Source: Planosporangium thailandense (GTDB lineage: Bacteria; Actinomycetota; Actinomycetes; Mycobacteriales; Micromonosporaceae). From it: 64,000 nt of DNA. Both the position numbers and the translations under genes were made by a program. Each line of letters starts with the position of its first letter. Within the stretch, counting starts at the first letter, position 1. Shown here in pieces: positions 1 through 64,000 of the stretch. The notes beneath the pieces are model-generated. The model had not been told where the DNA came from, did no database searches, and saw only the letters and a list, made by a program, of their open reading frames with translations. The DNA is taken from NCBI RefSeq assembly GCF_011947195.1, contig NZ_JAATVY010000003.1:62001-126000 (forward strand), read 5' to 3'.

Positions 1-281
1 TCGCCAAGACCGCGGAGCACAACTGGCGGCTCTCGGCCCACCTCGACGCGGTCATCGCGCTCGGCTACCCGGTGCTCTTCGGGTCCAGCCGCAAGTCCTA
101 CCTCGGCCGCCTGCTCGCCGGCCCCGACGGCACGCCGCGCCCGGTGGACGACCGCGCCACGGCGTCGGTGGCGAGCGCGCTGCTCGCGGTCGCGGCCGGC
201 GCGTGGGGCGTACGCGTCCACGACGTCCGGGAGACCGTCGACGCGCTCCGGGTATGGCAGGCTACGGAGGCGTGCCGGTGA
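1..281 (+). CDS. folP: Dihydropteroate synthase, C-terminal part (cut by window start)
   Basis: Only about the last 92 codons are present, read from base 3. The segment carries the FGSSRKSYLG stretch, which matches the conserved C-terminal pterin/phosphate-binding region (SRK) of dihydropteroate synthase, and ends in a helix containing VHDVRETVDALRVW, the usual TIM-barrel closure with a V-HDV motif. The enzyme joins 6-hydroxymethyl-dihydropterin pyrophosphate to p-aminobenzoate in the cytoplasm to make dihydropteroate. The stop codon overlaps the start of folB, so it is the upstream partner of a folP-folB-folK operon. The identification rests on this short segment plus the following genes; both agree. 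Confidence 0.93.
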   Translation, partial: AKTAEHNWRLSAHLDAVIALGYPVLFGSSRKSYLGRLLAGPDGTPRPVDDRATASVASALLAVAAGAWGVRVHDVRETVDALRVWQATEACR

Positions 282-670
282 CTGATCGGATCGAATTGAC
301 CGGACTGCGCGCCCGCGGCCACCACGGCGTGTACGACTTCGAGCGCGCCCAGGGGCAGGACTTCGTGGTCGACGTGATCCTGGAGCTGGACCTGTCGCGC
401 GCCGCCGCCAGCGACGACGTGACCGACACGGTGCACTACGGGGAGCTGGCCGAGCGGCTGGTGAAGATCGTCGAGGGCGAGCCGGTCAACCTGATCGAGA
501 CGCTGGCCGACCGGTTGGCGGCGGCGTGCCTGCGCGACGACCGGGTGTCGGTGGCGACGGTGACGGTCCACAAGCCGCAGGCGCCGATCCCGCACGAGTT
601 CGCCGACGTGGCCGTCACCCTGAGCCGGAGCGCCGTCACGCTGAGCCGGAGCGCAGAGGACCGGGCATGA
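278..670 (+). CDS. folB: Dihydroneopterin aldolase
   Basis: Converts 7,8-dihydroneopterin to 6-hydroxymethyl-7,8-dihydropterin plus glycolaldehyde in folate synthesis. The 130-residue product shows the family start DRIELTGLRARGHHGVYDFE with the conserved His-Gly pair, then ExxRGQDFVVDV-like strands, VHYGELAERL and the closing PIPHEFADVAV strand, which fits the T-fold tunnelling enzyme at normal length. GTG 278 is chosen because GGAGG at 266-270 lies 7 nt before it, and this GTG overlaps the folP stop (GTGA); GTG 272 is too close to that site. The last codons contain a short duplication (TLSRSAVTLSRSA, 620-655). The stop overlaps the folK start. Confidence 0.95.
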   Translation: MTDRIELTGLRARGHHGVYDFERAQGQDFVVDVILELDLSRAAASDDVTDTVHYGELAERLVKIVEGEPVNLIETLADRLAAACLRDDRVSVATVTVHKPQAPIPHEFADVAVTLSRSAVTLSRSAEDRA

Positions 671-1203
671 GCCGGGCCGTCCTGTCTCTCGGCAGCAACC
701 TCGGCGACCGCGCGGCGAGCCTGCGGACCGCGGTGGCGGCGCTCGGCGACCACGTCATCGCGGTCTCCGGCGTGTACGAGACGCCGCCGTGGGGCGGGCC
801 CGGGCCGGACGGCCGTGAGTCGCCTCCGTACCTCAACGCGGTCGTGCTGGCCGTCGACGACGGCGACGACCCGTACGCGTGGCTGGCCCGGGCCCGCGAA
901 CTGGAGCGGGCGGCCGGCCGCGAGCGCGACCCGTCCTGGCAGTACGCACCGCGTACGCTGGATGTCGACGTGATCACTGTTTGGGCCGACGACGGGACCC
1001 CGGTCCGGTCCGAGGACCCCGACCTGGTGCTGCCGCACCCGCGGGCGCACCAGCGCGCGTTCGTGCTCCGGCCCTGGCTGGACATCCAGCCGTACGCGCA
1101 ACTGCCCGGGCGGGGCTGGGTCTACGACCTCGTGCGCGCCGACCCCGTCGCCGCCGACCTGACGAATCTTCGCCCATGCGCCGACCTGTCCTTGGAGCCA
1201 TGA
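667..1203 (+). CDS. folK: 2-amino-4-hydroxy-6-hydroxymethyldihydropteridine pyrophosphokinase
   Basis: Transfers pyrophosphate from ATP to 6-hydroxymethyl-dihydropterin, making the substrate of FolP. The 178-residue product begins with SRAVLSLGSNLGDRAASLR, the HPPK signature, continues with VYETPPWGG and YLNAVV, and has the catalytic-loop region RTLDVDVI (the D-x-D metal ligands) followed by LPHPRAHQRAFVL. All are in the usual order and the length is typical. The start overlaps the folB stop as ATGA and is preceded by AGAGGA about 7 nt away. It is followed by the DUF3180 gene, a common actinobacterial folate-cluster companion. Confidence 0.97.
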   Translation: MSRAVLSLGSNLGDRAASLRTAVAALGDHVIAVSGVYETPPWGGPGPDGRESPPYLNAVVLAVDDGDDPYAWLARARELERAAGRERDPSWQYAPRTLDVDVITVWADDGTPVRSEDPDLVLPHPRAHQRAFVLRPWLDIQPYAQLPGRGWVYDLVRADPVAADLTNLRPCADLSLEP

Positions 1204-1205
1204 CG

Positions 1206-1754
1206 ATGACCACGCCCCGGGAGCCGACGCCAGAGCCGCGGATGCGGCCCACCAAACTGTCCACCCTGTTCGTGGCCGCGCTGGCTGCGGCCGCCGTGGC
1301 GTGGCTGGTGATCAGCCGCTTCTACGGCGACATCGCCACCACATTGCCGTGGCTGCCGCCGTTCGTCATGCTCGGGCTGGCGCTCGTCGAGGCCGTGCTC
1401 GCACCGGGCACGAAGGCACGCATCGAGCGCAGGAACGGCGCGCCGCCGGTCAACCCGCTCGCCGTCGCCTGGTACGTCGTTCTCGCGAAGGCCTCTGCGC
1501 TCGGTGGCGCCCTGTTCACCGGCCTGTACGCCGGGCTGCTGACGTGGCTGGTGCCGCAGCGGGGATTCCTCACCCACGTGGGCCAGGACCTGCCGCAGGC
1601 GATCGTGGGCGTGATCGGCGCGCTCGCGCTCACGCTCGCCGGCCTGTGGCTGGAGCGGGCGTGCCGGGTTCCGCCGCCTCCGCCGGACGACAACCGCGTC
1701 GGCGAGGACCGCCCAGGCGGCGACCGGTCGGGAGGCCGGCCCGGGGGCATCTGA
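1206..1754 (+). CDS. DUF3180 family membrane protein
   Basis: A 182-residue inner-membrane protein of unknown function. A polar 15-residue N-terminus with the MRPTKLSTL lead-in precedes four hydrophobic segments (about residues 16-37, 44-63, 85-110 and 122-140), and the tail after about residue 150 is Pro/Asp/Gly-rich and probably cytoplasmic. Position directly behind folK and the RPT-LS N-terminal motif are the reasons for calling it DUF3180. ATG 1206 is preferred because GGAG at 1194-1197 is 8 nt before it; ATG 1200, which overlaps the folK stop as ATGA, is the alternative and adds two residues. It is probably co-transcribed with folK. No biochemical role is known for the family. Confidence 0.85.
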   Translation: MTTPREPTPEPRMRPTKLSTLFVAALAAAAVAWLVISRFYGDIATTLPWLPPFVMLGLALVEAVLAPGTKARIERRNGAPPVNPLAVAWYVVLAKASALGGALFTGLYAGLLTWLVPQRGFLTHVGQDLPQAIVGVIGALALTLAGLWLERACRVPPPPPDDNRVGEDRPGGDRSGGRPGGI

Positions 1755-1876
1755 GCCCGGCGCGCGCCGGCCGGCGCCACGGGGGGTGACGCGCGCGGAC
1801 TCGCGCGGGTAGCGTGCGACCGAACCTGTCGCGGCGTTGCGGCCGGTTCGGTCGATGCGGCAGGAGGCACCCGCTC

Positions 1877-3166
1877 ATGTCCTACGACGACCCGCGTTAC
1901 CGGGGTGAGCACGACCAGGAGGACGGCGGCTTTCCCTACGCCGACACATACCCCGACGGCGGTGACTACTCGTATCCGGGTGAGCGCACGGACAGCATCC
2001 TGCGTGGTGGGTACAGCCCTCCGAACCTCGACGACGTCTTCGACGATCCGGCGGCGGGCGAGCCGGGGCGTGACCGCTTCGGCGTCCACCTGGTCTGGGA
2101 GCTACTGCTGCTCTTCGCGGTGGCGGCGTTCGGTTACGTGCTCTACCGGGACAGCCGGTTCGCCGTGACCGGCGACGGTCTACGTACCCTCATGATCTCG
2201 GCGACGACCCTCGGGCTGCTGGTGCTGGCCGCCGGGCTGAGCCTGCGCGCCGCCGTGCCCAACCTCGCGGTGGGCCCGGTCGCGGTCGCGTCCGCGCTGT
2301 ACTTCGCCGACCACGCCGGGCGGGGCGTGCTCATCTCGGCGGGGCAGGCGGTCGTCCTCGCGCTCGCTGTCGGCGCCGCCATCGCCGTCGTCACGGTCGG
2401 CCTGCACGTGCCGGCGTGGGCGGCCAGCTTCGGCGCCAGCCTCGCCGTCGTGCTGTGGATCCAGCGGCACCATCACACCGTGGAGTTGGGGCGCGGCGTG
2501 TACCAGCCGGTCTCCCACGCTCCGTACTGGTTCGGCGGGTTCGCGGCGCTCGCGGTCCTCGGCGCGCTGCTGGGAGCGGTCAGGCCGGTGCGTCGCGTGG
2601 TCGGCCGCTTCCGCCCGGTGGGCGATTCGGCGCAGCGGCGCGGTGGGGCGGCCGCCGGGATCAGCGCGCTCGCGCTGCTCGGCTCCTCGGCGCTCGCCTC
2701 GGCGGCCGGCGTCCTGACGGCGCTGCAGGACCGCACGATCGAGCCGGTGGATCAGTCGTTGGCGCTGACCGGGCTCGCGCTGGGCGGGGCACTGCTCGCG
2801 GGCACCAGCGCCTTCGGGCGCCGCGGCGGCCTGCTGGGAACAGCGTTGGCGGCCGCGTTGCTGGCCGAGGTGCTCCGGTACCTGCGCATCACGCACCCGG
2901 GCGTCTCGCAGCTCGCGGTCGCCGCCGCCGCAATCGGGGCGGGGCTGGTCGCGACCCGGGCGGTCGAGGCGTTCGGCCGGCCGCAGCCGGCGGCGGAGCA
3001 GCCGGCAGAGCGGTGGCGAACCATCGCGCCGACGACCACGACCACGACGATGCCGGCGGCGCCTGCCGACGACACCTGGGGCGGCTCCCGGCCGACCGGG
3101 TGGACCAGTCCGTTGCCGGCGTCGACGCCCGACGACCGCTGGCGCGACGACTGGGATAGGCGGTGA
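1877..3166 (+). CDS. Polytopic membrane protein of unknown function
   Basis: I do not recognise this 429-residue protein. It has an acidic, Tyr/Asp/Gly-rich N-terminal region of about 70 residues (YDDPRYRGEHDQEDGG and more), then about ten hydrophobic segments between roughly residues 75 and 365 with short polar loops, and a cytoplasmic-looking tail rich in Thr, Pro, Trp and Asp (TTTTTTMPAAPADDTWGG). AGGAGG at 1862-1867 lies 9 nt before ATG 1877, which decides the start over the in-frame ATG at 1814. It follows the folate genes by about 120 bp and may have its own promoter. A housekeeping envelope role is only a guess based on its position. Confidence 0.7.
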   Translation: MSYDDPRYRGEHDQEDGGFPYADTYPDGGDYSYPGERTDSILRGGYSPPNLDDVFDDPAAGEPGRDRFGVHLVWELLLLFAVAAFGYVLYRDSRFAVTGDGLRTLMISATTLGLLVLAAGLSLRAAVPNLAVGPVAVASALYFADHAGRGVLISAGQAVVLALAVGAAIAVVTVGLHVPAWAASFGASLAVVLWIQRHHHTVELGRGVYQPVSHAPYWFGGFAALAVLGALLGAVRPVRRVVGRFRPVGDSAQRRGGAAAGISALALLGSSALASAAGVLTALQDRTIEPVDQSLALTGLALGGALLAGTSAFGRRGGLLGTALAAALLAEVLRYLRITHPGVSQLAVAAAAIGAGLVATRAVEAFGRPQPAAEQPAERWRTIAPTTTTTTMPAAPADDTWGGSRPTGWTSPLPASTPDDRWRDDWDRR

Positions 3167-3190
3167 CGGCCGGGGCTAGGCTGATGAGTC

Positions 3191-3469
3191 ATGGCCGCCG
3201 ATCGCCTTGCCGAACTCGAGTCGCTGCCCACCGAAGAGCTGCGCAAGCGCGCCTTCGCGCGCGCCGCTGAACGTCACGACGTCGGCTTCTTCTGGTCCGT
3301 GCTGCAACATCTTCCGCACGCTGACGACACGGAGGAGCTGGACGGATCGCTCGGGGCGGTCGGCGCTTCGGTGGATGACCTGGTGGCACTGTTCCGGGAG
3401 CTGACCGGCCACGAATACGGCGAGGCCGAGCCGCTGCTGCGCGCGGCGTTCATCGATTACCTGATTTGA
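3191..3469 (+). CDS. Small conserved hypothetical protein
   Basis: A 92-residue soluble, acidic, probably all-helical protein: LAELESLPTEELRKRAFARAAER is followed by HDVGFFWSVLQHLPHADD and a C-terminal helix ending in AAFIDYLI. It has no signal peptide and no membrane segment. It lies 24 bp downstream of the membrane protein and could share its transcript. Codon use and GC3 fit a real gene and the reading frame is clean from its ATG. No function can be given. Confidence 0.75.
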   Translation: MAADRLAELESLPTEELRKRAFARAAERHDVGFFWSVLQHLPHADDTEELDGSLGAVGASVDDLVALFRELTGHEYGEAEPLLRAAFIDYLI

Positions 3470-3571
3470 TCAACTGGTGGCGCGCCCCGCGCGTCAGATA
3501 GCGGACATTTCGCTGGTTGGATACGCTGCGGCCTTCGTTTCGAATTTTCGGGGTCCGGGCATCAGGCATTC

Positions 3572-4060
3572 ATGGTTATCACCAGATCGCGTTACCGCAC
3601 CGCGACGGGCATCGGTACGCTCGCCGCGCTGACTCTCGTGTTGGTGTGCGGCAGTCCGATCTTCGTGGACTGGGTCAACAGCAACACCAGGAGCGACACC
3701 GCTGGTGGGCTGTTCCTGCGCACGCTCACCTGGCCGCAGTGGTCCTTCGACTCGGCTCTTGCCACCCGGGACCTGCTGGCGCAAGACCTGAAGGCGATCC
3801 TGGTCGTCGTTTTCGCCGCCGTCTTCCTCACCGTGCTGGCGGGTGCCGAGCTCGCACGGGCCCGCGGCAGCTTCGCCGCTTTCATCACCGGTTGGGGCGC
3901 GTACATCTTCGCCGGTGCGCTGGCCGGTTTCGTCGCCGCGCTCTTCGCGGTCCACGCCACCCTGTACGGGGCGTTGACCTGGGCGATCGCGGGCGCCGGA
4001 TACGGCCTGCTCACCGGCTGGATCATCGGGCTGGCCCAGATGAGCGCCCGGCGCCCGTAG
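3572..4060 (+). CDS. Small integral membrane protein, unknown function
   Basis: A 162-residue protein with four predicted membrane spans: about residues 8-30 (an uncleaved signal-anchor-like helix), 68-90, 98-122 and 130-155. The first extracellular loop (about 31-67) contains a WPQWSF stretch. No catalytic motif is visible. The start ATG follows a slightly AT-richer 100-bp spacer (3470-3571), in which I see no strong regulatory motif. Downstream is a large inverted repeat shared with the convergent ABC ATPase gene. Confidence 0.65.
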   Translation: MVITRSRYRTATGIGTLAALTLVLVCGSPIFVDWVNSNTRSDTAGGLFLRTLTWPQWSFDSALATRDLLAQDLKAILVVVFAAVFLTVLAGAELARARGSFAAFITGWGAYIFAGALAGFVAALFAVHATLYGALTWAIAGAGYGLLTGWIIGLAQMSARRP

Positions 4061-4079
4061 CCCGGCCCGCCGCCTGCTG

Positions 4080-4167
4080 CCACCAGGATCCGCCCAGTTT
4101 GGGGCAAACTGCGGTCTCCGGCGCTCGGATAACCGCAATTTCGGCGAAACTGTGCGGATCTTGGTGG
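4080..4167. repeat. 35-bp imperfect inverted repeat between convergent genes
   Basis: Two 35-nt arms, 4080-4114 and 4133-4167, are reverse complements at about 29 of 35 positions, separated by 18 nt. Each arm also contains an internal CAGTTT/AAACTG-like palindrome, so the transcript could fold as a long hairpin or two nested ones. It fills the gap between a plus-strand gene ending at 4060 and a minus-strand gene ending at 4179, so it probably terminates both. The size and internal structure are larger than a simple terminator and could be a dispersed intergenic repeat. Confidence 0.6.
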
Positions 4168-4178
4168 CGGTGCCGCCG

Positions 4179-5165
4179 TCACGCGGCGTGCAGAGCCCGG
4201 TGGATGTCGTCGGGCGTCAGTACACCCAGAAGCTTGGTCCCGTCGCGTACGACGACCCACCCGGTGTCCGAGCCGAGCAGTGCGGCCAGCGCGTCGGCGA
4301 GCGTAGCCTCCACCGGTACGCCGGCCGCGCCGTCGAGGTCGTTCCCGTCCGGCAGTGGCCGCAGCGCGTGCCGGGGAATCGGGGTGACGCCGAGCCGCTT
4401 GATCGTGCGGTCCGCGCCGACGAACTCCCGGACGAAGTCGTTGGCGGGCGCCGCCAGTAGCGCGGCGGGCCGCTCGTACTGCTGCAGGCGGCCGCGTTCG
4501 GCGAGTACCGCGATCCGGTCGCCCAGCCGGACCGCCTCGTCGAGATCGTGGGTCACCAGCAGGATCGTCTTGCGAACGGTCTCCTGCAGCCGCCGGAACT
4601 CGTCCTGCAACCGGGTCCGCACGATCGGGTCGACGGCCGAGAACGGCTCGTCCATGAGCAGCACGACCGGATCGGCCGCGAGCGCGCGGGCCACCCCGAC
4701 CCGCTGACGCTGCCCGCCCGACAGCTCGTGGGGGTACCGGGAACCGAACCGCCCCGGCTCCAAGCCGACGAGTTCGAGCAGCTCATCGGTGCGTTCCCGG
4801 ATCCGCGACCGCGACCAGCCGAGCAGGCGCGGCACGGTGCCGACGTTCGCCCGTACGGTCTGGTGCGGGAACAGCCCGACCTGCTGGATCACGTACCCGA
4901 TCCGGCGGCGCAGAGTGACCGGGTCGGCGGCGGCCACGTCCTCGCCGTCGACGAGGATCCGTCCCGAGGTCGGCTCGATGAGCCGGTTGACCATGCGCAG
5001 CACGGTCGACTTGCCGCAGCCGGAGGGGCCGATGAGCACGGTCGTCTCGCCGGCGGCCAGGTCGAGCGTGAGATCCTCCACAGCCACCGTGCCGTCGGCG
5101 TACCGCTTGCTCACCGCCTCGAGCCGGATGGGCGCGGCACTCTCGCTTCGCCGGGTACCGTCCAT
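4179..5165 (-). CDS. Glycine betaine/osmoprotectant ABC transporter ATP-binding protein (OpuCA/ProV type)
   Basis: ATPase of a quaternary-ammonium (QAT) importer. In the 328-residue product the Walker A GPSGCGKST is at 46-54, the signature LSGGQRQR at 148-155, Walker B LLMDEP at 169-174 and the switch His in LVTHDLDEAVRLGD. After the nucleotide-binding domain (to about 240) there is one CBS-like regulatory module ending in GWVVVRDGTKLLGVLTPDDI, typical of ionic-strength sensing OpuCA/ProV proteins but shorter than a tandem CBS pair. AGGAAGGA, encoded inside the first codons of the divergent permease gene, is its ribosome-binding site. The two permeases and binding protein lie on the other strand at 5168-7730. 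Confidence 0.92.
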   Translation of the reverse strand: MDGTRRSESAAPIRLEAVSKRYADGTVAVEDLTLDLAAGETTVLIGPSGCGKSTVLRMVNRLIEPTSGRILVDGEDVAAADPVTLRRRIGYVIQQVGLFPHQTVRANVGTVPRLLGWSRSRIRERTDELLELVGLEPGRFGSRYPHELSGGQRQRVGVARALAADPVVLLMDEPFSAVDPIVRTRLQDEFRRLQETVRKTILLVTHDLDEAVRLGDRIAVLAERGRLQQYERPAALLAAPANDFVREFVGADRTIKRLGVTPIPRHALRPLPDGNDLDGAAGVPVEATLADALAALLGSDTGWVVVRDGTKLLGVLTPDDIHRALHAA

Positions 5166-5167
5166 TC

Positions 5168-5854
5168 ATGTCCTTCCTCGCCCAGTCCGCTGCGGCCAAC
5201 CCGTGGTTCTCATGGGCGTACCTGCATGCGAACGCCGACACTATCCGGGCTCTGGCCATCGAGCACCTTTCGTTCACCGTCGAGGCGGTCGCGCTGGCCG
5301 TGGTGGTCGGCGTGCCGTTGGCGGTGCTGGCGTACTGGGTGCGGCCGCTGACCGGCCCGATTCTGGCATCGGCCGGCGTGCTGTACACCATCCCGTCGCT
5401 GGCGCTGTTCGCCTTCCTCGCCCCGTTCCTGGGAACCGACCGGCGCACCGTGCTGCTCGGTCTCGTGCTGTACGCCCTGCTGTTGATCATTCGTAACACG
5501 CTGACCGGCCTGTCGCAGGTGCCCGCCGACGTCAAGGAGGCGGCGTCGGCGATGGGGTACGGCCGGCTGCGTTCCCTGCTGCGGGTGGAGTTGCCGCTGG
5601 CGCTGCCGGGCCTGTTGACCGGCGTACGGCTGGCGACCGTGTCGACGGTGGCGCTGGTGACGGTGGGTGTCCTGGTCGGCAAGGGCGGGTTCGGGCAGCT
5701 GATCATCGGTGGTTTCCGGAACAACTACCACAAGGCGGAGATCCTGACCGGCGCCATTCTTTGCGTCTGCCTGGCCGTCGTGCTGGACCTGCTGCTCGTG
5801 GGCCTGGGTCGGATGTTGACCCCGTGGCGCCGCTCATCGGGAGGTCGGGCATGA
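5168..5854 (+). CDS. Osmoprotectant ABC transporter permease (OpuCB type)
   Basis: A 228-residue integral membrane protein with about six spans and the EAA loop motif DVKEAASAMGYGRLRSLLRVELPLALPGLL at about residues 120-150, the surface that docks on the ATPase. It is one of two permeases of a QAT importer. ATG 5168 lies 2 bp from the start codon of the ATPase gene on the other strand. No Shine-Dalgarno is visible upstream and no alternative start fits, so the message may be leaderless or begin inside the ATPase gene. The stop overlaps the second permease (ATGA). Confidence 0.9.
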   Translation: MSFLAQSAAANPWFSWAYLHANADTIRALAIEHLSFTVEAVALAVVVGVPLAVLAYWVRPLTGPILASAGVLYTIPSLALFAFLAPFLGTDRRTVLLGLVLYALLLIIRNTLTGLSQVPADVKEAASAMGYGRLRSLLRVELPLALPGLLTGVRLATVSTVALVTVGVLVGKGGFGQLIIGGFRNNYHKAEILTGAILCVCLAVVLDLLLVGLGRMLTPWRRSSGGRA

Positions 5855-6531
5855 ACAGCTTCCAGCAAATGATCACGTGGCTCAACGACCCGTTGAACTG
5901 GACCAACCCGAACGGCATCATGACCCGCCTGCTGGAGCACCTGCGCCTGTCGGCCGCGGCGGTGCTGCTGGCCTGCCTCGTTGCGTGGCCGATCGGGATC
6001 TCGCTCGGTCGCCGTGGCCGCGGGGCCGGTCTGGTCGTGCTGCTGTCGAACGCGACCCTGGCCATCCCGGTCGTCGCGCCGCTGACCATCCTGCCGCTGG
6101 CGGGCTTCGGCTTCGGCGCCCCGCCGGTCATCGTGGCGCTCGCGCTGTTCGCGATCCCCCCGCTGCTCGCGACCGCGTACACCGGCATGCGCGAGGTCGA
6201 CCCCGAGGTGCGTGATGCGGCCCGCGGCATGGGCCTGTCCGGGTGGCAGCTGCTACGGACGGTGGAGCTGCCGCTCGCGGTGCCGTACCTGGCCGCCGGC
6301 CTGCGTACGGCGGTGGTGCAGGTGCTCGCGACGGCCGGGCTGGCGGCGCTGGTCAACGGCGGTGGCCTGGGCATGATCGTGGCGGCCGGCTTCGGGCTCG
6401 GCTTGGCGACCGGCGGTGGTCAGGTGCTCGCCGGCGGGCTCCTGATCGCGGCGCTCGCGCTGCTGGCCGAGGCGCTGCTGGCCGGGGTGCAGCGGCTGGT
6501 CACACCGGCCGCGCTGCGCCGCTCCGCCTGA
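5851..6531 (+). CDS. Osmoprotectant ABC transporter permease (OpuCD type)
   Basis: Second permease of the QAT importer, 226 residues. After a short amphipathic N-terminus (NSFQQMITWLNDPLNW) there are five or six hydrophobic spans, with the EAA motif EVRDAARGMGLSGWQLLRTV at about residues 118-138. ATG 5851 overlaps the preceding stop and is preceded by GGGAGG, giving a normal spacing. It is similar in pattern to the first permease, as expected for the OpuCB/OpuCD heterodimer. The binding-protein gene follows after a 197-bp gap that contains a hairpin. Confidence 0.9.
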   Translation: MNSFQQMITWLNDPLNWTNPNGIMTRLLEHLRLSAAAVLLACLVAWPIGISLGRRGRGAGLVVLLSNATLAIPVVAPLTILPLAGFGFGAPPVIVALALFAIPPLLATAYTGMREVDPEVRDAARGMGLSGWQLLRTVELPLAVPYLAAGLRTAVVQVLATAGLAALVNGGGLGMIVAAGFGLGLATGGGQVLAGGLLIAALALLAEALLAGVQRLVTPAALRRSA

Positions 6532-6573
6532 CGGGCGCCGGATCGCATTCAGGCTGATCGTTGCCAACTTGTT

Positions 6574-6591
6574 AGGTGGCGAACGCCACCT
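6574..6591 (+). terminator. Short hairpin after the permease pair
   Basis: AGGTGGC (6574-6580) and GCCACCT (6585-6591) form a perfect 7-bp stem with a 4-nt loop, 42 bp after the permease stop and 138 bp before the binding-protein gene. There is no clear T run. It may partly terminate the transcript so that the binding protein, which has a long upstream region, is expressed separately at a higher level. Confidence 0.45.
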
Positions 6592-6728
6592 TTAGGGCTT
6601 ATTCGCTTGCCGGTTGAATTGTTTTTCGGTTGTCTGGGTCTTGAACGGGTGGCAGCGCATCCCTGCCCGCCCGTCGGACACGCGGCCGGCCGACAGTGCC
6701 GAGCCGGGACACGGAAGGCGGGTTCCAT

Positions 6729-7730
6729 ATGCGCATCGTCGTTCGCGCGGCGCTGGGCGTCGCGGTCGGTCTGGCGGCCGTCGGCCTCGCGGCCGGCTGC
6801 GGTAAGGCCGGCTCCTCGGGTACCAAGGCGGCCAGCTCGGTCAAGGGCGCCGGCTGCGCGCCGGTCGCCGGGCAGCAGTTGGTCATGCTCACCGACGACA
6901 AGAAGCTGCAGGCCTCCGACAACGTGATCCCGGCCGTCAACGCCAAGGCGGCCGACCCGGCGCTCCTCGCCGCGCTGGACAAGGTCTCCGCGGCCGTCGG
7001 GCCCAAGGAGCTGGTCGGGCTCAACAAGGCGACGGACGTCGACCGTAAGACCCCGAAGGTCGTCGCCCAGGACTTCGCCACGAGCAGCAAGCTCACCGAC
7101 GGCATCGCCAAGGGCGCCGGCGGAAAGATCACCATCGGCGCCGCGAACTTCAGCGAGAACCAGACCCTCGGCGAGCTGTACCGCATCGCGCTGGAGGCCG
7201 CCGGCTACCAGGCCACCGTGCAGCAGATCGGAAACCGCGAGCTGTACGAGCCCGCCCTGGAGAAGGGCGAGATCCAGGTCGTGCCCGAGTACGCCGGCAC
7301 GCTGACCGAGTTCCTCAACAAGAAGGTCAACGGGGCGTCCGCGGCGCCGCTGGCGAGTGGTGACATCGACAAGACGGCCGCGGCGCTCACCGACCTCGGC
7401 TCGAAGGTCGGGCTGAAGTTCGGCAAGCCGTCCCAGGCGACCGACCAGAACGCGTTCGCCGTCACGAAGGCGCTCGCCGACAAGTACAAGGTCAAGACCT
7501 TGTCGGACTTCGCCGACAAGTGCTCGGGCAAGGCGACCGTGCTCGGCGGACCGGCGGAATGCCCGCAGCGGCCGTTCTGCCAGCCAGGCCTGGAGAAGAC
7601 GTACGGGATCCAGTTCGGCAGCTTCGCCAGCCTCGACGCGGGTGGGCCGCAGACCAAGACCGCGCTGACGAGCGGTACCGCCTCGATCGGTCTGGTGTTC
7701 TCCTCGGACGCGGCGTTTGCCACAAGTTGA
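6729..7730 (+). CDS. Osmoprotectant ABC transporter substrate-binding lipoprotein, permuted domain order
   Basis: A 333-residue OpuAC-fold protein. An N-terminal signal with lipobox LAAGC (Cys about residue 22) marks it as a lipoprotein. Family landmarks appear in unusual order. First comes VMLTDDKKLQASDNVIPAV and LNKATDVDRKTPKVVAQDF (about 48-115), which in OpuCC-like proteins form the C-terminal end. Only then comes KITIGAANFSENQTLGELY (about 134-152), which normally begins the mature protein. The protein stops after SIGLVFSSDAAF, exactly where relatives continue into the DDK segment. It therefore looks like a circular permutation with an intact fold. GGAAGG about 10 nt upstream supports ATG 6729. 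It serves the permeases and ATPase upstream. Confidence 0.88.
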   Translation: MRIVVRAALGVAVGLAAVGLAAGCGKAGSSGTKAASSVKGAGCAPVAGQQLVMLTDDKKLQASDNVIPAVNAKAADPALLAALDKVSAAVGPKELVGLNKATDVDRKTPKVVAQDFATSSKLTDGIAKGAGGKITIGAANFSENQTLGELYRIALEAAGYQATVQQIGNRELYEPALEKGEIQVVPEYAGTLTEFLNKKVNGASAAPLASGDIDKTAAALTDLGSKVGLKFGKPSQATDQNAFAVTKALADKYKVKTLSDFADKCSGKATVLGGPAECPQRPFCQPGLEKTYGIQFGSFASLDAGGPQTKTALTSGTASIGLVFSSDAAFATS

Positions 7731-7844
7731 CCCGATTCAAGACATTGGCGGTTGTCGAAGTAGCGATTCAAGGTCAACCGGCATAGTCCCTGGTCATCGC
7801 TGAGATATTCCGCACGGCACCGCTCTTGAGTATGGTCTACAGCC

Positions 7845-9353
7845 ATGCCGGCTGCGGACATCGAGCAACGACGCGCCGGGCTGCCCGTCGGGCCGGGCCT
7901 GTTGTGGACCGGCGTCGGGCTGGCCCCGGTCGCTGCGCTGCTTGTCGTCCTCGCGGGCGACAACACGGGCTTCATGCGGTTTGCCGTGCTGCTCGCCGTC
8001 GCCGCGGTGGCGCTCATCGGCGCCTCCCTGGTGCTGCGCCGTGAGCCCGACATCCTGCGCGACCAGTTCGAAGACATCCTCTTCGAAGAGCTGGACGTCT
8101 TCCGCGACGAGGTACGCGAGGACATCACGACGGCAGCGCGCGCCACGCACCGGGCGTTCGGTGAGCGGGTGGGCACCCTCCAGGAGTCCGTCGACTCCCT
8201 GCGCGGCGAGGTCGAGCAGCTTCGGGTACGGGTGGAGCGCGGCGGCGTACCGACACAGCGGGTGTCGCCGCCGATCCCGCCGGTCGCGGCACCCGCGTCG
8301 TCGCTGACCTCCACCTCGGGCGTCATCCCCCCGGTGACCGGGTCGCACGGCGTCGTCCGGCACACCGAGACCGTGAAGGTCACCAGGCAGACGATCGTCG
8401 ACCAGAACGACGGTGGCCGCGCCACCGGCACGGTGTACGGCGGTGGCCGGGCGGCCGTGGACCCGGTCGTGCCGGCGCAGCGGCCCGCCGACCGCCCCAC
8501 CGCGCAGCCGCTCGGCGGTGAGGCCGGCGCCGGTGGGTCGTGGAGCGAGCAGCTCCTGCGCGAACGCCTCGCCGAGGAGCGCCGCGGCGGTGGGCGCCAC
8601 GACGAGCCGCGCTACGGCGACGACCGGTCGGACCCCCGCCGCTGGCGTGCGGAGTCCGGCTGGGGCGACGGCCGTACCGCTGGCACGGACAGCCACAGCG
8701 GGTGGCGCGCCGCCGACCCGGCCGGTGACGGCCTCGGGGACGGCACGGGCGTGCACACCGGGGACCGGTGGGCGACCCTGCGCAGCGACGACCGCGGCCA
8801 GGAGCTTCGGATGGGCGAGTGGCGGACCACCGTGCACACCGACCGCTCCGGCGCGGAGCTTCGGGTCGAAGACCGGTGGGCGGCCGTGCGCCGCGAGCCG
8901 GACCAGACCCGGGACCCCCAGCGGCCGTGGGAACGCGGGCGCGCCGCCGACGGTGGTTGGGGTCGGGAAGCGCCGGGTGACCGGACGGTCGGCCGGCACG
9001 GTTCGGCAGGGCCGCAAGGGTATTCGCCAGGACCGCAGGAGTATTCGGCAGGGCCGCAGGAGTATTCGGCAGGGCCGCAAGGGTATTCGCCAGGGCCGCA
9101 CGGGTACGAGCCCCGGACCTGGGCCGGCGGCGAGCCGCGCGACGAGTCGACCGCGGGCTGGAGCGCGCCGCGCCACGGCTGGGGCGGCGGTGCGCAGCCC
9201 GCGCTCCCCGCCACGCCGTCGGAGCCGAGCGCCTCGAGCTGGATGCAGGGCTGGGACGCCCGCCCCGATCCGGTCAGCGAACGGGCCCGCCCGCGCCACG
9301 ACGACGGTGGATACCGCTGGAACGGGCGCGACGACGAGGAGCGCTGGCGGTAA
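7845..9353 (+). CDS. Membrane protein with coiled coil and long low-complexity tail
   Basis: A 502-residue protein I cannot assign to a function. Two adjacent hydrophobic spans (about 20-40 and 44-64) are followed by a charged helical region (about 68-135, EELDVFRDEVREDITTAARA...ESVDSLRGEVEQLRVRVE) with heptad character. From about residue 140 to the end the sequence is disordered-looking, rich in Gly, Arg, Asp and Trp, with repeated DRWATLR/EWRTTV/DRWAAVR units and five 7-residue repeats of the form GPQxYSx at about 389-423. A scaffold or envelope-associated role is possible. It is convergent with nuoD, separated by only 6 bp. Confidence 0.7.
   Translation: MPAADIEQRRAGLPVGPGLLWTGVGLAPVAALLVVLAGDNTGFMRFAVLLAVAAVALIGASLVLRREPDILRDQFEDILFEELDVFRDEVREDITTAARATHRAFGERVGTLQESVDSLRGEVEQLRVRVERGGVPTQRVSPPIPPVAAPASSLTSTSGVIPPVTGSHGVVRHTETVKVTRQTIVDQNDGGRATGTVYGGGRAAVDPVVPAQRPADRPTAQPLGGEAGAGGSWSEQLLRERLAEERRGGGRHDEPRYGDDRSDPRRWRAESGWGDGRTAGTDSHSGWRAADPAGDGLGDGTGVHTGDRWATLRSDDRGQELRMGEWRTTVHTDRSGAELRVEDRWAAVRREPDQTRDPQRPWERGRAADGGWGREAPGDRTVGRHGSAGPQGYSPGPQEYSAGPQEYSAGPQGYSPGPHGYEPRTWAGGEPRDESTAGWSAPRHGWGGGAQPALPATPSEPSASSWMQGWDARPDPVSERARPRHDDGGYRWNGRDDEERWR
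9009..9113 (+). repeat. Five 21-bp in-frame tandem repeats
   Basis: Five consecutive 21-bp units encode GPQGYSP, GPQEYSA, GPQEYSA, GPQGYSP and GPHGYEP. Units 2 and 3 are almost identical at the DNA level, suggesting recent slippage expansion. The array lies in the disordered tail of the membrane protein and keeps the frame. Confidence 0.85.
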
Positions 9354-9359
9354 CCGCCC

Positions 9360-10496
9360 CTACTTGTCGATGTCGCCGACCACGAAGAACATCGACCCGA
9401 GGATCGCGATCAGGTCCGGCACCAGGCAGCCGGGCAGCAGCGTCGTGAGCGCCTGGACGTTCGCGTACGAGGCGGTGCGCAGCTTCAGCCGCCACGGCGT
9501 CCGGTCGCCCCGCGACACCAGGTAGTACCCGTTGATGCCCAGCGGGTTCTCGGTCCACGCGTACGTGTGCCCCTCCGGCGCCTTGACGACCTTGGGTAGC
9601 CGGACGTTGACCGGGCCGCTGGTCCGGTCGACCCGGTCGAGGCACGTCTGCGCCAGGTCCAGCGAGGCGTACACCTGGTCGAGCATGCACTCGAACCGGG
9701 CGTGGCAGTCCCCGGCGGTACGCGTGACGACGGGGACGTCGAGCTCCCCGTACGCGAGGTACGGCTCGTCGCGGCGCAGATCGAAGTCGAGGCCGCTGGC
9801 CCGGGCGACCGGCCCGGAGGCCCCGAACGCGGCGGCCTCGGCGGCCGTCAGCACGCCGACCCCCTTCGTGCGGGCCAGGAAGATCTCGTTGTGCCGGATG
9901 ATGTTGTCGAGGTCGGGCAGGCGCCGGCGGACCTCATCGATGGCGAGCCGGGCCCGTGTCGTCCAGCCCGCCGGTACCTCTTCCTTCAGCCCGCCGACCC
10001 GGTTGAACATGTAGTGCATCCGCCCGCCGGAGGCCTCCTCCATGACCGCCTGGATCGTCTCGCGTTCCCGGAACGCGTAGAACACCGGCGTGATCGCGCC
10101 GATCTCCAGCGGGTACGAGCCGAGGAACATCAGGTGGTTGAGCACCCGGTTGAGCTCGGCGAGGGCCGTGCGCAGCCAGACCGCGCGCTCGGGTACCTCC
10201 AGCCCCATGAGCCGCTCGACGGCGAGCACGACGCCGAGTTCGTTGTTGAAGGCCGACAGCCAGTCGTGCCGGTTGGCGAGCACGATGATCTGCCGGTAGT
10301 CGCGCGCCTCGAACAGCTTCTCCGCGCCGCGGTGCATGTACCCGACGACCGGCTCGCAGCTGACCACCCGCTCGCCGTCGAGGACGAGCTTGAGCCGCAG
10401 CACGCCGTGGGTGGACGGGTGCTGGGGGCCGATGTTGAGCACCATGTCGCTGGTTTCCAGGCCGGCGCCGGTGCCGATGGTCAGCTCACGCGTCAC
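9360..10496 (-). CDS. nuoD: NADH-quinone oxidoreductase subunit D (NuoD/NDUFS2 family)
   Basis: A 379-residue homologue of the 49-kDa subunit of complex I, which helps form the quinone-reduction site. It has [14 protein letters not shown] (about 21-34), [14 protein letters not shown] (about 50-63), [29 protein letters not shown] and the C-terminal [18 protein letters not shown], all hallmarks of the subunit. GTG 10496 is chosen because it overlaps the upstream stop (GTGA) and follows GGAAGGA. No other nuo genes are present, so this is a solitary copy, shorter at the N-terminus than the copies I associate with full nuo operons. The gene before it is a MidA-like methyltransferase, whose mitochondrial relative modifies this very subunit. 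Confidence 0.92.
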
Positions 10497-11488
10497 GATA
10501 GGAATCCTTCCACGGACAGCCCCACCGGTTGCAGCAGCCAGTAGTGCCCGCCCAGCCCGGCCGGGTCGGTGAGCTCGGCGGCGACGCCGGCCGCCGCCAG
10601 CGCGCGCAGGTAGCCGTGCGGGTCGGTGTGTGCCAGCGCGAGCGGCGGCCGCGCGCCGTCGACGCCGAGGGCGCGCAGTGACGCGCGCTGGCTCGACAGG
10701 TGGGCGGGCCGCCCCGCGGTCGCGGCCCCCGCCGCCGCGACGGCGTCGATCGCGACGTGCGCGGTGAGGTCGCACGTGCCGTCGGGTACGGGCAGAACCT
10801 GCCGGCCCTCCCGGAAGCCGGTGAGGGTGCCGAACGCCGGCCGCTCTTCGCGCAGGTGCCCGTAGTCGACGGCGAGGGCGAGGCCGCGCGTCATCGTCGC
10901 CACGGCGTGCGCCCAGGCGGCGTCGCGCGGCGCGCCGATCTCGGCCCGGGCGCCCGGCGGGGCCTGGTCAAGGGGCCACCAGGTGGCCAGCCACGCCGCG
11001 TCGTCCGGCTCGACCGCGGGCCCGAGCCGCTCCTCGCCGGCCCCGTCGACCAGCACGTACCGCGCGTCGCCGGCCTCGTCGACCTCGACCACGTCGAGCG
11101 GTACGTTGTCCAGCCATTCGGTGGCGACCAGCACGCCTTCGAGGTCGTCGGGCAGCTCGGCGGTCCACCCGATCCCGTCCGGCAGCCCGGCGGGGCGGGG
11201 CGCCAGCTCGACCACGACCGGCCGTACGCGGGCGGTCGCGTCGTCGGGCAGGGCGGCGAGCACGGCGGTGAGCAGCTCACCCCGGCCGCCGCCGACGTCG
11301 ACGAGGTCGAGCCGGTCCGGGTGGCCGAGGGCGGCGTCCACCCGGCGGACCAGGGTGGCGACGGCGCCGGCGAACGCGGGGGCGGCGTGCGCGCTGGTCC
11401 GGAAGTGCCCGGCCGGGCCGGGGCCGGGCCGGGTGAAGAACCCGTCCGGGCCGTACAGGCCGCACTCCATCGCCGCACGCCATCGCAT
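10493..11488 (-). CDS. MidA/NDUFAF7-like SAM-dependent methyltransferase (DUF185)
   Basis: A 331-residue class I methyltransferase of the DUF185/MidA family. Visible landmarks are [18 protein letters not shown] (family GdFtTsp-is-lFg), the SAM-binding glycine loop [12 protein letters not shown] (about 79-90), the E of VVVELAPRP, the family-specific [12 protein letters not shown] (matching ANEfLDALPV), LAVDYG, and CDLTAHV near residue 270. The mitochondrial homologue NDUFAF7 dimethylates an arginine of NDUFS2, the NuoD equivalent. This gene ends with a GTGA overlap on nuoD, so enzyme and probable substrate are translationally coupled. ATG 11488 is preferred because homology starts at once. Confidence 0.85.
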
Positions 11489-11504
11489 GCGCCCACGGTA
11501 CGGA

Positions 11505-12746
11505 CTACCCGAGAAACGCCTTGGCCTCGCCCCGGTAGGTGGCTGCCGCCTCCACGATCGAATCGCCGGACACCAGGTGCAGCGCGTCGACGTGTTCGCA
11601 CAGCTCACCGGCCTTGGCGTGGCGGAACCACACCCGGTCGCCCACGGTGAGGTCGGCCGCGCCCGGGCCGACCAGCGGGGTCTGCACCTCGCCCGCGCCC
11701 TCGGCCGGTACCAGGCGCAGACCGCCCGGCAGCCACGGGGTCGGCAGCCGGCTCGGGTGCGCCTCTCCGGAGGCGACCCAGCCGCCGCCGGAGACGGTCG
11801 CGGTCCGTGGGGTCGGCTTGCGTACCACGGACAGGGCGAAGAACGCGGCCGGCGTCGGCCGCCAGGCGCGGTAGGCGTCGAAGAGGGTCGGCCCGTACAG
11901 CCCCGAGCCGGCGGTCACCTCGGTCACGGCCGGGTCGGCCGCGGTCGCGGCCACGCTCCCGGTACCGCCGCCGTTGACGAACTCCAGGTCGGCGCGGGCG
12001 CGGACGGCGGTCACCGCGGCGGCCCGGCGTGCGAGCAGTTCGGCGTACGAGCGGGCCTGTACGGCGCGGATGAGCGCGGCGCGTACCCGTCGGCCCGGTG
12101 GGTCGTCGCCGAGTCCGGCGATGTGCGCCTCGTACGACATGAGCCCGACCAGCCGGAAGCCGGGGCGGGCGGCGATCGCGCCGGCCAGGGCGGCGGCGGA
12201 CGCGGGGGAGTGCACCGGCGACCGGCGCACCCCGACGTGTACGCCCCGGACCGGCCGCCACGAGGCGTCGAGGTCGATGCAGACGCGCAGCGTCTCACGC
12301 CGGCCCGGCGGCGCGACCGCGTCGATGAGGTCCAGCTGTGCCGTGTCGTCGATCATGAGCGTGACCGCCGCGGCGGCGGCCGGGTCGGTGGCGAGCGTGG
12401 CCAGGCTGGCGCGGTCGGCTGTCGGGTACCCGATCAGTACGTCGTCCGTGATCCCCGTCTCGACCAGCCAGAGCGCCTCGGCCAGCGAGTACGCCATGAC
12501 GCCGGCCCAGCCGGCGCTGCCCAGCACCCGGCGCAGCAGGTGGCGGCAGCGTACGGACTTGCTCGCCACCCGCAGCGGCTTGTCGGCGGCGAGGGCGCGC
12601 AGCGCGGCGGCGTTCGTGTCGAACGCGTCGACATCGACCAGCGCAAACGGCGGGTCGAGGTGGGCCGTGGCCGCCTCGTAGCGGGCGCGGAGGGCGCGGC
12701 GCTCGGCCGCGCCGGCGTCGGGATCGCGCGGGGGTGCTGCTGGCAC
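11505..12746 (-). CDS. Alanine-racemase-fold amino acid deaminase/aldolase
   Basis: About 413 residues, PLP-dependent, with an N-terminal alanine-racemase-type TIM barrel and C-terminal beta domain. [18 protein letters not shown] begins the barrel, and the PLP lysine is probably in [19 protein letters not shown] (about residue 60). Further motifs are [42 protein letters not shown] (phosphate grip) and the late [16 protein letters not shown], as in D-threonine aldolase relatives that carry a metal site near His and Cys. The substrate is unknown. GTG 12746 is chosen by family start; no clear SD is present. The gene ends 16 bp before the methyltransferase, so they may form one transcript with nuoD. 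Confidence 0.8.
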
Positions 12747-12901
12747 ATCTGAACGGTAGCGGTCCGGAGGCCAATGCGAAAGATTTTCGTGTACGGCGTT
12801 CGGATGGCGCCGGCCGGCCACCCGACTGGGGCCGATGCGGGCAAACACACTGCGACAACGGGCAGTCGCGACCGGCTGGCGCAGCTACAGTGACCTGTTG
12901 G

Positions 12902-15226
12902 ATGGCCACCCGGCGGGGGTGGCACGGGCGACAGGAGCGCCGAATCACTACCGAAGAGCCGGCCGGTAGCGGCCACCAGCCGACACCCGCGGCGTCCGCG
13001 GAGCCCGGGACGGCCGGTCGGACAACGCCACCCACCGACGGGGCCGGACGCGCGAAACCGACCGCGGCCAGCCAGGTGGACCTGTCCGGGATCGCCGAGC
13101 TCAAGGCGATCCTGCGGATCCGGGCGTTCCGCCGGCTGTGGGCGGTCCTCGGCCTGTCCTCCCTGGGCGACTGGCTCGGCCTGCTCGCCACGTCGACCTT
13201 CGCGGCCGGCCACGTCAGCGGCTCGGTGGCCAAGGGCGCGGCGTTCAGTTCGGTCATCGCGGTCCGCCTGCTGCCGGCCCTGGTCCTCGGCCCCATCGCC
13301 GGAGTGTTCGCCGACCGGTTCGACCGGCGGTACACGATGGTCGTCTGCGACCTGATCCGGTTCGTCTTCTTCGCCTCGATCCCCGCCGCGGGGCTCGTCA
13401 CCCACGACGCCAGGCTCATCGTCGCGTGGGCGGCGATCGCCACGTTCGTGATCGAGACGGCGCAGATGCTGTGGGCGCCCGCCAAGGAGGCGTCGGTGCC
13501 CAACCTGCTGCCCCGGGCCCGGCTCGAGGCGGCCAACCAGCTCACCCTGGCGACCACGTACGGGATCACCCCGGTCGTCGCCGGCCTGGTGCTGTCCGTG
13601 CTGACCAACGGCCTGACCGCGCTCTACGCGACGATCGGCTACACCTGGATCGCGCCCAACGACATCGCGCTGTACTTCGACGCGCTGACCTTCCTCGCCA
13701 CGGCGCTCACCGTGCTGTTCGGCATCAAGGAGATCAGCGGCCACGGCACCCGACAGCCCGGGGAGCGCAAGCCCGGCGTGCTCCGGGAGTTCATCGACGG
13801 CTGGAAGTTCGTCGGCCGGACCCCGCTGATCCGCGGCCTCGTCCTGGGCATCCTGGGCGCCTTCGCCGGCGGCGGTGTCGTGGTCGGCAGCGGCCAGGCG
13901 TACGCCGTCTCCCTGGGCGGTGGCAACTCCACCTTCTACCTGCTGTTCGCGATGCTCTTCGTCGGCCTCGGCATCGGGATCGTGGCCGGGCCGAGACTGG
14001 TCGGCGGACTGTCGCGGCGGCGGATGTTCGGCGTCTCGATCGTGCTCGCCGCCGGCTCGGTCGCACTGCTCGCGGTCGCGCCGCACCTGACCGTCGCCGT
14101 GGCCGGCACGCTGCTGGTCGGCGTCGGCGCCGGCATGGCGTTCCTGTCCGGTACCACGCTGCTCGGCGGCGAGGTCGACGACGAGGTGCGCGGGCGCGCG
14201 TTCGCCGTGGTCCAGACCGGCACCAGCGTCGTGCTGATGTTGACCATCGCGGCGTCCGGCCTGCTCGTCGGCGCCGGCGGGTCGCGCCTGCTGTCCCTGC
14301 CCGGTCTCGAGATCCAGGTCTCCACCACCCGGCTGCTCCTCGGCGTGGCCGGTGTCCTCGGCGTCATCGCGGGCCTCGCGGCGCTGCGCCAGATGGACGA
14401 CAAGGCCGGCGTACCCATCCTCGCCGACCTGATCGGCTCCCTGCGCGGCCGGCCGCTCAGCCCGGCCGAGCCGAAGCCGCGCCACGGCCTGTTCGTCGTC
14501 TTCGAGGGCGGCGAAGGGGCCGGCAAGTCGACCCAGGTACGGCTCCTCGCCGACGCGCTGCGCGCGCAGGGTCACCACGTCCTCGTCACCCGGGAGCCGG
14601 GTGCGACCGAGGTCGGCGAGCGGATCCGCAACCTGCTCCTGCACGAGCAGCCCGCCTCCACCGCGCTCACCCCGCGCGCCGAGGCGCTGCTGTACGCGGC
14701 CGACCGGGCCCATCACGTGGCCGCGGTCATCCGCCCCGCGCTCGCGCGCGGCGAAGTGGTCATCTCCGACCGGTACGTCGACTCCTCGCTGGCCTACCAG
14801 GGCGCCGGCCGCACGCTGCCGGTCGACGAGGTGTCGTGGCTGTCGTCGTGGGCCACCGGCGGGCTCAAGCCCGACCTGACCGTGCTGCTCGACGTCGACC
14901 CACGGGTGGGCCTCGACCGGGTCGGCGCGCGCGGCACCGGCGAAGACCGGATCGAGGGCGAGTCGGACGCGTTCCACGAGCGGGTCCGGTACGCCTTCCT
15001 CGACCTCGCGGCGGCCGACTCGGGCCGGTACCTGGTGCTCGACGCCAACCGGCAGCCGGAGGCGATCGCGGCCGTGGTCGCCGAGCGCATCAGCGAACTG
15101 CTGCCGCCCGTGGGCGTCCCGTCCCGGTCGCGGGCGGACGGCGAGCCGAGCCGCTGCACCGACGACAGCGACGACGTGTCGGAGCTGGAGGGCCCGACCC
15201 AGCCGATCCCCGGGCGATCGGCATGA
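12902..15226 (+). CDS. tmk: Bifunctional MFS transporter / dTMP kinase fusion
   Basis: About 774 residues in two parts. Residues about 15-60 are Pro/Thr/Ala-rich; about 75-510 form a 12-span MFS domain with the DRFDRRYTM loop (MFS motif A region); about 529-740 are thymidylate kinase, with P-loop FEGGEGAGKST, TREPGATEVGERIR, ADRAHHV, DRYVDSSLAYQG and LDVDPRVGLDR with the LID following. It phosphorylates dTMP to dTDP; the role of the transporter half is unknown. The start is uncertain. ATG 12902 and GTG 12890 lack good ribosome sites, whereas AGGAG at 12933-12937 is ideally placed before an ATC codon at 12944. The stop overlaps holB (ATGA). Confidence 0.9.
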   Translation: MATRRGWHGRQERRITTEEPAGSGHQPTPAASAEPGTAGRTTPPTDGAGRAKPTAASQVDLSGIAELKAILRIRAFRRLWAVLGLSSLGDWLGLLATSTFAAGHVSGSVAKGAAFSSVIAVRLLPALVLGPIAGVFADRFDRRYTMVVCDLIRFVFFASIPAAGLVTHDARLIVAWAAIATFVIETAQMLWAPAKEASVPNLLPRARLEAANQLTLATTYGITPVVAGLVLSVLTNGLTALYATIGYTWIAPNDIALYFDALTFLATALTVLFGIKEISGHGTRQPGERKPGVLREFIDGWKFVGRTPLIRGLVLGILGAFAGGGVVVGSGQAYAVSLGGGNSTFYLLFAMLFVGLGIGIVAGPRLVGGLSRRRMFGVSIVLAAGSVALLAVAPHLTVAVAGTLLVGVGAGMAFLSGTTLLGGEVDDEVRGRAFAVVQTGTSVVLMLTIAASGLLVGAGGSRLLSLPGLEIQVSTTRLLLGVAGVLGVIAGLAALRQMDDKAGVPILADLIGSLRGRPLSPAEPKPRHGLFVVFEGGEGAGKSTQVRLLADALRAQGHHVLVTREPGATEVGERIRNLLLHEQPASTALTPRAEALLYAADRAHHVAAVIRPALARGEVVISDRYVDSSLAYQGAGRTLPVDEVSWLSSWATGGLKPDLTVLLDVDPRVGLDRVGARGTGEDRIEGESDAFHERVRYAFLDLAAADSGRYLVLDANRQPEAIAAVVAERISELLPPVGVPSRSRADGEPSRCTDDSDDVSELEGPTQPIPGRSA

Positions 15227-16455
15227 GCACGGCGACCGGGTCGCCGGCGGGGGTGGGCCTTCGCGCCGCGCCGCCCGTGTTCGACGCGTTGATCGGCCAG
15301 GACGAGGCGGTGGCGACCCTCGCGCGCGCCGCCGCGGCCGCAGCCGCGTCAGTCGCCGGCGCCCCCGCCGAGCAGGGCGCGATGACCCACGCCTGGCTGT
15401 TCACCGGCCCGCCCGGCTCAGGACGGTCGGTCGCGGCCCGGGCGTTCGCCGCCGCGCTCCAGTGCCCCGACGGCGGGTGCGGTGCCTGCCAGGCCTGCCA
15501 CACCACGCTCGGCGGCACGCACGCGGACGTGCGGTTCGTGGTACCTGAGGGCCTGACGATCGGGGTCGGCGAGATGCGCGCGCTGGTGCTGCGCGCGGCC
15601 AGCTCACCCAGCCAGGGACGCTGGCAGGTGCTGCTGGTCGAGGACGCGGACCGGCTCACCGAAGCCGCCGGCAACGCGCTACTCAAAGCGGTCGAGGAGC
15701 CGCCGCCGCGGACGGTCTTCCTCTTGTGCACCCCCTCGACGCACCCCGACGACATCTCCGTCACGATCCGCTCGCGGTGCCGGGTGGTGCCGCTGCGCCA
15801 ACCTCCGGCCGAGGCGGTCGCGACGGTGCTGCGTCAACGGGACGGCGCCGACGACGCGACGGCCAGCTGGGCGGCGGCTGCCGCGCAGGGGCACGTCGGC
15901 CGGGCCCGGTGGCTGGCCCGCGATCCGCAGGCCCGGTCACGCCGGGACGCCGTCCTCGCCGTACCGCACCGGTTGACCGGCGTGGCCGCCTGTTTCGACG
16001 CGGCCAACGCGCTCATCGAGGCGGCCGAAGCGGAGGCGGCGGCCACGGTGTCCGAGCTGGACAGCTCTGAGCGCGCCGCGCTGGAGACCGCCCTGGGCGC
16101 GGGCGGCACCGGCCGCGGCGCGGCAGGCGCGGCGCGCGGTGTGGCCGGGCAGTTGAAAGACCTGGAGAAGCGGCAGAAGTCGCGGGCCACGCGGGCGCAG
16201 CGGGACGCGCTCGACCGCGCGCTGGTCGACCTGGCCGGCTTCTACCGCGACGTGCTGGCCCGGTCGCTCGGCGCGCCGGTGTCGCCGATCCACGCCGACA
16301 CCGCCGACCTGGCGGCCACGGCGGCGCAGCGGTGGAGTCCGGAGAGCACGCTGCGCCGGCTCGAGTCCGTACTCGCCTGCCGCGCGGCCATCGAGGCCAA
16401 CGTGAAGCCCCGCATCGCCGTGGAGGCGATGATGCTCGCCCTGTGGCAGGGCTGA
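15223..16455 (+). CDS. holB: DNA polymerase III subunit delta-prime
   Basis: A 410-residue clamp-loader subunit. N-terminal VFDALIGQDEAVATL is followed by the P-loop-like GPPGSGRSVAARAF, a four-Cys zinc module (CPDGGCGACQACH), VPEGLTIGVGEMRALV, the Walker-B-equivalent LLVEDADRLTEAAGNALLKAVEEPPP, and the sensor region ISVTIRSRCRVVPLR. The phosphate-binding Lys of Walker A is Arg here (GSGRS), as in catalytically inactive delta-prime. The C-terminal helical half contains Ala/Glu-rich and coiled segments before the collar domain. It overlaps the tmk stop, and this tmk-holB coupling is well known in bacteria. Confidence 0.94.
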   Translation: MSTATGSPAGVGLRAAPPVFDALIGQDEAVATLARAAAAAAASVAGAPAEQGAMTHAWLFTGPPGSGRSVAARAFAAALQCPDGGCGACQACHTTLGGTHADVRFVVPEGLTIGVGEMRALVLRAASSPSQGRWQVLLVEDADRLTEAAGNALLKAVEEPPPRTVFLLCTPSTHPDDISVTIRSRCRVVPLRQPPAEAVATVLRQRDGADDATASWAAAAAQGHVGRARWLARDPQARSRRDAVLAVPHRLTGVAACFDAANALIEAAEAEAAATVSELDSSERAALETALGAGGTGRGAAGAARGVAGQLKDLEKRQKSRATRAQRDALDRALVDLAGFYRDVLARSLGAPVSPIHADTADLAATAAQRWSPESTLRRLESVLACRAAIEANVKPRIAVEAMMLALWQG

Positions 16456-16506
16456 TCCTTTCGGTCTTCGAAAGTGAGGGTGGTCTCGGCTCGATCGCGC
16501 AGCGAG

Positions 16507-16515
16507 TTATCCACA
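16507..16515 (+). promoter_or_regulatory. Perfect DnaA box
   Basis: TTATCCACA at 16507-16515 matches the classical DnaA-box consensus exactly. It sits in the 127-bp gap between holB and the YbaB-like gene, 68 bp before the latter's start. A single box may bind DnaA as a transcription regulator; a chance match is possible. Confidence 0.5.
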
Positions 16516-16582
16516 GGTGGCAATTCGTCATTCCCCGGCTACCGAGCGGTGCCGTAAGTTCCTCCGCGGGAGGGGCTGCGGA

Positions 16583-16897
16583 ATGGGTCGGGATTTCGAC
16601 GAGGCATGGATCGACGAGGCGATCGAGCGCTACCAGCGCATCGAGGTGCGCCTCGCCGAGCTGGACCGGGCGGCCAAGCAGACCGAGGTGACCGTCCGCT
16701 CCCCGGACGGGCTCGTCGAGGTGGTCGCCACCGCCGACGGCACCATCCGGGATGTCCACATCCGGGGCCAGGCGCGCTCCACCGAGGAGCTGTCCCGGGC
16801 GGTGCGCGACGCGGTCACCGCAGCCGCCGACGCCGCCATCTGGGCCCGGCAGAAGCTGCACGCCGAGACCTTCGGCGCCTACCAGCCGCTCGCATGA
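16583..16897 (+). CDS. YbaB/EbfC-family nucleoid-associated-like protein
   Basis: A 104-residue protein with the YbaB plan: an N-terminal helix (DEAWIDEAIERYQRIEVRLAELDRA), a three-strand sheet (TEVTVRSPDGLVEVVATADGTIRDVHI) and C-terminal helices (STEELSRAVRDAVTAAADAA). Members bind DNA or, in actinobacteria, often accompany WXG100/EspC-type genes, as here. GGGAGG at 16568-16573 lies 9 nt before ATG 16583, which decides the start over upstream in-frame codons. The stop overlaps the next gene. It begins a three-gene unit inserted between holB and ricT. Confidence 0.82.
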   Translation: MGRDFDEAWIDEAIERYQRIEVRLAELDRAAKQTEVTVRSPDGLVEVVATADGTIRDVHIRGQARSTEELSRAVRDAVTAAADAAIWARQKLHAETFGAYQPLA

Positions 16898-17211
16898 CGG
16901 GAGGGGAGATGGCACTCGACGACGTCGCCGCCCGCCTCGCCGCCGCCGGCGCGGAGCTGGCCGCGGCCGCCTCGACGCTGCCGGCCCACGACCCGGGCGC
17001 CGACGCGTTCGGCGCGGACGCCACCGGCCGGCTGGGTGCGCTCGGACATGAGCTGCACCGGGCTTACCTGGTCGCGCTTGACTCGCGCGTCCGTGAGGTG
17101 GCGGCGCACGGCGGCCGCCTGTCCGAGGCGGCCGACCTCCTCGCGCGGGCGGTCGCCGCCTACGCGACGGCTGATGACGCCGCCGGTCGCCGGCACCGGG
17201 AGGCGCCGTGA
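16894..17211 (+). CDS. Small helical protein, EspC/WXG100-like
   Basis: About 105 residues, alanine-rich and all-helical (LDDVAARLAAAGAELAAAASTLP..., then LGHELHRAYLVALDSRVREVAAHGGRLSEAADLLARAVAAYATAD). The size, helical-hairpin layout and a C-terminal Y-A-x-x-D/E-like stretch fit the EspC-type ESX-associated family. ATG 16894 overlaps the previous stop; ATG 16909, directly behind GGAGGGGAG, is an equally possible start. It is coupled to genes on both sides (GTGA with the next). It is probably a type VII secretion substrate or partner, but no ESX machinery is in the window. Confidence 0.65.
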   Translation: MTGGEMALDDVAARLAAAGAELAAAASTLPAHDPGADAFGADATGRLGALGHELHRAYLVALDSRVREVAAHGGRLSEAADLLARAVAAYATADDAAGRRHREAP

Positions 17212-17864
17212 ACGACGTGCTCGACCAGGTGATCGCACCGGGCGCCGACCTCATCGAGCGCGTGGACGCCGCGCTCATGGCGCACGGGATACCGACCGAC
17301 CACCCGGTGACCGGGTTGATGCGCCGCGTCGGAGCGCTGCCGGCCGATGTCCTGTCCGCGGCCACCGGCTGGCGTCCGACGGCCCTGCGCGCCACCGCGT
17401 CCGACCTCCGCCGGACCGCCGCCGGGTACGAGCGGCAGCGCGACCTCATCGCCGCGCCGGCACCCTGGGAGGGAGCGGCCGGCGAGGAGTTCGCGGCGCA
17501 CCGGGCGGCGCTGGTCGCGTTCATCGGGGAGACCGGAGAGCCCACCGAGGCTTCGCTGGCGGGGCGGCTGCGAGCGACGGGGGATTACCTCGACGACGTG
17601 GCCGAGTGGATGGAGCGCGCACGGCGCAACCTGGCCCACGCCGTGGCCGAGGCGCTCGGCTCGGCCGAGGCGGTCGCCCTGCACGCGGGTGGCGACGCGC
17701 TCGCCGCGGCGACCATCGCCGCTCGGGTCCTGACCGCCGCGAGCGAGGTGTACGCCGACGGTGACGACCTCACCCGGCGCTGGGCCGGCCGGCTCGACCA
17801 GATCGGCTACCGCCCGCCCGCGACGATTGCGCCGTCGTCGGGTGCCATCCGGCTCTCCGGTTGA
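17208..17864 (+). CDS. WXG-motif protein, probable type VII secretion substrate
   Basis: A 218-residue, alanine-rich, helical protein without signal peptide. The middle contains PWEGAAGEEFAAHRAALVAFI (about 83-103), where W-E-G between two helices matches the WXG turn. The flanking helices (ALRATASDLRRTAAGYERQRDLI and LRATGDYLDDVAEWMERARRNLAHAV) resemble a WXG100 four-helix unit embedded in a longer chain. GTG 17208 overlaps the preceding stop. With the two preceding genes it forms a coupled operon. The cargo role is an inference; no toxin domain is seen. Confidence 0.65.
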   Translation: MNDVLDQVIAPGADLIERVDAALMAHGIPTDHPVTGLMRRVGALPADVLSAATGWRPTALRATASDLRRTAAGYERQRDLIAAPAPWEGAAGEEFAAHRAALVAFIGETGEPTEASLAGRLRATGDYLDDVAEWMERARRNLAHAVAEALGSAEAVALHAGGDALAAATIAARVLTAASEVYADGDDLTRRWAGRLDQIGYRPPATIAPSSGAIRLSG

Positions 17865-17915
17865 CCGCACACGCGACATTTCACCGCAGCCGGCCGTGGT
17901 CAGTAGGGTGGGCGC

Positions 17916-18749
17916 ATGGGAATGCTGTGCGCGGTGAGCTTCAACCGGTACGGCCGTTTGTACTATCTCGACCCGGCCGGCTTCTCACCGCAGGTCGGTG
18001 ACCGCGTACTGGTCCCCACCGACGACGGCCCCGAGGTTGCCGAATGCGTCTGGGCGCCGCAGTGGGTCTCCGAGGACACCGACGGTTTCCCGAAGCTCGT
18101 CGGGCTCGCCGGCGAGGACGACCTGCGCCGTGACGAGCTGATCCGCAAGCGCAAGGCCGAGGCGAAGGTCGCGGCGAAGAAGCTGATCCGTGAGCACATG
18201 TTGCCGATGAAGGTGGTCGCCGTCGACCACGTCGTCGACGCGGGCGGTCAGGGACCGCGGACGACCATCTACTTCACCGCACCGCACCGGGTCGACTTCC
18301 GGTCGCTGGTCCGCGACCTCGGCGCCACCCTCCGTTGCCGCGTCGAGCTGCGCCAACTGTCCGCACGCGACTCCGCGCGGGTACAGGGCGGCATCGGTTC
18401 GTGCGGCCGCGACCTGTGCTGCGCGACGTTCCTCACCGACTTCGAGCCGGTCACCATCCGCATGGCCAAGGACCAGGACCTGCCGCTCAACCCCTTGCGG
18501 ATCTCCGGCGCGTGCGGGCGGCTGATGTGCTGCCTGAAGTACGAGCATCCGCTCTACCAGCAGTTCCAGGCCAGCGCCCCACCCGTCGGCAGCCGCGTGA
18601 CCACCCCGGAGGGCGACGGCCGGGTCGTCGGGCACAGCGTGCCCCGTGACGCCGTGGTCGTACGCCTGGACGCGGACGGTTCGCGCTGCTCGTGCAGTCG
18701 GGCGTCGGTGTGCGGGCCGCGAAAGGCCCACGACGAGCGCTACGGCTGA
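17916..18749 (+). CDS. ricT: PSP1/RicT-family protein
   Basis: A 277-residue homologue of the PSP1 C-terminal family, whose Bacillus member (RicT/YaaT) takes part in an RNA-processing regulator complex. Seen here are MGMLCAVSFNRYGRLYYLDPAG, the basic linker LIRKRKAEAKVAAKKLIREH, the core YFTAPHRVDFRSLVRDLG, and two cysteine clusters CGRDLCC and CGRLMCCLKYEH (about 164-210), the probable Fe-S ligands. A further Cys-rich tail (SRCSCSRASVCGPR) is an addition I do not associate with the Bacillus protein. It is 52 bp downstream of the WXG gene and one small operon away from holB, echoing the tmk-holB-ricT order of Firmicutes. It is convergent with the next gene, 11 bp apart. Confidence 0.88.
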   Translation: MGMLCAVSFNRYGRLYYLDPAGFSPQVGDRVLVPTDDGPEVAECVWAPQWVSEDTDGFPKLVGLAGEDDLRRDELIRKRKAEAKVAAKKLIREHMLPMKVVAVDHVVDAGGQGPRTTIYFTAPHRVDFRSLVRDLGATLRCRVELRQLSARDSARVQGGIGSCGRDLCCATFLTDFEPVTIRMAKDQDLPLNPLRISGACGRLMCCLKYEHPLYQQFQASAPPVGSRVTTPEGDGRVVGHSVPRDAVVVRLDADGSRCSCSRASVCGPRKAHDERYG

Positions 18750-18760
18750 GCTGAGCCGCT

Positions 18761-20566
18761 TCACCGGAGCCGGATCGGCTTGTCCGCGAGGTGGACGGAC
18801 AGCGGGTCGACCGGTTCGATCCAGGGCTTCTCCGCCGGCGCCTCCGGCGTGGCTCGCCACCTGCGGCCGACCCGGGCGACTGCGATCGGGTAGATCGTCA
18901 GCGTTCCGTCGGCGTCCAGGTGCAGCCGCAGGAACGACTTGTAGTCGACGATGCCCTGAGCGGCGAACAGTTCATTGACGTTGACGTCGAACGCGCTCGC
19001 GACCAGCAGGTACGCGGCGACCACCTGGCTGGACACCAGCCCGCTCAGCGGCGCGTAGACGAGCACCCCGACGATCAGCGGCAGCGGCCACCGCAGATCA
19101 TGAGCCGGGAGGGCCAGCCAGGCCCACGCGCCGAGAACCCCGAGCGCAAGCTGCGCCGCGCCGTGGCCGAGCCCGAGTAGCCAGTGTCTGAGCTGCCGGG
19201 TGCCCGCGGTGGGTGGCATCGCGAACCCCACCGTGGCGCCGAGCACGAGGAGGGCTATCCCGACCAACGGGATCGTGAACAGGCGCTGCTCGGGGCCGGA
19301 CATCCGCTGCACGGCCCCGGTGAACGCGAACAGCAGGAGCAGGTGGAGCGCGCCGAGCAGGCCGACGAACCCCGGGTTGCGCAGCGGCAGGCGGCCGAAG
19401 ACACCCGCTGCCAGCAGCCGGGAGCGGCTCTTCGTCGGGTACGTCGCCGCCAGCCGGTACTCCTCGCTGCGGCTCTTCGTGCGTACCAGGGTGGTCTTCG
19501 GCGGCGCGTCGATCCGCTCCGGCAGGCGGTGCGTGGCGTACAGGTACGCGCCACCGCCCCCGCATGTGATCAGCTCGCGGTCCGGCCGGGTGTAGCGGGC
19601 ATAGTGGTGCAGGTCGCCCGACAACATGACGCGTACGTGGGCGCGGGTCGGGTCGATGATCGTACGGATGAAGTAGTCGACCGTGTCGTAGGCATGCGGA
19701 TCACGGGTGGCCTCGACCCACGTCGGGTTGGGCAGGCACAGGATCACCCGGTCGCCCGGACGCAGCTTCTTGGCCGCGTCGCGGAAGTAGCGCAGCTGTG
19801 GATCATCGATGTACGCGTCGAGCTGGGCGTCGATCGCGAACAGCCACCACCGGTGGGGCAGCCCGATCGCGAAGTAGGACCGGGTCTGGTGGGTACGCCA
19901 GCCCCCGACCTTGCCCCGCGCGCGGGCGAACAGGCGCAGGAAGGCGGTGAGGCCGTCGTACCAGTCGTGGTTGCCCGGCAGGGCGTACATGGTGGGCCTG
20001 TCGCCGTTGGGAGGTGGCAGGGGCAGCGCGGCCTCGTACGGCCCCTTGAACCGGTCCTCGTACTGTTGTCCGCTCGCCGTCGGGTAGACCTGGTCCCCAC
20101 CCATCACGAGGGCCCGGCCCCGGGGCAGCGTCTCGCCGTCGACCGTGAGCTGCGGCTGGGCCAGCAGGTAGGCGATCGAGTAGGTGGCGTTGAACCCGTC
20201 GCCCAGGTCGGCGACGTAGTCCAGCCACAGCTCGCCGGTGTCGGTCTCCTCGTCGGTGTCGGTCTCACCGACTCGTTCGAAAAAGATCTGCGCGGGCAGG
20301 GAGTTCTGCAGCTCGCGTTTGTCGAGGTAGGCGCCGAAAAGATTGGCCAGGACCACCCGTACGGCCGTGCCGGCCAGCAGGGTGGGGCTCAACCACGGCA
20401 CACCGGGCCGCGGAGTGAAGCCGAGCTGCTCGGGCCGCATCGAGGTCGGGCGGGGGTGGGCGTCGCTGACCGGCGGCGCCGGCTTCTGCGCCACTTCGAG
20501 CGGGGCTGGATCACCGGGGTCGGCGGTGAGCTCCCCGGGGGCGTGACGCGTCGGATCGGGGTCCAC
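18761..20566 (-). CDS. Membrane-anchored metallophosphoesterase
   Basis: A 601-residue protein. A Pro-rich N-terminus is followed by a short hydrophobic segment (about 60-76) and a calcineurin-like phosphoesterase domain: YVADLGDGFNAT (about 112-123), LVMGGDQVYP, ALPGNHDWYDGL and MLSGDLHHYARY (about 320), which supply the two-metal ligands in the expected order D-x-H-like, GD, GNHD, GDxHH. From about 390 to 520 there are four or five membrane spans, and the C-terminus is soluble (VNVNELFAAQGIVDYKSFLRLHL). The substrate is unknown; family members hydrolyse phosphoesters of nucleotides, lipids or proteins. The ATG is followed by an acidic, Pro-rich lead. Confidence 0.85.
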   Translation of the reverse strand: MDPDPTRHAPGELTADPGDPAPLEVAQKPAPPVSDAHPRPTSMRPEQLGFTPRPGVPWLSPTLLAGTAVRVVLANLFGAYLDKRELQNSLPAQIFFERVGETDTDEETDTGELWLDYVADLGDGFNATYSIAYLLAQPQLTVDGETLPRGRALVMGGDQVYPTASGQQYEDRFKGPYEAALPLPPPNGDRPTMYALPGNHDWYDGLTAFLRLFARARGKVGGWRTHQTRSYFAIGLPHRWWLFAIDAQLDAYIDDPQLRYFRDAAKKLRPGDRVILCLPNPTWVEATRDPHAYDTVDYFIRTIIDPTRAHVRVMLSGDLHHYARYTRPDRELITCGGGGAYLYATHRLPERIDAPPKTTLVRTKSRSEEYRLAATYPTKSRSRLLAAGVFGRLPLRNPGFVGLLGALHLLLLFAFTGAVQRMSGPEQRLFTIPLVGIALLVLGATVGFAMPPTAGTRQLRHWLLGLGHGAAQLALGVLGAWAWLALPAHDLRWPLPLIVGVLVYAPLSGLVSSQVVAAYLLVASAFDVNVNELFAAQGIVDYKSFLRLHLDADGTLTIYPIAVARVGRRWRATPEAPAEKPWIEPVDPLSVHLADKPIRLR

Positions 20567-20662
20567 GGGCGGAGGCTACCGCGTGAATACGGTCGATGTC
20601 TCGGCGTGTCAGGAAACCCCGCGCACAGCCCGGCGATTCGTCGCGTACACTTGCGTACCGTT

Positions 20663-20738
20663 GCCGCCTTAGCTCAGTCGGCAGAGCGACGCACTCGTAA
20701 TGCGTAGGTCGACGGTTCGATTCCGTCAGGCGGCTCCA
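20663..20738 (+). tRNA. tRNA-Thr (anticodon CGT)
   Basis: The acceptor stem GCCGCCT (20663-20669) pairs with AGGCGGC (20728-20734), followed by discriminator T and an encoded CCA (20736-20738). The D arm is TAGCTCAGTCGGCAGAGC. The anticodon stem ACGCA/TGCGT holds the loop CTCGTAA, giving anticodon CGT for threonine (ACG codons). The T arm contains GGTTCGATTCC. The gene is intact and a 103-bp repeat of its 3' half lies at 23481-23583, marking it as an integration target. Confidence 0.96.
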
Positions 20739-20794
20739 ACCGGAGGCCCAGGCCAGAGCCCTGATCAGGGATCTTGACCTGGGCCTCCGTCATG
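20692..20794 (+). repeat. attL-like direct repeat (tRNA-Thr 3' half plus downstream terminator)
   Basis: The first 40 bp (20692-20731) are identical to 23481-23520. The similarity then continues past the tRNA end with few mismatches for a further 63 bp, through the GGAGGCCCAGGCCA...GGGCCTCC hairpin. It is interpreted as the left attachment site of an integrated element, with an unusually long homologous core that includes the tRNA terminator. Confidence 0.85.
20745..20788 (+). terminator. tRNA-Thr terminator hairpin
   Basis: GGCCCAGG (about 20745-20752) pairs with CCTGGGCC (20779-20786) around a spacer containing a second small palindrome CTGATCAG. It lies 7 bp after the encoded CCA. A nearly identical hairpin follows the attR copy at 23531-23576. 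Confidence 0.55.
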
Positions 20795-20828
20795 ATCGGA
20801 TAGGCCAAAGCAGCCAAACGAGCAGCCA

Positions 20829-20955
20829 TTACGCCTCGTTCCACAGCGCACCCTCGATCCGGTCGGCGGCGTCCCGGGCGATCTCCGGAGCTACGTGGGC
20901 GTAGGTGTTGAGAGTGACGCTGATCTGCGTGTGACCCAGGATCTCCATCACGAAT
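20829..20955 (-). pseudogene. Tyrosine recombinase (integrase), C-terminal remnant
   Basis: On the minus strand the frame ending at TAA 20829-20831 reads VMEILGHTQISVTLNTYAHV followed by APEIARDAADRIEGALW. This is the conserved end of phage-type integrases, including LGH and the catalytic Tyr region NTYAHV. Upstream of VMEILG the frame turns into unrelated residues with no R-H-x-R block, so only about 40 codons survive. Its place directly beside the tRNA and att repeat is where an integrative element keeps its int gene. It is probably inactive. Confidence 0.85.
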
Positions 20956-21013
20956 GAATCAGCGGTGAAGCTCAGGAACCTGGTAACAGCCCGCGGTCCG
21001 GTGGTCGCGCCTG

Positions 21014-21496
21014 TCAGCGTCGGGACTGCCAGTACTCCCGTAGTTCGGCATAGCTACGGCTGAGCCATCTTGGCGCATCCCGGTCTATGTCGTCGTACTT
21101 GGGGCCGTGGCTCGTGGAGTACTTACTGAACTGGGACAGGCCGAACGCCAGCCGAGTGGCTCCGCCGGTCCAGATCCGCACCCGCCAGCCGTAGAAGACG
21201 ACGGTGTCGATGTTGTCGACATCTGTCCAGGAAACGCGGTACGTCCGGAGCGGGTTGACGATTTCGAGGTGGTCGGCGTGCATCACCACGCGCAGCATGC
21301 TGACGCGCGCGAATGCCGCCGAGAGTGCTGCTGCGATGACGCCGACGCCGACACGGGCCGGGGCATTGGTTGCCCCGGAAAGGAACGCGGAGGCGACGGC
21401 CGCGACGGCGCCCACCCCGAACGCTGCGGCGACAACGCCGTAAAGGAACGCATTGAACCGGGAGTACAGTGCGCGGGCCTGGTTCACGCTGGCCAT
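21014..21496 (-). CDS. Membrane protein with bacterial PH-like domain
   Basis: A 160-residue protein with an N-terminal helix, two hydrophobic spans (about 15-38 and 45-62), then a beta-rich region LRVVMHADHLEIVNPLRTYRVSWTDVDNIDTV and WRVRIWTG. This resembles the bPH_6/PH-like domain of small actinobacterial membrane proteins (hormone-like xxxPxRTYRVxWxDV pattern). The tail contains SRSYAELREYWQSRR. It is divergent from the WXG gene. No enzymatic motif is seen. It probably belongs to the element between the att repeats. Confidence 0.7.
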   Translation of the reverse strand: MASVNQARALYSRFNAFLYGVVAAAFGVGAVAAVASAFLSGATNAPARVGVGVIAAALSAAFARVSMLRVVMHADHLEIVNPLRTYRVSWTDVDNIDTVVFYGWRVRIWTGGATRLAFGLSQFSKYSTSHGPKYDDIDRDAPRWLSRSYAELREYWQSRR

Positions 21497-21644
21497 TGTG
21501 GCACGTCGGTCAACCGGCGCCGGTTACCCAGGCGACGCACCGCGCCGCGATCCTCGCGCAGTGTCACCGGGTCGAGCGCGGGTGGCAGGAGCCGTGTGGG
21601 CGGTGCTACCTTCTGCGCGCACTTGTCGCCGGAGAGGGGGCTCC

Positions 21645-22784
21645 GTGTCGTTCGATGTCGATCCGACCGCGCTCGACGCGCTACGGCAACTGCTCGAACG
21701 TGGCAGTCAGGACGCGTCCGCGATGAAGAGCTACTGGCACAACAACGCCGGCGTCGACTTCACCGGCGAAGGAATCATCAACCTCTTCCGGGACACGGAC
21801 GACAAGATCGAAAGTAACGTCGAAAAGTACTTCGACACGCTTTCCGGGCACACGATGCCCGGGGTCGCGGAGGCCGTCGCACGGGCCGGCAAGTACTACC
21901 GGTCCACCGACGCGGCCGCTGCCGAGCGGCTCGACGGCTCGATGCCGAGCACCGACGTCACCGCGGCGACCAGGGACGATCTCCAGGTCACCGCCGACTA
22001 CCTACACCCGTCGCCGGCGTTCAGCGACGTAGCCGAGCCGACGAATCAGCTCAAGGCCCTGCCGGACTTCAACGCCACGATGCCGTACCAGCCGGCCTGG
22101 ACCGACCTCGCCAGCCCCACGTCACTGCTGCGGGATGCGATCTGGGCGGTCACCAAGCTCGGCGTGATGCTGGGTATCTGCGACCGTCAGTACGACATCT
22201 TCGAGGTCGTCCTGAAGCCCGTTTGCGGCGACTGGGCTGGCATCAAGGCCACCGGTGCGACGATGACGAACCTCGCCAACGCGACGATCGACCTGCACGT
22301 CAATCTCGGCCACGCCATCCTCGGCATGAACACCGCCTGGCACGGCAACGCGGCAGACGCCGCTTCCGCGCACTTCCACCTGATCAGAAAGTCGCTCTTC
22401 GACGCCGGCGTGGCTCTTACCAAGCTTGGTGCCGAGTACGACGGCGCGGCCGAGGCGTGCTACAGCATGAGCTCGACCATCGGTGCGATTCTCGGGGATA
22501 TCACCGACGCCGCGGTCGCCGCCGCCGTCGCAGGCGCCGCGACCGGGGCATTGACGGCCAGCGGCGTGGGCGTGCCGGCCGCGCTCGTCCTGGGCGCGTT
22601 CACCCTGACGAAGGTCTACCGGGTCGTCAAGGAGGTGTTCAACATCATCAAGATCATCGCGGACATGACCGCCCGGGTCAACGCGCTCCGCAGCGCCGTC
22701 GGCTCCACCTCCGGAGACTTCGGCAAGATTGACGGATCGTTTACGCCCTTCGGCCTGCCCGAGACGCCGGCGCTGCCACGCTGA
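21645..22784 (+). CDS. WXG100-domain protein carried by the integrated element
   Basis: A 379-residue protein, helical, with no signal peptide. The N-terminal part (DVDPTALDALRQLLERGSQDASAMKSYW) is EspC-like. The middle (about 205-270) contains an AILGMNTAWHGNAADAASAHF unit, whose W-H-G turn between helices is a WXG motif. After about 275 there is a glycine/alanine-rich hydrophobic stretch (AAVAAAVAGAATGALTASGVGVPAALVLGAFTL) that could insert in membranes, then a helical tail. GTG 21645 is preceded by GGAGAGGGGG. It is probably secreted by a type VII system; no nuclease or ADP-ribosyl domain is visible. The next gene, 22 bp downstream, encodes a small acidic protein. Confidence 0.72.
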   Translation: MSFDVDPTALDALRQLLERGSQDASAMKSYWHNNAGVDFTGEGIINLFRDTDDKIESNVEKYFDTLSGHTMPGVAEAVARAGKYYRSTDAAAAERLDGSMPSTDVTAATRDDLQVTADYLHPSPAFSDVAEPTNQLKALPDFNATMPYQPAWTDLASPTSLLRDAIWAVTKLGVMLGICDRQYDIFEVVLKPVCGDWAGIKATGATMTNLANATIDLHVNLGHAILGMNTAWHGNAADAASAHFHLIRKSLFDAGVALTKLGAEYDGAAEACYSMSSTIGAILGDITDAAVAAAVAGAATGALTASGVGVPAALVLGAFTLTKVYRVVKEVFNIIKIIADMTARVNALRSAVGSTSGDFGKIDGSFTPFGLPETPALPR

Positions 22785-22805
22785 ACCGAGGTGCGAGAAA
22801 GGCCA

Positions 22806-23201
22806 ATGATGGGATCGTTCGACGAGTACCCGCCCAACATCCGCGCCATCCTGGAGAAGGTCGCCGACGTCGGATACCGCGACATACTGCTCGACGAGGA
22901 GGCCGGCAACCGCTTCCTGTTCGAGACGCTGGCGACCTCCAATGACGCGACCCTCCGCGAAATCGGCGACCAGCTCCGTGGCGGAGCGATCGACCTGCGG
23001 CAGCTCGCCGCGTCCGACCACTACCGCGAAGCGCTGAACGGAGGGGGCGCGCGTCTGCTCGAATTCGACCCCGAGCAACTGGCAGAAGACCTTGACCGGG
23101 CGACCGGCGAGCCGCGGGACATCGACGCCGGCTCCCGCGACCGCGAGGACGGCGACACGGATCGCACCGCCGACGACCCCGATCGCCTTCGACGCGGCTG
23201 A
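22806..23201 (+). CDS. Small acidic protein paired with the WXG gene
   Basis: A 131-residue soluble protein, strongly acidic, especially the last 40 residues (EFDPEQLAEDLDRATGEPRDIDAGSRDREDGDTDRTADD). The N-terminal two-thirds look helical (PPNIRAILEKVADVGYRDILLDEEAGNRFLFETLATSND). It is not recognised. ATG 22806 or 22809 can serve as start; GAAAGG lies 4-7 nt upstream. Its spacing to the WXG gene suggests co-transcription as chaperone, cognate partner or immunity-like protein, an inference from arrangement only. Confidence 0.65.
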   Translation: MMGSFDEYPPNIRAILEKVADVGYRDILLDEEAGNRFLFETLATSNDATLREIGDQLRGGAIDLRQLAASDHYREALNGGGARLLEFDPEQLAEDLDRATGEPRDIDAGSRDREDGDTDRTADDPDRLRRG

Positions 23202-23400
23202 CGCCGGCCAGGCGCGACGCGCCCTGCGACCGCCCGCGTCCACATCACACGTCGATCAGCTACCCCGATCGATCGTCGTTCGCGCATGTCGCTGCCCAGC
23301 AGCGCGGGCCGCACCATTTTGCTCCACGAACGGCTCCACGCGCTGGATGCCACGCGCACAGCGGTTTGCCCAGCCGTCAACCGGTGCCTGTCCGATGGCG
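23202..23400. other. Non-coding stretch before attR
   Basis: This stretch holds no convincing reading frame or RNA. Base composition is slightly lower in G+C than neighbouring genes. It leads into a flank (23401-23480) that is repeated in decayed form at 25357-25435. Confidence 0.4.
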
Positions 23401-23480
23401 CCGGTACACTTGGATTAACGAAACCGCAGGTAGCGGCCATGTTGGCAAGATTTGACGCCTGACTCCAAACCGACCGGTAA

Positions 23481-23583
23481 CACTCGTAATGCGTAGGTCG
23501 ACGGTTCGATTCCGTCAGGCAGCTCCACCCGGAGGCCCAGGCCAGGACGCTGATCAGGGATCTTGGCCTGCGCCTCCGTCATG
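23481..23583 (+). repeat. attR-like copy of the tRNA-Thr 3' half
   Basis: 23481-23520 is identical to tRNA-Thr positions 20692-20731 (anticodon loop to the start of the acceptor 3' strand), and the following 63 bp match the region downstream of the tRNA with about eight differences. Preceding bases (ACCGGTAA) do not restore a 5' half, so it is not a tRNA gene. The distance between the copies is 2,789 bp, the size of the left element. Confidence 0.88.
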
Positions 23584-23587
23584 TCAG

Positions 23588-23726
23588 GTGGTTCGAGTAT
23601 CCAGCCGAGCAGCCCAACCCCGTGCAACCGCCTGATGCGAGATGCCGAAAGGGCGGCGACCTCCGTCGCCGATGCTCCAGCCAGGACCTCCATCACGGCG
23701 CGGTACCGCTACTCCGGCACACTCAA
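23588..23726 (-). pseudogene. IS481-like transposase, N-terminal remnant
   Basis: The minus-strand frame from TTG 23726 reads LSVPE, a TAG stop, then RYRAVMEVLAGASATEVAA. A shift of frame continues with FGISHQAVARGWAARLD. Together this is the start of an IS481-type transposase (RYxAVxEVLxGAxVTEVA followed by a GVSRQTVxxW helix-turn-helix). A nonsense change replaces the usual Tyr and a frameshift separates the halves, so it is dead. It abuts the attR copy and the stop codon of the nucleotidyltransferase gene. Confidence 0.75.
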
Positions 23727-24424
23727 CTGACTGCGTCGAGCAGCATCCGCACCACGGTCCGGCCCACGCGTTGCCGGTCCGGCGGCAGGACCCGCCACGC
23801 GGGATGGTCAACATCAGCGAGCGGAGCCAGCCTGCGCATATGCGCGCGCTCGCTCCGCGACAGTGCTGTCGGATCGACCCGAGGATCCGGCAGGACCGCG
23901 GCCAGCAGCGCTGCATCCTGCCAGTCCCGCTCCCGGTTCGAACGCACGGGCAGCGACGTCGCCGCAGCCTTCCCGATCAGCGCGGCCAGCACGCTTGGTC
24001 GGTTCACCCGCCCGACAGTGCTCGAGCCGTACAGGTCCCGGATGGTGACGTCCACTGATTGCGCCGACGCCAGTAGCGCCCCGGAGGCCGGCACCTGCAC
24101 GGTGCGTGCCGGGGGCACCGTCGTCGTGTCCGTCGACGTGCCGAGACCTTCCGGAGCGAGCAAGTCGACCGACACGGTGCCCGGTCCCGGGTCAGCTGGC
24201 CGGGAGAACCGGTGGCCGACCAGTTCGGGGCTCGCGCCATCGAACGCGAGGCCCTGCTCAAGCAGCCACGTCGACACGCGCCGAATGCTGCCGGGTGCAG
24301 CTCGCACGTCAATGAGCACGTCCGCGTCCAATGTTGGTCTCGGCAGCGTCATTCCGTGCTCGGCTGCCATCAGCGTCATCAGCTGCCCACCGACCAGCAC
24401 CCACGGCACCTTCAGCGTCTCCAA
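23723..24424 (-). CDS. AbiEii-like nucleotidyltransferase, start unclear or frameshifted
   Basis: About 233 residues from TTG 24424. The nucleotidyltransferase signature PWVLVGGQLMTLMAAEHG is followed by PTLDADVLIDVR, the GG...D-x-D pattern of the AbiEii/MenA-like fold, then VSVDLLAPEGLG and a helical C-terminus. It may transfer nucleotides to tRNA or protein as a toxin; that is known only for relatives. The HTH gene upstream ends in a GTGA overlap with a GTG at 24483, but that frame stops after about 22 codons, and the catalytic frame is open further upstream (DTAGWDGTPQYQGWLLLFG) with no start codon. A frameshift or a weak TTG start is therefore likely. Confidence 0.68.
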   Translation of the reverse strand: METLKVPWVLVGGQLMTLMAAEHGMTLPRPTLDADVLIDVRAAPGSIRRVSTWLLEQGLAFDGASPELVGHRFSRPADPGPGTVSVDLLAPEGLGTSTDTTTVPPARTVQVPASGALLASAQSVDVTIRDLYGSSTVGRVNRPSVLAALIGKAAATSLPVRSNRERDWQDAALLAAVLPDPRVDPTALSRSERAHMRRLAPLADVDHPAWRVLPPDRQRVGRTVVRMLLDAVS

Positions 24425-24479
24425 CCCGAACAGCAGCAGCCACCCCTGGTACTGCGGGGTGCCATCCCATCCAGCAGTA

Positions 24480-25202
24480 TCACCGTCGCGCCTCCGTGAG
24501 CTTCGACCCGGCCCGCTCGAGCCAGTGGCGGCCTAGCGCGCGCATTCGAGCGTCATCTGACTCGGCCATGTCCAGCGCTGCCACCGCCAGGGGCACTGGC
24601 CTCCCCGGCTCCAGCACGGCGGACGCGTCCTCGGGTCGGTACATGCGCAGCTCGACCTGTCCGTGCGGGTCCGGTTCCAGGGAGTAGCGGCGTTCGAGTG
24701 CGGAGAGTTCGGCAGCGGAGACATAGCCGACTGCGTCGTCGCCGGGGCTCACATCCAGCCCGTGCAGCGCAGCGGCTCGGGCCCTGCCCGGGGAAACCGC
24801 CGGGTCGGCGAGCAGGTCGGCAATCAGGCCAGGATGCGCCCAGTAGCGCCGAGGCTCAGCGCGCCGACGTAGCAACTGCACCCATTGCTCGCCGGTTCGT
24901 GGCTCGAGCAGCACCCGTGACAGCCGGTGGCGCAGTTGACGATCACTGACCTGTCGCACTCCAGTGGTGAGATCACTGCCAAATGCTCGCAGCACGGCCC
25001 ACGCCAGCCGTGGACCGGCCGGTCGTCCTGGCGCCGGCGCGTCGGCGGCACGTCGGCGCACGCTCGCCTCATCCACCAGGACGTGCCGGCCGACCTGCTC
25101 GTAGGCCAACTCACCTGTGGCGAGCAACTGACGGATCCGCGGCACGCTCACCCCAAGCTGTGCCGCCGCTTGCGGTACTGAAAGCCACTTCCGCTCCGCC
25201 AT
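24480..25202 (-). CDS. HTH (excisionase-type) DNA-binding protein, probable antitoxin/regulator
   Basis: A 240-residue protein. Residues about 1-50 form a MerR/excisionase-type helix-turn-helix: WLSVPQAAAQLGVSVPRIRQLLATGELAYEQVGRHVLVDEASV. The rest is Arg/Leu-rich and helical (LRHRLSRVLLEPRTGEQWVQLLRRRAEPRRYWAHP..., then ALHGLDVSPGDDAVGYVSAAELSALERRYSLEPD). ATG 25202 is chosen by homology start and AAGGG 8 nt upstream. The partner downstream is a nucleotidyltransferase. A 34-bp palindrome begins 1 bp upstream of the start, which suggests autoregulation. The pairing resembles AbiE-type modules with the regulator gene first. Confidence 0.75.
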   Translation of the reverse strand: MAERKWLSVPQAAAQLGVSVPRIRQLLATGELAYEQVGRHVLVDEASVRRRAADAPAPGRPAGPRLAWAVLRAFGSDLTTGVRQVSDRQLRHRLSRVLLEPRTGEQWVQLLRRRAEPRRYWAHPGLIADLLADPAVSPGRARAAALHGLDVSPGDDAVGYVSAAELSALERRYSLEPDPHGQVELRMYRPEDASAVLEPGRPVPLAVAALDMAESDDARMRALGRHWLERAGSKLTEARR

Positions 25203-25240
25203 CACACAACCCTTCTCGTACAAGAAGCATTGTGTGACAC
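25203..25240 (-). promoter_or_regulatory. Palindromic operator of the HTH/nucleotidyltransferase module
   Basis: Nested arms share one centre at 25219.5: CACACAA (25203-25209) with TTGTGTG (25230-25236), CTTCT (25212-25216) with AGAAG (25223-25227), and a central GTAC. A further GTGT-G-ACAC palindrome overlaps its outer edge (25232-25240). It covers the ribosome-binding site region of the HTH gene, so binding would block translation initiation or a promoter there. The HTH protein is the obvious candidate ligand, by inference. Confidence 0.68.
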
Positions 25241-25356
25241 GTTGTCCCTTCCGTCAATAAACTCTTCTCGAAGGAAAAGGTTTGTGTAACGCGGATGCAA
25301 AGCGTTCACGGCCAGTTCGCCATGGTCGCCGAACGGTCTCTGTCCGTCATCTCCGG

Positions 25357-25450
25357 TACGGTGATCAAGAATTCGCAGGTAGCGGCACATGTCCGGAACG
25401 GCTTGACGCCTGTTTCGAAACCGACCGGTAGCGCTCGTAGTGCGTGGACA
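25357..25450 (+). repeat. Third, decayed att-like repeat
   Basis: Bases 25357-25450 align with 23404-23500 at roughly three quarters identity, including GCAGGTAGCGGC, TTGACGCCTG, AACCGACCGGTA and CTCGTA-TGCGT. It therefore repeats the right end of the left element together with the beginning of the tRNA-derived core, but loses similarity after the anticodon-stem region. It marks an older right boundary or a second element containing the HTH/nucleotidyltransferase module. The surrounding 25261-25870 has no convincing gene. Confidence 0.65.
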
Positions 25451-25887
25451 AGAAGAGTGCCGTCCAGCTCATCTGGCCGAAAGTGCCACAAGGACATCGT
25501 GGCCGTTACCGGGAGTCCGGCAGTGGGCCACCTCGTCGTGCAGGTCGCATGCCATGCCACACCCCGGTCGTCAGCCGAGCGAGACCGGAAGGTTCTCGAT
25601 GACGCGAAGGAACTACGACACCGTCGCTAGCCCGGGGACCGCTACGAGCCTGGCGCCCATCGCAGTGGCATGTCTGGAATGGATGCCGACAACTTTTCGC
25701 GGAGCGGCCTGTTCAACGTGAACGGGTCCGACGCCCGGCGCATCTTGGGGGTTGCAGCCAACGCCACATCTTTCGACGAGTCCGCCGCGAAGCGTGCGGC
25801 CCACCCACGCGGCACCGTCCGGGACATGCTCGATCAGGAGCCGAGCCGAGCCATAGGCCCATGCGATTGGAAGGAGTTTCTGGCACC

Positions 25888-25956
25888 ATGTGGTTCATGC
25901 AGCCGCACCGCGAGCGAATGATGCGCCCCTTCTCGGGGCTCCTCGGCGTGCGCTAG
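25888..25956 (+). CDS. Met-rich leader peptide of the MetRS gene
   Basis: A 22-codon ORF with AAGGAG at 25871-25876, 11 nt before ATG 25888. Methionine codons are at positions 1, 4, 11 and 12 (the last two adjacent), with Trp and Phe at 2-3, and it ends in TAG 25954-25956. It lies 86 bp before a methionyl-tRNA synthetase gene and is followed by a GC-rich hairpin. This is the classic layout of ribosome-mediated attenuation: slow decoding of Met codons would change folding of the leader and allow transcription of the synthetase. No database check was possible. Confidence 0.7.
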   Translation: MWFMQPHRERMMRPFSGLLGVR

Positions 25957-25995
25957 CAAGACCACCAACGACCAGGCCCCTGTCTCGCGGGGCCT
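25926..25995 (+). promoter_or_regulatory. Attenuator: competing hairpins before metG2
   Basis: AGGCCCC (25974-25980) and GGGGCCT (25989-25995) form a perfect 7-bp stem with an 8-nt loop after the leader peptide. Within the leader ORF, CCCC (25926-25929) and GGGG (about 25935-25938) can pair, and these strands can also pair with parts of the later stem, giving mutually exclusive structures. There is no U-tract, as is common for actinobacterial attenuators. Confidence 0.55.
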
Positions 25996-26042
25996 GCTGC
26001 GTCGTCTCCCGCTCATGGCAGGGCGAACGAATGAGGGAGACG

Positions 26043-27566
26043 ATGACCGCTGACGGGCGCTTCTACATCACGACAGCCATCCCCTATGTCAACGCCGCGC
26101 CGCATCTCGGGCACGCGCTTGAGCTGGTGCAGGCGGACGTGCTCGCGCGTCATCGCCGGCTGCGCGGGCAGCCGGTCCGGTTCCTGACCGGAACCGACGA
26201 CAACGCGCTCAAGAACGTCGCCGCCGCCCGTGCCGCCGGGGTGGACGTGCGCACCTTCGTCGACGACAACGCCGCCCGGTTCGCCGCGCTGCGCGACCCG
26301 TTGTCGCTGTCGTTTGACGACTTCATCCGCACCAGCGCCGACCCGCGCCATCCTGTTGGGGTGGCGCGACTGTGGCGGGAGTGCGCCGCCACCGGCGACT
26401 TCTACCGCCGACGTTACGAGGGGCTGTACTGCGCCGGCTGCGAGCAGTTCTATCCGGAGGCGGAACTGCCCGACGGGCTCTGCCCGGAGCACCGGGTGGC
26501 GCCCGAACCGGTCGCCGAGGAGAACTGGTTCTTCCGCCTGTCCCGGTACACCGACCGTCTGCTGGACATCCTCGAGACCGGCCAGGTGCGCGTCGAACCG
26601 GCCGTCCGCCGCAACGAGGTGCTCGCGTTCGTACGCGCCGGCCTGGCCGACTTCAGCGTCTCGCGCCCGGCCGCGCGGGCCAGCGGCTGGGGCATCCCGG
26701 TGCCCGGCGACCCGGGCCAGGTGGTCTATGTGTGGTGGGACGCCCTCACCAACTACGTCACCGCGCTCGGCTACGGCACCGACGAGCCCGGCTACGAGCG
26801 GTGGTGGGTGGGGTCGGCCGAGCGGGTCCACGTCATCGGCAAGGGCATCGTCCGCTTCCACGCGGTGTACTGGCTGGCCCTGCTGCTGTCGGCCGGCCTA
26901 CCGCTGCCCACCGCCGTGTTCGTCCACGACTACCTGACCGTGGACCGGGTGAAGCTGGCCAAGAGTGCCGGCAACGCCGTCGACCCGACGGGCCTGGTCG
27001 ACCGGTACGGCGTGGACGCGGTCCGCTGGTGGCTGCTCCGCGACGTTGCCCGGGTCGGTGACACCGACTTCACCGTCGAACGGTTGGTGCACCGCGCCAA
27101 CGGCGACCTGGCCAACGGGCTCGGCAACCTGGTCAACCGCACCCTGACCCTGGTGCACAAGTACCGTGACGGGCAGGTGCCCCAGGCGCTCCACGCCGGT
27201 GAAGTCGCCCGCCTGGCGGACGCATGCGCCGCGCTTGCTGGCCGCGTCGACCGAGCCCTCGACGACTTCGACTTCCGAGCCGCCACCGACGCCCTGTGGT
27301 CGGTGGTCGACGAGGGCAACCGACTGGTGGAGGCCGCGCGCCCGTGGGAGCTCGCACGGGCGGAGCGCGCCCGTGACGGATCCGCCGCTGAGCGGCTCGA
27401 TGCGGTGTTGGCCAGCCTGGTTGGCGCGTGCCGGGTGCTCGCCGTCGAGTTGCAGCCGTTCCTTCCGACCGGTGCGCAGCGCCTACGCGACCAGTTGTTG
27501 GCCGGAGCCCGCGTCGGTCGGCCACAGCCAGCCTTTCCTCGTCTGGAGCAGCCGAGGGAGGAGTAA
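26043..27566 (+). CDS. metG: Methionyl-tRNA synthetase, probable second copy
   Basis: About 507 residues. Class I motif HLGH (HIGH) lies in AIPYVNAAPHLGHALELVQADV (about 14-35). A zinc-knuckle region CAGCEQFYPEAELPDGLCPEH follows at about 128-148; then come AEENWFFRLSRY, VYVWWDALTNY and HVIGKGIVRFHAVYW. The KMSKS equivalent is KLAKSAGN (about 300), with an anticodon-binding helical domain to the end and no C-terminal dimerisation domain. TGTDDNALKN replaces the TGTDEHG form found in many housekeeping enzymes. ATG 26043 follows GAGGGAG; ATG 26031 is possible. A Met-rich leader peptide and hairpin precede it. Its position in a tRNA-linked accessory region suggests a second, conditionally expressed enzyme, perhaps tolerant to a MetRS inhibitor. 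Confidence 0.9.
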   Translation: MTADGRFYITTAIPYVNAAPHLGHALELVQADVLARHRRLRGQPVRFLTGTDDNALKNVAAARAAGVDVRTFVDDNAARFAALRDPLSLSFDDFIRTSADPRHPVGVARLWRECAATGDFYRRRYEGLYCAGCEQFYPEAELPDGLCPEHRVAPEPVAEENWFFRLSRYTDRLLDILETGQVRVEPAVRRNEVLAFVRAGLADFSVSRPAARASGWGIPVPGDPGQVVYVWWDALTNYVTALGYGTDEPGYERWWVGSAERVHVIGKGIVRFHAVYWLALLLSAGLPLPTAVFVHDYLTVDRVKLAKSAGNAVDPTGLVDRYGVDAVRWWLLRDVARVGDTDFTVERLVHRANGDLANGLGNLVNRTLTLVHKYRDGQVPQALHAGEVARLADACAALAGRVDRALDDFDFRAATDALWSVVDEGNRLVEAARPWELARAERARDGSAAERLDAVLASLVGACRVLAVELQPFLPTGAQRLRDQLLAGARVGRPQPAFPRLEQPREE

Positions 27567-27807
27567 CAGGAGGCGCGACCCCACTGCCGGCGGCCTCGGC
27601 ACGTGCCGGGCGGGAGGGAAGGGTGTTGCCGCCGACCATCGGCGGCCCACTGACGAGCTGCAACTCGGAGGCGGCCCGGGTGCCGTTGATTGAGCTGGTG
27701 ACCCGTGGACCGAAAATCGATAGTCACGTAGATCTCGGCGCTGCTCGCTCGTCTCGACTAATTTGTATCCAACGACGACGACTTCGTGATCATCTGAGGA
27801 GCGGGAT
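27567..27807. other. Spacer between metG2 and the deaminase gene
   Basis: It holds no convincing gene. The first half is GC-rich with imperfect hairpins (CCGCCGACCATCGGCGG around 27631-27647 may terminate metG2). The second half is AT-richer (ACTAATTTGTATCC, 27758-27771) and probably holds the deaminase promoter. Confidence 0.35.
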
Positions 27808-28266
27808 ATGCCTATTCTGCTTGACGGCCAGCCGGACACCTTCTTCGAGGCGGCGCTCCGTGAGGCGGAACAGGGGCTTGCGGAGGGCGGGGTGCCGATT
27901 GGCGCGGCCCTCGCTATGGACGGGGAATTGTTGGCGGTCGGGCGCAACCTACGCGTGCAGAAGGACGACCCGATCGCGCATGGCGAGATGTCCTGCCTCC
28001 GCAACGCCGGCCGCCGTCAGACCTACAAGCAGACGACCCTCTACACAACTCTGTCCCCCTGTGAGATGTGCTCTGGCGCCATACTCCTGTTTGGCATCAA
28101 GAACGTGGTCGTCGGCGAGGCGACCACGTTCCCCGGGAACTTGACCATGCTGAGCGACCGCGGCGTCAATGTGACGTTGCTTTCCGACCCGCGCTGCGTG
28201 CGTCTAATGACACTGTTCCAGGAGCGCCATCCCGAGGTCTGGGCGGAAGATATCGGCCGCGCGTAG
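27808..28266 (+). CDS. Cytosine deaminase of the yeast Fcy1 type
   Basis: A 152-residue zinc deaminase. The active site reads HGEMSCLRNAGR (His and catalytic Glu, about 62-73) and TLYTTLSPCEMCSGAILLFG (two Cys zinc ligands, about 82-101). The C-terminus ERHPEVWAEDIGRA closely follows the yeast cytosine deaminase ending, and the LSDRGVNV and DPRCVRLM stretches also fit it. It would convert cytosine to uracil, and some relatives act on 5-modified or isocytosine-like bases. Bacterial CodA is a different amidohydrolase fold, so this is an uncommon type. ATG 27808 follows GAGGAGCGGG. It lies between two synthetase paralogues in the accessory region. Confidence 0.8.
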   Translation: MPILLDGQPDTFFEAALREAEQGLAEGGVPIGAALAMDGELLAVGRNLRVQKDDPIAHGEMSCLRNAGRRQTYKQTTLYTTLSPCEMCSGAILLFGIKNVVVGEATTFPGNLTMLSDRGVNVTLLSDPRCVRLMTLFQERHPEVWAEDIGRA

Positions 28267-28334
28267 CCACGGTACCGACGCACGAATTGGCCGTGTCGCA
28301 GCGTCGTGTCTGCGCGACCGCTTCGGTCGTTCCA

Positions 28335-28414
28335 GAGCGGCGCTCAGTGGTACGCGAGAGCGGTGCTCACGAAATCAGAGAGCACCGCTCTCGAAAAGTG
28401 AGAGCAATGCTCTC
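28335..28414. repeat. Four GAGC-N3-GCTC palindromes spaced 22-23 bp
   Basis: Palindromic sites with a 3-nt centre lie at 28335-28345 (GAGC-GGC-GCTC), 28358-28368 (GAGC-GGT-GCTC), 28378-28392 (GAGAGC-ACC-GCTCTC) and 28400-28414 (GAGAGC-AAT-GCTCTC). Their centres are at 28340, 28363, 28385 and 28407, that is 23, 22 and 22 bp apart, about two helical turns. Sites two and three also form a 14-bp inverted repeat (28355-28368 with 28380-28393). The region lies between two convergent genes, so it may terminate both, but the regular spacing also suggests cooperative protein binding. Confidence 0.75.
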
Positions 28415-28492
28415 TGTTTCTGAGTAGGCTTTCCAGGACGCTAATCGGCCGGGCGAAGCAGGTGGGTACGCCCCGCCCCGGCGGCTGCTCCA

Positions 28493-29665
28493 CTACACCT
28501 GACCTGTCAGCAGGGTGAGGACCAGATCGCGGGGCAGGCCGTGGGTGTCGTGCAGGTATCGGAAGTCGTCGTCGGTCAGCGGGCCGCGCGACAGTTGCCG
28601 GTCGACGAGAACGCGGCCGCGCTCGACCAGGTGGCGGAAGCGCCGTTCCTCCACGCACAACTGATCCCGTACGTGCGGAAGGTCAATGTCCTGACCGAAC
28701 AGGTCGACGGTGTGCTCGTACAGCTCCGGAGGAAGATCGCCCAGCGTACGGGTGGGGTCGTCGTGCCACAGCGTGGTCAGCGTGCGGCGGAGCAGGCGAC
28801 GCAGCACGTACCCACGGCCGGTGTTCGACGGCCGGACCCCGTCGCCGAGGACCACGATGCCGGACCGCAGGTGGTCGCAGACGGTTCTCAGGGACGGCCC
28901 GTCGAGACTCCACAGCCGGGTGAGGGTACGGGTCCACGGCTCGAACAGATCGCAGTCGAACACCGACCGCTTGCCCTGCAGGAGCATCAGCAGCCGCTCC
29001 AGGCCGATACCGGTGTCGACATTGGGCTGCTCAAGGGGCTCGAGGTGTCCGTCCTCGAAACGCCGGTAGCGCATCATCACGTGGTTCCACACCTCGACCC
29101 AGCGGTCGTCGGTGGTCGGAGTTCCCCGCGGCGGCAGGTCGCCGGTCCAGACGAAGATCTCCGAGTCGGGCCCGCACGGTCCGGTAGGGCCGTTGGACCA
29201 CCAGTTGTCCTCGACGGTCAACTCGACCGGAACGCCGAGTTCGGACCAGACCCGCTGGGACTCGATGTCCGGTCCGAGCTGCCGGTCGCCGCCGAACACC
29301 GTGGTGTACATGCGACCGGGCTCGATCCCGAACCCGTCGCGCAGGAGCTCGTACCCCCACCGCAGGCTCTGTGAGCCGAGGTAGTCGCCGAGCGACCACG
29401 AGCCGAGCATCTGGAACACGGTCAGGTGCGTGTGGTCGCCTACCTCGTCCAGGTCGGTGGTACGCAGACACCGCTGCACGTTGACCAGGCGCCTGCCGAG
29501 CGGATGGGGCCGGCCCTGCAGGTACGGCGTCAGTGGGTGCATGCCGGAGGTCGTGAACAGCACCGGGTCCCCGGACGGGGGTATCAGGGAGGTGCCGGTG
29601 ATGCGCTGGTGACCACGCTCGCGGAAGAACTCGACGAACGTGGTCAGGGTGTCGTGGATGTTCAT
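28493..29665 (-). CDS. Alanyl-tRNA synthetase catalytic-core paralogue without editing or C-Ala domains
   Basis: A 390-residue protein aligned with the N-terminal part of AlaRS: LFTTSGMHPLTPYLQG, QRCLRTTDLDEVGDHTHLTVFQMLGSWSLGDY, NGPTGPCGPDSEIFVW, VWNHVMMRYRRFEDG, NVDTGIGLERLLMLLQGK and DGVRPSNTGRGYVLRRLLRR are all in order. It ends soon after the motif LHDTHGLPRDL, where a full AlaRS (about 880 residues) would continue into the editing domain. It could form alanyl-adenylate and perhaps charge tRNA or another acceptor. ATG 29665 follows GGAAGG, which sits inside a stable hairpin. An Ala-rich leader peptide precedes it. Confidence 0.85.
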   Translation of the reverse strand: MNIHDTLTTFVEFFRERGHQRITGTSLIPPSGDPVLFTTSGMHPLTPYLQGRPHPLGRRLVNVQRCLRTTDLDEVGDHTHLTVFQMLGSWSLGDYLGSQSLRWGYELLRDGFGIEPGRMYTTVFGGDRQLGPDIESQRVWSELGVPVELTVEDNWWSNGPTGPCGPDSEIFVWTGDLPPRGTPTTDDRWVEVWNHVMMRYRRFEDGHLEPLEQPNVDTGIGLERLLMLLQGKRSVFDCDLFEPWTRTLTRLWSLDGPSLRTVCDHLRSGIVVLGDGVRPSNTGRGYVLRRLLRRTLTTLWHDDPTRTLGDLPPELYEHTVDLFGQDIDLPHVRDQLCVEERRFRHLVERGRVLVDRQLSRGPLTDDDFRYLHDTHGLPRDLVLTLLTGQV

Positions 29666-29673
29666 GGTGGAGG

Positions 29674-29708
29674 GGTCCTTCCGGGGTGGGTGGCGCCCGG
29701 AAAGGACC
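29674..29708 (-). promoter_or_regulatory. Hairpin sequestering the AlaRS-like ribosome-binding site
   Basis: GGTCCTTCCGGG (29674-29685) pairs with CCCGG-A-AAGGACC (29696-29708), giving 12 bp with one bulged A and a 10-nt loop. The GGAAGG ribosome-binding site on the minus strand (29677-29682) is inside the stem, so translation should depend on opening it. Confidence 0.6.
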
Positions 29709-29742
29709 GCTGGTGCGAGGTTCGAGCGGATCAGGTGGCGCA

Positions 29743-29767
29743 CCGGCGAGCCGTTTCCGGTCGCCGG
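29743..29767 (-). promoter_or_regulatory. Leader hairpin downstream of the Ala-rich peptide
   Basis: CCGGCGA (29743-29749) and TCGCCGG (29761-29767) form a perfect 7-bp stem with an 11-nt loop, starting 12 nt after the stop of the leader peptide on the minus strand. A ribosome stalled on the Ala codons or released at the stop would affect this stem and the following ribosome-binding-site hairpin. Confidence 0.5.
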
Positions 29768-29779
29768 CGGGAAAGAAGG

Positions 29780-29848
29780 TCAGACGGCGGCAACCGTCGA
29801 GCTGAAAGCTCGAGCGGCTGCGGCGGCAGTCGTACGGGTGACCTTCAT
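29780..29848 (-). CDS. Ala-rich leader peptide of the AlaRS-like gene
   Basis: A 22-codon ORF on the minus strand from ATG 29848 (or 25 codons from ATG 29857) to TGA 29780. Eight codons are alanine, five of them consecutive (positions 8-12), all GCN. It precedes the AlaRS-like gene by 114 bp with two hairpins between. The parallel with the Met-rich leader before the MetRS gene 3.9 kb away makes attenuation by alanyl-tRNA supply the best reading. The ribosome site is weak (AGAAG close to ATG 29848). Confidence 0.68.
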   Translation of the reverse strand: MKVTRTTAAAAARAFSSTVAAV

Positions 29849-29954
29849 GCTTCTCATCGTGCCAGCCGTCTGGCGTGACGCAACCGGATTGTGTCGCGGG
29901 ACTGAAAGTGCGTTGCCACCGACGTTCGGTACGCGCGACGCTCCGGACGTGCAG

Positions 29955-30854
29955 ATGCATGCCGAGCAGCTGACCATCCCGGTCGAGACGGTGCGTGAAC
30001 TGGTGGATGAACAGTTTCCCGAGTGGCGGAGCCTGCCTGTCAGGCGCATCGCTTCACAGGGGACGGTCAACGCCATCTTCCGTATCGGCGAACAGTTCGC
30101 CGCCCGGTTCCCGCTGGTGCCTCAGGACGTTGAGGCGGCGCGACGCTGGCTGGAGTCCGAAGCGGAAGCGGCCCGCACGCTGGTGGGCCGTACCCGGTTC
30201 GCCACCCCCGAGCCGGTCGCGCTCGGTGACGCAGGGGCCGGCTATCCGCTTCCGTGGTCGGTGCAGACCTGGATACCGGGCATCGTCGCCACCGACGAGG
30301 ACCCGGCGGAATCGGTCGCGTTCGCACATGACCTGGCCGAGTTCATCGCCGATGTGCGCGCCATCGACACGGGCGGCCGGACGTTCCGCGGGCACGGTCG
30401 AGGAGGCGACCTGCGATCCCACGACGGGTGGATGGAGACCTGCTTCCGCCGTAGCGAACAGCTTCTGGACGTTGCGCGGCTGCGCCGGATCTGGGCGGAC
30501 ATGCGGACCCTGCCGCGCGGAGAGACCAGGGACGCGATGACCCATGGTGACCTCATTCCGGGCAACGTGCTCGTGTCCAACGGGCGCCTGGCCGGAGTTC
30601 TCGACGTCGGCGGGCTGGGACCGGCTGACCCCGCGCTCGACCTTGTGAGCGCCTGGCACCTGCTCGATTCGGTGCCACGGCAGGCGCTCCGCGAGGACCT
30701 CGGCTGCGACGATCTCGAATGGGAGCGCGGCAAGGCGTGGGCGTTCGAGCAGGCGATGGGCGCCTTCTGGTACTACGTCGAAAGCAACCCGGCCATGAGC
30801 CAGATGGCCCGACGAACCCTGGACCGCATCACGGCCGACCGGTCACCAGCCTGA
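29955..30854 (+). CDS. APH-family phosphotransferase
   Basis: A 299-residue small-molecule kinase of the aminoglycoside phosphotransferase fold. The N-lobe has RRIASQGTVNAIFRIGEQFAARFPLVPQD. The catalytic Brenner motif is MTHGDLIPGNVLV (about residue 197-209), followed by the metal-binding VLDVGGLGPADPALDL, in which Val replaces the usual Phe of DFG. The substrate is unknown; relatives inactivate aminoglycosides, macrolides or hydroxyurea-like compounds. ATG 29955 is chosen over GTG 29949; the gene is divergent from the AlaRS-like leader. It closes the accessory cluster and is a plausible resistance gene. Confidence 0.82.
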   Translation: MHAEQLTIPVETVRELVDEQFPEWRSLPVRRIASQGTVNAIFRIGEQFAARFPLVPQDVEAARRWLESEAEAARTLVGRTRFATPEPVALGDAGAGYPLPWSVQTWIPGIVATDEDPAESVAFAHDLAEFIADVRAIDTGGRTFRGHGRGGDLRSHDGWMETCFRRSEQLLDVARLRRIWADMRTLPRGETRDAMTHGDLIPGNVLVSNGRLAGVLDVGGLGPADPALDLVSAWHLLDSVPRQALREDLGCDDLEWERGKAWAFEQAMGAFWYYVESNPAMSQMARRTLDRITADRSPA

Positions 30855-30872
30855 GCCGGGGAGCGGTCCGGC

Positions 30873-31763
30873 TCATTCGCCCGAAGCGACATCGGGTTCG
30901 CCCGAAGCGACATCGGGACAACCGAGCGTTTCAGTCGCCTGCCGCACCACCCGAACCATGGCCTCTCGTGCCCCGGCGAGGTAACGCCTCGGATCGACCT
31001 GCGTGGAGTTCCGCGCGAGGTGGGCCCGAACCGCACCCGTGAACGCGATGTTCAAGGCCGTTCCGATGTTCACCTTCGTCATGCCGTGCTCGACGGCTCG
31101 CTTGAGGTTCTCGTCGGAGACACCGGACGATCCGTGCAGTACGAGGGGCACCCCGACCGCGTCCTTCAGCCGGGCGATCAGGTCGTGATCGAGTTCGGCG
31201 GTCCGGGACGTCATCGCGTGGGACGTACCCACCGCGACGGCGAGGGCGTCCACCCCGGTGGCACGCACGTACTCACGTGCCTCGACGGGGTCGGTGCGTA
31301 CGCCCGGCGCATGAGCGGTCTGCGGAGCGTCCGGCTTGCCGCCCACGTACCCCAGCTCCGCTTCGAGCCAGATCCCGTTGGCGTGCGCCCATTTCACGGC
31401 GTGCCCGGTTGCCGCCACGTTCTCGGCGTACGGCAGGGCACCGGCGTCGAACATGACGGATGAGAAGCCGCACTCGACGGCCTGCTCGGCCAGCGACAGC
31501 TGGGTGATGTGGTCGAGGTGCAGCGCCAGCGGGACACTGGACGACACCACGAGCGCGTGCAGCGCCGCGGCGAGCGGGGCGAGGCGGCCGCCGTGGAACG
31601 TGACGGCGTTCTCGCTCACCTGCAGGATCACCGGACGCGCGGCCTCCTCCGCGCCGGCGACGATCGCTTCCGCGTGCTCGAGCGTGATGACGTTGAACGC
31701 GGCGATGCCGCGCCCGGCGGCGCGCGCGTCGGCGACGAGGTCTCCGGTCAGCGCGACGCTCAT
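30873..31763 (-). CDS. Class II ketose-bisphosphate aldolase (Fba/GatY type)
   Basis: A 296-residue zinc aldolase cleaving a ketose 1,6-bisphosphate to dihydroxyacetone phosphate and an aldehyde phosphate. GIAAFNVITLEHAEAIVAGA (about 20-40), LALHLDHITQLSLAEQAVECGFSSVMFDAG (zinc His and catalytic Asp), LEAELGYVGGK, VDALAVAVGTSHAM, LVLHGSSGVSDENLKRAVEHGMTKVNIGTAL and GAREAMVRVV are all standard. The last 14 residues are a perfect duplication PDVASGE x2. It is the last gene of a six-gene sugar operon; its start overlaps the VOC gene stop (ATGA). The exact sugar is unknown, with tagatose- and fructose-type both possible. Confidence 0.88.
   Translation of the reverse strand: MSVALTGDLVADARAAGRGIAAFNVITLEHAEAIVAGAEEAARPVILQVSENAVTFHGGRLAPLAAALHALVVSSSVPLALHLDHITQLSLAEQAVECGFSSVMFDAGALPYAENVAATGHAVKWAHANGIWLEAELGYVGGKPDAPQTAHAPGVRTDPVEAREYVRATGVDALAVAVGTSHAMTSRTAELDHDLIARLKDAVGVPLVLHGSSGVSDENLKRAVEHGMTKVNIGTALNIAFTGAVRAHLARNSTQVDPRRYLAGAREAMVRVVRQATETLGCPDVASGEPDVASGE
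30876..30917. repeat. Perfect 21-bp tandem duplication in the aldolase 3' end
   Basis: Two identical 21-bp units (30876-30896 and 30897-30917) encode the doubled PDVASGE tail on the minus strand. The exact identity suggests a recent slippage event. Confidence 0.85.
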
Positions 31764-32272
31764 GACGGATTCTCCGACCGGGAGCCGTGCGACTGGAGGA
31801 ACTCCTCGCCGACGCCGCCGGCGTTCCCGGTACGCGCCCATCGCTCGAAGGCGTCGCGGGCGGCGGCCGCGCAGAGCTCGATCCGGAGGTCGCCGAGGCG
31901 GTGGTAGGTGTACCGGTACCGTCCGTCCTCGGTGAGCCCCGCCGCCTCGACCGGGTAGCCGGCCTCGGTGAACCGGGCGGCGGCATGTGCGACGTCGTCG
32001 ACCCAGAAACCGACATGGTGTACCGCCATGTCTTCGCCCGGCGTGGTCCAGATCCTCGACCCGGGCACGTTCTCGGTAACCTCGAGATACGGTGGCCCGC
32101 TGCGTGAGAGAGTGAACCTGCCGGTGCAACGCTCGATCTCCCCGCCCACCTGGACGGTGACGGGGAGCTCGAGCGGGTCGGCGAAGTCCAGCCCGAGCAG
32201 GGCGTTGAGCTCGCTCAGCGCGTGGTCCAGGTCCGGGACCTGGATTCCGATGTGGACGTCGCGCATGTCCAT
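31760..32272 (-). CDS. VOC (glyoxalase/dioxygenase-fold) protein
   Basis: A 170-residue two-module vicinal-oxygen-chelate protein: DVHIGIQVPDLDHALSELNALLG opens the first beta-alpha-beta-beta-beta unit, and MAVHHVGFWVDDVAHAAARFTEAGYPVEAAG opens the second. Potential metal ligands are His near the start of each module and Glu in RIELC. Substrate and metal are unknown; in a sugar operon it may be an epimerase, lyase or isomerase. ATG 32272 follows GGGAG 9 nt upstream. The stop overlaps the aldolase start. Confidence 0.78.
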   Translation of the reverse strand: MDMRDVHIGIQVPDLDHALSELNALLGLDFADPLELPVTVQVGGEIERCTGRFTLSRSGPPYLEVTENVPGSRIWTTPGEDMAVHHVGFWVDDVAHAAARFTEAGYPVEAAGLTEDGRYRYTYHRLGDLRIELCAAAARDAFERWARTGNAGGVGEEFLQSHGSRSENPS

Positions 32273-32303
32273 GAATTCGTACTCCCAGTCAAGGCCGAAT
32301 CGG

Positions 32304-33305
32304 TCAGGGGCGGACGGGGCCCGAGCCGGCGCCCGAGCGGACGATCGCCTCGGCGATGGTGTCGAGCTGCTCGCCGGTCAGCTCCAGGGACGCCGCGGCG
32401 ATCCAGCCGTCGACCTGCTGGGCCGAGCGCGCGCCGACGATGGCCCCCGACACGCCCGGGAAGGCCAGCGTCCAGGCGATCGCGACGACCCCCGCGCTGA
32501 CGCCCAGCCCATTCCCGACCTCGGAGAGGGCGGACGCGAGCGCCAGGTTGCGCTCGAGTCGCTCGCCGGTGAAGTCGGGGTGCCGCGCCCGCCAGTCATC
32601 TGCGGGCAGGCTCCGGACCCGGTCCGGGCTGAAGGAGCCGGTCAGCAGACCCGACTGCATGGGGCTGTAAACGATCACCCCAGTGCCGTGGTCGGCGCGC
32701 CACGGCAGGACGTCCGCGGCGGCACCGCGTTCGATCGCGGAGAACGGCGGCTGGAGTGAGTCGACGTGGCCGAGCTTCTCGGCTGCGTCGAGCTGGTCAG
32801 GGGAGTGGTTGGACAGGCCGACGGCGCGCGCCTTGCCCTCCTGCTTGAGGTCGAGCAGCGTCTGCCAGTACTCCTCCACGGGCGTGCCGTCCTCGGCCGG
32901 CCAGTGCATCTGGTACAGGTCGACGCAGTCGACCTCCAGGCGGCGTAGCGAGGCCTCGAGCTCTGCCCGGAGCGAGTCGGGCCGGCCCACCTTGGCCTCG
33001 GGAGCGCTCCAGTCGTCGCCCCAGACCAGACCGCCCTTGGTGAAGATGTACGGACGATCCTGCTCGGGCAGTCCCTTCAGCGCGTGGGCCACGACCTGTT
33101 CCGAGTGCCCGTGCCCGTACACCGCCGCCGTGTCGATCCAGTTGACTCCCAGCTCGACGGCGCGTCGGATCGAGGCGATCGAGGCCTCGTCGTCCTGGGC
33201 GCCCCAGCCGTAGGACCATTTGGGTCCTCCGACGGCGAAGGCGCCGAAGCCGACGCGGGTGATCGCCATGTCGGTCGTACCGAAGGGGACTCTGGGCAGG
33301 CTCAC
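32304..33305 (-). CDS. Aldo/keto reductase
   Basis: A 333-residue NADPH-dependent TIM-barrel oxidoreductase. The start VPFGTTDMAITRVGFGAFAVGG is typical. The catalytic tetrad is visible as D in WIDTAAVYGHGHSE (Asp and Tyr), the Lys of IFTKGG and the His of DLYQMHWP. The cofactor end is VSGAIVGARSAQQVDGW. It probably interconverts a sugar aldehyde or ketone and alcohol in the pathway of this operon. GTG 33305 overlaps the stop of the kinase gene (GTGA), fixing the start. It ends 31 bp before the VOC gene. Confidence 0.88.
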   Translation of the reverse strand: MSLPRVPFGTTDMAITRVGFGAFAVGGPKWSYGWGAQDDEASIASIRRAVELGVNWIDTAAVYGHGHSEQVVAHALKGLPEQDRPYIFTKGGLVWGDDWSAPEAKVGRPDSLRAELEASLRRLEVDCVDLYQMHWPAEDGTPVEEYWQTLLDLKQEGKARAVGLSNHSPDQLDAAEKLGHVDSLQPPFSAIERGAAADVLPWRADHGTGVIVYSPMQSGLLTGSFSPDRVRSLPADDWRARHPDFTGERLERNLALASALSEVGNGLGVSAGVVAIAWTLAFPGVSGAIVGARSAQQVDGWIAAASLELTGEQLDTIAEAIVRSGAGSGPVRP

Positions 33306-34732
33306 GGTTGATCCTCTCTGACGGGAAGGCGGTTGAGCTGGGTGAGCGGTTCGCGGCGTGCCCGGCCGTGGGCATCCAGCAGGCCCGTGTAGTACCGCTG
33401 GGCCTCGTCCGTGTCGGGTGGCGGGACGTGGATGGTCTCGACGGGTACGTCCGCCTCGCCGCGCACTGCTCCTTGGGCGAGGACGGCTGCACCGAGGGCG
33501 GTCGGTTCGGGCGTCCTGACCACCCGGAGGTGCCGGCCGAGGATCGCCGCGCGCATCCGCAGCCACGCGTCGTTGTCGCCGGCCGGGCCGGCGACGGTCA
33601 GGGACCGCACCTGAATGCCGGAGGCGGTCTCCGTTTCAGCGAGCATCGCGCGGCAGTTGAGCGCGAGGCCCTCGGCGAGCGCGCGCATCACGTCGGTGGG
33701 GCTCGCGGTGAACGGCAGGTTGGCGAACGTGGCGGTCGACAGATCAGGGTCGACCAGGCAGAGCGGGACCGGGGAGCCCGGCTGCGGCCAGGTCTCCGGT
33801 TCGAACCAGGTGGCAGCCGGCTCCGGCGGCAGGTTCAGCAGCTGTCGCCAGTGCGAGAAGAGCTGCCCACCCCGCACGTTGCGGTGCACGTACCAGGTCC
33901 GGTCGTCCACGAACGCGCCGATGTCGATCGAGGCCGGAGCCTCGTCGGGCACCTGTGGCGCGAGTACGAACACCGCCTCGGACGTACCGACGGACAGCAT
34001 CGCGTCGCCCGCGGACCGGACGCCGCTCGCGAACGCGGCCGCGAAGTGGTCGTGCGCACCGCTGACCACGGCGATGTCACCGGACAGGCCGAGTTGTCGT
34101 GCGACCGGCCCGGCCAACGATCCCACCACTGTCCCGGAGGGTACGAGCCGCGGTGCTTTGTCCGCCCAGCCACCGGCCCAGCTCAGGTCGTCGGCATCGA
34201 AGCGGCGGCTGCGAAGGTCGAAAAAGCCGGTTCGGGAGGCGTGGGACTGATCCATGATCAGCTCGGTGCCGAGGCCGGCCAGGGCGGCCGTCACGTAGCT
34301 GCCGAGGTCGGTGAACCGGACCGTGGCGGCGGCCAGCGGGGCCCGCCGCTCGGCGAACCAGCGCAGCAGGAACAGCGAGTACGTGGGGTTGGTCGCCCGG
34401 GGGTGGGCGGCGGCGTAGGCGCGGCCGGGCGAGTCGTACCACGTGGGGGTCGGGCCGAGCGGGGTGCCGTCCTCGTCCACGAGCACGACCTCCTCGCCGA
34501 GGCTCGCCACGCAGATCGCGGCGACGTCCGAACGGTCGGGGAGCTGCGCGACGACTTCGCGCAGACAGTGCAGCACCTGCTCACGGATCGTCGCGGGATC
34601 GTGGGTCGCGCCGTCAGCGGTGGGGTGGACCGGGGTCTGCACGGAGGCGGTCGCGAGGACGCGCCGGTGATCGTCGCAGTACGCGATCGCCTTGATGCGG
34701 GTGGTGCCGATGTCGGCGCCCAGGTAGATCAT
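33302..34732 (-). CDS. FGGY-family carbohydrate kinase
   Basis: A 476-residue two-domain sugar kinase. The phosphate-1 loop MIYLGADIGTTRIKAIAY opens the protein. TWYDSPGRAYAAAH and DQSHASRTGFFDLRS are substrate-side segments; VVSGAHDHFAAAF (about 225) supplies the catalytic Asp region; SVGTSEAVFVL and LTVAGPAGDNDAWLRMRAAILG are the adenosine-binding blocks. Substrate class (xylulose, erythritol, ribulose or a six-carbon sugar) cannot be read from the sequence. It overlaps PfkB by 4 bp (start at ATG 34732) and the AKR gene at its end. Confidence 0.88.
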   Translation of the reverse strand: MIYLGADIGTTRIKAIAYCDDHRRVLATASVQTPVHPTADGATHDPATIREQVLHCLREVVAQLPDRSDVAAICVASLGEEVVLVDEDGTPLGPTPTWYDSPGRAYAAAHPRATNPTYSLFLLRWFAERRAPLAAATVRFTDLGSYVTAALAGLGTELIMDQSHASRTGFFDLRSRRFDADDLSWAGGWADKAPRLVPSGTVVGSLAGPVARQLGLSGDIAVVSGAHDHFAAAFASGVRSAGDAMLSVGTSEAVFVLAPQVPDEAPASIDIGAFVDDRTWYVHRNVRGGQLFSHWRQLLNLPPEPAATWFEPETWPQPGSPVPLCLVDPDLSTATFANLPFTASPTDVMRALAEGLALNCRAMLAETETASGIQVRSLTVAGPAGDNDAWLRMRAAILGRHLRVVRTPEPTALGAAVLAQGAVRGEADVPVETIHVPPPDTDEAQRYYTGLLDAHGRARREPLTQLNRLPVREDQP

Positions 34733-35763
34733 TGTGTGCCGGCCCGCGGGGTCGGGACGGCGCCGGACCCGGCCTGCGTGACACGGACGTCCACGTCCTG
34801 CGCGTAGCGCAGGACGTCGGTGAGCGAGCCGACCTCGGGGCTCAACTGGACGGCGTTCGCCGCGCCGGCGCCCGTGCCTATCCGTAGCGCCTCGGCCAGC
34901 GAGGACGCTCCTCGTGCCGCCTGGCGTGCCAGCGTCAGCGCCAGCGCCCCGAAGAACGCGTCACCGGAGCCGGTCGCGTTGACCGTGTCGACCACCGGCG
35001 CCGAAACGTCGTAGATGTGGGTTGCGTCCATCGCGACGCAGCCTTTGCTGCCCTGCGTCACGATCACTGTGCCGATCCGGTGCTGCTGTCGGATGAAGTC
35101 CATGGCACGCAAGAGGTTCTCGCCGTCGACGCTGTCGGGGGCGGGCAACAGGTGCTGGAACTCCTGGGCGTTGACCTTGACGACGTCCGGTCCGGCGGTG
35201 ATGGCTTGCGCCAGAGGTTCCCCGCTCGTGTCGACGAGTACGACACTGCCGGCGGCACGTGCTCTGGTGATGACCCGTGCGTAGAAATCCGTTGGTATCC
35301 CTGGCGGGAGGCTGCCGGTGAGCACGAGCAGATCGCCTGCGCGCAGTTCGGAGAACAACGTCGCTTCCATCTGCTGTGACTCGGCGCTGGTGATTACGGG
35401 CCCGGGCTCGTTGACGACGGTGGTCAGACCGGTCGCTTCCTCGATGATGACGACGGTCGTGCGGGTCTCGCCTTGTACGCGTACGTGAAGGTCCCGTATG
35501 CCTTCGGACCGGCACTCTCCGGCGATCACCTCCGCCACCGGCCCGCCGAGGAACCCGTGCAACGTCACGGCGCCACCGAGCCGCCGAATCGCGCGCGCGA
35601 CGATCAGGCTCTTCCCGCCCGCTCGCGAGATCACCTGGCGTGCGCGGTTGACGCCGAACGGGGCGAACGTCGGCACGACCTGGAGACGGTCGAGTGCGGG
35701 GTTCGCGCCGACGACGTGCAGGGCAGGCTCGGCACTGGTGGCCGGGTCGCGGGATTCAGGCAT
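34729..35763 (-). CDS. PfkB-family kinase (1-phosphofructokinase/tagatose-6-phosphate kinase type)
   Basis: A 344-residue ribokinase-fold enzyme of the FruK/LacC branch. It begins VVGANPALDRLQVVPTFAPFGVNRARQVISRAGGKSLIVARA, has GETRTTVVIIE and LVLTGSLPPGIPTDFY in the middle, VNAQEFQHLL, and the catalytic anion hole DTVNATGSGDAFFGAL (Asp base) near residue 270. It would phosphorylate a sugar phosphate to the bisphosphate that the class II aldolase cleaves. It overlaps the epimerase stop by 8 bp and the FGGY start by 4 bp, so it is strictly operonic. Confidence 0.9.
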   Translation of the reverse strand: MPESRDPATSAEPALHVVGANPALDRLQVVPTFAPFGVNRARQVISRAGGKSLIVARAIRRLGGAVTLHGFLGGPVAEVIAGECRSEGIRDLHVRVQGETRTTVVIIEEATGLTTVVNEPGPVITSAESQQMEATLFSELRAGDLLVLTGSLPPGIPTDFYARVITRARAAGSVVLVDTSGEPLAQAITAGPDVVKVNAQEFQHLLPAPDSVDGENLLRAMDFIRQQHRIGTVIVTQGSKGCVAMDATHIYDVSAPVVDTVNATGSGDAFFGALALTLARQAARGASSLAEALRIGTGAGAANAVQLSPEVGSLTDVLRYAQDVDVRVTQAGSGAVPTPRAGTQ

Positions 35764-36628
35764 TGTGCGAGCCCGCCGCCGTGAGCTGGCCGCGGATGAA
35801 CGTCACGGCGTGGCGCGCGAGGTCGTCGGAGTCGGTCCACAGGTTGCGCCAGACGGCGAGCGTTCCGGACAACGAAGCGTTGACCACGGCCGAGGAGAAT
35901 GACTCGAACGTGATGACGCGGTCGTAGCCGATGGAGTCGAGCGCTCGGAAGAAGGTCGGGAAGTCGATTGTTCCCGAGCCGAGATAGCCGCGATGGCTCT
36001 CGCCGACGTGCACGTAGCCGAGTCGGTCACCCGCGAGGAGCACCGGGGCGGACATGTCATCCTCTTCGATGTTCATGTGGTAGGTGTCCAGGTGCACCGA
36101 GACGTTGTCCTCGCCGACCTCGTCGATGAAGCGCAGGGCGTCCGCGCAGGTGTTGAAGAGGTTCGACTCATAGCGATTGACCACCTCGAGCGCCAGTCGC
36201 ATCCCGCGCTCCGCTGCGGCTTGGGCCAGTTGACGCACCACGGCGACGGCGTTGGCCCGGCCCGCCGGGGTGGCCGCTCGGGTGTACTTGCCCAGCGCAG
36301 AGTAGAGGACACCGCAGAGGAGAGTCCCGCCGACGGCGTGGAGCACGTCGAGCGCGGCCAGGAGAAGTTCCTCCCCTCGCCGCACGGTCGCGAGGTCGGT
36401 GGAGGAGACGTCGTGGTCGGCGCGCAGGGCGAGCGACGCTCCGGGCGCCACCGGGGCCATGGCGAACGTCTCGGCGATGCCGGCCACGTCGAGGTCGGAG
36501 GGTGCCGACAGATTCAGCTCCAGCAGCCCGAAGCCCGCGGAGCGGGTCCGCCCGATCGCCTCGCGCAGGGCGTCGACCGACGTCTCCCCCGTCCACACGA
36601 GCGAATGCACGCCAAGTGGCTGCGACAT
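35756..36628 (-). CDS. Sugar phosphate isomerase/epimerase family (ketose 3-epimerase-like)
   Basis: A 290-residue AP-endonuclease-2-fold TIM barrel. It starts GVHSLVWTGETSVDALREAIGRTRSAGFGLLELN. Metal-ligand and catalytic regions are LALEVVNRYESNLFNTC (Glu), VHLDTYHMNIEEDD (Asp/His), LGYVHVGESHRGYLGSGTIDF (His/Arg) and VITFESFSS (Glu), the pattern of D-psicose/D-tagatose 3-epimerases. AGGAG is 8 nt before ATG 36628. It is the first gene of the operon, with an AT-rich divergent regulatory region toward the DeoR gene. Confidence 0.85.
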   Translation of the reverse strand: MSQPLGVHSLVWTGETSVDALREAIGRTRSAGFGLLELNLSAPSDLDVAGIAETFAMAPVAPGASLALRADHDVSSTDLATVRRGEELLLAALDVLHAVGGTLLCGVLYSALGKYTRAATPAGRANAVAVVRQLAQAAAERGMRLALEVVNRYESNLFNTCADALRFIDEVGEDNVSVHLDTYHMNIEEDDMSAPVLLAGDRLGYVHVGESHRGYLGSGTIDFPTFFRALDSIGYDRVITFESFSSAVVNASLSGTLAVWRNLWTDSDDLARHAVTFIRGQLTAAGSHNA

Positions 36629-36689
36629 CCAGCTCTCCTGTTCTTGGGAGTGACTGATGAACCAGGCGATCAGACCATGGCAATGCACA

Positions 36690-36725
36690 GAGAGTCAAGC
36701 CAAATCAAAAATGAAACCAACTCAG
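36690..36725. promoter_or_regulatory. AT-rich operator/promoter region between the sugar operon and deoR-type gene
   Basis: The interval 36629-36751 separates two divergent transcripts. It contains a strikingly A-rich patch around AAATCAAAAATGAAACCAA in otherwise very GC-rich DNA, as DeoR-family proteins often recognise A/T-rich direct repeats. I expect the regulator to bind here and repress both directions until a sugar phosphate appears. Confidence 0.5.
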
Positions 36726-36751
36726 TGCCCGCCGTGCGGTACATTTCCCGC

Positions 36752-37570
36752 GTGAGCATGCAGCCCGATGACGTGTCGGCCCGACGTGACGGGCTCGACG
36801 GCCGCCGCCTTTACGCCCCCGAGCGACAGGAGCGCATCCTGTCCAGGGCGCGCGCCGAAGGGCGGGTGGACGTCGCTGAGGTCGCCGAGGAACTCCAGGT
36901 GACTCCGGAGACGATCCGCAAGGATCTCCAGTCGCTGGAGCGGGCCGGCTTCGTGCGGCGCGTCCACGGTGGCGCTCTGCCGGTCGAGCGGGTGTCCCTC
37001 GAGACGTCGGTGGCGGAACGGGTGGAGCACGCCGAGGCCAAGCTGGCGATCGCGCGGTGCGCTCTCGCCGAGGTCCCGGAGACCGGCGCCATCTTCATCG
37101 AGGCGGGATCCACGACGCAGCGCCTGGCCGAGATGCTGCCGGACAACCGGCGCCTCGTCGTCATCACGAACTCGCTGCCCGCGGCGCTCTCGCTGGCCAC
37201 GAAGCCGAACTTCACCGTCATCACGCTCGGCGGGCGCGTGCGCGGCGTGACCCTGGGAGAGGTGGGCAAGTTCGCGCTGCGCAGCCTGCAGGAACTGGCG
37301 ATCGAGGTCGCGTTCCTGGGCACGAACGGCATCAGCGTGCACCGGGGTCTGACCACCCCGGACGCCGCGGAGGCCGACATCAAGCAGGCCATCATCAAGT
37401 GCGCGGACCGCAGGGTACTGCTCGCGGACAGCTCCAAGATCGGCGCTGTTGCGCTGTGGCGCTACGGCAACGTGTCCGACATCCACACCCTGATCACCGA
37501 CGCCGGGGCGGACCCCAGCGACATCACCCAGCTGCGGGCGGCCGGTCCGCAGGTACTGATCGCCGAGTGA
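36752..37570 (+). CDS. DeoR-family transcriptional regulator
   Basis: About 272 residues. The N-terminal winged helix is RLYAPERQERILSRARAEGRVDVAEVAEELQVTPETIRKDLQSLERAGFVRRVHGGAL, the DeoR signature. The sensor domain shows IFIEAGSTTQRLAEML, VVITNSLPAAL, TLGGRVR, FLGTNGISVHRGLTTPDAAEADIKQAI and LLADSSKIG, the phosphorylated-sugar binding fold. GTG 36752 or ATG 36758 can start it. It is divergent from the sugar operon, the usual place for its regulator, with a sugar phosphate as probable inducer. Confidence 0.9.
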   Translation: MSMQPDDVSARRDGLDGRRLYAPERQERILSRARAEGRVDVAEVAEELQVTPETIRKDLQSLERAGFVRRVHGGALPVERVSLETSVAERVEHAEAKLAIARCALAEVPETGAIFIEAGSTTQRLAEMLPDNRRLVVITNSLPAALSLATKPNFTVITLGGRVRGVTLGEVGKFALRSLQELAIEVAFLGTNGISVHRGLTTPDAAEADIKQAIIKCADRRVLLADSSKIGAVALWRYGNVSDIHTLITDAGADPSDITQLRAAGPQVLIAE

Positions 37571-37663
37571 CGGCCGACTCCCTTCGTTGAGGCGGTCCCA
37601 CGCGGAGAACCCGCACCATCCGGACAGCTAGTATTCCTTGGCTTTCTCTGCGAAAACCCTTGC

Positions 37664-37677
37664 CTAGTTTTGACTAG
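37664..37677. promoter_or_regulatory. CTAGT-N4-ACTAG palindrome before the flavin oxidase gene
   Basis: CTAGT (37664-37668) and ACTAG (37673-37677) form an inverted repeat with a 4-nt spacer, in a locally AT-rich stretch of the 154-bp gap upstream of the oxidase/transporter operon. It is a candidate operator; no adjacent regulator other than the DeoR gene is evident. Confidence 0.4.
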
Positions 37678-37724
37678 TCGTGCTTGACTGCGGCAACTCG
37701 AAGGTCGGCGGGAGAGGAAGCTAG

Positions 37725-38867
37725 ATGGACGCCCAGATCGGCGTGGTGGGACTAGGCGCAGCCGGAAGCATGGCGTTGTGGCGCATCGCCGCCGGCGGTG
37801 GCGACGTGCTCGGCTTCGAACAGTTCGCGCCGGGCCACGCCCGCGGGTCCTCGCACGGCCAGTCCCGGCTGTTCCGGCTGGCAACCTCGGAGGGGGCGCA
37901 CTACGCGGCAATGGCGCGCCGGGCCCGTGAGCTCTGGATGGAGCTGGAGCGGATCAGCGGCGACCGGATCCTGCTCACCACGGGCGGCCTCTCCATCGGA
38001 CAGGCGGACAGCGAGCTGCTCACCTCCGTCCGTAGGGTCGCCGACGAACTCGACCTGCCGTTGGAGCAGTTGGACGCCGATCAGCTCGCCCGGCGGTTCC
38101 CACAGCACCACTACCGCCCGGGGGACGTGGCGCTCCTCGACCCCAACACCGGGGTGCTGTTGTCGGAGCGCGCGATCACGGCAGCGACGGCGGCCGCCAC
38201 CGCGGCGGGGGGCCGGGTGTATGCCGACACACCCGTCCTGGAGATAGTCCCGGGTGACGACAGCGTCACCATCGTCACCGCCGAGCGGACCTTCGAGGTG
38301 CGGACGGCCGTCGTCGCCGCGGGAGCGTGGCAGGGACGGTTGCTCCCGTCACTCCAGGAGCACTTCACGGTCCGGCGCGCGATTCTCACCTGGTTCGAGC
38401 CGCGCGCGCAGTACCGCGCAGCCTTCGATCCCGAGACCTTCCCCGTCTTCACCCACGACGTCGGTGCGGCCACCGGCTGGGGCGCCGCGCGCATCGACAG
38501 CACCGGGGTGAAGGTCGGCATGCAGGACAACGAGGGGTACCGGATCGACGATCCCGCGGCGAACGCATCTGTCGTCGCGCCGGCCGAGATGGCCGCGGTG
38601 ACCGATTACGTCGCCGAGTACGTGCCGACTCTCGAACCACGTGTCGTGCGCTCCCGCGGCTGCATGATCACGATGACGCCCGACTCGGGATTCGTGATCG
38701 GCCGCCTTCCCGACCACCCCAACGTCATCGTTCTTTCGGCGTGCTCCGGGCACGGGTTCAAACACGCCGCAGCGGTCGGCGACATCGGCGCTGACCTCGC
38801 CTTGACCGGCACCACCAGCACGGATCTCAGCCCGTTCGCTCCCGACCGCTTCGCCGCGGTCGGGTAA
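37725..38867 (+). CDS. Monomeric sarcosine oxidase/N-methyltryptophan oxidase-like flavoenzyme
   Basis: A 380-residue FAD-dependent amine oxidase. The dinucleotide fold is IGVVGLGAAGSMALWRIA; HARGSSHGQSRLFRLA is the MSOX/SolA signature; GGLSIGQ and VVAAGAWQGRLLP follow. The cysteine of SRGCMITMTPDSGFVIG (about 312) corresponds to the residue that holds FAD covalently in MSOX, and ACSGHGFKHAAAVGDI closes the site. It would oxidise an N-methyl or secondary amino acid to an imine plus H2O2. GGAGAGGAAG precedes ATG 37725. The ABC importer downstream probably brings in its substrate. Confidence 0.85.
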   Translation: MDAQIGVVGLGAAGSMALWRIAAGGGDVLGFEQFAPGHARGSSHGQSRLFRLATSEGAHYAAMARRARELWMELERISGDRILLTTGGLSIGQADSELLTSVRRVADELDLPLEQLDADQLARRFPQHHYRPGDVALLDPNTGVLLSERAITAATAAATAAGGRVYADTPVLEIVPGDDSVTIVTAERTFEVRTAVVAAGAWQGRLLPSLQEHFTVRRAILTWFEPRAQYRAAFDPETFPVFTHDVGAATGWGAARIDSTGVKVGMQDNEGYRIDDPAANASVVAPAEMAAVTDYVAEYVPTLEPRVVRSRGCMITMTPDSGFVIGRLPDHPNVIVLSACSGHGFKHAAAVGDIGADLALTGTTSTDLSPFAPDRFAAVG

Positions 38868-38893
38868 CCAACGCACCGACAGAAGGAACCGCT

Positions 38894-39766
38894 ATGAGAA
38901 TGCGCTCCACCTTTACGGCAGCCACCGCCTTACTGGTTGTTGCCATCGGCGCCACCGCCTGCAGCTCCGGCGGGAGTAACAACTCCGCGGGGTCGGACAA
39001 GGCGGCGAACAGGTACGGCACGGTCCACGCCGGTGAGCTCACCGTCGTCACCAGCAGTGACCTGACCCCGTTCGCCTACATCAAGGACGGGCAGTGGCAA
39101 GGGTTCGACGTCGAGCTGGCCAAGAAGATGGGCGAGAAGCTCGGGCTGAAGGTCACCTTCTCCGACCACAGCTTCGACACGCTCCTGCCGCTGGTGGCGA
39201 ACGGCCAGGCTGACATCACCCTCGGCTCCATCGCCGACACTGACAAGCGGCGCCAGACCGTCGACTTCACGCTCCCCAACTACACCGGCACGAACAACAT
39301 CGTCGTGCTCAACAGCTCCTCCATCAACGGTCAGCCCGACATCGCCGGCAAGAAGCTGGGCGTCATCGCGGCGAGCCTCGGTGCCACGTACGCGCAGAAG
39401 TACTTCACCAGTTCGAACCTCGTCACGTTCCCCGACAACAACGCCATGCTGCTGGCGCTGCAGGGCAAGAACATCGACGCGATGCTGATCGACGGGCAGA
39501 CCGCTGAGGTCTACGCCAAGCAGTACCCGGTGCGCACCGCCTTCACCACGGTGGACCCGGCTAACCGTGGGGCGGCCTGGGTCGTTTCCAAGAAGGAACC
39601 CAAGCTGCGCCAGGCGCTCAACGCTGAATTCCGTACCGCACTCAAGGACGGGACCATCAAGTCGCTCATGGAGAAGTGGGACCCGGCCGAGCCCTCCGGA
39701 CCGGTCATCGACTTCCTGACCAAGTACTACGCCGACCACCCGAACGACACCTACCCGCAGTCCTGA
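38894..39766 (+). CDS. Polar amino acid ABC transporter substrate-binding lipoprotein
   Basis: A 290-residue periplasmic-type binding protein. The signal peptide ends in a lipobox-like ATAC (Cys about residue 23), followed by a Ser/Gly/Asn linker. The SBP_bac_3 fold shows [62 protein letters not shown] and [20 protein letters not shown]. It should bind an amino acid or N-methylated derivative outside the membrane. It is 26 bp after the oxidase gene; AGAAGGAA precedes ATG 38894. The permease and ATPase follow. Confidence 0.9.
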
Positions 39767-39823
39767 CCACCGCGTACGGAGAGGACGCGCCGAGCGTCGC
39801 ACGCCAGCGCCACGGAGGTAACC

Positions 39824-40576
39824 ATGCAGATCCTTCATACGTTTCTCGACTGGCACCAGATGAGGGCGGTCCTGCCCGAACTGATCGCGACTGGCCTGCT
39901 GAACACGCTGATCCTCGCCGCCGGGGCCACCGTCATCGGCCTCGTCGTCGGGATCGTGCTGGCGCTCGGCGCGCTCTCCCGGCACCGCGTTCTGCGGTAC
40001 CCCAGCATGGTCTACCTCGACCTCTTCCGGGGTCTCCCGGTCGTGCTCACGATCTTCCTGCTCGGGCAGGGCCTACCGTTCGCCGGGTTCCACCCCCTCG
40101 GATACGGCTCGTACCCGTACGGGATCGCGGCCCTCGGGTTGATCTCCGCGGCCTACATCGCGGAGATCTTCCGGTCCGGCATTCAGGCTGTGCCACCGGG
40201 CCAGCTCGAGGCGGCGCGGGCCCTCGGCATGCCGCACCTGCGCGCCATGCGGATCGTCGTGGTGCCGCAAGGCATCCGGAACGTGCTGCCGGCGCTCACC
40301 AACCAGTTCATCGGCACGATCAAGGACTCGAGCCTCGTGTACCTGCTCGGCTTCACGATCAGTCAGCGGGAGCTGTACCGGATCGGACAGGACGCCGCGC
40401 AGCAGACGGGCAACCTGTCGCCGCTCGTTGCCGCCGGCGTCATGTACCTGGTCCTCACTGTTCCGTTGACGCATCTGGTCAACCACCTCGACCGACGGCT
40501 CAAATCCGGCCCCAAGTTGACCGCTGCCGCCGTCGAGCCGGAAGCGGCGCCAGTTCCCGCAGTGAGCGCATCATGA
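39824..40576 (+). CDS. Polar amino acid ABC transporter permease
   Basis: A 250-residue HisM/GlnP-type permease with about five spans. The N-terminal segment [36 protein letters not shown] is the typical TIGR01726-like start, [24 protein letters not shown] follows, and the EAA loop is [32 protein letters not shown] with [11 protein letters not shown] after it. It probably forms a homodimer. GGAGG lies 6 nt before ATG 39824. The stop overlaps the ATPase start (ATGA). Confidence 0.92.
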
Positions 40577-41358
40577 CCGCACTGGAGGCAACCCCCATGA
40601 CGAACCTCGACGAGACCGCGATCGCGGTCACCAGCAGCGTGGAGATCCGAGGGCTGCGCAAGTCGTTCGGCCATGTCGAGGTGCTTCGCGGTATCGACCT
40701 GACCGTGTCCAACGGTGAGGTGGTCTGCGTTATCGGTCCTTCGGGATCGGGCAAGACCACCCTCGTGCGCTGCATCAACCGCATGGAGGAGCCCACCGGC
40801 GGCTCGATCGTGATCGACGGCGTCGACATCACGGACCGCAAGGTGGACATCAACGCGGTGCGCAGCCGCGTCGGCATGGTGTTCCAGAGCTTCAACCTGT
40901 TTCCTCATATGAACGCCCTGGCCAACGTCTCCGTTGGGCTGCGCAAGGTGAAGAAGGTGCCCAAGGCGGAGGCCGAGCGAATCGCGCTCGACAGGCTCGC
41001 CGCGGTGGGGCTGCGGGACAAGGCTCGGGCCCGGCCGTCCCAGCTGTCCGGCGGTCAGCAGCAACGTGTCGCCATCGCTCGCGCGCTGGCGATGGACCCG
41101 ACTCTGATGCTCTTCGACGAGGCGACGTCGGCGCTGGACCCCGAGTTGGTCAAGGGCGTGCTCAACGTCATGACCGACCTTGCGCGGGCGGGTATGACCA
41201 TGGTGGTGGTGACACACGAGATGGGCTTCGCGCAGCGGGTCGCCGACCGGGTGGTGTTCATGGACAAGGGCGTCATCGTGGAGGCCGGACCGCCCGAGCA
41301 GATCTTCGAACACCCGCAGACACCCCGCCTCCAGAGCTTCCTCGCCCAGGTGCTCTAG
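40573..41358 (+). CDS. Polar amino acid ABC transporter ATP-binding protein
   Basis: A 261-residue GlnQ-type ATPase. Walker A is GPSGSGKTT (about 56-64), followed by [18 protein letters not shown] (Q loop), [19 protein letters not shown] (signature), [14 protein letters not shown] (Walker B) and [23 protein letters not shown] (switch His). ATG 40573 overlaps the permease stop; ATG 40597, 8 nt behind GGAGG, is an alternative that would shorten the unusual N-terminal lead. It completes the oxidase-importer operon. Confidence 0.92.
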
Positions 41359-41368
41359 CGGCCTCGCC

Positions 41369-41544
41369 GCCTGCCGCAGGCAGGCTGACAACGCCTGACC
41401 ACGGGGCAGGTTGTGCTCAACCAGACGGGCCAGATGACCGCCGAGGCGGCCTTCGGAACGGGTGGTGCCGGCGCGGATTTCGAAACGGTACTGCGTACAT
41501 CTGTGTCGATGCATTGACCGATGCGTCCCCGCTATGATCCGGCG
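41369..41544. other. Gap after the importer operon with a small hairpin
   Basis: GCCTGC (41369-41374) and GCAGGC (41376-41381) form a tight hairpin 11 bp after the ATPase stop, a possible terminator. The remaining bases to 41544 contain no convincing gene; a minus-strand frame here has no recognisable domain. Confidence 0.4.
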
Positions 41545-41874
41545 ATGCCCGGATCCTCCGTGCCGGCCACCATTTCAGTGCGCCGGGTGTTGCTGTGGTC
41601 GCACGCGCTCGTGGTGACGCTGCTTCTCGTTCTGTTGTACGTGATGACGGCCAGCGGACCCCAGGCGGATGCGAACATCGGTGCCGGCGCTGTATCGCTG
41701 GTGTTGCTCGGCCTGGGGCTGCCGTGGACGCCGCTGCTCTGGCTCGTCGATCCCCAGACGCTGGACAGCATGGCGCCGGTGATTCGTGCGCTCATGTACT
41801 TCGGCCCGGCCGTCGTCAATGTCGCCCTCCACGCGGCGATTCCATCGTTGATCAAGCGAATGCGCACGGTGTAG
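41545..41874 (+). CDS. Small membrane protein, unknown function
   Basis: A 109-residue protein with three hydrophobic segments (about 14-36, 43-62 and 76-98) joined by short loops, and a basic end IKRMRTV. The frame is open from ATG 41521, but 41545 is preferred because it gives a compact N-terminus. It is not recognised; the hydrophobic pattern and clean frame support a real gene. Confidence 0.6.
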   Translation: MPGSSVPATISVRRVLLWSHALVVTLLLVLLYVMTASGPQADANIGAGAVSLVLLGLGLPWTPLLWLVDPQTLDSMAPVIRALMYFGPAVVNVALHAAIPSLIKRMRTV

Positions 41875-42012
41875 ATCCTGCTCGCGTCACGCACACCATT
41901 CGCGGCAACGATCACGGTCGGGCGGCGTCCGGGCGGTCACCTCTTGATCTCAAGTGCGGTTGAGGTTTTACCGTCGGCGGGCTTATCCGTACCCAGCACC
42001 GGGGAGGAATTT

Positions 42013-42330
42013 ATGTCCGCCGTGTACCGAGTTGACAAGTTCGCCGTTCCCGAACCGGCCCGCGAGGAGTTCTGGCGGCACGTACGGCGTATCCACGGGA
42101 TCTTGCGCGCCCAACCGGGCTTCCTCGACGACACCCTGCTGGAGCAGCACTCCGGCCCGGGTCGCTTCAACGCCGTCACGATCGTGCGGTGGTCGTCGGT
42201 TGACGACCTACCTGGGGCGCGGACCGCCGTGGAGGCGTCGCATCGGGCCGCCGGGTTCGAGCCGGCCGCGTTCTTCGAGCGGGCCGGCATCGAGGCTGAC
42301 GTGGCCAACTACGTCGACGTGACCCACTGA
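42013..42330 (+). CDS. Antibiotic biosynthesis monooxygenase (ABM)-fold protein
   Basis: A 105-residue ferredoxin-like alpha/beta-barrel protein. YRVDKFAVPEPAREEFWRHVRRIHGILRAQPGFLDDTLLEQ and FNAVTIVRWSSVDDLPGARTAVEASHRAAG follow the ABM pattern (beta strand, helix, QPGFL turn, strand, helix). Family members are quinone or haem monooxygenases, or simple dimeric binding proteins; no specific residues decide here. GGGGAGGA at 42001-42008 lies 4 nt before ATG 42013. The gene stands alone. Confidence 0.78.
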   Translation: MSAVYRVDKFAVPEPAREEFWRHVRRIHGILRAQPGFLDDTLLEQHSGPGRFNAVTIVRWSSVDDLPGARTAVEASHRAAGFEPAAFFERAGIEADVANYVDVTH

Positions 42331-42485
42331 ACCGGCCACCGGGCGGGAATCCGGGCGCGACCAGGCCCCCCGAATCCGGTCTGGTCGCGTTCGGCGAAAT
42401 TGCTCCGATCGTCGGCATTGTCGGCCGATAGTGCTATCGAGAGCCGATACGAGACGGGCGATCCCGACCGTGGAAGGAGGATGGC

Positions 42486-42785
42486 ATGACGACGGTGGAC
42501 GTTTACGTCTCCCGCGCCGACGAGAGCCAGTTTTCCCTGCACAGTGGCTTGTTCGGTCCCGCTACCACGGTCTTTCACCGTCTCGTCGATCTCATCCACC
42601 GGGGTGAGGTCAAGGGGACGTACGACGTTGCCTGCGCGTCCGGTGAGGTTCCCGGCGCCATGCTGCGCCAGTTGCTCGAAGGCGTTGGAGCGGACGCCGG
42701 TTCCGGCGAACCCGTCGACGAGAAGACCCTGACCGCCATGATCCTCGACGACTACGTGTACAACGTCGAAGCGATCGAGTTCTGA
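42486..42785 (+). CDS. Small hypothetical protein
   Basis: A 99-residue acidic soluble protein of unknown function: TVDVYVSRADESQFSLHSGLFGPATTVFHRLVDLIHRGEVKGTYDVACASGEVPG, then a C-terminal DEKTLTAMILDDYVYNVEAIEF. GGAAGGAGG at 42472-42480 just before ATG 42486 is a very strong ribosome site. The upstream 155-bp gap has a GCTATCGAGAGCCGATA stretch that may be promoter DNA. No partner is obvious. Confidence 0.65.
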   Translation: MTTVDVYVSRADESQFSLHSGLFGPATTVFHRLVDLIHRGEVKGTYDVACASGEVPGAMLRQLLEGVGADAGSGEPVDEKTLTAMILDDYVYNVEAIEF

Positions 42786-42982
42786 CCGGGGACGGGTCCG
42801 TAGGGTCGCTTCCCACCGCGCGCCATTCACGCGCTGAGCTGGCCGTACACAACATAGGTCGTGATCGGTGGGAAGTAATTGCCCGGCCATGAATTGGTTC
42901 AGTAGCCTGCCGGCTGACCGATTACTGCATCTGAGGAAAGGACGGATCGGGCACGCCAGGTATCAGTGGGCTGGAGGACAAG

Positions 42983-44053
42983 GTGCTGCAGACGGGTGAG
43001 GGCGCCGAGCCCAGCCGTGCTGAACTGCGCCTGGCGCTCGCCGAGATGACCGGCGACGCCCTTGTGCCCGCCGCGTTCGGCCTGGCCGCCCTGTACGCGG
43101 TGTACACCGTCGGCTGGCTGCTGCGCGGCGATCTGCCCACCGGCCCGCGGGTGATGGCGTCGGTCTGCTTCGTGATGGCCGTCGGCTTCCTGGCTGCCGC
43201 GCTGTGGCTACGCCGCCGCCCGATCCGGCCGGGGCTGGCCCATCCGGTCGCCGTGGTGTACGGGGTCGCGCTCATGGCCAACTGCCTGCTGGCCATGTAC
43301 TACGACCGCAGCCTGTCGGACACCTTCAACGTCATCCTCGTCCTGATGGGCTTCGCGATCCTGGTGCGGTCGCTGCCGTACATGTTCAGCTTCGTGGCCG
43401 CCGGTGCCACGGGCTGGCTGATCATGGCCTACCACGTGTCCGGGGGCGTCGACTTCCAGGCCTGGCTCTTTCCCGTCGTGGGTGCCGCCGTCGTGAGCAT
43501 CCTGGTCAACGCCGGGTACCGACGGACGGCGCTCCGCCTGGAACGCGCGCGTCACCGCCTGCGGCACGCCGCCGAACTGGATCCGCTGACCGGGCTGTAC
43601 AACCGTCGCGGTTTCTGGCTGCAGGCCGGGCGGATCCTGGAGACCGCCGACCGCGACGGTGCGCCTTTCGCCGCGATGTTCGTCGACATCGATCGGATGA
43701 AGGAGATCAACGACCGGTTCGGTCATGCCGCGGGTGACGCGGCGATCACCGCCACCGCCGACCTGCTGCGGCAGGTTCTGTGCTCCGATGATCCGATCGC
43801 GCGGCTCGGCGGTGACGAGTTCTGCGCCCTCCTGACCGGCGAGATCGACCAGGAGCCTGTACGGGCGCGGATCGTGGAGTCGCTCGGCGAGCTCAACCGG
43901 TTACGGCCGCACCCGTTGTCACTCAGCGTGGGCTTCGCTCGCTACGACCCGGCCAGCCCGTGCTCGATCGACGAACTGCTACAGCGCGGCGACATCGCGA
44001 TGTACGAGCACAAGCGGGCCCGTTCCCGGCAGCGCCACCCGTCCCGCCCGTGA
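42983..44053 (+). CDS. Membrane diguanylate cyclase (GGDEF)
   Basis: A 356-residue protein with about six spans in residues 30-185 (a MASE-like sensory membrane domain) and a C-terminal GGDEF domain: ELDPLTGLYNRRGF (about 197-210), FVDIDRMKEINDRFGHAAGDAAI and RLGGDEFCALL. The active site is intact, so it should make c-di-GMP from GTP at the membrane. The inhibitory I-site RxxD, five residues before GGDEF, reads LCSD, so product feedback is probably lost. There is no EAL domain. GTG 42983 is preceded by GAGGACAAG. Confidence 0.88.
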   Translation: MLQTGEGAEPSRAELRLALAEMTGDALVPAAFGLAALYAVYTVGWLLRGDLPTGPRVMASVCFVMAVGFLAAALWLRRRPIRPGLAHPVAVVYGVALMANCLLAMYYDRSLSDTFNVILVLMGFAILVRSLPYMFSFVAAGATGWLIMAYHVSGGVDFQAWLFPVVGAAVVSILVNAGYRRTALRLERARHRLRHAAELDPLTGLYNRRGFWLQAGRILETADRDGAPFAAMFVDIDRMKEINDRFGHAAGDAAITATADLLRQVLCSDDPIARLGGDEFCALLTGEIDQEPVRARIVESLGELNRLRPHPLSLSVGFARYDPASPCSIDELLQRGDIAMYEHKRARSRQRHPSRP

Positions 44054-44145
44054 CGACGGCGCGCCCGCGCCGGCCGGCGACCCGCGTCGGCGGCCGCCCT
44101 CGCCGGCCGGCATAGATCTCCGTGGCCACGAAGCTCGTCAACATA

Positions 44146-44160
44146 TTTGGCACCGCCAAA
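44146..44160. promoter_or_regulatory. TTTGGC-ACC-GCCAAA palindrome
   Basis: A perfect 6+3+6 inverted repeat lies in the 296-bp gap between the GGDEF gene and the STAS gene. The rest of the gap (44054-44349) shows no gene I can support. The palindrome could be an operator for the STAS transcript or a weak terminator. Confidence 0.4.
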
Positions 44161-44349
44161 ACTTGTCAGTGCCGCCGCGCACCCTGCCGCCCGCACGGTC
44201 CCGCGCTGACCTGCCTGAACGCTTCGGCCCTCGGCTACCGGACCGGAACCGCCTGATCGAACGACTCAACAGCGCTGCGGTGAACCGGTACTGTTCCCAC
44301 GCGTGGTGGTATTACCGGCGGCGGCCGGCTGCTTACGCGAGGAGTGCCG

Positions 44350-44703
44350 ATGATTGCCGCGGATGACCTCAGGGAGCCGAGGCGGTTGGGCTTGACGCGG
44401 TCCACCATCCCGGGCGAGGGGATCTGTCTGAGCGTCAGCGGCGAGGTGGACATCGGCACGGTCGGCCAACTGCGCGACGCCATCAGCGAGGTCCTCGACG
44501 AGAAGGGGATCAGCCGACTCCTGCTGGACTTCGGATTGCTGGAGTTCCTCGACTCCAGCGGCATCGCCGCCCTCGTCGCCGGCTTCAACACCGCCCAGGA
44601 GCGGGGTATCGGCTTCGGCGTGCGCAACTGTCACGGGACGGTCCGCAACGTCCTCCAGGTCACCGGCGTGTACGGGGTGCTGGCCGCCGACGGCATCGAA
44701 TGA
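44350..44703 (+). CDS. STAS-domain anti-sigma factor antagonist
   Basis: A 117-residue SpoIIAA/RsbV-like protein: GICLSVSGEVDIGTVGQLRDAISEVLDEKGISRLLLDFGLLEFLDSSGIAALVAGF contains the D-S-S-G motif with the phosphorylatable Ser, and GIGFGVRNCHGTVRNVLQVTGVYGVL is the typical C-terminal strand/helix. The unphosphorylated form would bind an anti-sigma kinase and release a sigma factor. GAGGAG is 6 nt before ATG 44350. It is separate from the STAS/anti-sigma pair at 45698-46543, which could be its partner. Confidence 0.88.
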   Translation: MIAADDLREPRRLGLTRSTIPGEGICLSVSGEVDIGTVGQLRDAISEVLDEKGISRLLLDFGLLEFLDSSGIAALVAGFNTAQERGIGFGVRNCHGTVRNVLQVTGVYGVLAADGIE

Positions 44704-44719
44704 GAAGGCGGGGGAAATA

Positions 44720-44925
44720 AGGCGACCCCCGGGGTTCCACGCGAACTGCGTGGGCCGGCTGGACAAGGGCCGGACCCCGGGGGTCGGGTAGCTGCTTGTT
44801 ATTCGCCGAGCCGCCGTGCGGTTCGACTACTGAGAGTCCAGAGGACGGCGACTAGCGGACAGCCACCTCACGAGTCCAAGACTTACACAACTTTGGACCA
44901 CCTCCTTTCCCGTGTACCGCCAACC
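44720..44925 (-). ncRNA. Candidate structured small transcript with extended anti-SD complementarity
   Basis: On the minus strand, TTGCGG and TAAGGT spaced by 17 bp (about 44928-44957) look like a promoter. Just downstream, 44895-44908 reads AAAGGAGGTGGTCC, complementary to the 16S rRNA 3' tail at 13 of 14 positions. No annotated gene follows. Only short frames exist: 12 codons from TTG 44890, or 24 codons from a GTG at 44901 that overlaps the ribosome-binding stretch. The transcript would end in the branched inverted repeat at 44724-44785. It may be a small mRNA or a regulatory RNA; the choice is open. Confidence 0.4.
44724..44785. terminator. Large branched inverted repeat after the STAS gene
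   Basis: GACCCCCGGGGT (44724-44735) and ACCCCGGGGGTC (44774-44785) are perfect 12-bp complements. Between them lie CCACGC/GCGTGG (44737-44742 with 44748-44753) and a GGCC/GGCC pair, so the RNA can form a three-way junction. It can terminate both the STAS transcript and a minus-strand transcript from about 44925. Confidence 0.65.
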
Positions 44926-45009
44926 TTAGGAGCGGTCCGGTCCGCCCGCAACGGATTTCCGGTGAACTGGACGACACGTAGGCTGGGTCGGGACCGGAGA
45001 GGGACGCAC

Positions 45010-45264
45010 GTGAAGCTCAAGCTCGACCTGCACGACATCTACAACCGCAGCGGTGACATCGAACGGGCGCTGCACGGCATCATCGCGGAGGCCGTGGAGA
45101 AGAAGGCCACGCTCGTGGAGATCATCCCGGGCAAGGGCTCCGGTCAGCTCAAGAAGCGGGTGCTGCGATTCCTCGATCAGAAGGAGATCAAGGCGCTGTA
45201 CCACCGGGTGGAGAAGGACTCCAAGAACTTCGGCCGCCTGTTCGTGCACTTCAAGTACAAGTGA
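45010..45264 (+). CDS. Stand-alone Smr-domain protein
   Basis: An 84-residue Smr (MutS2 C-terminal type) domain: LKLDLHDIYNRSGDIERALHGIIAEAVEKKATLVEIIPGKGSGQLKKRVLRFLDQ, with LDLH and the GKGSG loop (normally GxGxG), followed by the HFKYK end. Smr domains nick or bind branched DNA or act on RNA. GTG 45010 behind GGAGAGGGA is chosen; the frame is open upstream but the homology begins here. The promoter region faces the candidate minus-strand transcript. Confidence 0.82.
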   Translation: MKLKLDLHDIYNRSGDIERALHGIIAEAVEKKATLVEIIPGKGSGQLKKRVLRFLDQKEIKALYHRVEKDSKNFGRLFVHFKYK

Positions 45265-45301
45265 CGCCTGAACCACGGTCGATCGCCCGCCGTACGGCGG
45301 C

Positions 45302-45622
45302 TCACCCGACGCCGAGCGGGACGGCCACTCGTAGCTGTCCCTGCGACGGGAAGCGGACCGGCTCCGAACCTGCCGGCGTCGACCGGTCGCCCGGCTCGTT
45401 CACGCTTGTCGCGTCAGCCATCGCCTCGCACACCAAGCGAGCAAGGCGTGCCAATGCCAGGCCGTTCAGCTCCTCGACTGCCTTCTCGTCAAGTCCGTCG
45501 ACGAAGCCGCGAAGGTCATGGGCCTTGGTGAGGTCACCGCATACAGCCTCCCAGTCGTCCATGGCCCGAAGTACGTGGCGCAGTTCTGTTACGTCTGCCA
45601 GCAGTGTCCGCGTCTGAGTCAT
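45302..45622 (-). CDS. Hypothetical protein behind the anti-sigma gene
   Basis: A 106-residue soluble protein: LADVTELRHVLRAMDDWEAVCGDLTKAHDLRGFVDGLDEKAVEELNGLALARLARLVCEAM looks helical, and the end (VRFPSQGQLRVAVPLGVG) a beta strand pair. It is not recognised. It lies 75 bp downstream of the RsbW-like gene on the same strand and may be the third gene of that regulatory operon. Confidence 0.6.
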   Translation of the reverse strand: MTQTRTLLADVTELRHVLRAMDDWEAVCGDLTKAHDLRGFVDGLDEKAVEELNGLALARLARLVCEAMADATSVNEPGDRSTPAGSEPVRFPSQGQLRVAVPLGVG

Positions 45623-45697
45623 GTGCGCACCTCCGATCCCAATGGCGTCACTGCGGCGCTAACCGTCACCCATGGATTACCCGATCGGGTTACCCGA

Positions 45698-46129
45698 TCA
45701 GTTGCTCCGGCTGAGGTTCGGGGGCCATCGCAGCGCCACCACCGCGCGCAGCGCCAGCCCACCGCCCTCGACGGCGGCCAGCTCGACCTCGTCGGCGAGT
45801 GACCGGATGATGTGCAGCCCTCGGCCGCGGTCGGCCAATGGCGGCGGGATCGAAGGAGACAGGAACGGTATCGGGTCTGCTGTACCGGTGTCGGCCACAG
45901 CGATCACACAGTGCGAATCCCGAAGCTCTGCGCTGACTTCGTAGACGTCAGTGTCCGATGCGTGTTGGACGACGTTGCCGCACGCTTCGGTCAGGATCAG
46001 GACGAGGTCGTCGCAGCAGTCGTCGGCCACGCCCAGCGTGCTCAGCATCTGGGCCAGCATGTGCCGCACGAGCGGCACCGTGGAGGCGTCCCGGGGCAGA
46101 CGTAGCGCCAGTCGGCACACCATGCTCAC
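45698..46129 (-). CDS. RsbW/SpoIIAB-like anti-sigma ATPase
   Basis: A 143-residue GHKL-fold protein: LRLPRDASTVPLVRHMLAQML, then the N box LVLILTEACGNVVQHA (Glu and Asn for Mg-ATP), the G1 box VIAVADTGTAD and the G2 region LADRGRGLHIIRSLADEVEL. It would phosphorylate a STAS antagonist and hold a sigma factor. GTG 46129, with GAGGAAGAG upstream, adds two residues to ATG 46123. It follows the STAS gene by 24 bp, giving a coupled antagonist/anti-sigma pair. Confidence 0.88.
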   Translation of the reverse strand: MSMVCRLALRLPRDASTVPLVRHMLAQMLSTLGVADDCCDDLVLILTEACGNVVQHASDTDVYEVSAELRDSHCVIAVADTGTADPIPFLSPSIPPPLADRGRGLHIIRSLADEVELAAVEGGGLALRAVVALRWPPNLSRSN

Positions 46130-46153
46130 GGGGTAACTCTTCCTCGCCGTGTG

Positions 46154-46543
46154 CTAGCGGGTGTTCGGCCGGCCGTCGGCGGCCGTGCTGTAGGCCTCGG
46201 CCAGGGTGGCGGGGCTGTCCGCCTCAGCGTGATAGCCGAGTGCCTCGGCGACGCCGGTGATGTGTAGCAGTCGCGCGACGAACGGGCTCGGGCTGACCAC
46301 CCGCAGCGCGGCGCCGGCATCCGCCGCGGCGTGCTGGACATGGATCAGCGCGCTGAGCGCGGTGCTGTCCATGAAGGTGACCTGTCCGAGATCGACCACG
46401 ACGCTCAACGGTTTCGTGGCGGCCACCTCCGCCGCCAACTGGTCACGCAGTGCCTCGGCCGAGGCCAGGTCCAGCTCGCCGCTCAGTTCGACCATGAGCG
46501 TGCTGTCGACCATCAGAACGGTCCGTACCTTGGCGGCGCTCAC
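46154..46543 (-). CDS. STAS-domain anti-sigma factor antagonist
   Basis: A 129-residue protein: STLMVELSGELDLASAEALRDQLAAEVAATKPLSVVVDLGQVTFMDSTALSALIHVQHAA has the phosphoacceptor in MDSTALSAL, and LRVVSPSPFVARLLHITGVAEAL is the C-terminal half. The partner kinase is the next gene. AAGGAGG 5 nt before GTG 46543 fixes the start against longer upstream frames. Together with the STAS gene at 44350 it suggests two antagonists for one or more anti-sigma kinases. Confidence 0.88.
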   Translation of the reverse strand: MSAAKVRTVLMVDSTLMVELSGELDLASAEALRDQLAAEVAATKPLSVVVDLGQVTFMDSTALSALIHVQHAAADAGAALRVVSPSPFVARLLHITGVAEALGYHAEADSPATLAEAYSTAADGRPNTR

Positions 46544-46789
46544 ATCAGCCTCCTTGCCGCCGGGTCTGCCGTGATCGCACCCGTTTACCCGAACCGCAAA
46601 CCAGCCAAACGATGCAATCTGTCCGGCAGGTGCACCTCGATGCGGGCAGTCGCGGCGTACCGACCCTGAACGGACGCGAGCCAGGGGACGGTCACCCCAC
46701 CTCGCAACCCACCTGCACCCGCTTTGCACCTCCCGCGCTCCCCGGACGGCCGAACCTGTGGTCTTCCGGCGAGCGCCAATGGAGGACCG

Positions 46790-47470
46790 ATGCGGCTGCG
46801 CACCAGTGCGATGGCTCGTTCGTTTCGCTGGGTGGCCGCCGTCGTCGCCACCACCACCGCCGCGACGCTGATCGTCCAACCGGCCTGGGCCGCGAGCACC
46901 TACAGCGCGCCGCTGCGGACCGCCGTGTCCCGCCTCGTCGTGGCGTCAGAGGTCCACACCGGCTACAACCGCGCCCTGTTCCCGCACTGGATCGACGCCG
47001 ACCACAACCGGTGCAACACGCGCAACGAGGTGCTCATCGCGGAGGCGACGACCAAGCCGAAGGTCAGCTCGACCTGCGCGCTGTCCGGCGGCCGCTGGTA
47101 CTCGTACTACGACAACCGGTACTGGACCCGGACCTCCGACCTCGACATCGACCATGTCGTGCCGCTGGCCGAAGCGTGGGAATCCGGTGCGCGCCAGTGG
47201 ACCACCAGCCGGCGGCAGGCCTACGCCAACGACCTCGGTGACAGCCGCACGCTCGCGGCGGTCACCGACAATGTCAACCAGTCGAAAGGTGACCGTGACC
47301 CCGCGGCCTGGATGCCGCCGTACGCCGGTGCCCGCTGTCGCTACCTCGGCGACTGGGTCGCCGTGAAGATCCGTTGGCGGCTCACCGTCGACCGCGCGGA
47401 GAAGGCCGCTCTGACGTCGTGGGCGAACAAATGCGCCAACACGACGATCCGCGTCACCTACGCGTTCTGA
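46790..47470 (+). CDS. Secreted HNH-family nuclease (DUF1524-like)
   Basis: A 226-residue protein with an N-terminal signal peptide (basic start, hydrophobic AAVVATTTAATLIV, cleavage near AWA-AS at about residue 34). The nuclease core is DLDIDHVVPLAEAWESGARQW (D-H-V-P-L, about 121-141) and AVTDNVNQSKGDRDPAAWMPP (Asn and Lys residues of the H-N-H fold), with a Cys pair (CNTRNEV...CALSGGRW) and a final Cys that could form disulfides. It should degrade nucleic acids outside the cell. ATG 46790 follows GGAGGA. The gene is monocistronic. Confidence 0.85.
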   Translation: MRLRTSAMARSFRWVAAVVATTTAATLIVQPAWAASTYSAPLRTAVSRLVVASEVHTGYNRALFPHWIDADHNRCNTRNEVLIAEATTKPKVSSTCALSGGRWYSYYDNRYWTRTSDLDIDHVVPLAEAWESGARQWTTSRRQAYANDLGDSRTLAAVTDNVNQSKGDRDPAAWMPPYAGARCRYLGDWVAVKIRWRLTVDRAEKAALTSWANKCANTTIRVTYAF

Positions 47471-47488
47471 CCGGCCGGATGGGCGCCG

Positions 47489-47944
47489 CTACCCGCGTAG
47501 CCGGCGCACCTGAGCGCGGCTGAGTTCGGTCGTACGCCGCATATGGCGTACGAGCACCGCCAACTCGGCCTCGGTGTAGTCGGCGAAGATGCCTTCCCAG
47601 TCCTTGCCGAGGTCGTCCCATACCGCACCGATCCGCCGGACGGCTTCGGGTACCGGCTGGACGAGCACCCGGCGGCGGTCGCGGCCGTCCTGCTGTCGGG
47701 TCACGTACCCCGCCTTGACCAGCCGTTCGACGAGCCGGCTGGCCGAGCCGCTGGTCAGGCCGGTGAGCTCGGCGATCTGGCTGGTGGTCACCGGGCCGCT
47801 CTCGATGGTGAGGAGGTTGAGGCACTGCAGGTCCGTCGGGTGCAGGCCGAGCTTGTCGGCGACGGCCTGGTTGAACAGTACGTACGCGGCGAGGTAGCGC
47901 CGGGACTCGACCTCCAACTGAGCGAGCAGGTCGGCGTGGGCCAT
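47489..47944 (-). CDS. MarR-family regulator
   Basis: A 151-residue winged-helix regulator: LHPTDLQCLNLLTIESGPVTTSQIAELTGLTSGSASRLVERLVKAGYVTRQQDGRDRRRVLVQP has the recognition helix and the D-x-R wing. It is divergent from the NmrA-type gene with 55 bp between start codons. That gap has an ATCTGCG-CGA-CGCAGAT palindrome, the probable operator, so it likely represses both genes until a ligand binds. Confidence 0.9.
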   Translation of the reverse strand: MAHADLLAQLEVESRRYLAAYVLFNQAVADKLGLHPTDLQCLNLLTIESGPVTTSQIAELTGLTSGSASRLVERLVKAGYVTRQQDGRDRRRVLVQPVPEAVRRIGAVWDDLGKDWEGIFADYTEAELAVLVRHMRRTTELSRAQVRRLRG

Positions 47945-47961
47945 CGTGTCCTCCCGAAAAT

Positions 47962-48009
47962 ATCTGCGCGACGCAGATTATGCGGCTTACATTACCTGCA
48001 TGACGCAGA
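47962..48009. promoter_or_regulatory. Operator palindrome between marR and the NmrA-type gene
   Basis: ATCTGCG (47962-47968) and CGCAGAT (47972-47978) are a perfect inverted repeat with a 3-nt centre. A second GACGCAGA half site (48002-48009), with CTGC (47996-47999) facing it, overlaps the start codon of the NmrA-type gene. Two sites 34 bp apart fit cooperative binding of a MarR dimer pair. Confidence 0.65.
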
Positions 48010-48875
48010 CATATTACCGACCCATCGCGGTGGCCGGCGCCACCGGTGCGCAGGGCGGTGCGACCGTCCGTGCGCTGCTGCGGCGCGGCCGTCCGGTCCG
48101 CGCGCTGACCCGTACGCCGGACTCCGCCGCCGCGGCGACGCTGCGGCGGCTCGGCGCAGAGGTCGTCCGCGCCGACTTCGCCGACCGGTCCTCGCTGGTC
48201 CCCGCCCTTGCCGGCGCCATGGCCCTGTTCGCGGTGACCACGCCGTTCGGCACCGATGTCGACCGGGAGGTCCGCGACGGCTTCGCGCTGCTGGAGGCGG
48301 CCGCGGCGACCGGCACAGTCGAGCACGTCGTCTACACCTCCGCCGCCCACGCCGACCGGGACACCGGCGTACCGCACTTCGACAGCAAGTACCGCATCGA
48401 GCGGCGGCTGGCGACGCTCGGCGTGCCCTGGACGGTCATCGCGCCGGCCGCCTTCATGGACCAGTACGCGCAGGAGTGGACCCTGCGGGGCCTGCGCGAC
48501 GGCGTCTTCGGCCGGCCCATGCCGGCGGACAAGCCGCTCGCGCTGATCGCCGCCGCGGACATCGGCGAGTTCACGGCGCTCGCGCTGACGCGGCCGGACG
48601 AGTTCGTCGGCAGGCGGATCGACCTCGCCTCCGACGTACGGACCGGCCAGGAGATCGCCGCGATCCTCGGCGCCGCCTGCGGCCGCGAGATCGTGTACCG
48701 CGAGTTTCCCGTCGAGTACGCCGAGGCGTACTCGGCTGACCTGGCGGCGATGTTCCGGTACTTCGCCCGGGCGGGCCTGGATGTCGACGCCGCCCGGCTG
48801 CGCCGCGACTATCCGGAGGTCGGCTGGCACAGCCTGCCGGTCTGGGCCGCGGGTCGCTCCTGGGACCTGGGGTAA
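48000..48875 (+). CDS. NmrA/NAD(P)-binding Rossmann-fold protein
   Basis: A 291-residue atypical SDR. It opens IAVAGATGAQGGATVRALLRRGRPVRALTRTP (dinucleotide-binding GATGxxG), then VRADFADRSSLVPALAG, VVYTSAAHADRDTGVPHFDSKYRIE and VIAPAAFMDQYAQE; there is no YxxxK catalytic pair in the classical place. It may be an NAD(P)H-sensing regulator or quinone/ether reductase. ATG 48000 is chosen as the homology start. It is regulated by the divergent MarR through the overlapping operator. Confidence 0.85.
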   Translation: MTQTYYRPIAVAGATGAQGGATVRALLRRGRPVRALTRTPDSAAAATLRRLGAEVVRADFADRSSLVPALAGAMALFAVTTPFGTDVDREVRDGFALLEAAAATGTVEHVVYTSAAHADRDTGVPHFDSKYRIERRLATLGVPWTVIAPAAFMDQYAQEWTLRGLRDGVFGRPMPADKPLALIAAADIGEFTALALTRPDEFVGRRIDLASDVRTGQEIAAILGAACGREIVYREFPVEYAEAYSADLAAMFRYFARAGLDVDAARLRRDYPEVGWHSLPVWAAGRSWDLG

Positions 48876-48998
48876 CCGCGCACGGGGTGGGTAGCGGCGC
48901 AGAAGCCCGTGACCTAGCTCGCACGTAAATGAGTTGGCGTACGACGGCTTTCTTGCCGATGCTTGTATCAACCAACTAACGCGCGAGGGGGGTGGACC

Positions 48999-51085
<2,087 letters not shown>

Positions 51086-51224
51086 CGATAGTTGTACATC
51101 GGTCGATGGGCCGCCCGCCGGGGATTGCACAGGTGGGCGGCCCATCGGCCGTTCGGTTACCGCTCGGTAGAATGTGGCCGGACACCACTTCCGTCACTGT
51201 GACGCGGCCCACTAGCGTCTGGGT

Positions 51225-52865
<1,641 letters not shown>

Positions 52866-52874
52866 TCTCCCCTC

Positions 52875-52926
52875 GTGATCCTGAAGGATTTTCCGTGTCC
52901 CAGCACGGGAAATCCTTCACGATCAC
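52875..52926. terminator. Bidirectional terminator between the acyl-CoA ligase and Ku genes
   Basis: GTGATC (52875-52880) pairs with GATCAC (52921-52926), and inside it GAAGGATTT and CCGTG pair with CACGG and AAATCCTTC, leaving a 6-nt loop. The stem has only small interruptions and sits between two converging stop codons. Confidence 0.75.
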
Positions 52927-52936
52927 GGCGCGGGGG

Positions 52937-53962
52937 TCAGGCGGTCTTCTTCGCCCGCGTGGTCTTCTTGGCCGCCGTCTTCTTCGCGGCGGGCTCGGCC
53001 TTCTTGGCCAGCTCGGCCTTCTTGGCCGGCTCCGCCTTCTTCGCTGCCGCCTGCTTTGCCGGCGCGGCCTTCTTGGCGGCGGTCTTCCCTGCCGGTGGCG
53101 CCTTTTTCGCCGGAGCGGCCTTCTTGGTGGCCGACCGGGCCGAGCTGATCGGGGTCGGCTCGCCGGCACCGGCACCGGTCTCGCCGCGGGCGCTGCGGGC
53201 GCGCTCCACCGAGGCGCGCAGCGCGGCCATCAGGTCGATGGCGCCGCTGGGCGCCGGCTCCTCCTCCTCGGGGGCGACGACCTCGCGACCGGCGACCTTG
53301 GCGTCGATGACCTCCTGTAGCGCCACCCGGTAGTTGTCGGTGTACTGGTCGGGGTCGAAGTCCGCCGCCATGGACTCGATCAGCGAGCCGGCCATCGCCA
53401 GCTCGGCCGGCCGGGCCTGCACGTCGTCGTCGAGGAATTCGAACTCGGGCCTGCGCACCTCGTCGGGCCACAGCATGGTGTTGAGGACCAGTACGTCGTC
53501 GCGTACCCGCAGCGTGGCGAGCTGCTCGCGCTGGCGCAGCGCCACTTTGACGATCGCCACCCGGTCGGTGCGGGTCAGGGCGTCGCGCAGCAGCACGTAC
53601 GGCTTGATGGCGGAGCCGTCGGGCTCCAGGTAGTACGACTTGGCGTACAGGATCGGGTCGACCTGCTCGGCGGGTACGAACTCGAGCACGTCGATCGCGC
53701 GGCTGGTGGACAGCGGCAGGTCGGTGAAGTCCTCGTCGGTCAGGATCACCAGTTCGCCGCCGCCGAGGTCGTACCCCTTGGCGATGTCGTCGTAGGTGAC
53801 CTCCCTGCCGCACACCGAGCAGGTCCGCTTGTACCGGATCCGGCCGCCGTCCTCGCGGTGGACCTGATGGAAGCGGATGTCCTTCTCCTCGGTGGCCGAG
53901 TAGAGCTTGACCGAGATCGACACCAACCCGAAAGAGACCGCCCCCTTCCAGATGGACCGCAT
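52937..53962 (-). CDS. ku: Non-homologous end-joining protein Ku
   Basis: A 341-residue bacterial Ku. The core is complete: MRSIWKGAVSFGLVSISVKLYSATEEKDIRFHQVH, CSVCGREVTYDDIAKGYDL, DLPLSTSRAIDVLEFVPAEQVDPILY and EFEFLDDDVQARPAELAMAGSLIESM. It forms a homodimeric ring on DNA ends and recruits LigD. After about residue 250 there is an extended Lys/Ala/Pro tail with repeated KKAxPAK units, typical of actinobacterial Ku and important for DNA threading and LigD contact. ATG 53962 is the homology start. It is divergent from the ligase genes. Confidence 0.95.
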   Translation of the reverse strand: MRSIWKGAVSFGLVSISVKLYSATEEKDIRFHQVHREDGGRIRYKRTCSVCGREVTYDDIAKGYDLGGGELVILTDEDFTDLPLSTSRAIDVLEFVPAEQVDPILYAKSYYLEPDGSAIKPYVLLRDALTRTDRVAIVKVALRQREQLATLRVRDDVLVLNTMLWPDEVRRPEFEFLDDDVQARPAELAMAGSLIESMAADFDPDQYTDNYRVALQEVIDAKVAGREVVAPEEEEPAPSGAIDLMAALRASVERARSARGETGAGAGEPTPISSARSATKKAAPAKKAPPAGKTAAKKAAPAKQAAAKKAEPAKKAELAKKAEPAAKKTAAKKTTRAKKTA

Positions 53963-54148
53963 GCCGTAAACCCCCTTCAACCCGCCCGCAACGCCCCCGG
54001 TGGCGGCCGTCGATGGCAACCTACCCTGCCGACGGGTCGTCATACGTCCCCTGAGCAGGCAACATGTTCAGGATTGCATTGTTAAGGCACCTTGCGCGAT
54101 CTATTCATCGCACTGATCTACATCGACGGTTGGCAGTAACATCTGAGG

Positions 54149-55081
54149 GTGTCCAGCTCGCCATTTGCGCCCATGCTCGCGACCGCCGGGGCGCTGCCCA
54201 CGGGGCCGGGCTGGGGATATGAGCTCAAATGGGACGGTGTTCGCGCGATCGCCGTCTGCGGCGGCGCGTCCGCCCGGTTCTACGGCCGCCGCGGCAACGA
54301 CATCACCGCAGGGTACCCGGAGCTCGCCGGCCTCGCCGACGTCGGCGACGCGGTCCTCGACGGTGAGATCGTCGTCATGGACGCCGCCGGTCGGCCGTCG
54401 TTCCGCGACCTGGCGGAGCGGATGCACGTGCGTAACCACCACAAGGCCGCCCGGCTCGCCGCGAGGGTGCCCGTGTCCTTTCTGATCTTCGACGTGCTGC
54501 GGCTGGGCGGTGTGGACCTGCTCGACGTGCCGTACGTGGAGCGCCGCGCCCTGCTGGAGGAGCTGGACCCGGCGGGTGAGCGGTGGCTGGTGCCACCGGC
54601 GTTCGACGACGGCCCGGCCACCGAAGCGGCCAGCCGGGAGCACGGGCTGGAAGGGGTGGTGGCCAAGCGGCTGGCGGCGCCGTACCGGCCGGGGCTGCGC
54701 TCGCCGGACTGGGTCAAGGTCAAGGCCGAGCAGACCGGTGACTTCGTCGTGGGTGGCTGGCGTCCGGGGGTCCGCGCGATCGGTGGCCTGCTGGTCGGCG
54801 TACCGGGGCGGGATGGCGTGATTTTCCGGGGCCGGGTGGGCGGTGGCATCTCCGACGGGGCGCACCGGCAGCTGCTCGAGGTGCTGCGGCCCCTGGTCGT
54901 CGCCGATCCGCCGTTCGCGCAGGCGCTGCCCCGCGAGGATTCGCGCGGCGCGATGTGGGTACGACCGCAGGTGGTGGTGGAGATCAGGTTTGCGCAGCGT
55001 ACCCTCGACGGGCGCCTGCGGTTCCCCCGGTTTCTCCGGCTGCGTCCGGACAAGGCCCCGGAAGATGTGGTCGATGAGTAG
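54149..55081 (+). CDS. ATP-dependent DNA ligase domain protein (LigD-ligase/LigC type)
   Basis: A 310-residue stand-alone ligase. The nucleotidyl lysine is in YELKWDGVRAIAV (motif I, K-x-D-G, about 26-29), with GDAVLDGEIVVMD (motif III), VSFLIFDVLRLGG (IIIa), LEGVVAKRLAAPYRPG (IV) and DWVKVKAEQTGDFVVGGW (V), then an OB fold ending LRPDKAPEDVVDE. It seals double-strand breaks with Ku. GTG 54149 gives the family start SPFAPMLAT. In many actinobacteria the ligase is fused to the polymerase; here the polymerase is the next, overlapping gene. Confidence 0.92.
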   Translation: MSSSPFAPMLATAGALPTGPGWGYELKWDGVRAIAVCGGASARFYGRRGNDITAGYPELAGLADVGDAVLDGEIVVMDAAGRPSFRDLAERMHVRNHHKAARLAARVPVSFLIFDVLRLGGVDLLDVPYVERRALLEELDPAGERWLVPPAFDDGPATEAASREHGLEGVVAKRLAAPYRPGLRSPDWVKVKAEQTGDFVVGGWRPGVRAIGGLLVGVPGRDGVIFRGRVGGGISDGAHRQLLEVLRPLVVADPPFAQALPREDSRGAMWVRPQVVVEIRFAQRTLDGRLRFPRFLRLRPDKAPEDVVDE

Positions 55082-55973
55082 GCGGGTTCTGGTCAAGGTG
55101 GACGGTCGGGAGCTCGAGCTGTCCAACCTGGACAAGGTGCTCTATCCGGAGGCCGGCTTCACCAAGGGCGAGATCATCGACTATTACACGCGGATCGCGC
55201 CGGTGCTCCTGCCGCATCTGCGGGACCGTGCGTTGACCCGCATCCGGTACCCCAACGGAGTCGCCGCCAAAGGATTCTTCGAGAAGAACGCCCCCGAGGG
55301 CACCCCCGACTGGGTACACCTGGAGCGCCTGCCCGCACCCGGCTCCAGCAAGGGCCGCGCGATGATCGACTACGTCATCTGCGACGACCTGCCGACGCTG
55401 GTGTGGCTGGCCAACCTCGCCGCGCTGGAGCTGCACACCCCGCAGTGGCGGGTCGGCGCCACCGGTCCGGACCTGCTGGTGGTCGACCTGGATCCGGGGC
55501 CGCCGGCCGGGATCCGGGAGTGCTGCGCGGTGGCGCTGCTCATGCGCGAGCGCCTGGCCGCCGACGGCATCGACGCGTACCCGAAGACCTCCGGCAAGAA
55601 GGGCATGCAGCTGGCCTGTCCCATCTCGGGTGAGCAGCCGGCCGACGAGGTCAGCGCGTACGCCCGGCGGATCGCGCAGGAGCTGGAGCGCGCCGAGCCC
55701 GGACTGATCGTGTCGCGGATGACCCGCAGCCTGCGCCCCGGCAAGGTCTTCATCGACTGGAGCCAGAACAACGCGGCGAAGACGACGGTCACCCCGTACT
55801 CGCTGCGCGCCCAGCCGACCCCGACCGTGTCGGCTCCGCTGCGCTGGGCCGAGGTCGAGTCCGGGAAGGTGGTGCCGGCCACGCTGACCGCGGCGGCGGT
55901 GCTCACGCGCGTCGACACGTACGGCGACCTGATGGGGGCGCTGTGTGAGCCCGGTCCCCGTGTGCCTACTTGA
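55074..55973 (+). CDS. LigD-type primase-polymerase
   Basis: A 299-residue PrimPol-fold enzyme. It begins VLVKVDGRELELSNLDKVLYPEAGFTKGEIIDYYTRIAP, has RIRYPNGVAAKGFFEKNAP, and the catalytic DLDPGPPAG (two Asp metal ligands, about 133-141), YPKTSGKKGMQLACP, VSRMTRSLRPGKVFIDWSQNN (third Asp) and TVTPYSLRAQPTPTVSAPLRW. It fills gaps and adds ribonucleotides at DNA ends. ATG 55074 overlaps the ligase stop; ATG 55065 is in frame too. No 3'-phosphoesterase domain is present in either gene. Confidence 0.93.
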   Translation: MSRRVLVKVDGRELELSNLDKVLYPEAGFTKGEIIDYYTRIAPVLLPHLRDRALTRIRYPNGVAAKGFFEKNAPEGTPDWVHLERLPAPGSSKGRAMIDYVICDDLPTLVWLANLAALELHTPQWRVGATGPDLLVVDLDPGPPAGIRECCAVALLMRERLAADGIDAYPKTSGKKGMQLACPISGEQPADEVSAYARRIAQELERAEPGLIVSRMTRSLRPGKVFIDWSQNNAAKTTVTPYSLRAQPTPTVSAPLRWAEVESGKVVPATLTAAAVLTRVDTYGDLMGALCEPGPRVPT

Positions 55974-56006
55974 CCGTTTCGTACGCAATTACTACGTTAT
56001 ACGATC

Positions 56007-56549
56007 ATGGGTCCCGGTAACGGCCGCATGAGCGCCGCCGAACGGCGCGAAGCGGTACTGCGCGCCGCGCAGATCGAGTTCGGCGCCGGCGGGTACGCGG
56101 GCACGAGCACCGAAACGATCGCCCGCCGGGTCGGGGTCTCCCAGCCGTACCTCTTCCGCCTCTTCCCGTCGAAGAAGGCGCTCTTCCTGGCGACCGTCGA
56201 CCGCTGCTTCGCCTACCTGCGGGAGCTGTTCGAGCGGGCCGCGAACGACCGGACCGGCGACGAGGCGCTCGACGCGCTCGGCCAGGCCTACAACTCACTG
56301 CTCGACAACCGCGAGATCCTGCAGATGCAGCTGCAGACGTGGGCCACCGCCTGCGAGGACGCCGACGTGCGGGCGCTGGCCCGCCAGCGCCTGTCGGAGC
56401 TGTGGCAGCAGATCGAGCGGATCTCCGGTGTCGACCAGCAACAGGTCGTCGCATTCCTGGGCCGGGGCATGTTGCTCAACGTGCTGGCCGCTGTCGGGCT
56501 GCCGCGCACCGAGGACGAGCTGGGCGAGGCGCTGGGCGGCGCCGACTGA
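56007..56549 (+). CDS. TetR-family regulator
   Basis: A 180-residue regulator: RREAVLRAAQIEFGAGGYAGTSTETIARRVGVSQPYLFRLFPSKKALFLATVDRCFAYLRELFERAA is the HTH with the usual FxxKxxLF boundary. The C-terminal ligand domain includes ILQMQLQTWATACEDADVRALARQRLSELW. The 33 bp before ATG 56007 are AT-rich with CGTACG...TATACG half sites, a plausible autoregulatory operator. The target may be the next gene, a PrsW-like protease 77 bp away, or itself. Confidence 0.88.
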   Translation: MGPGNGRMSAAERREAVLRAAQIEFGAGGYAGTSTETIARRVGVSQPYLFRLFPSKKALFLATVDRCFAYLRELFERAANDRTGDEALDALGQAYNSLLDNREILQMQLQTWATACEDADVRALARQRLSELWQQIERISGVDQQQVVAFLGRGMLLNVLAAVGLPRTEDELGEALGGAD

Positions 56550-56626
56550 CCGCCGGGTCGGTCGGCGGTTGATCCCTTCGCGCCGCGGGGCGGATGACGC
56601 GGAGCCGTCCTGGCTAGGCTGACGGC

Positions 56627-58075
56627 ATGAGTGACCTCCCACCTGCCGGGAACCCCCAGCACACCCAGGCGTACCCGAATCCGGGAATGGTCCTCGCCGC
56701 GGCGCCCCCGCCGCCCGGGCGGCTGAACTGGCGCCGTGGCCTGCCGCTCGCCGGCGTGATCGCGCTGATCGCGGTGTGCGGCCTCGGCGTGCTGACGTAC
56801 GTCGGCTGGGAGATCGGCCCGCTCGCCCTCACGATCGGCATCGTGGCGGCGATCCTGCCGGTACCGGTGCTGGTCTTCTGTTTCCTCTGGCTCGACCGCT
56901 ACGAGCCGGAACCGGTCAGGTACCTCGCCTTCTGCTTCGGCTGGGGCGCCTGCGTGGCAACCGCGATCGCCCTCGTCGTCAACACCGTGACGAGCCGGCT
57001 GTTCGCGCACTGGGGCCTGCCGGACGGCGTCGTCGCCGTGCTGGTGGCGCCGTTCATCGAGGAGACGATGAAGGCGCTCGGGCCCATCCTGCTGTTCGCC
57101 GTGCGGCGCCGCACGTACTCGGGGATGATCGACGCGATCGTCTACTGTGGGCTGTCAGCCACCGGCTTCGCGATGGTGGAGAACATCCTGTACCTCGGCG
57201 GGCACGGGTACGCCGAGGCCGCCTCCAAGAACGGACCGCTGGCCGGCGCGACCGCCGTCGTCGCCGTGTTCTTCGCCCGGATCCTCATGAGCGGCTTCGC
57301 CCATCCGCTGTTCACCTCGATGACCGGCATCGGGCTCGGCGTCGCCTCCCGCGCCCCCGACCGCCGCGTGCGCTGGCTCGCCCCGCTCGCCGGGCTCATC
57401 GTCGCGATGATGCTCCACGGCACCTGGAACCTGATGTCCACGCTGGCCGCCCAGTCGCAGCAGATGCTGATCATGCTGTACGGGTACTTCGCGGTGATGA
57501 TGCCGATCTTCCTCGGGATGGTCGGCTTCGCCCTGTGGCTGCGCGGCGCCGAGGGGCGGCTGACCGAGCGGGAGGTCGGTGAGTACGTCCGCGCGGGCTG
57601 GTTCACCCCGCCGGAGGCCGCCGCGCTGAGCACACTCGGCCGGCGGCTCGCCGCCCGGCGGTGGGCCAGACGGGTCGCCGGCGACGCCGGGGCCAAGGCC
57701 ATGCGGGCCTACCAGTTCGACGCGACCCGGCTGGCACTGCTGCGCGACGGCATGCGCCGCGGCGTCGGCCTGGAGCCGGACGAGGTCGCCGAGACCCTGG
57801 CCGAAGAGCGCCGCCTGCTCGCCGCCATCGAGGCGTACCGCAGGGTCTTCACCGGCCGGGACCCGTACGCGCCCCGCGCGGTCTGGGACGGCCGGCGCTA
57901 TCACGTGAGCTTCCCCGACGGCACCGTACGCGCGCTGGACGCGCCCGAGCAGCCGGTCGTGCCGGCGCCCGTGGTGCTCGTGCCCGCCGGGCCGCCGCCG
58001 GGGCAGCCCCTCCCGGGCCATCCGGGGCCCGGGGCGGCCGGCTACGGTCCGTCCGGTGCGCCGTTCTACAGGTAG
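56627..58075 (+). CDS. PrsW-family intramembrane metalloprotease
   Basis: A 482-residue membrane protein of the PrsW/CPBP-related group. After a Pro-rich lead (to about 38), spans alternate with conserved blocks: WLDRYEPEPVRYL, APFIEETMKALGPILLF (EExxK, about 144-160), SATGFAMVENILYLGG (FxxxEN) and MMLHGTWNLMST (HxxxN), the three catalytic motifs. About nine membrane spans end near residue 308; the rest is a soluble helical and Pro-rich region. Such proteases cut anti-sigma factors in Bacillus; the substrate here is unknown. Its stop overlaps the convergent GroES-like gene by 10 bp. Confidence 0.88.
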   Translation: MSDLPPAGNPQHTQAYPNPGMVLAAAPPPPGRLNWRRGLPLAGVIALIAVCGLGVLTYVGWEIGPLALTIGIVAAILPVPVLVFCFLWLDRYEPEPVRYLAFCFGWGACVATAIALVVNTVTSRLFAHWGLPDGVVAVLVAPFIEETMKALGPILLFAVRRRTYSGMIDAIVYCGLSATGFAMVENILYLGGHGYAEAASKNGPLAGATAVVAVFFARILMSGFAHPLFTSMTGIGLGVASRAPDRRVRWLAPLAGLIVAMMLHGTWNLMSTLAAQSQQMLIMLYGYFAVMMPIFLGMVGFALWLRGAEGRLTEREVGEYVRAGWFTPPEAAALSTLGRRLAARRWARRVAGDAGAKAMRAYQFDATRLALLRDGMRRGVGLEPDEVAETLAEERRLLAAIEAYRRVFTGRDPYAPRAVWDGRRYHVSFPDGTVRALDAPEQPVVPAPVVLVPAGPPPGQPLPGHPGPGAAGYGPSGAPFYR

Positions 58076-58413
58076 AGGCCGGTCCCGTCGTTCTCCACGC
58101 GGCGAGCGGCCACCGCGTGCACGTCGCGCTCGCGCAGCAGCATGTACGCCTGGCCCTGCAGCTCGACCTCGGAGCGGTCGTCGGGGTCGAACAGGACCCG
58201 GTCCCCGGTGACGACCGAGCGCACGTGCGGCCCGACCCCGACGGTCGTGGCCCACGCCAGCCGGCGCCCGACGGCGGCGGTGGCGGGGATGACGATGCCC
58301 GCGGCCGAGCGTCGCTCACCCTCACCGTTTTCCAGGCGGACGAGGACGCGGTCGTGGAGCAGTCGAATGGGCAGACCGTTGGCGGTGTCGGTGGATGATG
58401 GCGCGGCAGTCAC
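58066..58413 (-). CDS. GroES-like co-chaperonin family protein
   Basis: A 115-residue Cpn10-fold protein: LPIRLLHDRVLVRLENGEGERRSAAGIVIPATAAVGRRLAWATTVGVGPHVRSVVTGDRVLFDPDDRSEVELQGQAYMLLRERDVHAVAA. The first strand HDRVLV and the mobile-loop region with GIVIPA resemble GroES, but GxGDxV(Y)-type residues are altered (TGDRVLFDP) and no groEL is next to it. It is probably a divergent paralogue rather than the housekeeping GroES. GTG 58413 fits the domain start. Confidence 0.8.
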   Translation of the reverse strand: MTAAPSSTDTANGLPIRLLHDRVLVRLENGEGERRSAAGIVIPATAAVGRRLAWATTVGVGPHVRSVVTGDRVLFDPDDRSEVELQGQAYMLLRERDVHAVAARRVENDGTGLYL

Positions 58414-58497
58414 GAAGAGGACGGTACCTCGCCGCGGGTGTTTCACGGCCCGGCAGGTGTGCCTCCAACCGTTACCGTGTACCGGGAGGAGGTTGCG

Positions 58498-59775
58498 GTG
58501 GGGCAGATGGATCACGTACGCGCGCGGGTACGTCGGGCGTACACGGCGATGCGCGCCACTCGTGAGCTGCAGTCCGCCGACCATCGCGCGGGCGCCGCGA
58601 AGCGTGTGGAGGCCGCGCCGTCGGCCGGGACCGCGCCGTCGGTCGAGGCTACGTCGGTGACCCCGGCCGCACCGCCGGGTCCGGCCACGCCGGTCGGCAC
58701 CGACAGCGCCCCTGACGTGCCCCGTGGCCTGCGGATCGCGACCGCCTGGGCCTGGCGGCTCCTGGTCCTGGCCGGCGCGGCGGCGCTGGTGTTGTGGCTG
58801 GTCAGCCAGCTGAGGGACGTCCTCATCCCGCTGAGCATCGCGCTGTTGTTGTCGGCGCTGCTGGCGCCGTCGGTGAGCTGGCTGCGCCGGGCTGTCCGGC
58901 TTCCCCGGTCCCTCGCGGTCGCCGTCGTGCTCATCGCCGGCATCGCGGCCGTCGGGGGTGTGCTGACCCTGGTGGTGACGCAGTTCGTCAGCTCCTTCCC
59001 GGCGCTGGCGGGCAGCGCCACCGCCGGGATCCGGACCATTCAGAGCAGTCTGCGCAACGGCCCGCTGCACCTGTCCAACGACCAGTTCAACGGCATCGCG
59101 GACACGGCGCAGCGGTGGCTGGACACCCACCGGGACACGCTGACGACCGGGGCGCTGACGACGGCCACCACCGCGGTGGACGTCCTGGCGTCCGCGCTGC
59201 TGGTGCTGTTCAGCACCTTCTTCTTCCTGCGCGACGGCCGGCGGATCTGGGAGTTCGTGGTCGGCCTGCTGCCCCCGGTCGCGCGCAGCTCGCTGGGTAC
59301 GGCCGGCGAGGCGGGCTGGGGCACCCTGGTGTCGTACGTGCGCGCCACCGTCCTCGTGGCGTTCATCGACGCGGTCGGGATCGGCCTCGGACTGGCCATC
59401 CTGCGGGTGCAGTTGGCGTTTCCCCTCGCCGCGCTGGTCTTCCTCGGCGCGTTCGTGCCGATCGTCGGCGCGACCGTGTCCGGTGCGGTGGCCGTGCTGG
59501 TGGCCCTGGTCACCGACGGTTGGGTGAGCGCCGTCGTCGTGCTGGCCGTCGTCGTGGGCGTGCAGCAGTTGGAGGGCCACGTGCTCCAGCCGCTGATCAT
59601 GGGGCGGGCGGTGGCGATCCACCCGCTCGCGGTCATCGTCGCGATCGCGACCGGCCTGATCCTCGCCGGCATCATCGGCGCACTGGTGGCGGTGCCGCTC
59701 GTTGCCGTTCTCAACACCGGCATTCGCAGCCTTCTCGGCCACCACCACCACCATCACGGTGAGCAGGCACCGTAA
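58498..59775 (+). CDS. AI-2E family (PerM-like) transporter
   Basis: A 425-residue membrane protein. A disordered Ala/Pro/Thr-rich N-terminus of about 75 residues precedes eight hydrophobic segments. The family pattern LVSQLRDVLIPLSIALLLSALLAPSVSWLRRA opens the first pair of spans. TTFFFLRDGRRIWEF-like, LVSYVRATVLVAFIDAVGIGLGLAIL and FLGAFVPIVGATVSG-x-VALVTDGWV lead into HVLQPLIMGRAVAIHPLAVIVAI. The C-terminus is a run of six histidines then GEQAP. Substrates are unknown for most members (AI-2 export or ion transport). GTG 58498 follows GGAGGAGG. Confidence 0.88.
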   Translation: MGQMDHVRARVRRAYTAMRATRELQSADHRAGAAKRVEAAPSAGTAPSVEATSVTPAAPPGPATPVGTDSAPDVPRGLRIATAWAWRLLVLAGAAALVLWLVSQLRDVLIPLSIALLLSALLAPSVSWLRRAVRLPRSLAVAVVLIAGIAAVGGVLTLVVTQFVSSFPALAGSATAGIRTIQSSLRNGPLHLSNDQFNGIADTAQRWLDTHRDTLTTGALTTATTAVDVLASALLVLFSTFFFLRDGRRIWEFVVGLLPPVARSSLGTAGEAGWGTLVSYVRATVLVAFIDAVGIGLGLAILRVQLAFPLAALVFLGAFVPIVGATVSGAVAVLVALVTDGWVSAVVVLAVVVGVQQLEGHVLQPLIMGRAVAIHPLAVIVAIATGLILAGIIGALVAVPLVAVLNTGIRSLLGHHHHHHGEQAP

Positions 59776-59820
59776 GGAGCTCGGACGCTCGCGCGGCCGA
59801 TAAGCCCCGGGGGCGGCGCG

Positions 59821-61809
59821 CTAGGCGGAGCCGAGCCGTTTGAGGGCGGCCCGCACCACGTCCGGCTTGGTCGTGTACCAGAACGGGGGGAGCGTTCGCC
59901 GCAGGAACCCGCCGTAGCCCTTCGCCGTCTCCAGGCGGGAGTCCAGGACCGCCACCACACCTCGGTCATCCGCCGCCCGGATCAGCCGACCGGCGCCCTG
60001 GGCCAGGCGTACGGCGGCGATCGGCACGCTGACCGACGCGAAGCCCGAGCCGCCGGCCGCGTCGACGGCCGCGGACCGGGCCGCCGCGAGCGGCTCGTCC
60101 GGCCGCGGGAACGGCAGCCGGTCGATGATGACCAGCTGGCAGGCGTCCCCCGGCACGTCGACGCCCTGCCACAGCGACATGACGCCGAGCAGGCAGCTGT
60201 TGCGGTCGGACCGGAAGCGGCGGACGAGCAGCGGCAGCGCCTCGTCGCCCTGCAACAGGACGGTCAGGTCGGTCCGGTCGCGCAGGACCTCCGCCGCCCG
60301 TTCGGCCGCCCGGCGGCTGGAGAAGAGGCCGAGGGTGCGCCCGCCGAGAGCCTCGACCAGGCCGACCATCTCCTCGGCCGCCGCCTCCGACAGGCCGGAG
60401 GTGGTCGGGCGCGGCAGGTGGGCGGCGACGTACAGGATGCCCTGGCGGGCGTAGTCGAACGGGGAACCGACGTCGAGCGAGGTCCACTCGGTTTCTTCAT
60501 CAAGGCCCAGGGACTTGGCGACGGTGTCGAACTTGCCGCCCAGCGCGAGCGTCGCGGACGCGGCGACGACGGTCCGCTCGTCGTAAAGGTGCGTGGCGAG
60601 GGTGCCGGCGACCGACAGCGGGGCGACCACGGCGGCGCGCCGACCGCGCTCGTCCTTCTCGACCCACGCGACGTCGTGCGGGGAGAACTCGAGCAGCCGC
60701 TGTGCGGTGTTGGACAGGTCGGTGAGCACCGTCTTCGCCTGCTGCTTGCGGACCGGGTCCGGATCGTCGGCCTTGACCTCGCCGATGCCGTCGAGGCAGC
60801 GCCGGGTCGCCCGGTCGAGCAGCGTCAGCGCCTCGGCGAGCGGCGTGGGAAGGCCGGCGGTGAGCCGCCCCGCGGGCACGTCGGCGAGGCCGACCGTGAG
60901 CGCGTCGCCCGCTTCGACCAGCGACTCGTAGCTCGCGTCGTCGATATGGGTCCGGGTGCGCCGGGCCGCCCGGTCCAGCGCGTCGGGCGTCAGCTCGGCC
61001 TGGGCCGCCGAGGAGACCCGGTCGGCCAGCTCGTGAGCCTCGTCGATGACGAGCAGCTTGTGTGGGGGGAGGATGTTGCGACCGGCCAGCATGTCGATGG
61101 CGAGCAGGCTGTGGTTGGTGATGACGATGTCGGCTTCCCGCGCCCGCTGCCGGGCCGCCTCGGCGAAGCACTCCGCCCCGTACGGGCAGCGGGCGGCCCC
61201 GACGCACTCGCGCGCCGGCATCGACGCCAGTCGCCATGCCGAATCGTCGACGCCCGGATCGAGCTCGTCGCGGTCGCCGGTGTCGGTCTCCATCGCCCAC
61301 TCGCGCAGGCGCTGGATCTGTTTGCCCAGCCGGCCCGCCTCGCCGAGCCATCGGGTGCCGCCACCTTCCGAATCGAAGAGGGTGTCCCCGGGCTCGTCGG
61401 CCGAACTGTTGTCCAACCGGGCCATGCACACGTAGTGGTGACGGCCCTTGAGGACCGCGAACGTGGGCCGACGGCCCAGCAACGGCTCGACGGCCTCCGC
61501 CAGCCGGGGCAGATCGTGGTCGACGAGCTGCGACTGCAGCGCGAGCGTCGCGGTGGACACGACCACCGGTCCGTCGACGAGCAGGGCCGGGACCAGATAG
61601 CCCAGGGACTTGCCGGTGCCCGTGCCGGCCTGCACCAGCAGGTGTTCGCCGGACTCCGCGGCGCGCGCCACCGCTTCGGCCATCGACCGCTGGCCGGGGC
61701 GATCGATCCCGCCGGGCACCGCACCGACAGCGGCGGCCAGCAGTTCGGTTACGCCGGGCCCGTCGCGGCGGGTGCGGCGGGCGGAGGGGCTTGCGGTCGC
61801 GGCGGTCAC
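59821..61809 (-). CDS. dinG: ATP-dependent DNA helicase, DinG/Rad3-like
   Basis: A 662-residue superfamily 2 XPD-like helicase. Motif I is QAGTGTGKSLGYLVPAL (about 60-76), Ia TATLALQSQL, an Fe-S-like cysteine set (CMARLDN, CVGAARCPYGAECF, about 130-220), motif II VIDEAHEL (about 260), motif III ASATL, and C-terminal GLFSSRRAAERA, LGVMSLWQGVDVPGD (V) and LAQGAGRLIRAADDRG (VI). It unwinds DNA with 5'-3' polarity and resolves structures such as R-loops or G-quadruplexes. Two DnaA boxes lie 40-69 bp upstream of the start. Confidence 0.92.
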   Translation of the reverse strand: MTAATASPSARRTRRDGPGVTELLAAAVGAVPGGIDRPGQRSMAEAVARAAESGEHLLVQAGTGTGKSLGYLVPALLVDGPVVVSTATLALQSQLVDHDLPRLAEAVEPLLGRRPTFAVLKGRHHYVCMARLDNSSADEPGDTLFDSEGGGTRWLGEAGRLGKQIQRLREWAMETDTGDRDELDPGVDDSAWRLASMPARECVGAARCPYGAECFAEAARQRAREADIVITNHSLLAIDMLAGRNILPPHKLLVIDEAHELADRVSSAAQAELTPDALDRAARRTRTHIDDASYESLVEAGDALTVGLADVPAGRLTAGLPTPLAEALTLLDRATRRCLDGIGEVKADDPDPVRKQQAKTVLTDLSNTAQRLLEFSPHDVAWVEKDERGRRAAVVAPLSVAGTLATHLYDERTVVAASATLALGGKFDTVAKSLGLDEETEWTSLDVGSPFDYARQGILYVAAHLPRPTTSGLSEAAAEEMVGLVEALGGRTLGLFSSRRAAERAAEVLRDRTDLTVLLQGDEALPLLVRRFRSDRNSCLLGVMSLWQGVDVPGDACQLVIIDRLPFPRPDEPLAAARSAAVDAAGGSGFASVSVPIAAVRLAQGAGRLIRAADDRGVVAVLDSRLETAKGYGGFLRRTLPPFWYTTKPDVVRAALKRLGSA

Positions 61810-61848
61810 GGGAACGCAGGCTACCCGGTTGCTGTGACTGATCCCGGC

Positions 61849-61878
61849 CTATCCACAGCGTGGCGGTAGTTATCCACA
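61849..61878. promoter_or_regulatory. Two DnaA boxes upstream of dinG
   Basis: CTATCCACA (61849-61857) and TTATCCACA (61870-61878) face the same way, 21 bp apart, in the gap between dinG and the divergent DUF402 gene. The second is a perfect consensus, the first has one difference. They suggest DnaA control of dinG or a small DnaA-binding cluster. Confidence 0.6.
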
Positions 61879-62050
61879 GGACAGATCAACATTCCGTGTC
61901 AGGTTGTGCGCTCCGCGTACGCTTGGCATGGTGACTTCCGGTCGTGTTCGCGGAACGCGTGTTAACCGGATCGTGCACAATCCGTAGATGTCGGTCGATG
62001 TGTGCTTCACGGCATGTTCCTCCAGCCATGCTGATCGATAAGGTGGACTC

Positions 62051-62584
62051 GTGACAGGCGATCTCGTACGGGTGGTGTATCGCAAGTACGACGGCTCGTT
62101 GCACTGGAACCAGCCGGGTCGTCTGCTGGGTGAGGACGAGTTCGGGGTGTGGGTCGGTGGCGCGGCCGGCACGCCGGTGTCGCGGGGGGAGCAGCGCGTC
62201 AATCCGGCCGAGCACGACCACGTCATGCTGTTCCCGCGCAACGGCTGGTGGACCGGGCTGTTCAACGCCGCACCGCACCGCACCGACGTCTACTGCGACA
62301 TCACCACCGTGCCGACCTGGCCCACGCCCGACGTGGTCACCATGGTCGATCTCGACCTGGACGTGCGGCGCCGCCGGACCGGAGTGGTCCAGATCCTCGA
62401 CGAGGACGAGTTCGCCGTCCACCAGGTGCGGTACGGATACCCGCCGGAGGTCATCAACGAGGCGTGGGCCGCCGCCGAGTGGCTGGCCACCGCGCTGACC
62501 GATCGCATCGAGCCGTTCGACACGGTCTATCAGCGCTGGCTCGACGTCGTGGCGAGAGATTTCGGACAGATCAACGTGGCGTGA
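62051..62584 (+). CDS. DUF402 family protein
   Basis: A 177-residue soluble protein of the DUF402 (YgaC/FomD-like) family: VRVVYRKYDGSLHWNQPGRLLGEDEFGVWVG at the start, FPRNGWWTGLFN, VYCDITTVPTWPTPDVVTMVDLDLDVRRRR and ILDEDEFAVHQVRYGYPPEVINEAW. The D-x-D-L-D cluster and nearby Asp/Glu probably bind a metal and nucleoside phosphate, as in nucleotide hydrolases of this fold. GTG 62051 is the domain start. It is divergent from dinG. Confidence 0.85.
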   Translation: MTGDLVRVVYRKYDGSLHWNQPGRLLGEDEFGVWVGGAAGTPVSRGEQRVNPAEHDHVMLFPRNGWWTGLFNAAPHRTDVYCDITTVPTWPTPDVVTMVDLDLDVRRRRTGVVQILDEDEFAVHQVRYGYPPEVINEAWAAAEWLATALTDRIEPFDTVYQRWLDVVARDFGQINVA

Positions 62585-62655
62585 CGTAGGACACGTCACA
62601 CTGCGGCGTGCGTCCGCGTCCTCCGAGGGAGAGACCATCCACCGGGAGGACTGTG

Positions 62656-63258
62656 ATGCCCCGCATACCGCTGTTGACCGACGCGCAGGTCGGGTGGGTC
62701 ACCCGCGCCTTCATCTTCCGTGCCGCCCGTCGCCGCTTCCGCGAGGTGCCCGAACCGCTGCGCGCCGCGGCCAACCACCGCGGCCTGATGTGGACCTATG
62801 CGGTGCACGAACTGATGGTCGACCGGGTGGCCCGGCGGCTCGATCCGGCCCTGCACGACATCGTCGTGCACCGCGTGGCCACCCGCGTCGGATGCTCGTG
62901 GTGCGTCGATTTCGGCACGATGCTCGCGCTGCACCGGGGGCTGTCCGTGGAGCGGCACCGTGAGTTGGATCACTACCGCGAGTCGTCGGCTTTCACCGCG
63001 GCGGAGAAGGTGGCCCTGGAGTACGCCGACGCCATGACCGCCCAGCCCATGGACGTCACCGACGAACTCGTCGAACGCGTCCGCGCCCACGTCGGCGACC
63101 CCGGCCTGGTCGAGCTGACGTACCTGATCGCGTTGGAGAACATGCGCGCGCGTACCAACCACGCGCTGGGGCTCACGGCACAGGGGTACACCAGCGGCGA
63201 CGCCTGCCCGCTGCCGTTCGACGAGCAGATCAGGCGGGCGGCCCCGGCGGGGGCGTGA
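62656..63258 (+). CDS. Carboxymuconolactone decarboxylase (AhpD-like) protein
   Basis: A 200-residue all-helical CMD-domain protein. The redox pair C-x-x-C with a following His-like residue is in RVATRVGCSWCVDFGTMLALHRGL (about 74-97), and VALEYADAMTAQPMDVTDELVERVRAHVGDPGLVELTYLIALENMRARTNHALGL is the rest of the fold. It is likely a peroxide- or thiol-linked reductase partner. GGGAGGA is 6 nt before ATG 62656. It overlaps the convergent ECF41-type sigma gene by 29 bp, and this gene pairing is characteristic of ECF41. Confidence 0.88.
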   Translation: MPRIPLLTDAQVGWVTRAFIFRAARRRFREVPEPLRAAANHRGLMWTYAVHELMVDRVARRLDPALHDIVVHRVATRVGCSWCVDFGTMLALHRGLSVERHRELDHYRESSAFTAAEKVALEYADAMTAQPMDVTDELVERVRAHVGDPGLVELTYLIALENMRARTNHALGLTAQGYTSGDACPLPFDEQIRRAAPAGA

Positions 63259-64000
63259 GCGCGGCGCGGGCCGGCTCGGTCCGCGGTACCCGAGCCAGCT
63301 TCGCCGGGTTGAGCTGGTCGTAGACGGCCGTGATCCGGCCGTCCGCGACCGTGAAGGCCATGACCAGCCGGAGCGTCTGCCCGTTGGGGTACGTCGTCTC
63401 GGCCAGCAGGCCCAGATCTCCGTTGACGAGCACGGGCTCGGCCACCGTCTCGTTGCGCGCGGCCTGGCGGAACAGCCCCAGCAGGAACCGCGCGACCCGC
63501 AGCCGGCCGGTGACCGGTGTGCGGGTGGCCGGGCCCACCCCGCCGCCGTCGCCGGTGACGACCACCTCCGGGGCGAGCACCGCGAGCAGCCCGTCGAGGT
63601 CGCCGCTGCCGGCCGCCGCCATGAAGGCGGCCAGCACCCGCTGCTGCTCGGCACGGTCCGCGCTGTGCCGCCGCACGCCGGAGTCGGCCACGGCCCGGCG
63701 GGCCCGCGAGGCGAGCTGACGGGCGGCGGCCACGGTGGTGTCGAGCGTGGTGGCGATCTCGTCGAACGGCACCGCGAACACGTCGTGCAGGACGAACGCG
63801 ACCCGCTGCTCGGGGCTGAGCCGTTCGAGGACGGTGAGCAGGGCCAGGCTCACCTCGTCGGTACGGGCGACCGCGTCCGCCGGGTCCGGCCAGTCCGACG
63901 GCAGCCGGGTGACGATCGGCTCGGGCAGCCAGGAGCCGACGTACGCCTCCCGGCGTACCCGGGCGGACCGCAGCACGTCCAGGCAGATCCGGGTGGTGAC
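63230..64000 (-). CDS. ECF41/SigJ-type sigma factor with SnoaL-like C-terminal domain (cut by window end)
   Basis: The last about 256 residues are present; the start lies beyond 64000 and the frame is open to the edge. Sigma region 4 is VLERLSPEQRVAFVLHDVFAVPFDEIATTLDTTVAAARQLASRARR. Before it stands the linker motif WLPEP, and after it a SnoaL-like domain with TGDGGGVGPA and the NPAKL stretch, all ECF41 hallmarks. The C-terminal domain controls activity in place of a separate anti-sigma factor. The paired CMD gene is its expected target. Confidence 0.9.
   Translation of the reverse strand, partial: VTTRICLDVLRSARVRREAYVGSWLPEPIVTRLPSDWPDPADAVARTDEVSLALLTVLERLSPEQRVAFVLHDVFAVPFDEIATTLDTTVAAARQLASRARRAVADSGVRRHSADRAEQQRVLAAFMAAAGSGDLDGLLAVLAPEVVVTGDGGGVGPATRTPVTGRLRVARFLLGLFRQAARNETVAEPVLVNGDLGLLAETTYPNGQTLRLVMAFTVADGRITAVYDQLNPAKLARVPRTEPARAALTPPPGPPA

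Follow-up and report, generated by a model that had tools for sequence, protein, structure and literature searches.

Ms1 RNA of Planosporangium thailandense carries a conserved block complementary to the 16S rRNA 3′ end and a conserved mini-ORF: a possible link between ribosomes and RNA polymerase storage

Ms1 is known as MTS2823 in Mycobacterium tuberculosis and corresponds to scr3559 of Streptomyces coelicolor (PMC9130861, PMC4191392, PMC11077062). It binds core RNA polymerase (RNAP) in M. smegmatis and S. coelicolor, and its homologue was found on RNAP in M. tuberculosis (PMC4191392, PMC9130861, PMC11077062). In M. smegmatis, Ms1 increases about 130-fold into stationary phase (PMC4191392). 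PMC9130861 lists 14 orders of Ms1 hosts and describes conserved flanking genes, a HAD hydrolase gene among others. The RNA is abundant in stationary mycobacteria and streptomycetes and has been treated as non-coding. In the titles and abstract openings that we searched, neither an open reading frame (ORF) nor a pairing with 16S rRNA is reported for Ms1, and the main texts of PMC9130861, PMC4191392, PMC8539372 and PMC11077062 contain no word beginning with “Shine”.

Here, we analysed a window of 64,000 nucleotides of Planosporangium thailandense (contig NZ_JAATVY010000003.1, positions 62,001 to 126,000). An earlier note had seen in it a minus-strand transcript that nothing in the gene list would explain. 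This proved wrong, as the stretch matches RF02471 (Ms_IGR-5) over the complete model (positions 1–184 of 184) with 107.4 bits at a gathering cut-off of 45, which is the single match in a search of the whole genome; in a covariance-model scan up to E = 1, the stretch gave RF02471 only and no match to the 6S RNA model. We take RF02471 to be Ms1 RNA, which fits the sequence. Judged by this match, the element is Ms1, the already known 6S-like actinobacterial RNA, and a new kind of RNA is ruled out. The locus is arranged as follows:

44717–44915, minus strand: Ms1 RNA (RF02471), 199 nt, cmscan 107.4 bits
A44915, minus strand: expected first nucleotide of Ms1, by analogy with the adenine determined by 5′ RACE in M. 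smegmatis (PMC4191392)
44344–44703, plus strand: STAS-domain gene, adjoining Ms1 on the opposite strand
45010–45264, plus strand: Smr-domain gene, adjoining Ms1

Because the STAS gene faces Ms1, no gene follows directly on the strand of Ms1, and a leader of a downstream gene is ruled out.

RF02471 matches were found in 70 of 396 genomes of the phylum at E 0.001 (28 from the window's class; of the 42 from other classes, seven score above the cut-off), in 249 of 394 genomes of the class and in 53 of 61 of the family. The main set comprises 176 RF02471 loci from these phylum, family and class searches, corresponding to 164 distinct 5′ domains, 124 of the window's class and 40 outside, with L028 and L030 counted outside. 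It contains all 70 phylum matches, 50 of the 54 family matches (all except those of G440, G411 and both of G444) and 58 further class matches among those listed for the 249 matching genomes, with best scores and family spread. The domains are related sequences. Because the RF02471 consensus carries UUG and UAG at the places of the start and stop codons described below, we also assembled a second set by scanning contigs with a pattern that ignores the start codon, the loop and the stop codon. From at least 120 stretches, 80 were listed, of which 46 (44 distinct) pass a filter for the P1 helix described below and 34 fail. The second set includes Streptomyces, Mycobacterium, Nocardia, Amycolatopsis, Nocardioides, Cellulomonas, Geodermatophilus, Actinomadura and Acidimicrobiia records; as it may overlap the first (L102 and L066 show an identical stretch), it serves as a check on selection and not as a wholly separate sample. 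At least two of the 34 stretches failing the filter are likely real Ms1 (L132, L170).

The same layout of P1, Shine-Dalgarno (SD) block and ORF is present in the other-class RF02471 loci L028, L030 and L031–L070, and the same 5′ domain is carried by records named Acidimicrobiia, Ilumatobacter and Microthrix. Acidimicrobiia are absent from the host table of PMC9130861, and the Acidimicrobiia-type records therefore represent a modest extension of the Ms1 host range; none of those tested from Acidimicrobiia and relatives (L102, L109, L134, L148, L150, L178) reaches the Rfam cut-off. An RF02471 match in a MAG labelled Acidobacteria (L120:2623–2818, minus strand, 47.7 bits) points to transfer or a mis-binned contig. 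Two adjacent sub-cut-off matches on one strand in G444 (C1:2364646–2364966) and two matches each in G525 and G758 are possible duplications of Ms1. Short ORFs behind GGAGGTGATCC or GGAGGTGGTCC also occur in L157 (Planktotalea), L173 (Acidobacteria) and L113 (a Chloroflexota MAG), stop soon after a GAGGTG and are perhaps due to chance, RF02471 not scoring above the cut-off there. Phage-borne Ms1 was ruled out among the viral sequences covered, as 0 of 82 pattern matches (80 of the 113 viral stretches found) passed the P1 filter.

Directly upstream of the element lies a putative housekeeping-type promoter, the TTGCGG-17-TAAGGT pair that had been recognized before and is indeed present on the minus strand:

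44946–44951, minus strand: −35 hexamer TTGCGG, read from the sequence
44923–44928, minus strand: −10 hexamer TAAGGT, read from the sequence, with a 17 nt spacer to TTGCGG

The pattern TTG-N3-N15-19-TA-N3-T occurs upstream of 108 of the 124 class homologues and of none of the 39 testable homologues from other classes, which may have another promoter type or a different start. Controls gave 0 of 164 for downstream stretches and a mean of 2.75 of 163 for shuffled upstream stretches; a generic sigma-70 scan did not score the TTGCGG-17-TAAGGT pair.

Close to the expected 5′ end, the RNA contains a block that can pair with the end of 16S rRNA:

44895–44910, minus strand: 16-nt extended SD block, complementary to the whole 16S 3′ end, duplex −29.9 kcal/mol

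The sequence GGATCACCTCCTTTCT occurs once in the window's genome and was taken as the 16S 3′ end. Compared with its exact complement, AAAGGAGGTGGTCC (44908–44895) has a G opposite U as sole difference, and the 13/14 match given in the earlier note is correct and even understated: with the G-U pair counted, all 16 nt of the tail pair. The duplex (−29.9 kcal/mol) is far more stable than that of the strongest (−19.6 kcal/mol) of 707 ATG/GTG starts of open frames of at least 200 codons in the window, a comparison that includes nested starts and non-gene frames. A search of the 7.0 Mb genome for AAAGGAGGTGATCC with up to one mismatch hits exactly two places, the 16S gene and Ms1, and a reversed-pattern control gave none. 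This uniqueness is limited to the window's genome because relatives have other one-mismatch sites: the genome together with 20 family relatives contains 60 sites with up to one mismatch (between 0 and 6 in each), compared with 12 for the reversed control pattern; 28 of the 60 are perfect, of which two are the Ms1 of G411 and G413 and the rest presumably 16S genes.

The block is kept in the homologues found in other classes and thus beyond close relatives. Among the 163 distinct domains available for pairing counts (with L292, whose block is two bases short, excluded), 162 can form 15–16 contiguous pairs with the 16S 3′ end (16 in 139, 15 in 23), the remaining one forming 12, and 161 carry GGAGGTG without any change. 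Position by position, the alleles suit the 16S partner: U is faced by A or G, G by C or T, C always by G and A always by T. Over 15 block positions, 108 minor alleles keep the pairing and two break it, and the eight positions opposite C or A do not change at all; at the sixteenth position, opposite the last 16S nucleotide, pairing is broken in 22 of the 163 domains. This allele test is strong and not exclusive, since helix P2 (see below) constrains the last five positions as well and transitions are generally common. The same 16S tail is found exactly in 55 of 100 phylum genomes, and in the other 45 the tail may differ or the 16S gene may be missing from the assembly. Pairing of the RNA with 16S rRNA is thereby well supported at the sequence level, by the genome scan as well as by the alleles.

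The block is followed by a short ORF:

44852–44890, minus strand: mini-ORF of 12 codons, TTG 44890 to TAG 44852, starting 10 nt after GGAGG (TTG TGT AAG TCT TGG ACT CGT GAG GTG GCT GTC CGC TAG)

An ATG, GTG or TTG 7–14 nt after GGAGG and in frame with the stop is present in 144 of the 164 domains, as compared to 22 and 8 for the other two frames. Between SD and stop, the ORF frame is interrupted in 0 of 164 domains and the other frames in 154 and 106. The previously reported tiny ORFs of 12 or 24 codons thus fare differently: the 12-codon ORF holds, and the 24-codon GTG frame is readable in the window, but frames outside the mini-ORF contain earlier stops in most homologues. TTG (89) is the most frequent start codon, followed by ATG (43) and GTG (12); 19 of the 20 domains without any of these have CTG, ATT, ATC or ATA in frame, and only L031 has ACG at the start place. 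The stop is TAG in 143 domains, TGA in 12 and TAA in eight, never TGG; in the remaining domain, L259, the usual stop is CAG and the next codon an in-frame TAG, making the ORF one codon longer.

Within the class, every one of the 124 main-set domains has a 12-codon ORF (start codons TTG 73, ATG 39, GTG 10, CTG 1, ATT 1) while the spacer ranges from 8 to 12 nt. The 40 domains from other classes have 14 (19 domains), 13 (12 domains), 15 (four) or 10 codons (three); of the remainder, one has 11 codons (or 12, from ATT) and one no listed start. Outside the main set, we found 13 codons in Nonomuraea of the class (L140, L144) and 19 codons in L120. The distance from SD to stop takes all residues modulo 3 (41, 47 and 76 domains) because the spacer varies freely and the ORF length does not. 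In L059, L060 and L063, the ORF reads the invariant GAGGTG in a different frame, and TTG and TAG are still in frame with each other; L054 behaves in the same way, with ATT as start. When the columns of the 124 twelve-codon ORFs were shuffled (500 shuffles), 14.1 ORFs with an in-frame stop were expected on average, with a minimum of six, against none observed. In the second set, 40 of 44 members have an open in-frame ORF and three more have CTG in frame, a stop codon is at its place in 43 of 44, and start codons distribute over the frames as 41, 2 and 1; the one member with an earlier in-frame stop, L113, is probably not Ms1. The 34 stretches failing the P1 filter show start codons by frame of 9, 1 and 4 and internal stops of 6, 6 and 16. 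Across this comparison, start, frame and stop are conserved through substitutions and length changes, as expected of a translated small ORF, and the mini-ORF is very probably engaged by ribosomes.

The peptide behaves differently. Conservation of amino acids, another mark of a translated small ORF, was not found among the 124 twelve-codon ORFs, which encode 105 different peptides; codons 2–4 vary at all three codon positions, and the invariant Glu-Val (codons 8–9) coincides with an invariant RNA hexamer. Selection therefore seems to act on translation or ribosome loading and not on the product. The suggestion of a small-protein mRNA was in this sense half right, as an in-frame mini-ORF is conserved in several classes and its peptide is not.

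The proposed helices around the block and the ORF, and the hairpin at the 3′ end, are the following:

44911–44914, minus strand: P1 helix, 5′ strand CACG, covariation
44869–44872, minus strand: P1 helix, 3′ strand CGTG, covariation
44895–44899, minus strand: P2 helix, 5′ strand GGTCC, within the 16S-complementary block, formed in the minimum free energy (MFE) fold
44873–44877, minus strand: P2 helix, 3′ strand GGACT, formed in the MFE fold
44859–44867, minus strand: P3 helix, 5′ strand GGTGGCTGT, inside ORF codons 8–11
44787–44795, minus strand: P3 helix, 3′ strand GCAGCTACC, in the MFE fold of the whole RNA
44724–44785, minus strand: branched 3′ hairpin, probable terminator, −45.8 kcal/mol, z −5.1

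Helix pairs were counted at anchored positions, with one base of slack for the 5′ strand, because GGAC is shifted by one column in part of the MAFFT rows; RNAalifold on the MAFFT alignment (A1) gave only three pairs, none of them in P1 or P2. The cells of P1 are paired in 96.2% (473 of 492 in the class, 154 of 160 outside), compared to 78.3% in shuffles (maximum 80.7) and 7–68% when the strands are slid, and 94 cells are changed on both sides. P1 is absent from the Rfam consensus structure of RF02471, a model that could be improved with this covarying helix; it is not formed in the predicted MFE fold of the window's RNA and mostly unformed in the ensemble. P2 (GGTCC/GGACN) is paired in 91.0%, equal to shuffles, with one cell changed on both sides; as it is almost invariant, it cannot show covariation, and the sequences are consistent with it. 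The Rfam helix GGUGGU/GCUGCC likewise has 91.0% of cells paired, about as in shuffles, without any change on both sides. For the 5′ strand of P3, 106 of 124 class domains and 10 of 40 other-class domains offer a strong downstream partner, counts that are biased upwards because the partner is picked as the best match; with shuffled downstream sequence, the figures are 8.7% and 9.7%, computed with L028 and L030 counted inside the class.

The whole RNA folds better than shuffled sequences (z −3.3) and the 5′ domain alone does not (z −0.19). In the predicted ensemble, the bases before GGAGG are mostly open, GGAGGU is partly paired and part of the ORF is buried by P2 and P3. The branched terminator proposed for the 3′ end is borne out as a stable hairpin; a good U-run is missing, and a terminator scan found nothing there.

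As best explanation, we propose that this is an Ms1 RNA with a 16S-complementary block and a peptide-independent mini-ORF through which ribosome loading gates RNAP storage. On balance we consider this explanation probable, a judgement that weighs the very probable engagement of the mini-ORF against a much more tentative switch: that Ms1 is a translation-gated RNAP reservoir, in which the supply of ribosomes opens Ms1 and frees core polymerase, is a possibility to which we give somewhat less than even weight. From the identity of the RNA, its 16S complementarity, the conserved frame and P1, all of which are read from sequence comparison, we infer that 30S subunits bind and the mini-ORF is translated, and that ribosomes unfold Ms1 and influence its storage of RNAP. 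In this mechanism, the docking site would lie between P1 and P2, the P2 loop would contain the start codon, and the ORF would pass first the 3′ strands of P2 and of P1, then the 5′ strand of P3. As the ORF overlaps strands of three proposed helices, translation should unfold Ms1, and loading of a ribosome would require both the 5′ domain and the base of the main rod to open. At high translation capacity, in growth and outgrowth, ribosomes would hold Ms1 open and lower its stability or its grip on RNAP; when initiation fails in stationary phase, Ms1 would fold, accumulate and store core polymerase.

Several observations count against this explanation. Weak start codons are common, and L031 offers only ACG; other classes show P3 and the promoter pattern weakly or not at all; the domains compared are related to one another; the covariance-model-derived set has no change in ORF length within the class; and the RF02471 consensus itself carries UUG and UAG at the start and stop places of the ORF. 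The predicted folding also counts against it, with GGAGGU partly paired, some of the ORF buried by P2 and P3, P1 mostly unformed and a 5′ domain that by itself is no more stable than its shuffles. The 130-fold rise of Ms1 may have a transcriptional cause, which also counts against the switch. According to the text of PMC4191392, Ms1 expressed artificially in exponential M. smegmatis bound RNAP about as well as natural Ms1 in stationary phase, which speaks against translation fully blocking the binding. The same source reports that 16S rRNA was not recovered with RNAP-bound Ms1; this is expected if ribosome and RNAP exclude each other, and equally if no ribosome ever binds.

The alternative that survives best, and that we nevertheless regard as unlikely, is that a 30S subunit parked on the extended SD shields the Ms1 5′ end from ribonucleases, similar to a STAB-SD, with the ORF merely letting the ribosome leave. 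The SD begins within 10 nt of the expected 5′ end, the block pairs far more strongly than the other window starts scored, most start codons are weak and the peptide lacks conservation, all as such a stabiliser would have it; a STAB-SD, however, can do without an ORF, whereas Ms1 keeps one with its frame, start and stop. In addition, most stationary-phase Ms1 sediments with the RNAP fractions, with ribosomes at the bottom of the gradient (PMC4191392).

Quite improbable is that no ribosome is involved, and that block, loop triplet and CURR motif are kept for the fold or an RNAP contact with the frame as a by-product. Part of the conservation is explained by P1, P2 and P3, and the missing 16S rRNA in the RNAP pulldown and the one fixed ORF length within the class in the covariance-model-derived set fit as well. 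Structure alone, however, predicts neither length changes by whole codons nor an interchange of stop codons that omits TGG, nor the absence of in-frame stops from a loop whose other frames do contain them; the block alleles, moreover, track their 16S partner base by base.

That Ms1 is a dual-function RNA with a separately functional 12-residue peptide is less probable still. The ORF is conserved and similar peptide beginnings (start residue, then Ser-Asp-Ser) recur in distant lineages, but the diversity of the encoded sequences and the variation of codons 2–4 speak against a functional peptide, and Glu-Val is set by the RNA hexamer, which is kept when read out of frame (L054, L059, L060, L063). 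Finally, the general titration of 30S subunits by Ms1, as the earlier note had proposed, is barely credible: Ms1 is the closest match to the 16S complement in the window's genome besides 16S itself, but a stationary M. smegmatis cell has about 2800 ribosomes to about 400–600 Ms1 molecules, of which about 40% are bound to RNAP (PMC4191392). Involvement of the ribosome, as the earlier note had suspected, is borne out by the comparative evidence and appears unreported within the literature searched.

In comparison with known systems, the window's element is a member of the Ms1/MTS2823/scr3559 family (Ms_IGR-5) without any difference in kind, sharing the full-length covariance-model match, the promoter type, the 3′ hairpin and the single genomic match. 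Within the literature searched, the P1 helix, the mini-ORF and the conserved block complementary to 16S rRNA are undescribed, and our comparison would add them to the picture of this family. Leader-peptide attenuators also consist of a short ORF in a structured RNA, the translation of which changes the folding; the Ms1 ORF differs in having neither conserved regulatory codons nor a downstream gene on the same strand. STAB-SDs of Bacillus mRNAs are strong SDs at the 5′ end with no ORF directly after. Ms1 shares with them a very strong SD near the 5′ end, whereas the conserved start, frame and stop that follow set it outside this definition. CoRP RNA of Corynebacterium is, like Ms1, an abundant actinobacterial RNA that binds RNAP; at about 500 nt, it is set apart by its description, and the Ms1 searches given in that text found no Ms1 in Corynebacterium (PMC11077062).

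The last comparison is with 6S RNA (ssrS), which like Ms1 is an abundant RNA that stores RNAP and must release the polymerase at outgrowth. 6S RNA binds the sigma70 holoenzyme and is freed by the copying of a pRNA, in contrast to Ms1, which binds the sigma-free core (PMC9130861). Ribosome loading could be the release signal for Ms1 as pRNA synthesis is for 6S RNA, a possible answer to how core polymerase leaves Ms1 at outgrowth. A conserved mini-ORF behind an exceptionally strong ribosome binding site would tie the RNAP pool to the ribosomes in one molecule, and if this is true, transcription capacity in Actinomycetota would be set directly by translation capacity, through a ribosomal counterpart of pRNA release.
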